A DNA stretch of 36,663 nucleotides from Verrucomicrobiota bacterium (GTDB lineage: Bacteria > Verrucomicrobiota > Verrucomicrobiia > Limisphaerales > JACQFS01), in NCBI GenBank assembly GCA_016199935.1, contig JACQFS010000030.1:1-36663 (forward strand), read 5' to 3'. The position numbers and the translations under genes were made by a program. Below are positions 1 to 36,663 of the stretch, piece after piece (the first letter of the stretch is position 1; every line of letters starts with the position of its first letter). Under the pieces are notes generated by a model. That model searched no databases, was not told the origin of the DNA, and saw only the letters and a list, made by a program, of their open reading frames with translations.

Positions 1-185
1 CGAACGCGGCCAAAGACAGCCCGGAGCGTCAAGCCGCTGAGAAGGCCATCACTGCCATCCGCGAGGCGCAGAAGACGAGTGCGGACTTGAAGACTTTGCG
101 GAACGAAGTGCTGGACTTGCAGAAGTCGAATCGTGAGTTGAAGAAGGACTTGGACGAGTTGAAGAAGAAAGTGGAGGCGAAGTGA
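1..185 (+). CDS. C-terminal end of a coiled-coil protein (5' end outside window)
   Basis: The reading frame is open from the first bases of the window and closes with TGA at 183-185, leaving about 60 residues. The residues are almost all Lys, Glu, Leu, Asp, Ala and Arg, and leucines recur with heptad-like spacing in segments such as LKKDLDELKKKVEAK, so this part should be a long alpha-helical coiled coil. No domain is recognisable in the visible piece. The start lies upstream of the window, so family and function cannot be assigned. It is convergent with the threonine operon on the other strand. It could be the tail of a structural, chemotaxis-like or cell-envelope coiled-coil protein, but nothing here decides between these. 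Confidence 0.6.
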   Translation, partial: NAAKDSPERQAAEKAITAIREAQKTSADLKTLRNEVLDLQKSNRELKKDLDELKKKVEAK

Positions 186-193
186 GCAACGTG

Positions 194-224
194 CTGCCGG
201 CGTCCCTCGGCAGTTCTGATTTTG
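194..224 (+). terminator. Possible weak terminator after the coiled-coil gene
   Basis: CTGCCG (194-199) and CGGCAG (208-213) form a 6-bp stem with an 8-base loop. An interrupted T-rich run, TTCTGATTTT, follows. It lies 9 bases after the stop at 185, between two convergent genes. The stem is short and the T tract imperfect, so this is only a candidate. Confidence 0.25.
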
Positions 225-275
225 CGGCAACGTGAACGAATGGAACTTCCGACGGGACGCCTGAAGCATGTTGGT

Positions 276-1487
276 TCAGCTGATGAACGCCTTGTGCACA
301 GCGCGCGTGGCTTCTTCGCCCCGCGCGAGGTCAACGATGACTGAAATTTTGATCTCGCTCGTCGAGATCATGCCGATGTTCACGCCGGCCCTGGCCAGCG
401 TCTCGAACATCTTCGCCGCCACACCGCTGTGGCTTTTCATGCCGACACCGACGATGGAGAGTTTGGCGATTTTTTCATCCACCGAGAGTTCGCGGTAGCC
501 GGACTCGGCCTTCAATCCCTCAATGACTTTCTGCGCCTTAAGCAAGTCAGGTTTGTCCACGGTGAACGAGATGTCGGTCATCGCAGTGCCGTGGCTGACG
601 TTCTGCACGATCATGTCCACGCTGATCGCGGCGTCGGCGAGCGAGTTGAAGATGCGCGCGGCCTGGCCCGGTTTGTCGGGCACGCCGACGACGGTGAGCT
701 TGGCCTGGTTCTTGTCGAGCGCGACGCCGCGCACGACGATGTCTTCCATGCTGCGGGTTTCTTCTTTCACAATCGTTCCTGGGTTGTCGTTCAAGCTGGA
801 CCGGACTTCAAACACCACGCCAAACTTTTTGGCAAACTCCACCGAGCGCAACTGCATCACCTTCGCGCCGCTGCCGGCGAGTTCGAGCAGTTCGTCGTAG
901 GAAATCTCGGCGAGCTTGCGCGCGTTGGACACGATGCGCGGGTCGGTGGTGTAAACGCCATCCACGTCGGTGTAAATCTGGCAGAGGTCGGCCTTGAGCG
1001 CGGCGGCGAGCGCGATGGCCGTGAGGTCGGAGCCGCCGCGGCCGAGCGTGGTGATGCGGCCGTCGGCAGTCTCACCCTGAAAGCCGGCGACGATGACGAC
1101 GTTGCCCGCGTCGAGCAGCGCGTGGACTTTTTGCGGCGTGATATTCTGGATTTTCGCCTTGGTGTGAACGCCGTCGGTGGTGATGCCAGCCTGCGCGCCG
1201 GTGAGCGACGCGGCGCGGACGCCGGAGGCTTCGAGCGCCATCGCGGTGAGAGCGATGGTCTGCTGTTCGCCGGTGGCGAGGAGCATGTCCATCTCGCGCT
1301 CGGGGGGCAGCGGCATGATTTCCTTGGCGAGCTTGATGAGGGCATCGGTCACGCCGCTCATCGCAGAGACTACGACGACGACCTGATCGCCGCGCTTGCG
1401 ATACTCGGCGACGCGCCGGGCGACGTTCTTGATGCGGTCGGGGTTGCCCACCGAGGTGCCGCCGTATTTTTGAACGATGAGAGCCAT
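276..1487 (-). CDS. lysC: Aspartate kinase (aspartokinase)
   Basis: Phosphorylates L-aspartate to 4-phospho-L-aspartate, the first step of the aspartate pathway to Thr, Met and Lys (family knowledge). The 403-residue protein opens with KYGGTSVGN (7-15), the amino-acid-kinase signature. It continues with TTLGRGGSDLTA (147-158) and IYTDVDGVYTTDPR (181-194) and ends in two ACT regulatory domains (about 265-335 and 340-403). Length and layout match the monofunctional LysC of Bacillus, Corynebacterium and Pseudomonas. A Met at residue 247 (codon 749-747) sits just before the ACT pair, where the separate beta subunit starts in Bacillus and Corynebacterium. It is the last gene of the operon hom-thrC-lysC, starting 29 bases after the thrC stop. 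No Shine-Dalgarno sequence is visible before ATG 1487. Feedback control through the ACT domains is expected. Confidence 0.95.
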   Translation of the reverse strand: MALIVQKYGGTSVGNPDRIKNVARRVAEYRKRGDQVVVVVSAMSGVTDALIKLAKEIMPLPPEREMDMLLATGEQQTIALTAMALEASGVRAASLTGAQAGITTDGVHTKAKIQNITPQKVHALLDAGNVVIVAGFQGETADGRITTLGRGGSDLTAIALAAALKADLCQIYTDVDGVYTTDPRIVSNARKLAEISYDELLELAGSGAKVMQLRSVEFAKKFGVVFEVRSSLNDNPGTIVKEETRSMEDIVVRGVALDKNQAKLTVVGVPDKPGQAARIFNSLADAAISVDMIVQNVSHGTAMTDISFTVDKPDLLKAQKVIEGLKAESGYRELSVDEKIAKLSIVGVGMKSHSGVAAKMFETLARAGVNIGMISTSEIKISVIVDLARGEEATRAVHKAFIS

Positions 1488-1516
1488 GAGTTGAAAAGGA
1501 GTTTAAGCGGCTTGCC

Positions 1517-2902
1517 TCAGCCGCCAACCTCTTTTGCGGTCGGCTGGTCCACGTGATGTTGAAGCAAGTAGTCGCGGAATTTCTCGTAGTCCGGGCCTAT
1601 ACGGTCGTAATCCTCGGGCAGAGCAATCGCGGCGGTCATGGAAGCCGGAACATCCGGCGGCCAGCCGACCACCTTCTCGACTTCTTCGGGGAACTTCGCT
1701 GGATTCGCGGTCTCCACAATCACCGCAGGCGCGTCGCTGCCCGGCTCCGCCGCCAGCCAGTCGAGGAAGCCCTGCCACGCCACGACGCCATGCGGCTCAA
1801 GCAGGATTTGGTATTGGCTCCAAAAATCCCGCAGCGATGCGCGCGTGCGTTCGTCGGAGATCGAGCTGGAAAAAATGTCGCGTCGCATCGCGGCAAGGTC
1901 GGGCTGCTTGTGAATCTTGCCGGTCTCGTCCATCTGCCCGCCGTAAACGGCCACGAGCCGCGCGAGATTGCTCGGATGGCCGACGTTCATGGCGTTCGAG
2001 ACGGAGTTGCGCGACGGAGAAATTTTCTGATATACGCCGCTGGCGAGGTATTTCGGGAACGAGTCGTTGTCGTTGACGGGCGCGATGATTTTTTTCACCG
2101 GCAAACCCATTTCGCGCGCCACGACCGCACCCATCATGTCGCCGAAGTTGCCGCTCGGCACCGAGAACACGATCGGCTCGCCCGGCTTGGCGACGCGCGA
2201 CGCGGCGTAGAAGTAATAGACGCTCTGCGGCAAGAGCCGGCCGATGTTGATCGAGTTCGCGGAGGAAAGATTGATGTGCGCCAGCGCGGGATCGGCGAAG
2301 GCGCGTTTTGCCATCGCCTGGCAGTCGTCGAACTTACCGTCAACCGCCACGGTGCGGATATTGTCCTTGAGCGTGGTCATCAGCTTGCGCTGGCTCATGC
2401 TCACTTCATCAACCGGAAACAGGACGATGACGCGCGCGCCGGGAACTTTGTGAAACGCGTGCGCGACCGCCGCGCCGGTGTCGCCGCTCGTCGCGGTGAG
2501 GACGGTGATCTGCCGACCGTCTTCCTGCATGAAGCGCCCGAACATCTGCGCCATCATTTGCGCCGCAAAATCCTTGAATGATGCCGTCGGCCCCTGATCC
2601 AGCCGCATCAGATAGACGCGGTGATGGATGACCTCCACCGGCACGCCGAAGTCGTAAGCCTTGCGGCACATGGCGCGGAGCGCGTCATCGGGAATGATGC
2701 CCTCGGTGAATTTGCGGAGCACGCGGAAGGCGACTTCGCGATACGGCAGTTGCGCGAACGCGGCGATCTCGTCGGGCGTGAGCTTTGGAAATTTTTCCGG
2801 AAAATACAGCCCGCGGTCCGGCGCCTGGCCGGCAAGCAGCGCCTCGCGCAGGCTGACTGCGGGCGACTGACCGTTGGTGGAGCGGAAAACGAGTTGGCTC
2901 AT
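1517..2902 (-). CDS. thrC: Threonine synthase
   Basis: Converts O-phospho-L-homoserine to L-threonine using pyridoxal phosphate (family knowledge). The 461-residue length fits the class I enzymes of E. coli and yeast type. It begins with the family-typical YxSTNG-like segment (FRSTNGQSP, 6-14). The PLP lysine is expected at K110 in GPTASFKDFAAQ, matching the family pattern (P-T-x-x-F-K-D). The TSGDTGAAVAHAF segment and the glycine-rich VPSGNFGDMMG phosphate-binding loop are also present. It is the middle gene of the operon: its ATG follows the hom TGA by one base, so the two genes are probably translationally coupled, and lysC follows 29 bases later. The stop codon is TGA at 1519-1517. No truncation or missing key residue is apparent. 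Confidence 0.95.
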   Translation of the reverse strand: MSQLVFRSTNGQSPAVSLREALLAGQAPDRGLYFPEKFPKLTPDEIAAFAQLPYREVAFRVLRKFTEGIIPDDALRAMCRKAYDFGVPVEVIHHRVYLMRLDQGPTASFKDFAAQMMAQMFGRFMQEDGRQITVLTATSGDTGAAVAHAFHKVPGARVIVLFPVDEVSMSQRKLMTTLKDNIRTVAVDGKFDDCQAMAKRAFADPALAHINLSSANSINIGRLLPQSVYYFYAASRVAKPGEPIVFSVPSGNFGDMMGAVVAREMGLPVKKIIAPVNDNDSFPKYLASGVYQKISPSRNSVSNAMNVGHPSNLARLVAVYGGQMDETGKIHKQPDLAAMRRDIFSSSISDERTRASLRDFWSQYQILLEPHGVVAWQGFLDWLAAEPGSDAPAVIVETANPAKFPEEVEKVVGWPPDVPASMTAAIALPEDYDRIGPDYEKFRDYLLQHHVDQPTAKEVGG

Positions 2903-2903
2903 C

Positions 2904-4208
2904 TCACTCGAAGTTTTCCACGCGAATCATCACCGGCTCGCCCTTGACCACGCCGAGTTGCGCGATTTTCGCGAGCGCCTTCTTCATCGCGGCATTGGGC
3001 GCGTCGTGGATCATCAGGATGACCGGCACGGTTTCGCCCTCGTGGCCCTCGGGCTGGTTGATGGACGAGATGCCGATCTTCGCCTTCGCCAGGATGGCCG
3101 CGATTTTCGCGAACACGCCCGGCTTGTCCACGACCATGAGCCGCACAAAATAGCGCGAGACGACTTCGTCCATCGGCATCACCGCGCCTTCGCGGTCATG
3201 CGGGACGAACGGGGGCACGCGGCGTTTGGTTCCGCCTTTCAAATCCAGCGCGGCGTCCGCGAGATCGCTCAACACCGCGCTGGCCGTGGCGTCCTTGCCC
3301 GCGCCGCGGCCGTAGAAAAGCGTGTCGCCCACCACGTCGCCGCGCACGAAGCAGGCGTTGAACACGCCGCTCACGCTGGAGAGCACGTGCGCGTTCGGAA
3401 TCAGCGCGGGATAGACCGACACTTGAACGCGCGCGGATTTCTCCGCCTTCTTGACGATGCCGAGCAGCTTGATGGTGTAGCCCATTTTCTCCGCGAACTG
3501 GATGTCGAGCGCGGTGAGGTTGCGGATGCCCTCGACATGGATGCGTTTGGGATTCACCCAGAAGCCGTGCGCGAGCGAGGCGAGGATGCCGATCTTGTGC
3601 TGCGAGTCCCAGCCGTCAATGTCGAGGTCCGGCGGCGTCTCGGCGTAGCCCTGCTTCTGCGCGTCGGCGAGCACGGCGGAGAAGTCCGCGCCCTCCTGCT
3701 TCATGCGCGTGAGGATGTAATTGCAGGTGCCGTTGACGATGCCGTAGAGCGCCGTGATGCGATTGCCGACGAAGCCCTCGCGCAGCGACTTGATGATCGG
3801 GATGCCGCCGCACACGCTGGCCTCGTAGTAAAGATTCGTGCCGTGATTTTGCGCCGCCTCGAAAAGTTCCTCGCCGTGGGCGGAGAGGAGCGCCTTGTTC
3901 GCGGTGACCACGGGTTTGCCGAGCTTGAGCGCGGTGAGGATCATCGTGCGCGCAATGGTCGTGCCGCCGGCCAGCTCGGCGATGACGTCCACCTGCGGAT
4001 CATTCACCACGCTCTGCCAGTCGGTGGTGAGCAGGTTCTGCGGGATTGGATACGGGCGCGGCTCGTCAAACGCCTTCACCGCGACCTTGCGCACGGCGAC
4101 CTTCACGCCGATGCGCGAGGCGAGCAGGCCGCCGTTGCGCTGGAGCGCGTGGAAAACGCCGCTGCCCACGGTGCCGCCGCCGATGATGCCAAGATTTACC
4201 TGCTGCAT
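2904..4208 (-). CDS. hom: Homoserine dehydrogenase
   Basis: Reduces L-aspartate 4-semialdehyde to L-homoserine with NAD(P)H (family knowledge). The 434-residue protein starts with a Rossmann motif, LGIIGGGTVGSG (about 5-16). It carries the catalytic-domain signature GIVNGTCNYILTRM and ends in an ACT domain beginning near LMVVDKPGVFAKIAAIL, which is the usual site of threonine feedback. ATG at 4208 was chosen because the Rossmann strand begins four residues later. The frame stays open to 4274, but that would add 22 Arg/Pro-rich residues without family support. It is the first gene of the operon hom-thrC-lysC and is divergent from the exonuclease gene at 4328. The 119-base divergent gap should hold the operon promoter, but no convincing hexamers were found for it. 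Confidence 0.95.
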   Translation of the reverse strand: MQQVNLGIIGGGTVGSGVFHALQRNGGLLASRIGVKVAVRKVAVKAFDEPRPYPIPQNLLTTDWQSVVNDPQVDVIAELAGGTTIARTMILTALKLGKPVVTANKALLSAHGEELFEAAQNHGTNLYYEASVCGGIPIIKSLREGFVGNRITALYGIVNGTCNYILTRMKQEGADFSAVLADAQKQGYAETPPDLDIDGWDSQHKIGILASLAHGFWVNPKRIHVEGIRNLTALDIQFAEKMGYTIKLLGIVKKAEKSARVQVSVYPALIPNAHVLSSVSGVFNACFVRGDVVGDTLFYGRGAGKDATASAVLSDLADAALDLKGGTKRRVPPFVPHDREGAVMPMDEVVSRYFVRLMVVDKPGVFAKIAAILAKAKIGISSINQPEGHEGETVPVILMIHDAPNAAMKKALAKIAQLGVVKGEPVMIRVENFE

Positions 4209-4327
4209 AAGGGCGCGGAGATTGGCGGGAAAGCACGCGGGCGACAATTCCTTTTTCCGGCGGGGTGGGGACAACTTTTCGTTCCCCTCGCCGCGCGGCG
4301 CCGCTAGTGTCCGCCGCTGCTCCGCGC

Positions 4328-4864
4328 ATGAAGAACATCGTTTACTTTGACCTCGAAACCCAGAAGTCCGCCGACGAGGTGGGCGGCTGGGACAAAATCC
4401 GCGATATGCGCATGAGCGTGGGCGTGACCTACAGCACGGCGCGCGGGGGCTATCGGATTTACGGCGAGCGCGAGGTCGAGCAACTCATCGAGGAGCTGTG
4501 GCGCGCGGATCTCGTGGTCGGCTACAACATTCTCCGCTTCGACTACGAGGTGCTGCACGGCTACGCGACGATCAAGGACCTGACGCAGGTGCCGACGCTC
4601 GACATGCTCGTGGAGGTGCAAAAAGTTTTGACGCACCGGCTGCCGATGGACGCGATCGCCGAGGCGACGTTCGGAATCAACAAGACCGCCGAGGGACTGC
4701 AGGCGATCCGGTGGTTCAAGGAGGGCAAGCTGATGGAGATCGCCGAGTATTGCTGCTACGACGTGAAGATCACCAAGCTGATCCACGAGCACCCGGTCAA
4801 ACAGGGCCAGCTTTTTTACAAGAACCGCTTCGGCGCGAAACTGCCGATCGCCGTGAAGTGGTGA
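4328..4864 (+). CDS. Predicted 3'-5' exonuclease, RNase H-fold DEDD type
   Basis: A 178-residue single-domain protein with the pattern of DnaQ/RNase T-like DEDD exonucleases. Exo I is YFDLETQKS (6-14, Asp and Glu metal ligands), exo II is VVGYNILRFDYEVL, and exo III is YCCYDVKITKL. The Y-C-x-x-D arrangement points to the DEDDy branch, as in YprB-like RNase H domains. It therefore probably hydrolyses nucleotides from a nucleic-acid 3' end; substrate and pathway are unknown. ATG 4328 was chosen because the first beta strand starts immediately afterwards; an in-frame extension to 4265 is Arg/Pro-rich and unlike the family. It is divergent from hom and is followed by tRNA-Leu on the opposite strand. 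No helicase domain is fused, unlike some relatives. Confidence 0.75.
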   Translation: MKNIVYFDLETQKSADEVGGWDKIRDMRMSVGVTYSTARGGYRIYGEREVEQLIEELWRADLVVGYNILRFDYEVLHGYATIKDLTQVPTLDMLVEVQKVLTHRLPMDAIAEATFGINKTAEGLQAIRWFKEGKLMEIAEYCCYDVKITKLIHEHPVKQGQLFYKNRFGAKLPIAVKW

Positions 4865-4925
4865 CACGCGTCGCGCGGCGGTCTGGACCTTGGAGCTTTG
4901 ACCTTGGAAATTCTCCCGAAGGGAG

Positions 4926-5010
4926 TGGTGCCCACGACAGGACTTGAACCTGTATGATGTTACTCACTAGAACCTGAATCTAGCGCGTCTGCCAATTCCG
5001 CCACGTGGGC
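4926..5010 (-). tRNA. tRNA-Leu, anticodon CAG
   Basis: On the minus strand the acceptor arm GCCCACG pairs with CGTGGGC, followed by discriminator A and an encoded CCA (85 bases including CCA). The anticodon arm CTAGA-TTCAGGT-TCTAG gives a CAG anticodon, which reads CUG leucine codons. The D region contains GGCAGAC, the variable arm is long (class II, expected for Leu), and the T arm ACAGG-TTCAAGT-CCTGT closes perfectly. CTG should be a heavily used codon in this GC-rich genome. Confidence 0.96.
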
Positions 5011-5184
5011 CACCGGTTCGCCGCGAGCGGCGCGGACTTCGCGCCAACCACAGCGGGCGGCACGCTACCAGAGCGTTCGCGCCGGAAGCAAGCGCCACTT
5101 GGCACGCGTGAGGTTCGTGAAATGAATCGCCGGCGATTGGAGTCCATCGCGGGCCAGACTGGTTCTCCACGCAGAGGAACAGGC

Positions 5185-5213
5185 TTCCGCCGGTCGGACG
5201 CGTTTGGTAGCCT
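5185..5213 (+). promoter_or_regulatory. Candidate sigma70-like promoter of the LarA-like gene
   Basis: TTCCGC (5185-5190) and TAGCCT (5208-5213) are separated by 17 bases. The -10-like hexamer ends only 6 bases before ATG 5220, so the mRNA would be leaderless or nearly so. The -35 match is weak. Confidence 0.3.
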
Positions 5214-5219
5214 GCGGCC

Positions 5220-6491
5220 ATGATTTTCCCGCGCATCTTCCGCGTCCGGCAGACGTTTGAGCGCCAGCGCGTCGCCGACGTGACGGCCGAGGTGCGCCGC
5301 GAACTGGAGCGGCTCAATCTCCGCGAGCGCGTCCGGCCCGGCCAGACCGTGGCCATCACCGCCGGCAGCCGCGGCATCGCAAACATCCACCTCATCATCA
5401 GGGCGGCGGTGGATCATTTCAAAAGTCTCGGCGCGCAGCCGTTCATCGTCGCCGCGATGGGCAGCCACGGCGGCGGCACGCCCGAGGGCCAGCGGCGCAT
5501 CCTCACGGACTACGGCATCACGGAGGAATTCTGCGGCTGTCCGGTGCGGTGCAACATGGAGACCGTCATCCTCGACCGCACGCCCGAGGGCATCCCGGTG
5601 CATTTCGCGCGCGACGCGGCGGACGCGAACCACGTGCTCGTCGTCGGCCGCGTGAAGCCGCACACGCGGCTCACCGGCGAACTGCAAAGCGGCCTGATGA
5701 AGATGATGCTCATCGGCCTGGGCAAGCACGCGGGCGCGCACGCGTATCACCGGGCGTTCGCGGATTTTTCCTTCGACCAGATTGCGCGCAGCGTCGCGAC
5801 GCGCGTGATGGACAAGGGCCGCGTGCTCGCCGCGCTCGGGATCGTGGAAAATGCGCACGAGGAAACGGCGTTGATCCGCGGCGTGCTGCCGCACGAACTC
5901 GAGGAGCAGGAGAAACAGCTCCTCGCCCTCGCGCGCCGCTGGCTGCCGCGGCTGCCGTTTGATCACGCGGACATTCTGCTCGTGGACGAGATCGGCAAGG
6001 AGATCAGCGGGTGCGGCATGGACAGCAACGTCGTCGGGCGCAAACTCCAGTTGCACCAGGCCGCGCCGGAGGAGTTCCCGAAGATCAAGCGCATCATTGT
6101 CCGCGGCCTCACCGAGCAGACGCACGGCAACGCCACCGGCCTGGGTTACTCCGAGTTCTGCCTCACGCGCGTGGTGAAGGCGATGGATCAGCGCAGCACG
6201 TGGATCAACGTCAACACCGCCGGCAATCCCGCCGTGGGCATGATCCCGCCGCATTACGACACCGACCGCGAGACGCTCACCGTGGCGCTGGGCACGATCG
6301 GCCTCGTGGAGCCGCCGCGCGCAAAACTGCTGTGGATTCGAAACACGCTCGACATCGTGGAGGTGGAATGTTCCGAGGCGTATCTCGAAGCCGCGCGCGC
6401 ACGCGCCGATCTCGAGGTGCTGGGCGAACCGCGGCCGCTGGCCTTTGATGCCACCGGAAACCTGCCGCCCACACTCCACGACGGCCGATGA
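5220..6491 (+). CDS. LarA-like (DUF2088) nickel-pincer racemase-family protein
   Basis: The 423-residue protein matches the lactate racemase LarA superfamily. The N-terminal half carries ITAGSRGIANI (46-56), AAMGSHGGGTPEGQ (78-91) and RVKPHTRLTGE (144-154), followed by the Lys/His-rich KMMLIGLGKHAGAHAYH (161-177). K161 and H177 are 16 residues apart, the spacing I recall for the nickel-pincer ligands K184 and H200 of Lactobacillus LarA; that equivalence is inference. LarA relatives racemise or epimerise alpha-hydroxy acids with a nickel-pincer nucleotide cofactor made by LarBCE, none of which is in this window. The substrate is unknown, so lactate racemase would be over-specific. It appears monocistronic, with a candidate promoter immediately upstream. 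No signal peptide, so cytoplasmic. Confidence 0.75.
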   Translation: MIFPRIFRVRQTFERQRVADVTAEVRRELERLNLRERVRPGQTVAITAGSRGIANIHLIIRAAVDHFKSLGAQPFIVAAMGSHGGGTPEGQRRILTDYGITEEFCGCPVRCNMETVILDRTPEGIPVHFARDAADANHVLVVGRVKPHTRLTGELQSGLMKMMLIGLGKHAGAHAYHRAFADFSFDQIARSVATRVMDKGRVLAALGIVENAHEETALIRGVLPHELEEQEKQLLALARRWLPRLPFDHADILLVDEIGKEISGCGMDSNVVGRKLQLHQAAPEEFPKIKRIIVRGLTEQTHGNATGLGYSEFCLTRVVKAMDQRSTWINVNTAGNPAVGMIPPHYDTDRETLTVALGTIGLVEPPRAKLLWIRNTLDIVEVECSEAYLEAARARADLEVLGEPRPLAFDATGNLPPTLHDGR

Positions 6492-6630
6492 ACAGCGGCG
6501 CCCAGTGCGGGAAGTTCACGCCGAGTGCGTGAGGATCACCACGCAACGCCGATGGCCCCTGACAAAAACCCAGCAATTCCGCACATTTCGCACATGGCAT
6601 CGGTGGTGCTAAAGGAAACCGACATAAAGT

Positions 6631-6658
6631 TTGACACCAAAAATCGTTTAATTACCGT
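6631..6658 (+). promoter_or_regulatory. Candidate promoter of the pseudopilin gene
   Basis: A perfect TTGACA (6631-6636) is followed 16 bases later by TACCGT (6653-6658), a weak -10. The surrounding 6600-6660 stretch is AT-richer than its neighbours, as expected upstream of a regulated gene. ATG 6684 is 25 bases beyond the -10-like box, and no Shine-Dalgarno sequence is seen. Confidence 0.3.
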
Positions 6659-6683
6659 CTCGCCACTCCAACTCCAAACACCT

Positions 6684-7406
<723 letters not shown>

Positions 7407-7434
7407 GCGGCTGAAGTCCGTCGTCAAAACTCTC

Positions 7435-7465
7435 GAAGGCGCTCGCAAGAGCGCCTTCTTTTTTT
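7435..7465 (+). terminator. Rho-independent terminator of the pseudopilin gene
   Basis: GAAGGCGCTC (7435-7444) and GAGCGCCTTC (7449-7458) form a perfect 10-bp stem with a GCAA tetraloop, followed by seven T (7459-7465). It begins 28 bases after the pseudopilin stop. recA converges from the other strand and ends at 7556, so the hairpin may also limit recA read-through, although there is no strong T run in that direction. Confidence 0.93.
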
Positions 7466-7555
7466 GTGGATTGGGGATGGCTTGCGGCACGCCCGAATCG
7501 GGTTAGCCGGTGTTTCCGATGGCGGAATTTTCCGGCCAGCGCGGGCCGGCCACCG

Positions 7556-8629
7556 TCACGCGGCCGGAGCCGCCGCGGTCGCGTTGCGCTTGGCGAGAAT
7601 CGCCTCGACGATTTTTCCCGCCAGTTCCGGCTTGTCCCGGAGCGCGGCCACCGAGGCGTCCTTGCCCTGCCCGATCAGGTCGCCGTTGAACTGGAGCCAG
7701 GCGCCCTTCTTGTCCACCGCGCCGCAGCCAATGCCCACGTCGAGGATGCTGCCTTCCTTGTTGATGCCGTGGTTGAAGATGATGTCGAACTCCGCCTCGC
7801 AGAACGGCGGGGCGACCTTGTTCTTCACCACCTTCACCTTCACATGGTGGCCCAGCACGGCGCCGGCGGAGTCCTTGAGGGCGTCCTTGCGGCGGATGTC
7901 CAGGCGCACGCTGGCGTAAAATTTCAGCGCCTTCCCGCCGGGCGTCGTCTCGGGATTGCCGAACATCACGCCAACTTTCTCGCGGAGTTGGTTGGTGAAA
8001 ATGCAGGTGGTCTTGGACTTGGCGAGCAGCGCGGTGAGCTTGCGCAGCGCCTGGCTCATGAGCCGCGCCTGCATGCCCATGGTCGCCATGCCCATCTCGC
8101 CCTCGAGTTCCGCCTTGGGCACCAGCGCGGCGACGGAATCAATCACGATCACGTCCAGCGCGTTGGAACGCGCGAGCGTTTCGCAAATCGTCAGCGCCTC
8201 CTCGCCCGAGTCGGGCTGCGAGACCAGCAGGTCGTCGAGATTCACGCCCAGCTTCTTCGCGTAGCCGGGATCGAGCGCGTGCTCGGCGTCAATGAACGCC
8301 GCCAGCCCGCCGGACTTCTGCGCGTTGGCAATGATGTGGAGCATCAACGTCGTCTTGCCCGAGGACTCGGGGCCGAAAATCTCGACCACCCGCCCGCGCG
8401 GCACGCCGCCAACGCCCAGCGCGAGATCGAGCGCGAGCGAGCCGGTGGGGATGACCTGGATATGCACCTGCGCGCGCGCGTCGCCCAGGCGCATGATGGC
8501 GCCCTCGCCGTAGCTTTTCTGGATGGTGGCGATGGCGGACTCGAGTTCGCGCGCGCGGCCGGCGGCGATTTTCGCGGCGGCGTCGGATTTGATTTCGGGA
8601 GCGGATTTTTCAGCGGATTTGGCGGCCAT
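7556..8629 (-). CDS. recA: Recombinase RecA
   Basis: ATP-dependent recombinase that forms filaments on single-stranded DNA for homologous repair and would trigger LexA cleavage where LexA exists (family knowledge). The 357 residues are of normal length. Walker A is GPESSGKTT (86-94) and the segment [11 protein letters not shown] holds the catalytic Glu. Walker B is [10 protein letters not shown] (160-169) and loop L2 is [20 protein letters not shown] (213-232). Loop L1 is unusual: [11 protein letters not shown] (176-186) where most RecAs have a G-D-S-H-like core. The C-terminal tail is Ala-rich rather than strongly acidic as in E. coli. ATG 8629 gives the usual short N-terminal extension before the core. 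It lies downstream of the DAHP synthase on the same strand, with a 78-base gap holding its own candidate promoter. Confidence 0.97.
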
Positions 8630-8657
8630 AAATATTTTCGGAAAACGTTGCGGGCGG

Positions 8658-8685
8658 ATGATGCGACACGCGGCGCGTTAGTCAA
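8658..8685 (-). promoter_or_regulatory. Candidate recA promoter
   Basis: On the minus strand TTGACT (8685-8680) and CATCAT (8663-8658) are separated by 16 bases. The predicted start point lies about 22 bases before the recA ATG. No clear LexA-type dyad was found in the 78-base gap, so SOS control cannot be claimed. Confidence 0.35.
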
Positions 8686-8707
8686 CCGGAGAAGCGGCGG
8701 TGAAGGT

Positions 8708-9469
8708 TTAAATCTCCCGCCCGGCCGCCACGGCAAACGGCCGCAGCTCCTCCATCAATTTCGCAAACCCCTCCAGCGTGAGCTGCTGCGCCCCGTCGCT
8801 CCACGCCTCGGCGGGATTCGGATGCACCTCGATGAGCAGCGCGTCGGCGCCCATCGCCACCGCGCCCTTGCACATCGCGACCACGAGGTCCGAGCGGCCG
8901 GCGCCCTGGCTCGGATCGATGACCACCGGCAGGTGCGATTCCTTTTTCAAAATCGGCACCGCCGAGAGATCGAGCGTGTTGCGCGTGTAGGTCTCGAAGG
9001 TGCGGATGCCGCGCTCGCAGAAGAGGAGATTGGGATTTCCGTTCGCCAGAATGTATTCGCCGGCGAGCAGCCATTCCTCGATGCGCTCAGAGAGGCCGCG
9101 CTTGAGCAGCACGGGCTTGCCGGTCTTGGCGGCGGCGATGAGGAGCTGGAAATTCTGCGCGTTGCGCGCGCCGATCTGCAGAATATCCGCGTAGTCCGCG
9201 ACCATCTCCACGTGGTCTTCGGATAGAAGTTCGGTGATGATCGCGAGGCCCGTCTCCTTGCGCGCCTTGGCGAGCAGCTTGAGGCCCTTTTCGCCGAGGC
9301 CCTGGAATTCATACGGCGAGGTGCGCGGCTTGAACGCCCCGCCGCGCAGCACGCTCGCGCCCGCCTTGGCCACCGCGTGCGCCGTCATCAGCAACTGCCT
9401 TTCGCTCTCGACCGAGCACGGCCCGGCCATGATGCAGATTTTTTTCCCGCCGATGACCGTGCCGCGCAC
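8708..9469 (-). CDS. aroF: DAHP synthase catalytic barrel (split from its regulatory domain by an amber stop)
   Basis: Type I-beta 3-deoxy-7-phosphoheptulonate synthase, joining phosphoenolpyruvate and erythrose 4-phosphate at the head of the shikimate pathway (family knowledge). Visible motifs, numbered from GTG 9469, are [11 protein letters not shown] (13-23, metal-ligand Cys at 18), [17 protein letters not shown] from 46, IGARNAQNF and LLKRG. Also present are IEVHPNP (metal-ligand Glu) and SDGAQQL (metal-ligand Asp). The usual DPSH segment reads DPSQ (Q188), so the fourth metal ligand, a His, is absent. The frame continues upstream without shift through TAG 9481-9479 into the usual N-terminal domain. 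GTG 9469 is the first plausible restart, because the next ATG falls inside the first barrel strand. Barrel-only relatives, as in Pyrococcus, are active, so a functional unregulated enzyme is possible. TAA ends it at 8708. Confidence 0.8.
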
Positions 9470-9478
9470 GTTGATGGT

Positions 9479-9724
9479 CTAGTTGTGCGCGTGCGCTTCG
9501 CGGCTGACGAGCTTGTAACGCTTCTGCACCGGCATCACCGACTCGACCTGCTTCCAGGCCGTGAGCGTTTCGAGCGTGTGGTGCTTGCGCTCGTCGCCGA
9601 TCGCGCCGATGACGGTGCGCTCGACGCCGCGGATGACGTGCGGCTTGTAGCCGAGCTTGCGGATTTCCTTGAGGACCGCCTGCTCCTCCTTCTTCGGCGT
9701 GCGGGGTTTGAGAACGACAATCAT
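9479..9724 (-). CDS. N-terminal regulatory domain of DAHP synthase, ended by an in-frame TAG
   Basis: An 81-residue reading frame starting MIVVLKPRTPKKEEQ, with GVERTVIGAIGDER and YKLVSREAHAHN at its end. This matches the ferredoxin-like (ACT-like) N-terminal domain of Thermotoga-type DAHP synthase, which gives feedback inhibition by aromatic amino acids (family knowledge). The last twelve residues and the segment after the stop align gap-free with the domain linker of the full-length enzyme, so the TAG replaces exactly one codon. The catalytic barrel resumes in the same frame. ATG 9724 was chosen because it matches the family start MIVVLKPG. Either this is an ancestral single gene disabled by a nonsense change, or two polypeptides are made from one mRNA. 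A sequencing or assembly error is the main alternative. Confidence 0.75.
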   Translation of the reverse strand: MIVVLKPRTPKKEEQAVLKEIRKLGYKPHVIRGVERTVIGAIGDERKHHTLETLTAWKQVESVMPVQKRYKLVSREAHAHN

Positions 9725-9853
9725 GGATGCTTCGGGTTGATGCCGCGCGCACGCTAACAGGCCGCCTCCTGCCGTCAACCGGGCGGATTCAATTCCCCAT
9801 CGCACTGAACGAACCGGACCGATCTCCGGTCAACTCCAGCGGGCAATCGGCCT

Positions 9854-9882
9854 TTGACTTGTGCGCCGAGCCGGACTAATAA
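9854..9882 (+). promoter_or_regulatory. Candidate promoter, near-leaderless, of the secreted proline-rich protein
   Basis: TTGACT (9854-9859) and TAATAA (9877-9882) are exactly 17 bases apart. The start codon at 9892 is only 9 bases beyond, so transcription should start within a few bases of ATG. Confidence 0.4.
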
Positions 9883-9891
9883 ACCAACGCC

Positions 9892-11082
9892 ATGAACCAC
9901 GCCGGCCCCCGCCGATCAACCGCCGCGAACGCCCTGCGCGTCGCGGCGGGCGTGGCGTTTTCGACCGGGCTACTGGCACACGCCGCCGACGTGGACATCA
10001 AGCGCGACCTCCTCCCCGAGCGTCCCGACAAGTCGCTGACCCCCGGCAAGGCTAAGCCCCGCGAGCCGGACGCCCCGACGTTCAAGGAAATGCTCGCGCC
10101 CGATCCCGAGGCAAACATCCTGCCGATGGTCCCCCCGCCGATTCGGTTGCGCCGGCCGCTCACGCGCGACGAACAGGAGCAGCTCGACGCCAAGCGCGAC
10201 TGGATGTTCGTCCTCCCGCAGGCCAACAGCCAGTCGCCCAACGAGGCGCTGGGTGTCCGCAAGGAAAAATTCGAGGGCGGGGAAAAGCCGTTCAAGGGCG
10301 TGATGCTCCGCTACCTCGAGGGCGAGAGCGGCGCCAAGTCGGAAAATGCAAACACCTCCCGGACCAACGGCGTCGCCGGCGGCCGCGGCCGCGACTCGCG
10401 CAACGCGATGGACAACCGCGACCCGCTCGAGACGCGCGATCCGCTCGCGCCCGAAGACCCGTTCGACAAGAAGACCAGCCGCAACACCGGCGGCTTCCAG
10501 AAGGAGAAGGACCGATCCACCGCGGACTACTCGGACCCGAAACGCATCGCCGAACGCGAAGCCGCCTCGGGCAAGACCTCGGCCGTCGGCGTCGTCGGCG
10601 TGCCCGCCGTGTTGCTCCACACGCCGGGGGATTACTCCAATGGCACCTCGTATCTCACGGACCTGAACTACTCCAGCCTCTACGGCAACGCCAACGACCT
10701 GCGCGAGCAGCATGAACGCGACGCGGAGCGCAAGTCGCGCGCCGCCGATTTCCGCGCGCTGCTCGATCACCGCCCCGTGCCGGACAAACCCGCGGCCGGT
10801 CCCGGCGGCGCGAACGATCCGGTCAACCTGTTCAAGGACGCCACCGTCCAGCCGGTCAATCCCGTGGTCGGCAACCGCCTCGAAGCCTTCGGCGGTGGCA
10901 ACAAGAGCGCGCTCAACTTCGGCAACGCCGGCCTGCCCGGCGGGCGGCCCGCGGGCTTCAACGATCTCTCCCCGCGTCCGCTCGGCGAGTCCTCCCTCTC
11001 GCCCTCGGTCTTCGCCCCGCCCCCGACGGTCATCCAGCCGCCCAAGCCCGCGGTGCTGGAATTTCCGAAGCGAAAACTTTGA
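9892..11082 (+). CDS. Secreted proline- and asparagine-rich protein of unknown function
   Basis: I do not recognise this 396-residue protein. Residues 1-31 form a Sec signal peptide: a basic Arg-rich start, hydrophobic ALRVAAGVAFSTGLLAHA, and an AHA-AD cleavage site. The mature protein is low in hydrophobic residues and rich in Pro, Arg, Asp, Gly and Asn. Stretches such as ETRDPLAPEDPFDKK, and a C-terminus alternating PPPTVIQPPKPAVLEF, suggest mostly disordered or extended structure. No catalytic motif is visible, and the two internal Tyr-containing segments (LRYLEGE, YSNGTSYLTDLNYSSLYG) are the only aromatic-rich parts. It ends 33 bases from the convergent moeA. It may be a periplasmic or envelope scaffold protein restricted to this lineage. 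The codon pattern is typical of the neighbourhood, so real coding is likely. Confidence 0.75.
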   Translation: MNHAGPRRSTAANALRVAAGVAFSTGLLAHAADVDIKRDLLPERPDKSLTPGKAKPREPDAPTFKEMLAPDPEANILPMVPPPIRLRRPLTRDEQEQLDAKRDWMFVLPQANSQSPNEALGVRKEKFEGGEKPFKGVMLRYLEGESGAKSENANTSRTNGVAGGRGRDSRNAMDNRDPLETRDPLAPEDPFDKKTSRNTGGFQKEKDRSTADYSDPKRIAEREAASGKTSAVGVVGVPAVLLHTPGDYSNGTSYLTDLNYSSLYGNANDLREQHERDAERKSRAADFRALLDHRPVPDKPAAGPGGANDPVNLFKDATVQPVNPVVGNRLEAFGGGNKSALNFGNAGLPGGRPAGFNDLSPRPLGESSLSPSVFAPPPTVIQPPKPAVLEFPKRKL

Positions 11083-11115
11083 ACGGCCGGCGCGCGCCGT
11101 GTCTTCGCGCCGCGC

Positions 11116-12312
11116 TCACTCCCACCGCATCACGCCCACACGTTCGCCCGGCGGCAGCGCCGTGCGCGGCGGCACGCGCACCAGACCGTTGGCCGACGCG
11201 AGCGAGTTGAGCACGTGCGACGCCTGCGTGCCCGCGGAGCGGACGCCCCCGCGCGCGTCCTGCGTCACGCGGAGGAAATGCGGACGGTCGCCGCGGTTCT
11301 CCAACGCCTCGAGCAACTCGCCCGGCACCAGCGGCGGCAACGGCTCCGTCGCGCCCTGCCACCGCGCCAGCGCGGGCGCGACGAAGACGAGGAAGCACAC
11401 GAGCGCCGAGACCGGATTGCCGGGCAGGCCGAAGAAAAATTTCCCGCCGCACTGGCCGAACACCAGCGGCTTGCCCGGTTTCATCGCCACCTGCCAGAAA
11501 CCCACGGTGCCGCCGAGTTGCGTGAACGCCTCCTTCACGAAGTCGTGCTCGCCGACCGACACGCCGCCGGAGGAGATCACCACGTCGCACGCATCGAGCG
11601 CGGCCCGCAACGCGGCGCGCACGGCGGCCGGCTCGTCGCGCACGATCGGAAAAATTTCCGGCACCGCCCCGGCGCGGCGCGCGAGCAACGCGAGGCCAGC
11701 GCGGTTGCTCTCAAAAATCTGACCCGGCGCCAGCGGCCCGCCCGCCTCGCGCAACTCATCGCCCGTGCCGAGAATGCCCGCGCGCGGCGCGCGGCCCACG
11801 CTCACGCGCGCGACCCCCGTCGCGGCCAGCAGCGAAATGTGACCGAAGCCCAGCCGTGTCCCGCGCGCGGCGAGCAACGCGCCGCGCTTCACGTCCTCGC
11901 CGGCGAAGCGGACATTTTCCCACGGCTTCACGGCATCGAGCACGAGCACGCGATCCGCCTCCGCGCGGCAGTCCTCCTGCATCACCACGGCGTCCGCGCC
12001 GCGCGGCAGCGGCGAGCCGGTGAAGAGCCGCACGCAATCACCCGCGGCGAGTTCGCCCGCGAAGACGCTGCCAGCCGGCGCGCGGCCAATGACTCGGAGC
12101 GCGGCCGGCCGTTCCGCCGACGCGCCCGCGACGTCGCTCGCGCGCACGGCGTAACCGTCCATCGCCGAGTTGTCAAACGGCGGCAGCTCGATGGGGGAGG
12201 AAATGTCGGCGGCGAGGAAACGGCCGCACGCGTCGGCGAGCGCGACGCTCTCCTCGCCGCTGGGCTTCACGGCGTCGAGGATGCGGGCTTGGGCGGCTTC
12301 GATGGTCAGCAC
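11116..12312 (-). CDS. moeA: Molybdopterin molybdenumtransferase
   Basis: Inserts molybdate into adenylylated molybdopterin, the last common step of molybdenum cofactor synthesis (family knowledge). The 398 residues match MoeA length. Motifs are PPFDNSAMDGYA (44-55) in domain I, then GTGDELREAGGPLAPGQIFESN and SSGGVSVGEHDFVKEAF of the MoCF-binding (MogA-like) domain. KPGKPLVFG and FGLPGNPVSALVCF follow, and a C-terminal beta-barrel domain IV ends the protein. The start is GTG at 12312, followed directly by LTIEAAQARIL; no ATG fits better. It follows the Kef-type antiporter on the same strand after 26 bases and may share its transcript. moaD and moaE lie about 20 kb away; moaA, moaC and mogA were not found in this window. 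Confidence 0.94.
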   Translation of the reverse strand: MLTIEAAQARILDAVKPSGEESVALADACGRFLAADISSPIELPPFDNSAMDGYAVRASDVAGASAERPAALRVIGRAPAGSVFAGELAAGDCVRLFTGSPLPRGADAVVMQEDCRAEADRVLVLDAVKPWENVRFAGEDVKRGALLAARGTRLGFGHISLLAATGVARVSVGRAPRAGILGTGDELREAGGPLAPGQIFESNRAGLALLARRAGAVPEIFPIVRDEPAAVRAALRAALDACDVVISSGGVSVGEHDFVKEAFTQLGGTVGFWQVAMKPGKPLVFGQCGGKFFFGLPGNPVSALVCFLVFVAPALARWQGATEPLPPLVPGELLEALENRGDRPHFLRVTQDARGGVRSAGTQASHVLNSLASANGLVRVPPRTALPPGERVGVMRWE

Positions 12313-12338
12313 GGGAATGGAAAGGGGACGGACGAACG

Positions 12339-14084
12339 CTAAGGAATCACCTCATTGCGCTTCCACAAATGATGGTCCTGTTCCTTGCGCATCTGGTAGA
12401 GGAGTTTTTTCTCCGCGGCCTCGATGACCTTGAGTAGGTCCTCGGCTTCGAGCAGGCGCGGGGTGCTCACGTAGTTCGCGCCCGCGGCGTAAAGTTCCGG
12501 CACGTCGCAAAGCTGTTCGGCGTGGACGACGATCTGCGCGGTGGCGTTCACCTCGCGCAATTGACGGAGAAGTTTCAAGTTGCTCGCGCCCTTGAGGATG
12601 ATGTTCGGCAGGGAGCAGATGATGATCTCCGCGTGGGCCACGCCGGCGTGCAGCAGCACGTCGCGCTGCGCGATGTCGCCATACACCACGTCCACGTCGC
12701 GCGCCTTGAGCCGCTCGAAGACGTGCGGGTTGAAATCCACCACGCGCACCTCGGTGAGCAGCGCCGGCTTTTCGCGCGTGATCTCCTCGATCAACGAACT
12801 CGCCGTCCAGAAGAAGCCGAGCAGGAAAATTTTCTTCGGCTTGGCGTGCCCCTCCGCCGACGCGTGCGCGGCGAGGTGGTGCCCGTCGAGGTCGGGCAGG
12901 CCGGCCAGCAGCAGCCAGGGCTTGGTCTTGCGCAGGATCGTGTCGCTCTTGAACACGGCGTAGGTCGAGTCCACCGCAAGGAACGCGAACGCGAACGCCG
13001 CGATGCTGATGGTCGTGTCGCTCACGTCGCCGCTGGCCTTGCCGAGCGTGAGCAGCACGAGCGAAAGTTCGCTCATCTGACAGAGGTTCACCGCGGGCAG
13101 CAGGCTGCCGCGATGGCCCTGCTTCATCCAGTAGAGCGGCGGGAACACCGTCAGCATCCGCGTGCCGATGATGAACAGCGCCACCACACACATCCACATC
13201 AGGTAGTTCCACGTCGGCACCGGGATCGTCATGCCGAGGCCAACGAAGAAGAGCGTGACAAAAAAATCGCGGAGGCTCGTGACCTTCGCCACCACGTCGA
13301 GCGTGTAGGGAAACGTGGAGACCATCACGCCGGCGATGAGCGCGCCCATCTCGCGCGAGAGGCCGAGTTGGTAGGCGAAGCCCGCCATCGCGAAGCACCA
13401 CGCGAGCGAGCCGACCAGCACCAGCTCCGGCATGCGCGCGACGAATTTGAAAATCGGCGGCAGCAGATAGCGGCTGACCACGAGGCCGACGAGGATCAGG
13501 AGGAACACCTTGCCCACCGCGAGCGCCATGATGCCGAGGGCCGGATGCTTCAGGTTCGGTTGCACGGCGAGGAAGAGGATCGTCGCGAGGTCCTGGATCA
13601 CCAGCACGCCGAGCGTCACGCGGCCCGGGAGCGTTTCGAGTTCGCGCTTGTCGTAGAGGATTTTGACAATGATGACCGTGCTCGACATCGCAGCAGCGAC
13701 GGCGAAGTAAAGCCCCTCGAGCCACCCCTGCCCCGGCCCGACCAGTCCGAAGAAGAGCCAGCCCAGCCCGACGCAGCCGAGGATTTGCACGGCGGCCGTG
13801 ACGGTGATGACGCGCCCGGCGCTCGCCATTTTTTTCAGGTCAATCTCCAGCCCGATCATGAACAGCAGCAGCAGCAGTCCGATGCCGGAAATGGTCTCGA
13901 TGGATTCCGTGTTGCTGATGAGCGTGGTGTGGGCTTCGCCGAAACGGATGCCATGCGGCCCGATGAGGAAGCCGGCGAGCAGATACGCCAGCAGCAGCGG
14001 CTGACGAAGAACCTGCGACAGCACCGCCACCACCCAGGCGGCCACGATGCAGACGGCGATGTCTATGATCAATCCGTGCTCCAC
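12339..14084 (-). CDS. Kef-type monovalent cation/proton antiporter with C-terminal RCK domain
   Basis: A CPA2-family antiporter of 581 residues. It has about 12 hydrophobic segments from residue 5 to about 380, with family-typical LAYLLAGFLIGPHG and GLLLLLFMIGLEIDL near the start. After a short linker comes a TrkA-N/RCK-like cytoplasmic domain (about 414-545). Its nucleotide-binding loop reads FLLGFFWTASSL, without the usual G-x-G-x-x-G, so NAD binding may be lost or altered. The later acidic strand end VVDFNP is kept. GTG 14084 was chosen because VEHGLIIDIAV matches the usual start of Kef proteins and a -10-like TAGTCT lies 8 bases upstream. The frame also stays open to 14249, but that would overlap the divergent oxidoreductase. 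It probably exchanges K+ or Na+ for H+; the ion is not decidable. Stop is TAG. Confidence 0.87.
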   Translation of the reverse strand: MEHGLIIDIAVCIVAAWVVAVLSQVLRQPLLLAYLLAGFLIGPHGIRFGEAHTTLISNTESIETISGIGLLLLLFMIGLEIDLKKMASAGRVITVTAAVQILGCVGLGWLFFGLVGPGQGWLEGLYFAVAAAMSSTVIIVKILYDKRELETLPGRVTLGVLVIQDLATILFLAVQPNLKHPALGIMALAVGKVFLLILVGLVVSRYLLPPIFKFVARMPELVLVGSLAWCFAMAGFAYQLGLSREMGALIAGVMVSTFPYTLDVVAKVTSLRDFFVTLFFVGLGMTIPVPTWNYLMWMCVVALFIIGTRMLTVFPPLYWMKQGHRGSLLPAVNLCQMSELSLVLLTLGKASGDVSDTTISIAAFAFAFLAVDSTYAVFKSDTILRKTKPWLLLAGLPDLDGHHLAAHASAEGHAKPKKIFLLGFFWTASSLIEEITREKPALLTEVRVVDFNPHVFERLKARDVDVVYGDIAQRDVLLHAGVAHAEIIICSLPNIILKGASNLKLLRQLREVNATAQIVVHAEQLCDVPELYAAGANYVSTPRLLEAEDLLKVIEAAEKKLLYQMRKEQDHHLWKRNEVIP

Positions 14085-14092
14085 GAGCGCGC

Positions 14093-14122
14093 AGACTAAG
14101 CAATACGCCACGCCGGAGTCGA
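14093..14122 (-). promoter_or_regulatory. Candidate promoter of the Kef-type antiporter
   Basis: On the minus strand TCGACT (14122-14117) and TAGTCT (14098-14093) are 18 bases apart. The -10-like box ends 8 bases before GTG 14084. This supports the GTG start and a near-leaderless mRNA. Confidence 0.3.
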
Positions 14123-14196
14123 GCAGGGACTCAGCGGGCGCGGTGGCATTTTTTGCTTCGCTCCACGGCCGGCTCGCGCCAACGTCAACGCACACC

Positions 14197-15270
14197 ATGA
14201 AGACCAAGCGATGGAAAATTGCCGGCATCAATTTCGACCACTTCCACATGGGCGACCTGCTCCGCTACGCGCACGAACATCCGCGCGCCGAGATCGTCGG
14301 CATCAGCGACGAGCAACCCGCGCGCATGGCGGAGGCGGTGCGCAAGGGACTCGTCGCGCCCGACCGCGCCTTCACCGATTACCGCGAGTGCCTGGAGCGC
14401 ACGAAACCCGACGTGGTGATCCTTTGCCCCGCCGCCTCCAAGCACGGCGAGTGGGTGAAGAAAGTCGCGCCCTACGGTCCGCACCTCTTGGTCGAGAAAC
14501 CTTTCGCGGCATCGCTCAAGGAAGCGGATGCGATGATTGCCGCGATGCGCCGCGGGCAGACGCTCATGATCAACTGGCCGCTCCAGTGGTCGCGCTCGAT
14601 GCAGCAGGCGCACGCGTTGATCAAGCGCGGACTGATCGGCGAGGTGCTCAACGTGTGGCATTTCGGCGGCAACCGCGGCCCGCTCTTTCACGGCGCGGAC
14701 AAGGACGAGAAAACGCCCGCAGAGGTCGCGAAGGAAAAACCGCACTCGTGGTTTTACAAACGCGCGCACGGCGGCGGGTCGTTGCTCGACTACCTCGGCT
14801 ACGGCACCACGCTCGGCACGTGGTATCAGGGCGGCCGCCGTCCGCTCGAAGTGACCGCCACAGTGGACCAGCCCAAGGGCCTCGAGGTGGACGAGCACAG
14901 CATCGTCGTCGCGCGCTACGCGCACGGGCTCTCGAAATTCGAGACGCGCTGGGGGACGTTCACCGACCCGTGGACAATCCAGCCGCAACCGCGCTGCGGC
15001 TTCGTCATCGCCGGCACCGAGGGGACGATCAGCAATTACGACTACGATCCGTTCGTCACCGTGCAGACGCGCAAGCGGCCGCAGCCGCACCGCATCGCCG
15101 CGCCCGCGCTGAGCGCGCCGAACCAGAACCCGGTGCAGTATCTTCTCCACTCACTCGACCACGGGAAAAAACTCGAAGGCCCGGTGAGCCTGCCCATCAG
15201 CCGCCTCGGCCAGGAGATCGTGGACGCCGCCGTGCGCAGCGCGAAGCTCAAGCGGACGGTGAAGCTGTGA
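14197..15270 (+). CDS. Gfo/Idh/MocA family oxidoreductase
   Basis: A 357-residue protein of the glucose-fructose oxidoreductase / inositol dehydrogenase family, which oxidises or reduces sugars and polyols with NAD(P) (family knowledge). Residues 7-120 form the nucleotide-binding half, with the conserved VEKPFAAS (E100-K101-P102) where the lysine is catalytic in relatives. The remainder is the alpha/beta substrate domain. The first loop reads AGINFDHFHMGDLL rather than G-x-G-x-x-G, so the dinucleotide loop is atypical; a subfamily with this N-F-D-H form appears common in this phylum, from memory. The start at ATG 14197 places the first strand at once; upstream in-frame sequence belongs to the divergent promoter region. 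No signal peptide or Tat motif is seen. Substrate unknown; the following sugar-binding protein gene hints at carbohydrate use. Confidence 0.86.
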   Translation: MKTKRWKIAGINFDHFHMGDLLRYAHEHPRAEIVGISDEQPARMAEAVRKGLVAPDRAFTDYRECLERTKPDVVILCPAASKHGEWVKKVAPYGPHLLVEKPFAASLKEADAMIAAMRRGQTLMINWPLQWSRSMQQAHALIKRGLIGEVLNVWHFGGNRGPLFHGADKDEKTPAEVAKEKPHSWFYKRAHGGGSLLDYLGYGTTLGTWYQGGRRPLEVTATVDQPKGLEVDEHSIVVARYAHGLSKFETRWGTFTDPWTIQPQPRCGFVIAGTEGTISNYDYDPFVTVQTRKRPQPHRIAAPALSAPNQNPVQYLLHSLDHGKKLEGPVSLPISRLGQEIVDAAVRSAKLKRTVKL

Positions 15271-15326
15271 CCTGACCGGTAGTGGGGCACGCCCGAGACT
15301 GCCCTCGAACGCAACCGGGCCGGAGC

Positions 15327-15436
15327 GCGGCGTTCACGCCGCTTCAACGTTGGGACGCCACGGGCCAACCGTATCCGCCCTGCGCTTCGGACCTTGAGGC
15401 GGCCTAAAGGCCGCGCATCCGGGGCCGCCCGGATGC
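15327..15436. repeat. Cluster of three intergenic hairpins
   Basis: Within the 233-base gap between the oxidoreductase and the sugar-binding protein are three perfect hairpins. GCGGCG-TTCA-CGCCGC is at 15327-15342, GCGGCC-TAAA-GGCCGC at 15399-15414, and GCATCCGGG-GCCG-CCCGGATGC at 15415-15436. The last two abut. None is followed by a T run. The first includes GGAGCGCGGCGTTCACGCCG-type sequence that I recall as a dispersed palindrome in Verrucomicrobiota genomes (recollection). Nothing else is recognised in this gap. Confidence 0.7.
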
Positions 15437-15503
15437 GGCCCCACTACGCGGCGGAAACCTTTTCAGTGGTCGCGCACCGGCGACGTGGTTACGTTTCGCG
15501 CGC

Positions 15504-16469
15504 ATGAAATTCTTCCGGAAAAAATCTCCCCTCCTCTTCGCCGCCGCACTGCTCGCGTTGCCGCTCTCCGTCCACGCGCAGAAAACTTACACCTTCGGCA
15601 TGATCGCCAAGTCGCAGGGGAATCCTTTCTTCGAGGCCGCCCGCGCCGGGGCGAACGACGCGGCGCGCGACCTCGGCGCGAAGCATGGCATCACGATCAA
15701 GATTGATTGGCGCACACCCAACGAGGAGGACTCGCAGAAGCAGGCGGAGTTCATCGAGCAACTCCTGCTCAAGGGCGCCGATGGCATCATCATCAGTTGC
15801 TCCGACGCGACGAAGCTCACCGGCGCGATCAACAAGGCGGTGGCGCAAGGCGTGCCGGTGGTCACGTTCTCCGGCGACGCGCCGGCGAGCAAGCGGTTGG
15901 TCTCCATCGGGATTGATGATTTTCAGGCGGGCGCGGAGACGTTCGCCGCGCTCGCGAAAGATTTGAAGGGCATGGGCGTGGTCGCGGCGATTGATGGAAA
16001 CCCGAACGCGGCGAATCTTCAGCAGCGCGCCGCCGGTTTTCGCGCGGTCGCCAAGAAATATCCCGGCGTCCGGCTCGTGGATATTTTCTATCACAAGGAA
16101 ACGCCGCAGGACGCCGTCGCGAAGATCGAGCAGGTGATGCAGGCGAATCCCGACATCACGGGATGGGGCCTGCTCGGCGGCTGGCCGCTCTTCACCGACA
16201 ACGCGCTCAAGTGGCAGGCCGGCACCGTGAAGTGCGTGAGCCTGGACGCGCTCCCGCCGCAGCTCGCCTACGTGCGCAGCGGCCACGTGCAGTTGCTGCT
16301 CGCGCAGGACGTGTATGGCTACGGCCAGCTCTCGGTCGAGCACCTCGTGAACAAGGTGCATTTCAAAAAGAATCCGCCGCAGGCCATCGCGAACACCGCG
16401 CTCATCCCGGTGAACAAGGAAAACGTCGAGGCCTTCGCGAAGAATTGGGAGAAGTGGCTGCCGAAGTGA
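15504..16469 (+). CDS. Periplasmic sugar-binding protein of an ABC transporter (RbsB/LacI type I fold)
   Basis: A 321-residue protein with a signal peptide: basic MKFFRKK, hydrophobic SPLLFAAALLALPLS, cleavage near VHA-QK. The mature part begins YTFGMIAKSQGNPFFEAARAG, typical of class-B (ribose/galactose-type) substrate-binding proteins. It continues with GADGIIISCSDA, a hinge region around GVPVVTFSGDAP, and ALIPVNKENVEAF near the end. It should bind a sugar in the periplasm and deliver it to an ABC permease, or act as a sensor input. No permease or ATPase gene lies within the window, so it is an orphan here; partners are probably elsewhere. The 233-base upstream gap contains a hairpin cluster, and a long palindrome starts 8 bases after its TGA, which may act as a terminator. 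Confidence 0.87.
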   Translation: MKFFRKKSPLLFAAALLALPLSVHAQKTYTFGMIAKSQGNPFFEAARAGANDAARDLGAKHGITIKIDWRTPNEEDSQKQAEFIEQLLLKGADGIIISCSDATKLTGAINKAVAQGVPVVTFSGDAPASKRLVSIGIDDFQAGAETFAALAKDLKGMGVVAAIDGNPNAANLQQRAAGFRAVAKKYPGVRLVDIFYHKETPQDAVAKIEQVMQANPDITGWGLLGGWPLFTDNALKWQAGTVKCVSLDALPPQLAYVRSGHVQLLLAQDVYGYGQLSVEHLVNKVHFKKNPPQAIANTALIPVNKENVEAFAKNWEKWLPK

Positions 16470-16477
16470 CACACACC

Positions 16478-16553
16478 TCGGAGGGACGAGCTCCGCGAGT
16501 CCCTGAAATATCCGGGAGAAGAAATCAGGGACTCACGGAGCTCGTCCCTCCGA
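16478..16553. repeat. Long intergenic palindrome, 29-bp arms, overlapping a gene end
   Basis: Arms 16478-16506 and 16525-16553 are inverted copies with one mismatch in 29 (C at 16496 opposite A at 16535), separated by 18 bases. The core GACGAGCTCC is shared by both arms. It sits between two convergent genes and could terminate both transcripts. The right arm supplies the last eight codons and the stop of the beta-propeller gene. Confidence 0.9.
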
Positions 16554-17763
16554 TGCAATGCAGATTTTCCCACGTGCGCACAAACATCCTTCCGCCAGCG
16601 ATGGCCGGCGTGCTCTGGCAAAGGTCATTCAGTGGGTTCGTGCCGAGGAGTTGAAACTTGTCCGCCGCGGCGATGGCGAAAACTTTCCCGCTCTTGTCCA
16701 CGGAGAAAATTTTATCGCCGGTGCAGACGGGCGAGCTGAAGAAGGTGCCCTCCACGCGCTCCTGCCACACGATTTCGCCCGTCGCGAGTTTCGCGCAGGT
16801 CACGACGCCGTCGTCGCCCCACAGATACGCGCGGTCGCCGACGAGGAGGGGCGAGGGAATGTGCGGCACGGCTTTCTCCTGACGCCACGCCTCCTGCATC
16901 GTGCCCGGCGTTTGGCCGGGCTTGAGCACGACCACGTGCTTCGGGCCGGCGGTGAAGGCGCAATTGACGATGACGTATTCGCCGGACGCCGACGGCGAGC
17001 CGATGGCGCGCTCCTGCTTCGTCGCGAAGAGCGGCATCTGCCAGAGTTGTTTGCCGCTCGCCGCGTCCACGCCCGTCGCGCCGAGCCGCCAACTGACGAC
17101 GACGACCTGCGGCTTGCCGCCGGGCGGCGTGTAAATGCACGGCGTCGAATAGTTCGAGTGGTTCTCGGCGCGCGGAAGTTTCCAGCGGACCTTGCCCGTG
17201 GCGCGGTCGAGCGCGAACAGATGGCCGTCGCTCTCCTGGTCGTTGGAAAGAATCACGAGGTCGTCGTGCAAGATCGGCGAGCAACCGAAGCCGTGCGAGC
17301 GCTGCACCGGGCCGAGGTCGGCCTCCCACGCGGTCTTCCCGTCGTGCGTGAAGGCGATGACCGTGAGTTTCTGCGGCGTGCCCCACGTGAAGTAAATCCG
17401 CTCGGCATCCACGGCGGGCGTGCTCGAGGCCATGCTGTTGAACTTGTGGTGCTTGTTCGCGAGCGCGGCGAAATTTTGCTGCCACAGCGTCCTGCCATCG
17501 GCGGCGTTGAGACACAGCACCGTGCGCTGGCCGGTGGACTCGTTGCCGCACAGAAGGAAGACTCGCCCGCCCCACACCACCGGCGAGCCGTGGCCGACGC
17601 CCGGCAGCTTGATGCTCCATTTGCGGTTCGCGTCGGTCCATTGCGCGGGAATGTCGGCTTTGCCAAAGCCGGAGCCGTTGGGCCCGCGAAAGCGCGGCCA
17701 TTCATCCGCCGTGGCGGCGAGGGAGCAGAGGCCAAGCACGGCCACGAAGATTCTTGAGAACAT
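16525..17763 (-). CDS. Secreted PQQ-like beta-propeller protein
   Basis: A 412-residue protein with signal peptide MFSRIFVAVLGLCSLAATA followed by DEWPRFRGPNGSGFG, the usual opening of outer-membrane or periplasmic PQQ-binding-like propellers of Planctomycetota and Verrucomicrobiota. Repeated segments such as LNAADGRTLWQQNF, LDRATGKVRWKLP, VDAASGKQLWQMPLF and AKLATGEIVWQERV are the W-motif blades of a quinoprotein-like propeller. Catalytic residues for PQQ are not evident, so it may be structural or BamB-like rather than a dehydrogenase. ATG 17763 was chosen because the signal peptide starts there. The final residues GGTSSVSP and the TGA are encoded by the right arm of a palindromic repeat, so the original C-terminus was probably replaced. 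It follows the hydrolase gene on the same strand after 56 bases. Confidence 0.85.
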   Translation of the reverse strand: MFSRIFVAVLGLCSLAATADEWPRFRGPNGSGFGKADIPAQWTDANRKWSIKLPGVGHGSPVVWGGRVFLLCGNESTGQRTVLCLNAADGRTLWQQNFAALANKHHKFNSMASSTPAVDAERIYFTWGTPQKLTVIAFTHDGKTAWEADLGPVQRSHGFGCSPILHDDLVILSNDQESDGHLFALDRATGKVRWKLPRAENHSNYSTPCIYTPPGGKPQVVVVSWRLGATGVDAASGKQLWQMPLFATKQERAIGSPSASGEYVIVNCAFTAGPKHVVVLKPGQTPGTMQEAWRQEKAVPHIPSPLLVGDRAYLWGDDGVVTCAKLATGEIVWQERVEGTFFSSPVCTGDKIFSVDKSGKVFAIAAADKFQLLGTNPLNDLCQSTPAIAGGRMFVRTWENLHCIGGTSSVSP

Positions 17764-17819
17764 GGATGCCTTGCAACTGAGCGCGGCCCGGCGTTCGACG
17801 CAATACTTGCGCGCGCCGC

Positions 17820-18728
17820 TCATTGGGAGTCCTTCGCCCCGCCAAGCTGCTTGCGGAAGAACTTCACCGACAGCTTCATCGTCTCGTCGAAGTGCGTCGC
17901 GTTCCAGAAGGCGTGCGGGCCGCCCTCCATCTTCACCAGCTCCGCCGAAGCGCCGGCCGCCTTGTATTTCTCCAGCAGCAACTCCGACTGCGCCATCGGC
18001 ACAACCGTGTCCTTCGTCCCGTGCAGCAGCAGCACGGGTGCGGAATCCTTGCTGACGTGCGTGACAGGCGAGATGAGCGCGATGAGTTTTGCGTCCACCT
18101 TCGTGCGCTCGCCAAATTTCGACATGTCCGCCGGCGTGGCCATCGCGACCACGGCCTGCACGCGGCTCGACACACCGGCGTTGCCGCCGTCGGCTTCGAG
18201 TTCCTTCACGCCCGCGCTCGTGCCGAGCATCGCGACCAAGTGCCCGCCCGCCGAGCCGCCGATGGCGCCGAGGCGGTCGGGGTCAATGCCGTGCTTCGCG
18301 GCGTTCGCGCGCACCCAGCGCACGGCGGCTTTGCAGTCCACGATGGGCGCGGGGAACTCCACCTCCGGCAGCAGCCGGTAGCCGATGCACGCCGTCGCGA
18401 AACCCTGCTCCGCGAGCGCCGCCGCCTGCGCCGCGAAACGGGTCTTGTCCCCGCTGCGCCAGCCGCCGCCGTGGATCACCACGATGCACGGGATTTTCTC
18501 CGACGCGGGCTTCTTGGGCAGGTAAAGGTCGAGCATCACCTTGCGCTCGCCGTAGGTCGCGTAAACGATGTCGCGCTCCACCTTCACCGACTCGGGCACA
18601 GCTTTGCGCACTGGCTGGCCCTCCGGATCGGCGGTGCGTTTTTTCTTTTGCGCCTGCGCCGGGGCGTCGGGGGCAGCCGCAAGCAGAATGGCGGTGAGCA
18701 GGAGGAGGCGGAACCTGGTGAGTTTCAT
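17820..18728 (-). CDS. Secreted alpha/beta hydrolase (carboxylesterase/BD-FAE-like)
   Basis: A 302-residue protein with a signal peptide (MKLTRFRLLLLTAILLAAAP, cleavage near APA-QA). A Lys/Arg-rich linker and an alpha/beta-hydrolase domain follow. The oxyanion motif is VIHGGGW (84-90) and the nucleophile elbow GGSAGG (157-162, Ser159). The acid is expected at the Asp of LLHGTKDTVVP and the His at GGPHAFW. This is the hormone-sensitive-lipase-like pattern of esterases that remove acetyl or feruloyl groups from plant polysaccharides; the actual substrate is unknown. It stands upstream of the PQQ-like propeller gene on the same strand with a 56-base gap, so the two may be co-transcribed. The stop is TGA at 17822-17820. 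Confidence 0.88.
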   Translation of the reverse strand: MKLTRFRLLLLTAILLAAAPDAPAQAQKKKRTADPEGQPVRKAVPESVKVERDIVYATYGERKVMLDLYLPKKPASEKIPCIVVIHGGGWRSGDKTRFAAQAAALAEQGFATACIGYRLLPEVEFPAPIVDCKAAVRWVRANAAKHGIDPDRLGAIGGSAGGHLVAMLGTSAGVKELEADGGNAGVSSRVQAVVAMATPADMSKFGERTKVDAKLIALISPVTHVSKDSAPVLLLHGTKDTVVPMAQSELLLEKYKAAGASAELVKMEGGPHAFWNATHFDETMKLSVKFFRKQLGGAKDSQ

Positions 18729-18788
18729 GTGAGAGAGGACGCGCGAACGGGCGGAGATGTTTCAGCCAACCTGCCGCCATCGCGGCGG

Positions 18789-19430
18789 CTAGTTGCCGAT
18801 CACCTTTTCGGCGAGGTTGATGAGGTCCTTGTAAGCTTCGTCGAAGGCGGCGGCATTGCTCGCGTCGAGCGCGTGCGGACTGACCTCCTCGAGCAACTGG
18901 ATGCGCGCGAGGATCAGCGGCAGGTCGGCGGCCGTGGGATTTTTCGGATCGGACAGGCCCGCCTCGTTCAGGTCCTCGATCAGGTTCTGCCGTTCCTTGG
19001 CCGAGAGTTTCGGGTCGTTGATCGCGTGGATCCAGTATTCCTCCGCCGAGTCGTCCGCGCCGACGAGCGCCAACATGCCGTGGGCCGTGGTGTAGGAGAT
19101 TTCTTTCGGGGCGGTGGACGCGGTCGGGGTCACCGGCACGGCGGGCGCGGGCGTGACGGCCGCCACATTTTTTTCCGAAGCCGGCGGGGGCGCGGGCGCA
19201 GGATCGGGAGGCGGTTGAAAACGGGAACTCCGTGGCGGGGCGGGCGGCTCCTCGGTGGAGGCGGCGAGCGGCGTGACCTCCCTGCCCGCGCGGCCGATGT
19301 TCACCTCGGGATGCGGCGTGACGATGACCGGCGTTTTCTGCGGCTGAATCCAGAACTTGCCGAGCAACACACCGGCGACGCCGGCGGCCAGCACGATCAG
19401 CACGTAGGGAGTGAATTTCCGAAGCTTCAT
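18789..19430 (-). CDS. Membrane-anchored protein of unknown function
   Basis: I do not recognise this 213-residue protein. Residues 7-27 (PYVLIVLAAGVAGVLLGKFW) form one N-terminal transmembrane anchor, so the rest is probably periplasmic. A linker rich in Pro, Ala and Thr follows (about 35-105, with EEPPAPP and PPPDPAPAPPP). The C-terminal 100 residues are predicted mainly helical, with short acidic repeats around DDSAEEYWIHAINDPKLSAKE and SDPKNPTAADLPLILARIQ. No catalytic motif is visible. ATG 19430 was chosen because the anchor begins directly after it; the frame extends upstream but runs into a palindromic repeat. TAG ends it. It is followed on the same strand by the alpha/beta hydrolase after 60 bases. 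Confidence 0.65.
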   Translation of the reverse strand: MKLRKFTPYVLIVLAAGVAGVLLGKFWIQPQKTPVIVTPHPEVNIGRAGREVTPLAASTEEPPAPPRSSRFQPPPDPAPAPPPASEKNVAAVTPAPAVPVTPTASTAPKEISYTTAHGMLALVGADDSAEEYWIHAINDPKLSAKERQNLIEDLNEAGLSDPKNPTAADLPLILARIQLLEEVSPHALDASNAAAFDEAYKDLINLAEKVIGN

Positions 19431-19501
19431 GCCGGGCGCAACTGAACTCCTGCCGGGCGCGGCTGTCCAGCCTGTTCCGGCACGCCGGCCGATCGAGGGC
19501 A

Positions 19502-19548
19502 CTGCCCCGGACCGCGAGCCGGGACGGCTCGCGGTCCGCCGGGGGCAG
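19502..19548. repeat. Nested intergenic palindrome
   Basis: A perfect 13-bp stem CGGACCGCGAGCC (19508-19520) pairs with GGCTCGCGGTCCG (19526-19538) around a 5-base loop. Outside it CTGCCCC (19502-19508) pairs with the GGGGGCAG end (19541-19548) across a two-base bulge. Bases 19514-19538 are identical to 30962-30986. It lies between the membrane-anchored protein and the giant repeat protein, in a 193-base gap that otherwise shows nothing recognised. Confidence 0.85.
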
Positions 19549-19623
19549 CGCCCGGATGCACCGGCCTGACGGACACCGGCGCTGAATTCGCGCAGCCCGA
19601 CCGAAGCCGCGCGTCCGCCGCGC

Positions 19624-22600
19624 CTACGGGAAGATGATGAGGTAGAAACGGCGCAGATCTTCGGGCGTGACGGGGAACGTGAGGTCGAAGTTGCCGCCGG
19701 GATCGAAGTTGTTCGTCGTGACCGGCACCCAGTTGGTGTAGGGGGTGGTCATGTTCGTCTCGGACAGCACGCGGTAAACGGCATTCGCCACGCCGCCGCC
19801 GCCGATGAGCTGAACATTGGTGCCGCCATAAATCACGTTGTAGATCACGGCCGGCGTGGCGGGAGGGACGACGGGCGTGATGACGGTGAGCGTGCCGTTG
19901 GTGACGAGCTGCGAGGTGTCCCACTGCATGCCGTTGGTCAGCGCGGGGAGATTGAAGGTGGTGAACGCGCCGGTGAACGAGGCGGCGTCGAACAGGTTGA
20001 ACGTGTCGCCGGATTGGAGCGCGTCGCCGATGTTCGTCACCGTGAGCGTGCCGCCGTAGGTGATCGCGCCGCCGGCCGCGAGCAGATCGGCGGTCTGCGC
20101 ATTCGTCCGGTTGATCTCCATGAACGCGCCGCCGGCGATGGTGAGCGCAGTGTTGATGGTGAGCGTGCCGATGCTGTTGCCGGCGGAGATGAGGCCGCCG
20201 GCCGCGACGCTGACCGAGCCGGCGATGAAACCGGAGCCGGCGAGCGTGCCGTTGCTGACGATGGTCGCGCCCGTGTAGGTGTTCACGCCATTGAGGAAGA
20301 GCGTGCCGGCGCCGAGCTTCACGAGCCCGCCGCCGAGCGAGGTGACGTCGAGGATCAGCGGCTGGTTGATCGTGATGTTGAAGACATCCGAATCAATCCT
20401 CGCACCGGCGGCGCGCACGAGCACTCCGCTCAGCCCCTCGAGGAAATTGGTCCGGCTGCCGGACGCCTGGAGCGTGCCGCCGCCGAAAACAAACTGGCCG
20501 GTCGTGTTCGTCGTCTGCCCGCGGCGGAGGCGCGGCGTGATCAGCGTGCCGCCATTGAGGTTGTAAACGGCCAGCGTGTTCGTGCTGCGGTTGAAAGTGA
20601 GGCCGTTGGTCTGCGCCGGGTTGGTGATCGCGAGGGTGCCGCCCGACTGATTGATGATGCCGGCGGTGCCGATCCCGTAGCCGAGATTCACATCGCCGGT
20701 GTCGAGCTTCACCAGGCCGCCGGAATCAAGGTTCATGAGGTTGGTCGTCCGCGTCACGGCGTTGGTGTCGTCGGTCCGGCCGAGTTGCAGGCTCGCGCCG
20801 GCCTGCAGGTTCAGGACGCCGTTGCTCTGCACGGTCACGGTGAGGAGGGGAGCGTTGGACGTGGACTGCACGCGGAACCCGTCGCTGGCCTGGGTCCAGG
20901 TTCCGCCGTTGATGACCAGCGAGCCGGCGTTGAGATCCAGACCCGCCGTGGTGTCGAGCGTCGCCACCGACGTGGGGCCGATGATCAACGCGTTCGCGCC
21001 GTTCTTGGTGAACTCCGGGCCGTTCCAAGTCACCGGCCCGGCCAGCGTCAGGTTTCCGCCGGACGTGTCGATGATGGTGCTGTTGCCATTGGCCGTGAAG
21101 TTGACGACGACGGCGTTGCTGAGGATCCGGTCACCACCCGCGGAAGCCAGCGTGCCCGCGCCGATGCCGATCTGGCCGAGGCCGAGGGCGGTGTCACCGG
21201 CGACTTGGAGGCGGCCGGCGTTGATGAAGGTGCCCCCGTTCCACGTGCTCACGCCGGAGAGCGTGTTCGTGCCGGCCCCGTTTTTCTGGAGCAACAGATC
21301 GCCGCCGGTGTCCTGAATCGCGCCGGCGAAACTGCCCGAGGACGCGTTGGCACCGATGATGAAGAGGACGTTGGACGCGCCCGTGTTGTCAATGACGCCG
21401 CTGCCGTCCAGCCCCATGACCGTCTCGTTGAATCCGTTGAGGTCGAACGTGCCGTTGACCGTCAGGTTCGCCTTGCCGGTGCCATTCGGGATGACTTCGT
21501 TGGTGCCGAGGCGGAGCGTCCCGGCGCTGATCAGCGTGGGTCCGGTGTAGTCGTTGCTCGTGGCGAGGATCAAAGGGCCGGAGCCGAGTTTGATCAACCC
21601 GCCGGGACCGGTGATCCGGTTCGTGCCCGTGATCGTGTATGCGATCGTGTTGCTGACAGTGACGAGCGAAGGCGAAACATTCGTGACCAGATTCACCGTG
21701 GGGGTGGCCGCGCCGGTGTCGTCGAAGAGGACGTTGTCGGCTTCCAGATAGGAGGCGTCGGCTCCGGCGAGCAGCCAGTTGGTGGTTGTGCTGATGTCCC
21801 ACGTGTTGCCATTCGTCCCGCGCCACGTGAGCGCGGTGACCGCGGTGATGGTGAGGTCCACCTTGTTGCTGGCCGAATTGTCCACCAACGCGGCGGCCAC
21901 GCCGCGGGGCACGCCGCCGAGCACAAAATCAAAGGCGTTGGGAAGCGGCGCGCCGTAGGCAATCAAAGTGAACGTGCCGTTCGTGAAGTTGCCGCCGGAA
22001 AAATTCACCGTCGTCGTCGTGCCGTTGTTCGTGAGGTTGCCGACGTTCAACACCGGCGTGGCCGGGTTGCCGAAGATGCCGAGGTCGAAGTCGAAGGTGG
22101 TCGCCCCGGCGGAGCCCAGGGTCAACGCGTTCACGGTCGGGGTCGCGCCCGAGGCATCCCGAACCGCGCCCATGCCCGCGCCGTCCGCGACGGCAACCGG
22201 GCTGGTCCCGGCGTAGGTCGCGGCGACGAACAATTTGCCGGCGCTGACGAGCGTGGTGTTCGTGTAGGTGTTGGTCGCGGCGAGCGTGAGGTTTCCCGTG
22301 CCCAGCTTGGTCACGCCGCCGCCCGCGTCGGGGGTGTTGGTGTCGTTCAACAACCGCTGGGCGATCGTGATCGAATTGGTGCCGGTGTCGAGGTTCGCGC
22401 CCGCGCTGCCGACGTAGGCCTGGGCCACCGGATTGGTCCCGAGCGCGATGAAGCTCGTGGAGTTCGCCGTGGCTTCCAAGGTGCCGCCGCGAAAGTAGAA
22501 AAGGGATTTGCCGGCGCCACCAATCACGCCCGGTGCCTGGAGCCGGCCGCCGGTCCCGAGATAAACCGTGCCGGCGCCGGTGTTGGCGGAACCAAGTTGC

Positions 22601-25600
22601 AGAGTGCTCGCCGCGGTGACGAGCCCGGTGTTGGTGACCTCGAGCGTGCCGGCGGCGGCCTGGCCGATGATGAAAGTGCCGTTGCTGTCGCGCTGGTTGA
22701 ACGTGCCGCCGGCCACCCGCAACGTGCCCCTAGCCGCGGGCGCGAAGTGACCCACCGAGACGTTGCTCAACCAACTGTTCGCCTCGCCGCCGGTCAGGTT
22801 GAACAAGCCGGTTCCGTCCGAGCCAATGTTCCAGTTGTGGATCACGTCGAGCCGGCCGCCGGAGAGGAAGTAACTGCCCGTCGAGTTGGTGCCGGCGTTG
22901 GCGTTGTTGCCGGCGATGCCGAACGCATCGGCGCCAACTGCGGTGTTCGTCGCCACGCCGCCGGACTGAAACACCGCGCCGGTCGTGGAGCCCACCTTGC
23001 CCACATAGAAGTCAATGAACTCCAGCCGCGCGCCGTTCGTGATGTGCAGCGTGCCGGTGGTGCCGGTGGCTTCCGCCACGTTGACGGCGGCTTTCGCGTG
23101 GAGCGTCGCGCCGTCGAGCACCAGCGTCCCGACGCCGAGCGTGCCGCGGCCGATGCCAACGGAGGCGTTGTTGGTGATCGAACCGCCGGCGAGAATGACC
23201 GTGGCGTTGTCGGGCCGCAGATTGCCGAACTCGCCGCTGCCCGAGAGCCGCAACGTGCCGGCACCGTTCACCGTGATGATGTCAGCGGTGTTGGTCGTGA
23301 AAATGTTGCCGGTGATGAAGACGGTCGAGTTGTTGGTGATCGCAAACGTCGCGTTGCCCATCAGCGTGAACACCGGGGCCGTGTTGGTCACATTGTCGAA
23401 CGTCCGGAGCGTGGAGCCGCCGATGGTGAGCGGCGCGGTGCTCGCGCCCAACGCGATGCCGTTCGTGATCTCGACCGTTCCGCCGCGGAAGATGTTGCCG
23501 CCGGTGTGGGTGTTGGTGCCGAGCAATTTGTTCGTCTGGCCGCCGACCTTTTGCAACGTGAGCCCCGCCCCCGCGATCGTCCCGTTGAACGAGCCCGCCA
23601 CGCCGTTGCTGCCGATCGTGAACGTGGCCGGGCTGCCGCCGGTGTTGGTCACCAGGCCGGTGCCGTTGGTGCCGGTGAAGCCATTCACCGAGTCGCTGAA
23701 TCCGTTGAGGTCGAGCGTGCCCTCGAGCAACAGGTTGCCGCGCCCGAGGCCGTCGGGGATGACGTCGTTGGCGGCGAGCGTGAATTTTCCGGCGCTGAGA
23801 ATGGTGTCGCCGGGATAATTGTTCGAGACGCCCATCGTCAGGCTGCCCGCGCCGGTCTTGAGCAGGCCGGCGGTTCCGCCGATGGCCCCCGCGCCGGTGA
23901 TCGCGTAGTTCGAGGCGACGTTGGCAAACGTCATGAAGAGCCCGCCGACGGTGACCGGCGACGCGAGGTTGATCGCGGTGGTGCCGGTCGCGGTGTCGTC
24001 GAACGTCACGATCGAGCCCGCGCTGAAGGCGGTGGGGGCCAACGCGGGATCGCGCCAGTTGAGCGGGCCGACCCAATCCGCGTTCACGTTGCCGTTCCAA
24101 GTCAGGTTGACGGGAATCGAGGCGACGTTGAGATCAATGGACGTGTTGCCGGTGTTCGTCTCGATCGTCGCGACGACGCCGGGCGGGACACTGGCGAGGT
24201 TGAACGAGCCGCTTCCATTGATCGTTCCGGTGTAATCAATCAGCGTGAACGTCCCCACCGAGAGTCCCGCGCCGGCCGCAGTGATGGTCACATCCACGAT
24301 GCCGTTGACCGTGAGATTCGTGGCGACGATGACGGGCGCGGTGGAATTGCCGTTGGTGCCGACGTCAATGAACAGCGCGGCCCCCGTGTTGCTGCCGAGG
24401 GCGAGGCTCGAAGCGAGGGCCGATGAACCCTGCTTGGTCACCACGACGCCGAGGCTGGTGCCGTCGGCGTTGCTGATCGAACCGCCGCCCGAGTGGACCG
24501 TGGAAAGAAAGAGCGCGCCCGCGCTCACCACCGTGGGGCCGGAGTAGGTGTTGGTGCCGAACGTCGCCAGCGTGCCCAAGCCGGTCTTGAGCAGGCCGCC
24601 GTCGGGATTCACGCCGGTCGCGTGGAGGAGCGGTTGCACGTTGGTGATGCCGTAGCCGGCGGTGTCGATCCGCGCTCCGCCGGCCTGGACGCGGAGCGTG
24701 ATGCCGCCGTTGTTGGCCCCGGTGTTCGTGGCCGCAAAGGTCAGGCTGTTGGTGGCCACCACCATCTGGCCGCCGTTGAAGTTGACCACCGACGCGTTGT
24801 TGCTGCCACCGCCGCGCGTGATGGCGGGGATCGTCAGCGTCCCGCCGTCGAGGTTCAGCGTGCCGGAGCCTTCGTTCGTCCCCGAGGCGCCGGCGAGTTG
24901 AAACGTATTGGTGATCACCACGGTCGCGGTGTTGGTGATCGTGAACGTGCACGGGCCACGCGACCCCACCGTCAGGCTCCCCACCGTCACCGCGGCGAAT
25001 TCGCTCACCGCAAAAGTATTGGTCACCGTGGGCGTGGTGGTGAACACCGTCTGGTCCGTGATGACCGTGATCGCACTGAGCTGGCCCGTCCCGTTGACGG
25101 TGATGCGCGCGACGGCGCCCGGATCGGTGCTGGCCCCGGCGTTGATGATGGCCGCGTTGAGCCGGCCGGTGCCGCTGATGTTCAACACGCCGACGCAGCC
25201 GGCGTTGTTGTTGTTCGCCATGTTCAACGTCGAGTTGTTGCTGCGCGCGAGTTCGAGCAATCCCCCGCTCAGATTGTAGGTGCCGGTCGCATTCTGCGCA
25301 TTGCCGAGCGCCATGACCTGGGCCGTGCCCGCCCGCTCGATGATGTTGGTGCCGCCGGTCTGGTTGACCGTGCCCGAAAGCCCGCTCCCCTGCGCGATGC
25401 GGAACAGCGAACCCGTGCCGTTGGTGGCCACCAGCATCGTGCCGGGGCCGATGTTCAAAGTCGCGTTGCTCACGATATCAATGCCGCGGCCGTGCTGAAT
25501 AAGTCCCGTCATGGTCAGGTCGCGCCGGATGGTCAGCAGATTTCCGGTTTCCAACGAGAGCGTGCGCCCGGATGCCACCGTCCAGGTCTGCGGCACATTC

Positions 25601-26001
25601 ACATTCACGATGCTCCCGCTGCCGATGGACAGGTTCGCCCCGGCGACCTCGATGCCCGCCAGCAGCGTCCCCGAGGCGTTCGTGTTGAGCGTGATGGTCT
25701 GGTTGGTGATGCTCACGGTCGCGGGCGCGTTGGAAACTCTGATGCCTCCCCACGTGACCGCGGCCGTGGGCGCGTTCGTGCAAAACGCCGGCGTCGTCAC
25801 CGTGCCATCCCAGACCACGATGTCGTTGATCGCGGGCACGCCGGCGTTGGTCCACGCGCCCGCGGTGTTGAGCGCGGTGGCATTGTTCGCGCGGATGAAG
25901 GCGGCCGCCTCCACCGCGGTCGTGAGGGTAAGCCACGCCAGCGCGGCGCAGCCGAGGTGGAGCGGGATAAAACGACGGCCAGAGGTGGAGCGAGTGTTCA
26001 T
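19624..26001 (-). CDS. Giant secreted protein with autotransporter-associated beta-strand repeats
   Basis: A 2,125-residue exported protein. The signal peptide (1-33) has RRFIPLHLGCAALAWLTLTTAVEA. The remainder is rich in Gly, Thr, Asn, Val and Ala and low in charge, as in parallel beta-helices. Seven TIGR02601-type PATR motifs are visible at about residues 467, 710, 814, 1224, 1467, 1567 and 1889, for example GGLLKTGLGTLATFGTNTYS and GGGLVKLGAGTLFLNGVNTY. The block from the first to third motif recurs at the fourth to sixth. There is no C-terminal autotransporter barrel. Instead it ends TNMTTPYTNWVPVTTNNF...RRFYLIIFP, a short module also seen in the metalloprotease at the window end. It probably forms an extended surface fibre or adhesin. 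TAG ends it at 19626-19624. The opposite strand also has a long open frame, which is a shadow of this gene. Confidence 0.9.
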   Translation of the reverse strand: MNTRSTSGRRFIPLHLGCAALAWLTLTTAVEAAAFIRANNATALNTAGAWTNAGVPAINDIVVWDGTVTTPAFCTNAPTAAVTWGGIRVSNAPATVSITNQTITLNTNASGTLLAGIEVAGANLSIGSGSIVNVNVPQTWTVASGRTLSLETGNLLTIRRDLTMTGLIQHGRGIDIVSNATLNIGPGTMLVATNGTGSLFRIAQGSGLSGTVNQTGGTNIIERAGTAQVMALGNAQNATGTYNLSGGLLELARSNNSTLNMANNNNAGCVGVLNISGTGRLNAAIINAGASTDPGAVARITVNGTGQLSAITVITDQTVFTTTPTVTNTFAVSEFAAVTVGSLTVGSRGPCTFTITNTATVVITNTFQLAGASGTNEGSGTLNLDGGTLTIPAITRGGGSNNASVVNFNGGQMVVATNSLTFAATNTGANNGGITLRVQAGGARIDTAGYGITNVQPLLHATGVNPDGGLLKTGLGTLATFGTNTYSGPTVVSAGALFLSTVHSGGGSISNADGTSLGVVVTKQGSSALASSLALGSNTGAALFIDVGTNGNSTAPVIVATNLTVNGIVDVTITAAGAGLSVGTFTLIDYTGTINGSGSFNLASVPPGVVATIETNTGNTSIDLNVASIPVNLTWNGNVNADWVGPLNWRDPALAPTAFSAGSIVTFDDTATGTTAINLASPVTVGGLFMTFANVASNYAITGAGAIGGTAGLLKTGAGSLTMGVSNNYPGDTILSAGKFTLAANDVIPDGLGRGNLLLEGTLDLNGFSDSVNGFTGTNGTGLVTNTGGSPATFTIGSNGVAGSFNGTIAGAGLTLQKVGGQTNKLLGTNTHTGGNIFRGGTVEITNGIALGASTAPLTIGGSTLRTFDNVTNTAPVFTLMGNATFAITNNSTVFITGNIFTTNTADIITVNGAGTLRLSGSGEFGNLRPDNATVILAGGSITNNASVGIGRGTLGVGTLVLDGATLHAKAAVNVAEATGTTGTLHITNGARLEFIDFYVGKVGSTTGAVFQSGGVATNTAVGADAFGIAGNNANAGTNSTGSYFLSGGRLDVIHNWNIGSDGTGLFNLTGGEANSWLSNVSVGHFAPAARGTLRVAGGTFNQRDSNGTFIIGQAAAGTLEVTNTGLVTAASTLQLGSANTGAGTVYLGTGGRLQAPGVIGGAGKSLFYFRGGTLEATANSTSFIALGTNPVAQAYVGSAGANLDTGTNSITIAQRLLNDTNTPDAGGGVTKLGTGNLTLAATNTYTNTTLVSAGKLFVAATYAGTSPVAVADGAGMGAVRDASGATPTVNALTLGSAGATTFDFDLGIFGNPATPVLNVGNLTNNGTTTTVNFSGGNFTNGTFTLIAYGAPLPNAFDFVLGGVPRGVAAALVDNSASNKVDLTITAVTALTWRGTNGNTWDISTTTNWLLAGADASYLEADNVLFDDTGAATPTVNLVTNVSPSLVTVSNTIAYTITGTNRITGPGGLIKLGSGPLILATSNDYTGPTLISAGTLRLGTNEVIPNGTGKANLTVNGTFDLNGFNETVMGLDGSGVIDNTGASNVLFIIGANASSGSFAGAIQDTGGDLLLQKNGAGTNTLSGVSTWNGGTFINAGRLQVAGDTALGLGQIGIGAGTLASAGGDRILSNAVVVNFTANGNSTIIDTSGGNLTLAGPVTWNGPEFTKNGANALIIGPTSVATLDTTAGLDLNAGSLVINGGTWTQASDGFRVQSTSNAPLLTVTVQSNGVLNLQAGASLQLGRTDDTNAVTRTTNLMNLDSGGLVKLDTGDVNLGYGIGTAGIINQSGGTLAITNPAQTNGLTFNRSTNTLAVYNLNGGTLITPRLRRGQTTNTTGQFVFGGGTLQASGSRTNFLEGLSGVLVRAAGARIDSDVFNITINQPLILDVTSLGGGLVKLGAGTLFLNGVNTYTGATIVSNGTLAGSGFIAGSVSVAAGGLISAGNSIGTLTINTALTIAGGAFMEINRTNAQTADLLAAGGAITYGGTLTVTNIGDALQSGDTFNLFDAASFTGAFTTFNLPALTNGMQWDTSQLVTNGTLTVITPVVPPATPAVIYNVIYGGTNVQLIGGGGVANAVYRVLSETNMTTPYTNWVPVTTNNFDPGGNFDLTFPVTPEDLRRFYLIIFP
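21170..22330 (-). repeat. Internal module B of the giant repeat protein
   Basis: About residues 1224-1610. It contains, in order, PATR motif 4 (GGGVTKLGTGNLTLAATNTY), an LGSAGATTFDFDLGIFGN segment, NGTFTLIAY, a VPRGVAAALVDN segment and LTWRGTNGNTW. These are followed by motif 5 (GGLIKLGSGPLILATSNDYT) with a VIPNGTGKANLTVNGTFDL segment, and motif 6. The same order occurs in module A at 23420-24600. Boundaries are approximate. Confidence 0.75.
23420..24600 (-). repeat. Internal module A of the giant repeat protein
   Basis: About residues 467-860. It has the same order of segments as module B: PATR motif 1 (GGLLKTGLGTLATFGTNTYS), LGSNTGAALFIDVGTNGN, GTFTLIDY, VPPGVVATIETN and LTWNGNVNADW. Motif 2 with VIPDGLGRGNLLLEGTLDLN and motif 3 (KVGGQTNKLLGTNTHTGG) follow. 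Similarity is at the protein level; long nucleotide identity was not seen, so the duplication is old. Confidence 0.75.
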
Positions 26002-26283
26002 GATCAGAAGCAGGTTGAACTTTTCTCGAAGCCGGAAGACGCCGCGCAGCAGGAGCCTTCGGCTGGGTATTGGGTCTGTAAGACCCTATTCAACTCGTCC
26101 GCGCATGGCTAGGCAAAAATCGAAACCCGACCGTGCGCCGAACCCGTCGCTCACCGCCAACAGAAGATGGCGCCTCGGACATCGCCCTGCCCGCTTCGCC
26201 CATGAACCGGCAGAAAAATATTGGAACGCGTGATAAAAACGGGAGACTCCGGCGTCAGTCCCGCGACACTCACCTTCACCACC
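26002..26283. other. Divergent intergenic region between giant protein and dehydrogenase
   Basis: The 282 bases must carry promoters for both divergent genes. A short perfect hairpin GGGTCT-GTA-AGACCC (26072-26086) lies 71 bases upstream of the giant protein's start, inside its likely leader. No convincing -35/-10 pair or riboswitch-like structure was recognised. Confidence 0.4.
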
Positions 26284-29200
26284 ATGCGCACGCTTCTCCT
26301 TTTGATCGGAACCGCCGCCGCCCTGTTGCTCGCCGGCCGACCTGCCGTCGCCGCCGACACCAAGGCCACGAACCTCGTCACCAAAGGCACCTACAAGGAA
26401 CACTACGGCGTCACCGGCAAGGAGCCCACCGTGGATGCCGCGAAAGACCTGCCGCGCTTCCCCGCCGTCGAGCCGAAGGACGCCATCGCGACTTTCAAAA
26501 TCAAAAAAGGTTTCAAGCTCGAGTTCGCCGCGCATGAGCCGCAGGTCGCGGATCCCATCGCGCTGTCGTTCGATGAACGCGGGCGGATGTTCGTCGTCGA
26601 GATGATTGATTACTCCGAGCGCCGCGACGAACAGCCGCACCTCGGCCGCATCCGGATGCTCGAAGACAAGGACGGCGACGGCTACTTCGAGACCTCCACC
26701 ATTTTCGCCGACAACCTCGCGTGGCCCACGGCGGTCATCTGCTACGGCGGCGGCATCTTCGTCGGTGCGACGCCCGACATAATCTGGCTCAAGGACACCA
26801 AGGGCACCGGCAAGGCGGACGTGCGCGAGGTCGTCTTCACCGGCTTCGGCACCGCCTTGCCGAAGCTCAATGTTCAAGGATTGATGAACTCCTTCAACTG
26901 GGGCCTCGACAATCGCATCCATCTCCAAAGCGGGCCGGGCAATCGCGGTGAAATAAAAAACCTTCGCCGTCCCGACCTCAAGCCCATCGAACTCGCCGCG
27001 CGCGATTTCTGGTTCGACCCGCGCACCTTCGAGTTCGGCACCGAGGCCGGCGGCGGCCAATACGGCTTCAGCTATGACACGCGCGGCCGGAAATTTGTCT
27101 GCTCCAACTCCGACCACCTCCAGATGTTCCTCTACGACGACCGCTACGCCGCGCGCAATCCCTCCTACTCCATGCCGCCCCCGCGCCGCAGCATCGCGGC
27201 CGACGGCGGCGCGGCGGAAGTTTATCGCATCAGCCCCGACGAGCCGTGGCGCATCATGCGCACGCGCTGGCGCGTCTCCGGCGCGGTGAAGGGCGCGGTC
27301 GAGGGCGGCGGGCGCGTGAGCGGCTACTTCACCGGCGCGACCGGCACGACCGTCTATCGCGGCGACGCCTACGGGCCGGAGTTCGTGAACAACACCTTCA
27401 CCGGCGACGCGGGCGGCGGCCTGATGCACCGCAAAATTCTTTACCCCGACGGCGTCGGCCTCATCGGCAAACGTCCCGATGACGAGCAGAACTTCGAGTT
27501 TCTCGCCTCGCGCGACACGTGGTGCCGCCTCGTCAACTTCGCCAACGCCCCCGACGGCTGCCTCTACGCGCTCGACATGTATCGCGAAGTCATCGAGCAC
27601 CCGTGGAGCATCCCGGAAGAAATCAAAAAACATCTCGACCTCAACAGCGGCAACGACCGCGGCCGCATCTACCGCGTCGCGCCGGAGAATTTCCAACGCC
27701 GCCCGAAGTTCGATTTGGGAAAAGCCACGACCGCCGAACTCGTCGCCACGCTGGAGCATCCGAATGGTTGGCATCGCGACACAGCGGCGCGGTTGCTTTC
27801 GGAGCGGCAGGATAAGGGCGCAGTTGCCCCGCTGCACAAGCTTCTTTATGAGGAGCCGGATTATGTCAAAACGCTCGCGCAAACTCCGGGACTCGAATGG
27901 AGAAAAGCTCTCCCGGAAGGCGGGTATTTCCCGGCCGGAAAAATCCACCTTCTCTACGCATTGGATGGACTTGGGGCACTGACCCCACATGACACGGTTG
28001 CGGCGGCTTATTGGGATCCAGCCCTTACGGAGCACGCAGTGAAGTTAATGGAACGGTGGTTGAAACCGGGTAACGAATCCGAAGAGGCACTCGAAGCGCT
28101 CCCGGGCATCGCCGTCTTTGCGGGTCGAGACCCGAGGGCGCTTTTTCAAGTCGCGCTGTCTGCCGGAGAAACAAAGAAACCGGCGGGAGTGACCGCACTT
28201 GAATACGTATGGGGAAGCCTCTCGACCGTCGGCGAAATCGCAGCAAGAAAAGCCTCCGAAGGACGTGGGGTGAGTCCATCGTGGCTGCCGTCCAGCCAGC
28301 CAAATGCCGAGTCGGAACGAGTGGCTGACTCGACGGTTCAATGGGTTCAGGACGCTCTGTTGAACTCGATTGGAGATCGGGCTGCGGAGTTTCACGCGCG
28401 ATTCCGGGAATCGCACATTGCTGATGAATACATGCGATACAAACAGCGCGTGTTTATCGAACTGGCGCGGATGATTGGCGCCAAACGTCAGGCCGACGAG
28501 GTTTCTGCATTGATGGAGTATTTGGCTAAGATGTCCGATACGGAGAAAGGGTTGCGCGATGCGAGTCTAATCGCCTTGGGTGAGGGATTAACCAGGGGGG
28601 GCAGCTCGCTCGCCAAAGCCGACACGGGCGGCAAGCTCAATGCGATTCATGAGAAAGCATTCGCAGCAGTCCCAAACCGAAATCTTCCAGCGGCGGAACG
28701 GGTTGAAGCCGTCAACTTGCTTTTGCTCACCACCAAAGGATGGGAAAAAATGGCGGTTCTTTCCGCGGTGCTTTCTGCGGAGGAAAAGGCCGAGGAGGTT
28801 CAACTCGCGGCGGTTCGAGCCTTCGCCAAGCTGCCGTCCTCCGCAGACAACCTGCTGCTGCACGACGTCCTCGCGTGCTTGAGTCGCGTCTCGCCCCGCG
28901 TTCGCAGCGAGGCGCTCTCAACGTTGCTCGCCCGTCCCGAGCGCGCGATGGCATTGCTCCACGCCATCGAATCCGGCTCCGTGAAGCGCGAGCAACTCAA
29001 CGCGACGCAAATCGAGGCGCTCCAGCATCACAAAAACACGGCGGTTGCCTCGCTCGCCGCGAAGGTGTTGCCGATGGAGAAGAAAATTTCCCGTGACGAA
29101 CTCATCCAGCAGTTCTCCGCCGCGCTCACGCTCAAGGGCGACGCCGCGAAGGGCCGCACCATTTACGCCGAGCGCTGCATCTCCTGCCATCGCGCCGAGG

Positions 29201-29541
29201 GCCAGGGTTTCCAACTCGGCCCCGACTTCGTGACCGTGAAGACCGCCGGCCGCGAGAAGCTGCTCACGAGCCTGCTCGACCCGAACCGCGAGGTCGCGCC
29301 GCAGTATCTCGCGTTCAACATCGAGACCAAGGACGGCGAGAGCTACGCCGGCCTCATCGTCGCCGACAACGCCGCCGGCGTGACGCTGCGCCAGGCCTTC
29401 GGCAAGGAAGACGTGATCCCGCGCGCGAAGATCAAAACGATGCGCAGCCCCGGCCAGTCCCTCATGCCCGAGGATTTGCAGGCCGGCCTCACGTCGCAAC
29501 AGCTCGCCGACCTGCTGGAGTTCATCGAGAACGTGAAGTGA
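26284..29541 (+). CDS. Pirellula/Verrucomicrobium-type membrane-bound dehydrogenase with C-terminal haem domain
   Basis: A 1,085-residue secreted protein. Residues 1-23 are a signal peptide (MRTLLLLIGTAAALLLAGRP). Residues of about 75-500 form the TIGR02604-type propeller domain related to sorbosone dehydrogenases, with FDERGRMFVVEMIDYS and ALDMYREVIEHPWSIPEEI. A HEAT-like helical region (about 500-940) follows. The C-terminal TIGR02603-type cytochrome c domain carries C965-I-S-C-H969 for covalent haem and ends LADLLEFIENVK. Such proteins are thought to oxidise sugars or similar substrates in the periplasm and pass electrons to a cytochrome; the substrate is unproven. ATG 26284 was chosen because the signal peptide starts there. 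Codon usage between about 27830 and 28790 is clearly less GC-biased than the flanks, suggesting a mosaic origin. A nested palindrome follows three bases after the TGA. Confidence 0.9.
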   Translation: MRTLLLLIGTAAALLLAGRPAVAADTKATNLVTKGTYKEHYGVTGKEPTVDAAKDLPRFPAVEPKDAIATFKIKKGFKLEFAAHEPQVADPIALSFDERGRMFVVEMIDYSERRDEQPHLGRIRMLEDKDGDGYFETSTIFADNLAWPTAVICYGGGIFVGATPDIIWLKDTKGTGKADVREVVFTGFGTALPKLNVQGLMNSFNWGLDNRIHLQSGPGNRGEIKNLRRPDLKPIELAARDFWFDPRTFEFGTEAGGGQYGFSYDTRGRKFVCSNSDHLQMFLYDDRYAARNPSYSMPPPRRSIAADGGAAEVYRISPDEPWRIMRTRWRVSGAVKGAVEGGGRVSGYFTGATGTTVYRGDAYGPEFVNNTFTGDAGGGLMHRKILYPDGVGLIGKRPDDEQNFEFLASRDTWCRLVNFANAPDGCLYALDMYREVIEHPWSIPEEIKKHLDLNSGNDRGRIYRVAPENFQRRPKFDLGKATTAELVATLEHPNGWHRDTAARLLSERQDKGAVAPLHKLLYEEPDYVKTLAQTPGLEWRKALPEGGYFPAGKIHLLYALDGLGALTPHDTVAAAYWDPALTEHAVKLMERWLKPGNESEEALEALPGIAVFAGRDPRALFQVALSAGETKKPAGVTALEYVWGSLSTVGEIAARKASEGRGVSPSWLPSSQPNAESERVADSTVQWVQDALLNSIGDRAAEFHARFRESHIADEYMRYKQRVFIELARMIGAKRQADEVSALMEYLAKMSDTEKGLRDASLIALGEGLTRGGSSLAKADTGGKLNAIHEKAFAAVPNRNLPAAERVEAVNLLLLTTKGWEKMAVLSAVLSAEEKAEEVQLAAVRAFAKLPSSADNLLLHDVLACLSRVSPRVRSEALSTLLARPERAMALLHAIESGSVKREQLNATQIEALQHHKNTAVASLAAKVLPMEKKISRDELIQQFSAALTLKGDAAKGRTIYAERCISCHRAEGQGFQLGPDFVTVKTAGREKLLTSLLDPNREVAPQYLAFNIETKDGESYAGLIVADNAAGVTLRQAFGKEDVIPRAKIKTMRSPGQSLMPEDLQAGLTSQQLADLLEFIENVK

Positions 29542-29543
29542 AT

Positions 29544-29611
29544 CGGAGCGCGGAGCTCCAGCTCCGCGTGGTGCGCCGCCTCAACGCGCAGAGCTGGAGC
29601 TCTGCGCTCCG
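29544..29611. repeat. Nested palindrome at a convergent gene junction
   Basis: Arms 29544-29570 and 29585-29611 are inverted copies matching at 24 of 27 positions, with a 14-base loop. Each arm is itself a palindrome: GCGGAGCT-CC-AGCTCCGC on the left, and CAGAGCT-GG-AGCTCTG on the right. It lies between the dehydrogenase stop and the end of namZ, so it could terminate transcription from both sides. Confidence 0.88.
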
Positions 29612-29657
29612 TCACAGCACCGGCCACTTCCAATTCGGCACGGAGCGTTTCATTCCC

Positions 29658-30845
29658 TCACTCATACAACAACGCCGTGTGCCGCCGGTGCGCGAAGGCC
29701 GCCTCCTCGGTCGCCCACGCCGCGAGCAAATCGCGCCAGGGCTTTCCACTTTCCAGGTGCGTGCGTTCGCGCGCCGAGCCGAAGAGCAGATCAATCGCAA
29801 TCGGGTCGCGGACAAATTCATAAACCTCCGTGCGCCACGCAAAATTCCGGCCCGACATCTCGCGCATCGCCGCGAGCAGCGCGAGGCTCGTGCGCACCGG
29901 CTGGAACGCGGCGCGGTCCGTGACATGCAGTTGCACGCCGCCGCAATCCTGCCCGGCGTGCTTTTGAAACGTCGGGCGAAACCACGCCGCGCGGAACTTC
30001 ACGCCGGGCAGCTTCTCGTCGTCCATGCGGCGGGCGAGCTTCGCCGCGTCGAGCCACGGTGCGCCGCAGAGTTCGAAGGGGCGCGTGGTGCCGCGGCCTT
30101 CGCTGAGATTCGTGCCTTCGATCAGGCACTGCCCCGGATAGACGAGCGCGGTGTCGGCCGCCGGCATGTTCGGCGACGGCAGCACCCACGGCAGCCCGGT
30201 CTCGTCGAAATGCTGCGCGCGCTTCCAGCCCTCGCAGGGCACCACGTGCAGTTCGCCGCCATCGAGCTTGAGTTCACTCGTGTAAAGCATGGCCAGCTCT
30301 CCCATCGTCAGCCCATGCCGCGTGGCGAGATCGGGCGCGCTGACAAAACTTTCGAACCCCTTGCGCACCGCCGGCCCTTCGACCGCGTCGCCGCCCAGCG
30401 GATTGGGCCGATCCAGCACGAACACGCGCAGGCCGAGCGGCAGCGCGGCTTCGAGGCAGTATTTCATCGTCGCCTGGAAAGTGTAGTAGCGGCTGCCGAT
30501 GTCCTGCAGATCAATGACCAGCGCATCCAGCCCGGCGAGTTGCTCCCGCGTGGGCCGCAGGCTCGCTGCCGTCGCGCCGTAGAGACTGTGAACGGCGACG
30601 GCGGCGGATTGCTTCGAAGCGCCGCCCGCGACTGCAATCAAGTCCTGCGCCTGCCCCAGCACGCCATGCTCCGGTCCGAAGATCGCCGCGAGCTTCACCT
30701 TCGGCGCGGCGGCGAACAGTTCGATGGCCTGACGAAGCTGGCTGTCCACCGCCGCCGGATGCGTGACCAGCCCCACGCGCATCCCGCGCAAGGGCGCGAA
30801 ATCCTGGGCGACCAGCACGTCGAGACCTGTGAGGACTTTGGGCAT
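29658..30845 (-). CDS. namZ: NamZ-type exo-beta-N-acetylmuramidase (DUF1343 family)
   Basis: A 395-residue DUF1343 (GH171) protein. The characterised Bacillus member removes terminal N-acetylmuramic acid from peptidoglycan fragments (family knowledge). Motifs are RVGLVTHPAAVD (23-34), IFGPEHGVLG (56-65), VIDLQDIGSRYYTFQATMKY, VLDRPNPLGGDAVEG, WVLPSPNMPAADTALVYPG and LIEGTNLSEGRGTTRPFE. No signal peptide is seen, unlike Bacillus NamZ, so it should act in the cytoplasm on imported muropeptides unless exported by another route. Its ATG follows the moaE stop by four bases, making it the last gene of the operon. That closeness results from a palindrome that lengthened moaE. It might be a cell-wall recycling enzyme; the gene symbol rests on family membership only. 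Confidence 0.85.
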   Translation of the reverse strand: MPKVLTGLDVLVAQDFAPLRGMRVGLVTHPAAVDSQLRQAIELFAAAPKVKLAAIFGPEHGVLGQAQDLIAVAGGASKQSAAVAVHSLYGATAASLRPTREQLAGLDALVIDLQDIGSRYYTFQATMKYCLEAALPLGLRVFVLDRPNPLGGDAVEGPAVRKGFESFVSAPDLATRHGLTMGELAMLYTSELKLDGGELHVVPCEGWKRAQHFDETGLPWVLPSPNMPAADTALVYPGQCLIEGTNLSEGRGTTRPFELCGAPWLDAAKLARRMDDEKLPGVKFRAAWFRPTFQKHAGQDCGGVQLHVTDRAAFQPVRTSLALLAAMREMSGRNFAWRTEVYEFVRDPIAIDLLFGSARERTHLESGKPWRDLLAAWATEEAAFAHRRHTALLYE

Positions 30846-30849
30846 GGCA

Positions 30850-31371
30850 TCAATCGCGTGTGTCGCCCGGACCCGGACCGCGAGCCGTCCCGGCTCGCAG
30901 CGGCGCCAAAGCGGATGGAGCGCTGGGATTGTCCGTTGCGTTTGCGGAGTGCGTGCGCGCTGCGAGCCGGGACGGCTCGCGGTCCGCCACCGGTCGCTTC
31001 CAGATCGGCACGGTGCGTTTCATTTCATCAATGAGGAACTGGCACGCCGCGAACGCCTCGCCGCGATGCGCCGCCACGACCTCCACCCACAGCGACGCCT
31101 CGCCGACCTTCACCACTCCGAGGCGATGCACGACGCGCACGGATTCGAGCACCCAGCGTTTTTCCAACTGGTCGAAGATGAGCGCGAACTGCCGCTCGAC
31201 CATCTGCTGAAAGGCCTCGTAGTTGATGGCGGAAATTTTCTCATCGCCCTCCGCCTCGCGCACCACGCCGGAGAAATAAACCGCCGCGCCCATGCCGGCG
31301 GACATCGCGCGCTCGTGGAGCAGCGCGGCTTCGTCGAGCGGCGCGGTGGTGAGGATGAGGGAGCGGCGCAT
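30850..31371 (-). CDS. moaE: Molybdopterin synthase catalytic subunit MoaE with a palindrome-derived tail
   Basis: Large subunit of molybdopterin synthase, which with thiocarboxylated MoaD converts cyclic pyranopterin monophosphate to molybdopterin (family knowledge). Family motifs are VYFSGVVRE (31-39), INYEAFQQM, VVHRLGVVKVGE (80-91), VVAAHRGEAFAACQFLIDEMK (98-118) and VPIWKR (121-126). K118 and K125 correspond to the active-site lysines K119 and K126 of E. coli. A normal MoaE would end near R126. Here 47 more residues, PVADREPSRLAARTH...PGDTRD, are encoded by a nested palindromic repeat. ATG 31371 fits the family; a GTG at 31392 overlapping the previous stop (GTGA) is an alternative that adds seven residues. 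It lies downstream of the BamE-like gene and upstream of namZ. Confidence 0.9.
   Translation of the reverse strand: MRRSLILTTAPLDEAALLHERAMSAGMGAAVYFSGVVREAEGDEKISAINYEAFQQMVERQFALIFDQLEKRWVLESVRVVHRLGVVKVGEASLWVEVVAAHRGEAFAACQFLIDEMKRTVPIWKRPVADREPSRLAARTHSANATDNPSAPSALAPLRAGTARGPGPGDTRD
30874..30986. repeat. Large nested palindrome inside the 3' end of moaE
   Basis: Arms 30874-30902 and 30958-30986 are perfect 29-base inverted copies separated by 55 bases. Each arm is itself a hairpin: GCGAGCCG-TCC-CGGCTCGC on the left and its complement on the right. Bases 30962-30986 are identical to 19514-19538. The element is translated as the tail of MoaE and is followed by namZ. Confidence 0.92.
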
Positions 31372-31388
31372 GGTGTGGGAGTGATCGG

Positions 31389-31775
31389 TCACGGCGCGTT
31401 GGTGGGAATCGTCACTTCGGCGACCCGGTTTGACGAATCGAATTTCACCGCCACCTCATCGGCGTCGGGCCCGAACAACCGCAGGCGAAACGGCACCACG
31501 TAGGGGAAATTGGTTTGGGGCTTGAGCCGCGAACCGTAGGCCCAGGTTTCCCGGCTCACGATGAACAGGAAGGCGAGCGGATTTGTAGGCATCTCTTTCG
31601 GTGGAAAAAAAATGTGGTCGGGCTTTCCGAGGAGATTTCTGACCGCCTCTTTGCTGTCGCCGTCCTTCAATGACTTCGCCCGGACGGCAAGCGACCGGGC
31701 GCGGCAGCCGTCGAGCGCGACGGCTAGCATTCCGCAAAGAAGAATCGCGATGAGGATGCCAACGAACCATTTCAT
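31389..31775 (-). CDS. Small membrane-anchored protein with BamE/SmpA-like motif
   Basis: A 128-residue protein. Residues 3-22 (WFVGILIAILLCGMLAVAL) are a hydrophobic signal or anchor; LDGC at 21-24 is only a poor lipobox because the cysteine follows Gly after Asp. The segment KDGDSKEAVRNLLGKPDHIF resembles the BamE/SmpA pattern (dG-x-s-k-x-x-V-x-x-LLGkP). The remainder, with TWAYGSRL and VAVKFDSSNRVAEVTI, is consistent with that small beta fold. Function is unknown. It separates moaD (21 bases upstream) from moaE, and its TGA overlaps a possible GTG start of moaE. An envelope protein inside a cofactor operon is unexpected and may simply be carried along. Confidence 0.7.
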   Translation of the reverse strand: MKWFVGILIAILLCGMLAVALDGCRARSLAVRAKSLKDGDSKEAVRNLLGKPDHIFFPPKEMPTNPLAFLFIVSRETWAYGSRLKPQTNFPYVVPFRLRLFGPDADEVAVKFDSSNRVAEVTIPTNAP

Positions 31776-31796
31776 GCGGGGATGTGTTCTCCGTGT

Positions 31797-32042
31797 TCAT
31801 CCGCCTGACACCGGCGGAAACAAACTCACCTCATCCCCATCCTTCAGCACGTGGTCGCGCGGCTGATAATCCACACCCACGGCGATGAGCGTGGATTTTT
31901 CCGCCGGAGCCAGTTTTGGAAAGCGCGCGTAAATGTCCTTCAGCAAAGTGGCAATCGTCGCGCCGTCGCCGAGCGTCGCAGAAGTTTCCGCGCAGCCGGC
32001 GAGGTCGCGGAAGTAGGACCAGAACTGAACGCGGATTTTCAT
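31797..32042 (-). CDS. moaD: Molybdopterin synthase sulfur-carrier subunit
   Basis: Small ubiquitin-like subunit whose C-terminal glycine is thiocarboxylated and donates sulfur to the pterin (family knowledge). The 81 residues include VQFWSYFRDLAG (5-16), ATIATLLKDIYARFPKL (28-44) and LIAVGVDYQPRDHVLKDGDE, and end LFPPVSGG with the essential Gly-Gly. Its ATG (32042-32040) shares one base with the hpt stop as TGATG, indicating translational coupling. A BamE-like gene and moaE follow. A longer in-frame reading up to 32591 is an artefact of the overlapping hpt gene. No adenylyltransferase (MoeB) gene is near. Confidence 0.93.
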   Translation of the reverse strand: MKIRVQFWSYFRDLAGCAETSATLGDGATIATLLKDIYARFPKLAPAEKSTLIAVGVDYQPRDHVLKDGDEVSLFPPVSGG

Positions 32043-32653
32043 CACTCCGGCGCGCCGCCCTGATACGCCTCGGGCTTGAGCACACCGACGAACGGCAAAT
32101 TGCGATAGCGCTCCGCGAAATCCAGCCCGTAGCCGACGACGAACTGGTTCGGGATCTTGAAGCCCACGTAGTCCGCCTCGATTTTTTCCACGCGCCGCTC
32201 CGCCTTGTCGAGCAGCACGCAGGTGTGGAGGTCGCGCGGATTGAGCTGGCGCAGTTTTTCCGTGACGCGCTTGAGCGTCCTGCCGGTGTCGAGGATGTCG
32301 TCCACCACGAGCACATCGCGCCCGCGCACGTCGAGGCGGAGTTCTTTGGTGAACACGAGGTCGCCCGACTCCGTGCCCACGCCGTAGCTGGAGACGCCGA
32401 TGAAATCCAGCCGCAGCGGCAGCGAAAGGTGCCGGATGAGGTCGGCGAGAAACATCACGGTGCCGTTGAGCAGCGAGACGATGACGAGGTCGCGCCCGGT
32501 GTAGTCGCGCTGGATGTCGCGTGTGAGTTGGCGCACGCGGCGCTGGAGCTGCGTCTCGCTGATGAGCACGGTCTGGATTTCCGTGGGCCACGCGGGCGCG
32601 GTGCCGCGGCGCGGGCGGACGTGGCGGGGAGCGGAGAGAGGGTCGGGGTTCAT
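32042..32653 (-). CDS. hpt: Hypoxanthine phosphoribosyltransferase
   Basis: Salvages hypoxanthine or guanine to IMP or GMP with PRPP (family knowledge). The 203-residue protein has a 25-residue N-terminal extension that is Pro/Arg-rich. The PRTase fold then begins at VLISETQLQRRVRQL. The PRPP loop is VLVVDDILDTGRTL (114-127), and the earlier LVIVSLLNGTVMFLADL and DFIGVSSYG segments match the family. ADYVGFKIPNQFVVGYGLDF and YRNLPFVGVLKPE near the end are typical of bacterial Hpt. ATG 32653 overlaps the stop of the preceding gene as ATGA, and the stop overlaps moaD as TGATG, so it is coupled on both sides. Coupling of purine salvage with moaD is unusual; GTP is the precursor of molybdopterin, which may be coincidental. 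Confidence 0.93.
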   Translation of the reverse strand: MNPDPLSAPRHVRPRRGTAPAWPTEIQTVLISETQLQRRVRQLTRDIQRDYTGRDLVIVSLLNGTVMFLADLIRHLSLPLRLDFIGVSSYGVGTESGDLVFTKELRLDVRGRDVLVVDDILDTGRTLKRVTEKLRQLNPRDLHTCVLLDKAERRVEKIEADYVGFKIPNQFVVGYGLDFAERYRNLPFVGVLKPEAYQGGAPE

Positions 32654-33324
32654 TTGAGTTTTTTTTGTTCGGCGCGGATTTCGGCAGCCTCGGGCGAGTT
32701 GGGATCGAGGGCCAGACCGGCTTCCCAGATTTCCTTCGCCTTTTCCTTTTGCTTCGCTTTGAAAAGCATCACGCCGTGGTAGTGCGCCACGTCCTGCTTG
32801 TCGCCAGTAACAAACGCTGCGGGCCGCTGCTGCACCTGCTCCCACAACCACGCGAGGTCGTCGCGCACGAGCGCCTCACGATCGAGCCAAGCCGGCATGT
32901 GGACGTTGTTCATTGCGCGCGTCATGCGCACGGTGAGGTCGTTGGTGGCAAGCGTGACGGCGCGGTCCATCAGGCGGTTGCCCTCCTTCACGAGCGAAAG
33001 GCGGCGCGTGGGCCAGAAAGTGTCGCGCGCGCGCATGGTGAGTGTGCTGCCGAGATAGGCGGTGGCGAGGGCGTTGGACGGCTGGAGCTTGAGGAGGTCG
33101 TTGAAATATTTCTCCGCCAGCTTGGCGGCTTCCTCGTTGTCCTTGGCGCCGATGTCGTGGCAATACTTGGCGACGGCAAACAGGGCGGCAGCATTGGTCG
33201 GGTTCGCCGCGAGCGGTTTCTGCAACTCAGCCAGCTTCTTCCCGAACTCCGCCTTGTCCGCCGCCGATACGGTGACGGCGGCGAGCAGCAAAATGAGGAG
33301 GCAGCATCGAAGCATCGCTCGCAT
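32650..33324 (-). CDS. Exported TPR-like protein of unknown function
   Basis: A 224-residue protein with signal peptide MRAMLRCCLLILLLAAVTVSA and a mature part of amphipathic helices. The repeated pattern includes NPTNAAALFAVAKYCHDIGA, LQPSNALATAYLGSTLTMRA and, at the end, KAKEIWEAGLALDPNSPEAAEI. These are degenerate tetratricopeptide repeats (A-x-x-x-L...P-x-x-P pattern), so it probably mediates protein contacts in the periplasm. No enzyme motif is seen. ATG 33324 was chosen; the Met four residues on would also leave a signal peptide. It is the first gene of the operon, and its stop overlaps hpt by four bases. The 47-base gap to the SGNH hydrolase shows no clear promoter. Confidence 0.75.
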   Translation of the reverse strand: MRAMLRCCLLILLLAAVTVSAADKAEFGKKLAELQKPLAANPTNAAALFAVAKYCHDIGAKDNEEAAKLAEKYFNDLLKLQPSNALATAYLGSTLTMRARDTFWPTRRLSLVKEGNRLMDRAVTLATNDLTVRMTRAMNNVHMPAWLDREALVRDDLAWLWEQVQQRPAAFVTGDKQDVAHYHGVMLFKAKQKEKAKEIWEAGLALDPNSPEAAEIRAEQKKLK

Positions 33325-33371
33325 GGTAGTGGCGACGCGGGAGGAGACTAGAAAAATTCCAGCCGCAAAAC

Positions 33372-34085
33372 CTACTTCAACAGCTTCTTCAAAGGCTGCT
33401 CGATGGCGTCGGCCCAGATTTCGTAGCCCTTCTCGTTCGGGTGGAGCAGGTCGGGCATGATTTCTTTGGGCAGCGTGCCGTCGGCTTCGAGGAACTTTTT
33501 GCCGATGTCGAGGAAGTGGACGTGCTTCCCGTCGTGGAGTTTCGCGAGCGACTTATTGACCTCGGCAAGCTGAAGGCGCTGCGGAGAATCCTTCTCGCCG
33601 CGCGGGAAGACGGCGAGGAAGAGAATCTTCGCGTCGGGAAATTTCATGCGCAGTTCCTTCACGACGGTGGTGACGCCCTCGATGATCTCGGCCGTGGTGT
33701 TGCGCGGTTCGCCCGTGGCCTTTTCCTTGCCGGAGTTGTTCGTGCCGATCATCAGCACGACGGCCTTGGGCTTGTAGCCTTCGGCCTCGCCATTGCGCAG
33801 GCGCCAGAGGACGTGCTGCGTGCGGTCGCCGCTGATGCCGAAGTTGGCGGCCTTGAGCGGGGCGAAATGTTTGTCCCACGTCGCCTTGCCCTTGGTGCGC
33901 CAGCCGTCGGTGATCGAGTCGCCGAGGAAGAGCACATCGATGCCGCCCTGTTTCGCCTCGGCGACGAAGCCCTCGTGGCGTGCGACCCACTTCGGGTCGC
34001 GCGGCGCGGGTTCGATGGCGGTATTGGCGAACGAGGCGGAGACAAAGGCGCAAGCGGCAAGCGCGAGGAGGGCGAGGTGTTTCAT
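33372..34085 (-). CDS. Secreted SGNH/GDSL-family hydrolase
   Basis: A 237-residue protein with signal peptide [20 protein letters not shown] and the four SGNH blocks. Block I is [10 protein letters not shown] (53-62, nucleophile Ser57), block II the Gly in NFGISGDRT (81-89), block III GTNN (114-117), and block [15 protein letters not shown] with the catalytic Asp and His. The pattern resembles the PAF-acetylhydrolase-beta/gamma-like enzymes that often de-acetylate sugars in this phylum (family knowledge); the substrate here is not known. It is divergent from bioB with a 91-base intergenic gap and has its own candidate promoter ending 8 bases before ATG 34085. TAG ends it. The downstream TPR gene starts 47 bases later on the same strand. 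Confidence 0.9.
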
Positions 34086-34093
34086 GTGCGGCG

Positions 34094-34122
34094 GTTGTAG
34101 TGGAGCGGCGAACGCAAATCAA
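34094..34122 (-). promoter_or_regulatory. Candidate promoter of the SGNH hydrolase
   Basis: On the minus strand TTGATT (34122-34117) and TACAAC (34099-34094) are 17 bases apart, and ATG 34085 lies 8 bases beyond. It should give a leaderless or near-leaderless mRNA. Confidence 0.4.
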
Positions 34123-34138
34123 CCCCGCCGCTTCCGGC

Positions 34139-34166
34139 TTGCGCTGCCGCGCGTGGCGGCTAACGT
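34139..34166 (+). promoter_or_regulatory. Candidate promoter of bioB
   Basis: TTGCGC (34139-34144) and TAACGT (34161-34166) are 16 bases apart. ATG 34177 is only 10 bases beyond the -10-like box, and no Shine-Dalgarno sequence is present. No BirA-type operator (dyad with TTGTAAACC) was seen. Confidence 0.35.
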
Positions 34167-34176
34167 GTCAACCACG

Positions 34177-35253
34177 ATGCCGAGCACAGTTGACGTGAAC
34201 CCAAACCGCACCCGCAGCCACGCCGCCACCGTCCGCCACGACTGGACGACGGCGGAGATCCGCGCGCTGCACGACCTGCCGCTGCTCGAGCTGGTGTTCC
34301 GCGCTGCGAGTGTTCATCGCGAGTTTCAGGACGCGCGCGAGGTGCAGGTGTGCAAACTCATTTCGATCAAGACCGGCGCGTGCCCGGAGGATTGCTCGTA
34401 TTGCTCGCAGTCGTCGCGCTACGAGACCGAGGTGGAGGCGCAGCCGCTGATGGAGAAGGAGCGCGTGCTGACGCTCGCGCGCGACGCGAAGGCGGCGGGC
34501 GTGAGCCGCGTGTGCATGGGCGCGGCGTGGCGCGGCGTGAAGGACGGCGCGCAGTTTGAACGCGTGCTGGAGATGGTGAAGGACGTGACCGCGATGGGCG
34601 TGGAAGTCTGCTGCACCCTCGGCCTCGTGAATGAGACGCAGGCGAAGCGGCTCGAGGACGCCGGCCTTTACGCCTACAACCACAACCTCGACACGTCCGA
34701 GGGCCACTACAAATCCGTCATCACCACGCGCACGTATCAGGACCGGCTCGACACGCTGGCCAACGTGCGCAAGACGAACGTCACCGTCTGCTCCGGCGGC
34801 ATCCTCGGGCTCGGCGAAAAAATTTCCGACCGCATCGAGCTGCTGCACACGCTCGCGACATTGGACACGCATCCCGAGTCGGTGCAGGTGAACATCCTTT
34901 CCAAGGTCGAGGGCACGCCGTTGCAGAACCAGGAGGAGGTGCCGTTCGACGAGACGCTGCGGATGATCGCGACGGCGCGGCTCGTGATGCCGGCCTCGAT
35001 GGTGCGGCTCTCGGCGGGACGCGTGACGTTGAGCACGTGGCAGCAGGGGCTGTGTTTCCTCGCGGGCGCGAACTCCATTTTCTCCAGCGAAACCGGCACG
35101 ATGCTCACGAGCGCCGTGCCGTCGCCGGACTACGATGCGGACAAGGCGATGCTCGCGACGCTGGGGCTGACGATGCGCCCGCCGTTCAAAGGAAAAGAAA
35201 TGGCCGTGTGCCCGGACGAGGGCGCGGCGTGCGCGCGGATGGTGGAGGAATGA
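34177..35253 (+). CDS. bioB: Biotin synthase
   Basis: Radical-SAM enzyme inserting sulfur into dethiobiotin to form biotin (family knowledge). The 358-residue protein carries [14 protein letters not shown] (67-80) with the C69-x3-C73-x2-C76 cluster, [37 protein letters not shown] and VRLSAGR. The latter contains the arginine that coordinates the [2Fe-2S] cluster in relatives. Residues 1-22 are a short extension; ATG 34177 was chosen because the frame further upstream (open to 33793) lies inside the divergent hydrolase gene. It is monocistronic within this window, ends with TGA at 35251-35253, and is separated by seven bases from the convergent metalloprotease. Other bio genes are not present. 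A near-leaderless promoter is suggested. Confidence 0.95.
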
Positions 35254-35260
35254 GCCGCGT

Positions 35261-36663
35261 TCACGGCACGCGACCGACGCGGTAGAAGAGCTTCGCATTA
35301 TTGGTGGCGAACAGGTTGGTGAAGGCACCGACCGTGTTCGTGGGGCGCACGCCGATCGGGAGCCGCACCCAGTTGCTCAGGTTGGTGGAGGCGAAGAGTT
35401 CGTAGTTTTCGTAGGGGCGGGCCTCGAAGGTGAGGTTGGTGGCGGTTTGCGAAAGGAGGCGGAGGCTGGACCTGCTGTTCGTCGGATCGGAGCCGAGGAG
35501 ATATTCTTGAAAGTTGGTGAACCCATCGCCATCAAAATCATTGGTCGCGCGGTGATTCGCACCCACACTCGGGTCAGGATTGCCGAAGTAGGTGGTCATC
35601 CAGTTGTCCGGAATGCCGTCGCTGGTTGCGGGAAAGTTGTCCTGCGAAAGCGAGATGACACGGATGAAAACGTAGGGCGACGCGTTCGTGCCATCGAAGA
35701 CGCGCGCATAGACCGAGTCGTAGGAGGTGAGTTCATCGGATGGATCAATGCGCGGGCCGTTGCCGGTGATCGTGGGTGTGAAGCGGAGCAGCAGGGCGTT
35801 GGTGGCGTTGGTGGCGAAGGTGCCGTGAGGCGCGACGGGATTGCTCAACTGGAGGGAATACACCGGAAGATTGCTGGGCGAAAAGAGGTCGAAGGGCTGG
35901 AGGCGAAGTTCGTTCACGCCGGCGACGTTCGGCTGCGGCGAGGCGTCCACCACGTCCATCACGCGGTCAAAGGTCCACGGCGGCGTGTTGGTCGGCGGGT
36001 AAGCCGACTGCACGACGGGCGGGTCGTAACTGCCAAGCACGGCCCCGCGATTGTCGTTATGGGCACGGAAATACATCACCGCGTTGCTCAGAACCGTGTT
36101 CGGCTCGGGGTCGCTTTCGCTCGAATGCATCATGCCCAAGACGTGACCGATTTCGTGGCAAAGGACTTCGGCGAGATGGTTGGTATTCTGCAAGAAGACA
36201 TTGGTGTGTTCGAGGACGACAAAACCGCGGACCGCCCGGTTAAACTCAAAGCCCTTCACATTTGCGCCGGTGCCCCAATTGGTGGGAGTATTGCCGCCCG
36301 TAAAGAAGCTGTCGCCGACCCCGCCATTGCCCACGGTGGAACTCGCCGGGATGTAGTTAAACGTGTCGTGCAGTTGGATCCGAATCTTCGCGTCGTCGCG
36401 CGGGGAACCATTGAGGTTGGTGACGGCGGCCGAGGCATTGCCGAAGTTGGTAAAGCCTTCGAACACGAACCGAATGCCGGTGACCGCGGACCACGCTTGA
36501 AACGCGGACGCAACGGCATTGGTCGCCTGATTGGTCGTGACGCCGGCCGGCAGCGCCTGCGCGTCCACGAGATAGGGAATCGCCTCGCCGTGATCCGGAG
36601 CGAGGAAGCGCATGGGGAGGCCGTTGTTCGTGTCGATGTTAAGGCCCGTCGGGGCGATGCCCG
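35261..36663 (-). CDS. Matrixin-type metalloprotease with TSP3-like and C-terminal modules (5' end outside window)
   Basis: About 467 residues are visible and the frame is open to the window edge, so the start and any signal peptide lie outside. The zinc site is HEIGHVLGMMH, the metzincin H-E-x-x-H-x-x-G-x-x-H pattern, preceded by EVLC. Upstream, SAFQAWSAVTGIRFVFEG matches the matrixin fold, and VMYFR is near the place of the Met-turn. Later segments include ATNDFDGDGFTNFQEYLLGS, a calcium-binding DxDxDG (TSP3-like) loop. The protein ends in ENYELFASTNLSNWVRLPIG...LFYRVGRVP, a module like that of the giant repeat protein. It is probably exported and acts on extracellular proteins. It converges with bioB, with seven bases between the stops. 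Confidence 0.88.
   Translation of the reverse strand, partial: GIAPTGLNIDTNNGLPMRFLAPDHGEAIPYLVDAQALPAGVTTNQATNAVASAFQAWSAVTGIRFVFEGFTNFGNASAAVTNLNGSPRDDAKIRIQLHDTFNYIPASSTVGNGGVGDSFFTGGNTPTNWGTGANVKGFEFNRAVRGFVVLEHTNVFLQNTNHLAEVLCHEIGHVLGMMHSSESDPEPNTVLSNAVMYFRAHNDNRGAVLGSYDPPVVQSAYPPTNTPPWTFDRVMDVVDASPQPNVAGVNELRLQPFDLFSPSNLPVYSLQLSNPVAPHGTFATNATNALLLRFTPTITGNGPRIDPSDELTSYDSVYARVFDGTNASPYVFIRVISLSQDNFPATSDGIPDNWMTTYFGNPDPSVGANHRATNDFDGDGFTNFQEYLLGSDPTNSRSSLRLLSQTATNLTFEARPYENYELFASTNLSNWVRLPIGVRPTNTVGAFTNLFATNNAKLFYRVGRVP

Follow-up and report, generated by a model that had tools for sequence, protein, structure and literature searches.

The REPINs of Pseudomonas fluorescens SBW25 are inverted REP doublets that are scattered extragenically, are tied to specific RAYT genes, and keep a preferred spacing, with peaks at 71 and 110 bp (PMC3116915). 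REPs tagged with GTAG or CGTC also form head-to-head dimers. They count DNA-repair genes among their targets, favour unidirectional (tandem) and convergent sites, and in the verrucomicrobium Opitutus terrae some of them occur within genes (PMC3733652). In the Rickettsia palindromic elements (RPE), palindromic repeats lie in frame within protein genes (PMC3733652). REP-encoded residues at protein ends have already been published, and a protein tail made of such a repeat is thus by itself of a known sort.

Here we describe a palindrome at the 3' end of moaE in a 36,663-nucleotide stretch of DNA from a Verrucomicrobiota bacterium, analysed as a whole and called the window below. It is very probably a copy from a family of mobile, REPIN-like REP doublets that are or were moved by a RAYT, and this copy would have entered the final codons of the gene in frame. 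As in SBW25, the family consists of inverted doublets with a preferred spacing, extragenically scattered and tied to specific RAYT genes. It differs in its sequence, in a gap of about 56 nt in all measured genomes whatever the arm length, in its excess between divergent genes, and in that no cognate RAYT was found in the window's genome. With the GTAG/CGTC REPs it shares head-to-head dimers and a DNA-repair target (here mfd), but neither GTAG nor CGTC, the terminal tags of that superfamily, is present in its arms, whose feet are GGA[C/G]C and AGC, and divergent sites are favoured. Its in-frame insertions, in four genes, recall the behaviour described for the RPE; unlike the RPE, the copies here are mostly intergenic and are RAYT-linked in relatives. 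A subset of copies resembles bacterial MITEs in having terminal inverted repeats and 9-bp duplications, whereas the moaE copy has neither. We found no paper on a GGA[C/G]C...AGC repeat in Pedosphaera-like Verrucomicrobiota. What is new is a REP class that lacks these tags, is linked to RAYTs and keeps a near-fixed gap, together with its excess between divergent genes.

The repeat-derived tail of MoaE

The moaE gene (30850..31392, minus strand) encodes a 180-residue molybdopterin synthase catalytic subunit. Pfam PF02391 (MoaE) matches its product over residues 15-126 (1.9e-32), the domain has its usual PIWK end, and the columns invariant among 28 relatives, such as R45, H109, R110, K125 and K132, are retained. 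The native-like part lies at 30994-31392. As the initial annotation proposed, the frame then continues for 47 codons beyond PIWKR; this tail (30853-30993) ends at a stop codon (30850-30852) 4 nt ahead of the ATG (30845-30843) of namZ (29658..30845, minus strand), an exo-beta-N-acetylmuramidase gene whose product matches NamZ_N (6.6e-70) and NamZ_C (1.5e-55). The 29-nt perfect inverted repeat that had been noticed within the moaE frame is found at exactly 30874-30902 and 30958-30986, and when extended to 39 nt its arms are still 90% complementary. The stem was also rightly called very stable: the RNA of 30864-30996 has a folding energy of -92.4 kcal/mol, compared with -62.5 +/- 3.7 for its shuffles (z -8.2).

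Alignment with genome-wide copies (59 doublets) delimits a 113-nt element at 30874..30986, with the core CGGACC...GGTCCG. Arm 1 (30875..30901, plus strand) is the hairpin GGACC-GCGAGCCG-TCC-CGGCTCGC-AGC, and arm 2 (30959..30985, minus strand) is its inverted form. The 57 nt that separate these two 27-nt arms (30902..30958) vary in sequence among copies and are nearly constant in length, at 54-58 nt in the window's genome. Elsewhere in the window, a second copy at 19508..19538 is surrounded by remnants of a shell beginning with GGGCGCATC and, like the copy at L151:1014-1044, has a single hairpin that retains the two outer feet, which looks like an exact deletion of one arm together with the spacer.

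The initial annotation held that MoaE proteins normally end soon after PIWK and that the tail is translated repeat DNA, and both statements stand. Most of about 85 relatives stop 3-8 residues past PIWK, and the tail is absent from all that could be compared; these relatives belong to the same order, the nearest genomes being no closer than that, and the MoaE end of L070 is unreadable owing to Ns. The next longest readable tails among them have 33 (L115) and 23 (L076) residues and are unrelated in sequence. The repeat of the moaE tail recurs at dozens of other sites in the genome. A codon model trained on that genome places the end of the coding segment at 30997, with -0.27 bits per codon in the tail and +0.45 in the body of moaE. 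Solved MoaE relatives align only up to about residue 133-147 of the product, and an AlphaFold model has a confident, ordered core followed by a tail mostly below pLDDT 50, so that the tail is predicted to be disordered. The odd end of this MoaE is a copy of a dispersed repeat and not a new protein domain.

The gene neighbourhood shows no conserved moaE-namZ arrangement, since namZ lies near moaE in none of 87 relative loci, and the moaE-namZ junction holds no promoter- or terminator-like site. In nearly all relatives moaD adjoins moaE. Between these two genes the window has a 128-aa ORF (31389-31775, minus strand), for which no match was found in the relatives' moaE loci.

A dispersed family of head-to-head hairpins

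The general plan in the window's genome is two head-to-head hairpins, GGA[C/G]C-GCG-stem-loop-stem'-CGC-AGC, with 54-58 nt between them. The 28-nt arm GGACCGCGAGCCGTCCCGGCTCGCAGCG, with at most 3 mismatches, gives 62 + 67 matches in this genome and none in the control, or about 129 arms; the count of 126 + 128 obtained with a 19-nt arm includes most arms twice, once per strand, since the hairpin differs from its own complement at only 3 positions. The stretches fetched from the genome (loci L008-L046 and L144-L171, with the window) hold at least 56 doublets, all head to head and 79-83 nt from start to start. When the doublets are aligned, the arms are near-invariant, with the feet CGGA[C/G]C and AGCGG, and the spacers differ except in one more homogeneous subfamily, which is probably younger. 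A search of Rfam with the hairpin returned only sub-threshold microRNA matches, which we take as chance.

The family is thus a short palindromic REP repeated many times in one genome, in inverted pairs at a preferred spacing, and mainly extragenic. Genes around the doublets were called by a home-made codon model, which places 51 of the 56 doublets in intergenic DNA, three inside genes, one at a contig end, and one in moaE, whose ORF covers it with its 3' end. Between genes (n=52), 27 sites are divergent, 22 tandem and 3 convergent, the moaE doublet being counted among the tandem sites although the moaE ORF covers it. In a 430-kb sample, divergent sites make up 29% of intergenic length and 22% of the gaps of at least 60 nt, and the divergent excess of doublets (27/52) is significant against both (p 6e-4 and p 1.5e-6, respectively). 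The excess may come from a preference during insertion or from retention near promoters.

In three other genes a doublet lies in frame, and the codon use is gene-like before and after it: mfd (L155:917-1027), a Ser/Thr kinase gene (L156:922-1032), and an OPT transporter gene (L171:997-1107). The kinase insert falls between PknB positions 240 and 246, the site of a short loop in PknB. Counted over the 56 doublets, 74% of all frames are open, against 53% for shuffles, and in-frame survival therefore needs little besides a suitable length.

The hairpins are conserved as structures. In 22 arm variants taken from the window's genome and from related genomes, the stem is paired in 98.2% of cells, compared with 77% when shuffled and 27-51% when slid, and four of the eight stem pairs have changes on both sides. 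The variants were hand-picked for diversity, and the figure gauges pairing and not frequency. The two arms of one doublet often differ in stem sequence, which means that pairing has been kept within each arm more than between arms. The family extends throughout the order. The related genomes are those of Verrucomicrobiota, including Pedosphaera, Limisphaerales and Verrucomicrobia subdivision 3. The general arm GCTGCG-N8-24-CGCGSTCC is enriched over a reversed control in many, not all, of them (519 vs 57 in G036, 88 vs 3 in G049). In five other genomes the gap between arms is 54-62 nt, with a mean of 56.8, for arms of 25 to 36 nt, and the spacing of core doublets is kept where the genome belongs to another family. 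That the gap stays near 56 nt while arm length varies suggests recognition of the spacing itself.

The RAYT partner clade

A RAYT-type Y1 protein of 237 aa in a related genome (G089; L173:250-960) is encoded between arms on both flanks. Among 30 related RAYT loci, all nine whose protein is at least 53% identical to this one have 2-7 arms within 1.5 kb, while none of the 21 less similar RAYTs does (Fisher p 7e-8); the background is 4 arms per 441 kb of other loci. The nine arm-flanked RAYTs form one clade (support 98/97), and at several of its loci the element begins 2-5 nt past the end of the RAYT match. The REP is therefore tied, in nine related genomes, to one specific clade of Y1 transposases.

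No RAYT of this clade was found in the window's genome, and current mobility there is accordingly not supported; a cognate RAYT in the same genome is not strictly defining for REPINs. The absence is not certain, the assembly being about 98% complete. Four Y1 genes of the window's genome were considered as movers and set aside, as none is flanked by arms. The closest to the clade is 46% identical and carries GTAG-type REPs instead, which leaves the local mover as lost, missing from the assembly, or different. Two RAYT loci deserve mention. At L051:1000-2004 (G000:C16), a RAYT gene is accompanied by GTAG-type repeats (GTAGCGCAGATTGCCAATCTGC), so that the published REP class is found alongside the untagged one. 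At L049:1345-1964 (G000:C171), another lies between perfect 32-nt inverted repeats holding CACCCCGCTTTAGCGGGGTG hairpins, and hairpins resembling these are seen in L036:800-1018, within a GGGCGCATC shell.

Origin of the moaE copy

When the element is excised in frame, moaE ends in PIWKRPV(x)GDTRD*, a normal MoaE end whose stop is still 4 nt before namZ; for this reason, insertion into the last codons is preferred over loss of a stop. It is the likeliest history. The codons GDTRD ahead of the stop (30853..30867, minus strand) can be read as the original 3' end of moaE lying past the insertion, and the present stop is probably the original one, the element having entered ahead of it. No sequence fixes the exact junction, which is inferred.

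The initial annotation named an overlooked frameshift, with moaE really stopping near 30993, as what would overturn its account. Such an error, or a tail produced by miscalled bases, is highly improbable. The genome is a 260-contig draft, and misassembly can occur at repeats; the spacer and flanks of the moaE copy are unique, however, which makes a collapsed repeat unlikely, and the in-frame pattern recurs in three other genes. The other two frames of the moaE strand are free of stops inside the element, so that a simple frameshift would not end the gene near 30993. It had also been suggested that the stem tunes namZ expression, to which one may add that the tail could be kept for a function. 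The stability of the stem and a moaE stop 4 nt ahead of namZ, which fits translational coupling, speak for such a role, and the over-representation of doublets between divergent genes gives room for regulatory roles in general. We nevertheless consider it unlikely at this locus: the order of the two genes is not conserved, their junction lacks promoter- or terminator-like sites, other copies adjoin unrelated genes, and the tail has codon use that is not gene-like and a predicted disordered fold.

It is also improbable that the copy arrived within a MITE of the DDE type, bounded by GGGCGCATC ends and flanked by 9-bp target-site duplications, and has since lost those ends, the hairpins being mere passengers. 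Eight doublets (L008, L014, L015, L017, L018, L030, L032 and L163) do lie inside a shell of 154-185 nt that starts with GGGCGCATC on both sides. The duplications match at 9/9 positions around L014:925-1080, L015:927-1108, L018:923-1077 and L030:913-1094, and, by reading, around L205:380-539, where the shell encloses a different core. But the moaE copy consists of the core only, and its would-be duplication matches at 7/9 positions, as do most controls; the same shell carries unrelated hairpin cores (L036, L205, L210), and the spacing of the core doublet is unchanged in other families. Terminal inverted repeats with a 9-bp duplication are thus a property of a subset of copies, which means that more than one mover may have acted.

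For the insertion of a REPIN-like doublet, the reading we prefer, the following course can be proposed. A dedicated clade of RAYT (Y1) transposases would move, or would have moved, the doublet family, with hairpins of single-stranded DNA presumably serving as the recognition signal. One copy would have entered the final codons of moaE in frame. As the element is GC-rich and stops are rare in it, the ribosome would read through to the likely original stop, and the outcome would be an unstructured C-terminal tail in which about 40 residues are extra, and which has probably been tolerated and not selected for. A wider scenario is tentative and rather doubtful: an untagged REP class that spans the order and has a RAYT clade of its own may have lost its RAYT in this lineage and been adopted by a MITE shell of the DDE type as well as by the host, for which it would serve as promoter-region elements. 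Copies would then persist because gene regulation is under selection, and not by transposition alone.

The tail of this MoaE is explained as the residue of a mobile element, and the case cautions against taking such tails for domains. For the family, the tight link to one RAYT clade and the many stem variants found in nature make the recognition of feet, stem and spacing by the RAYT directly testable.
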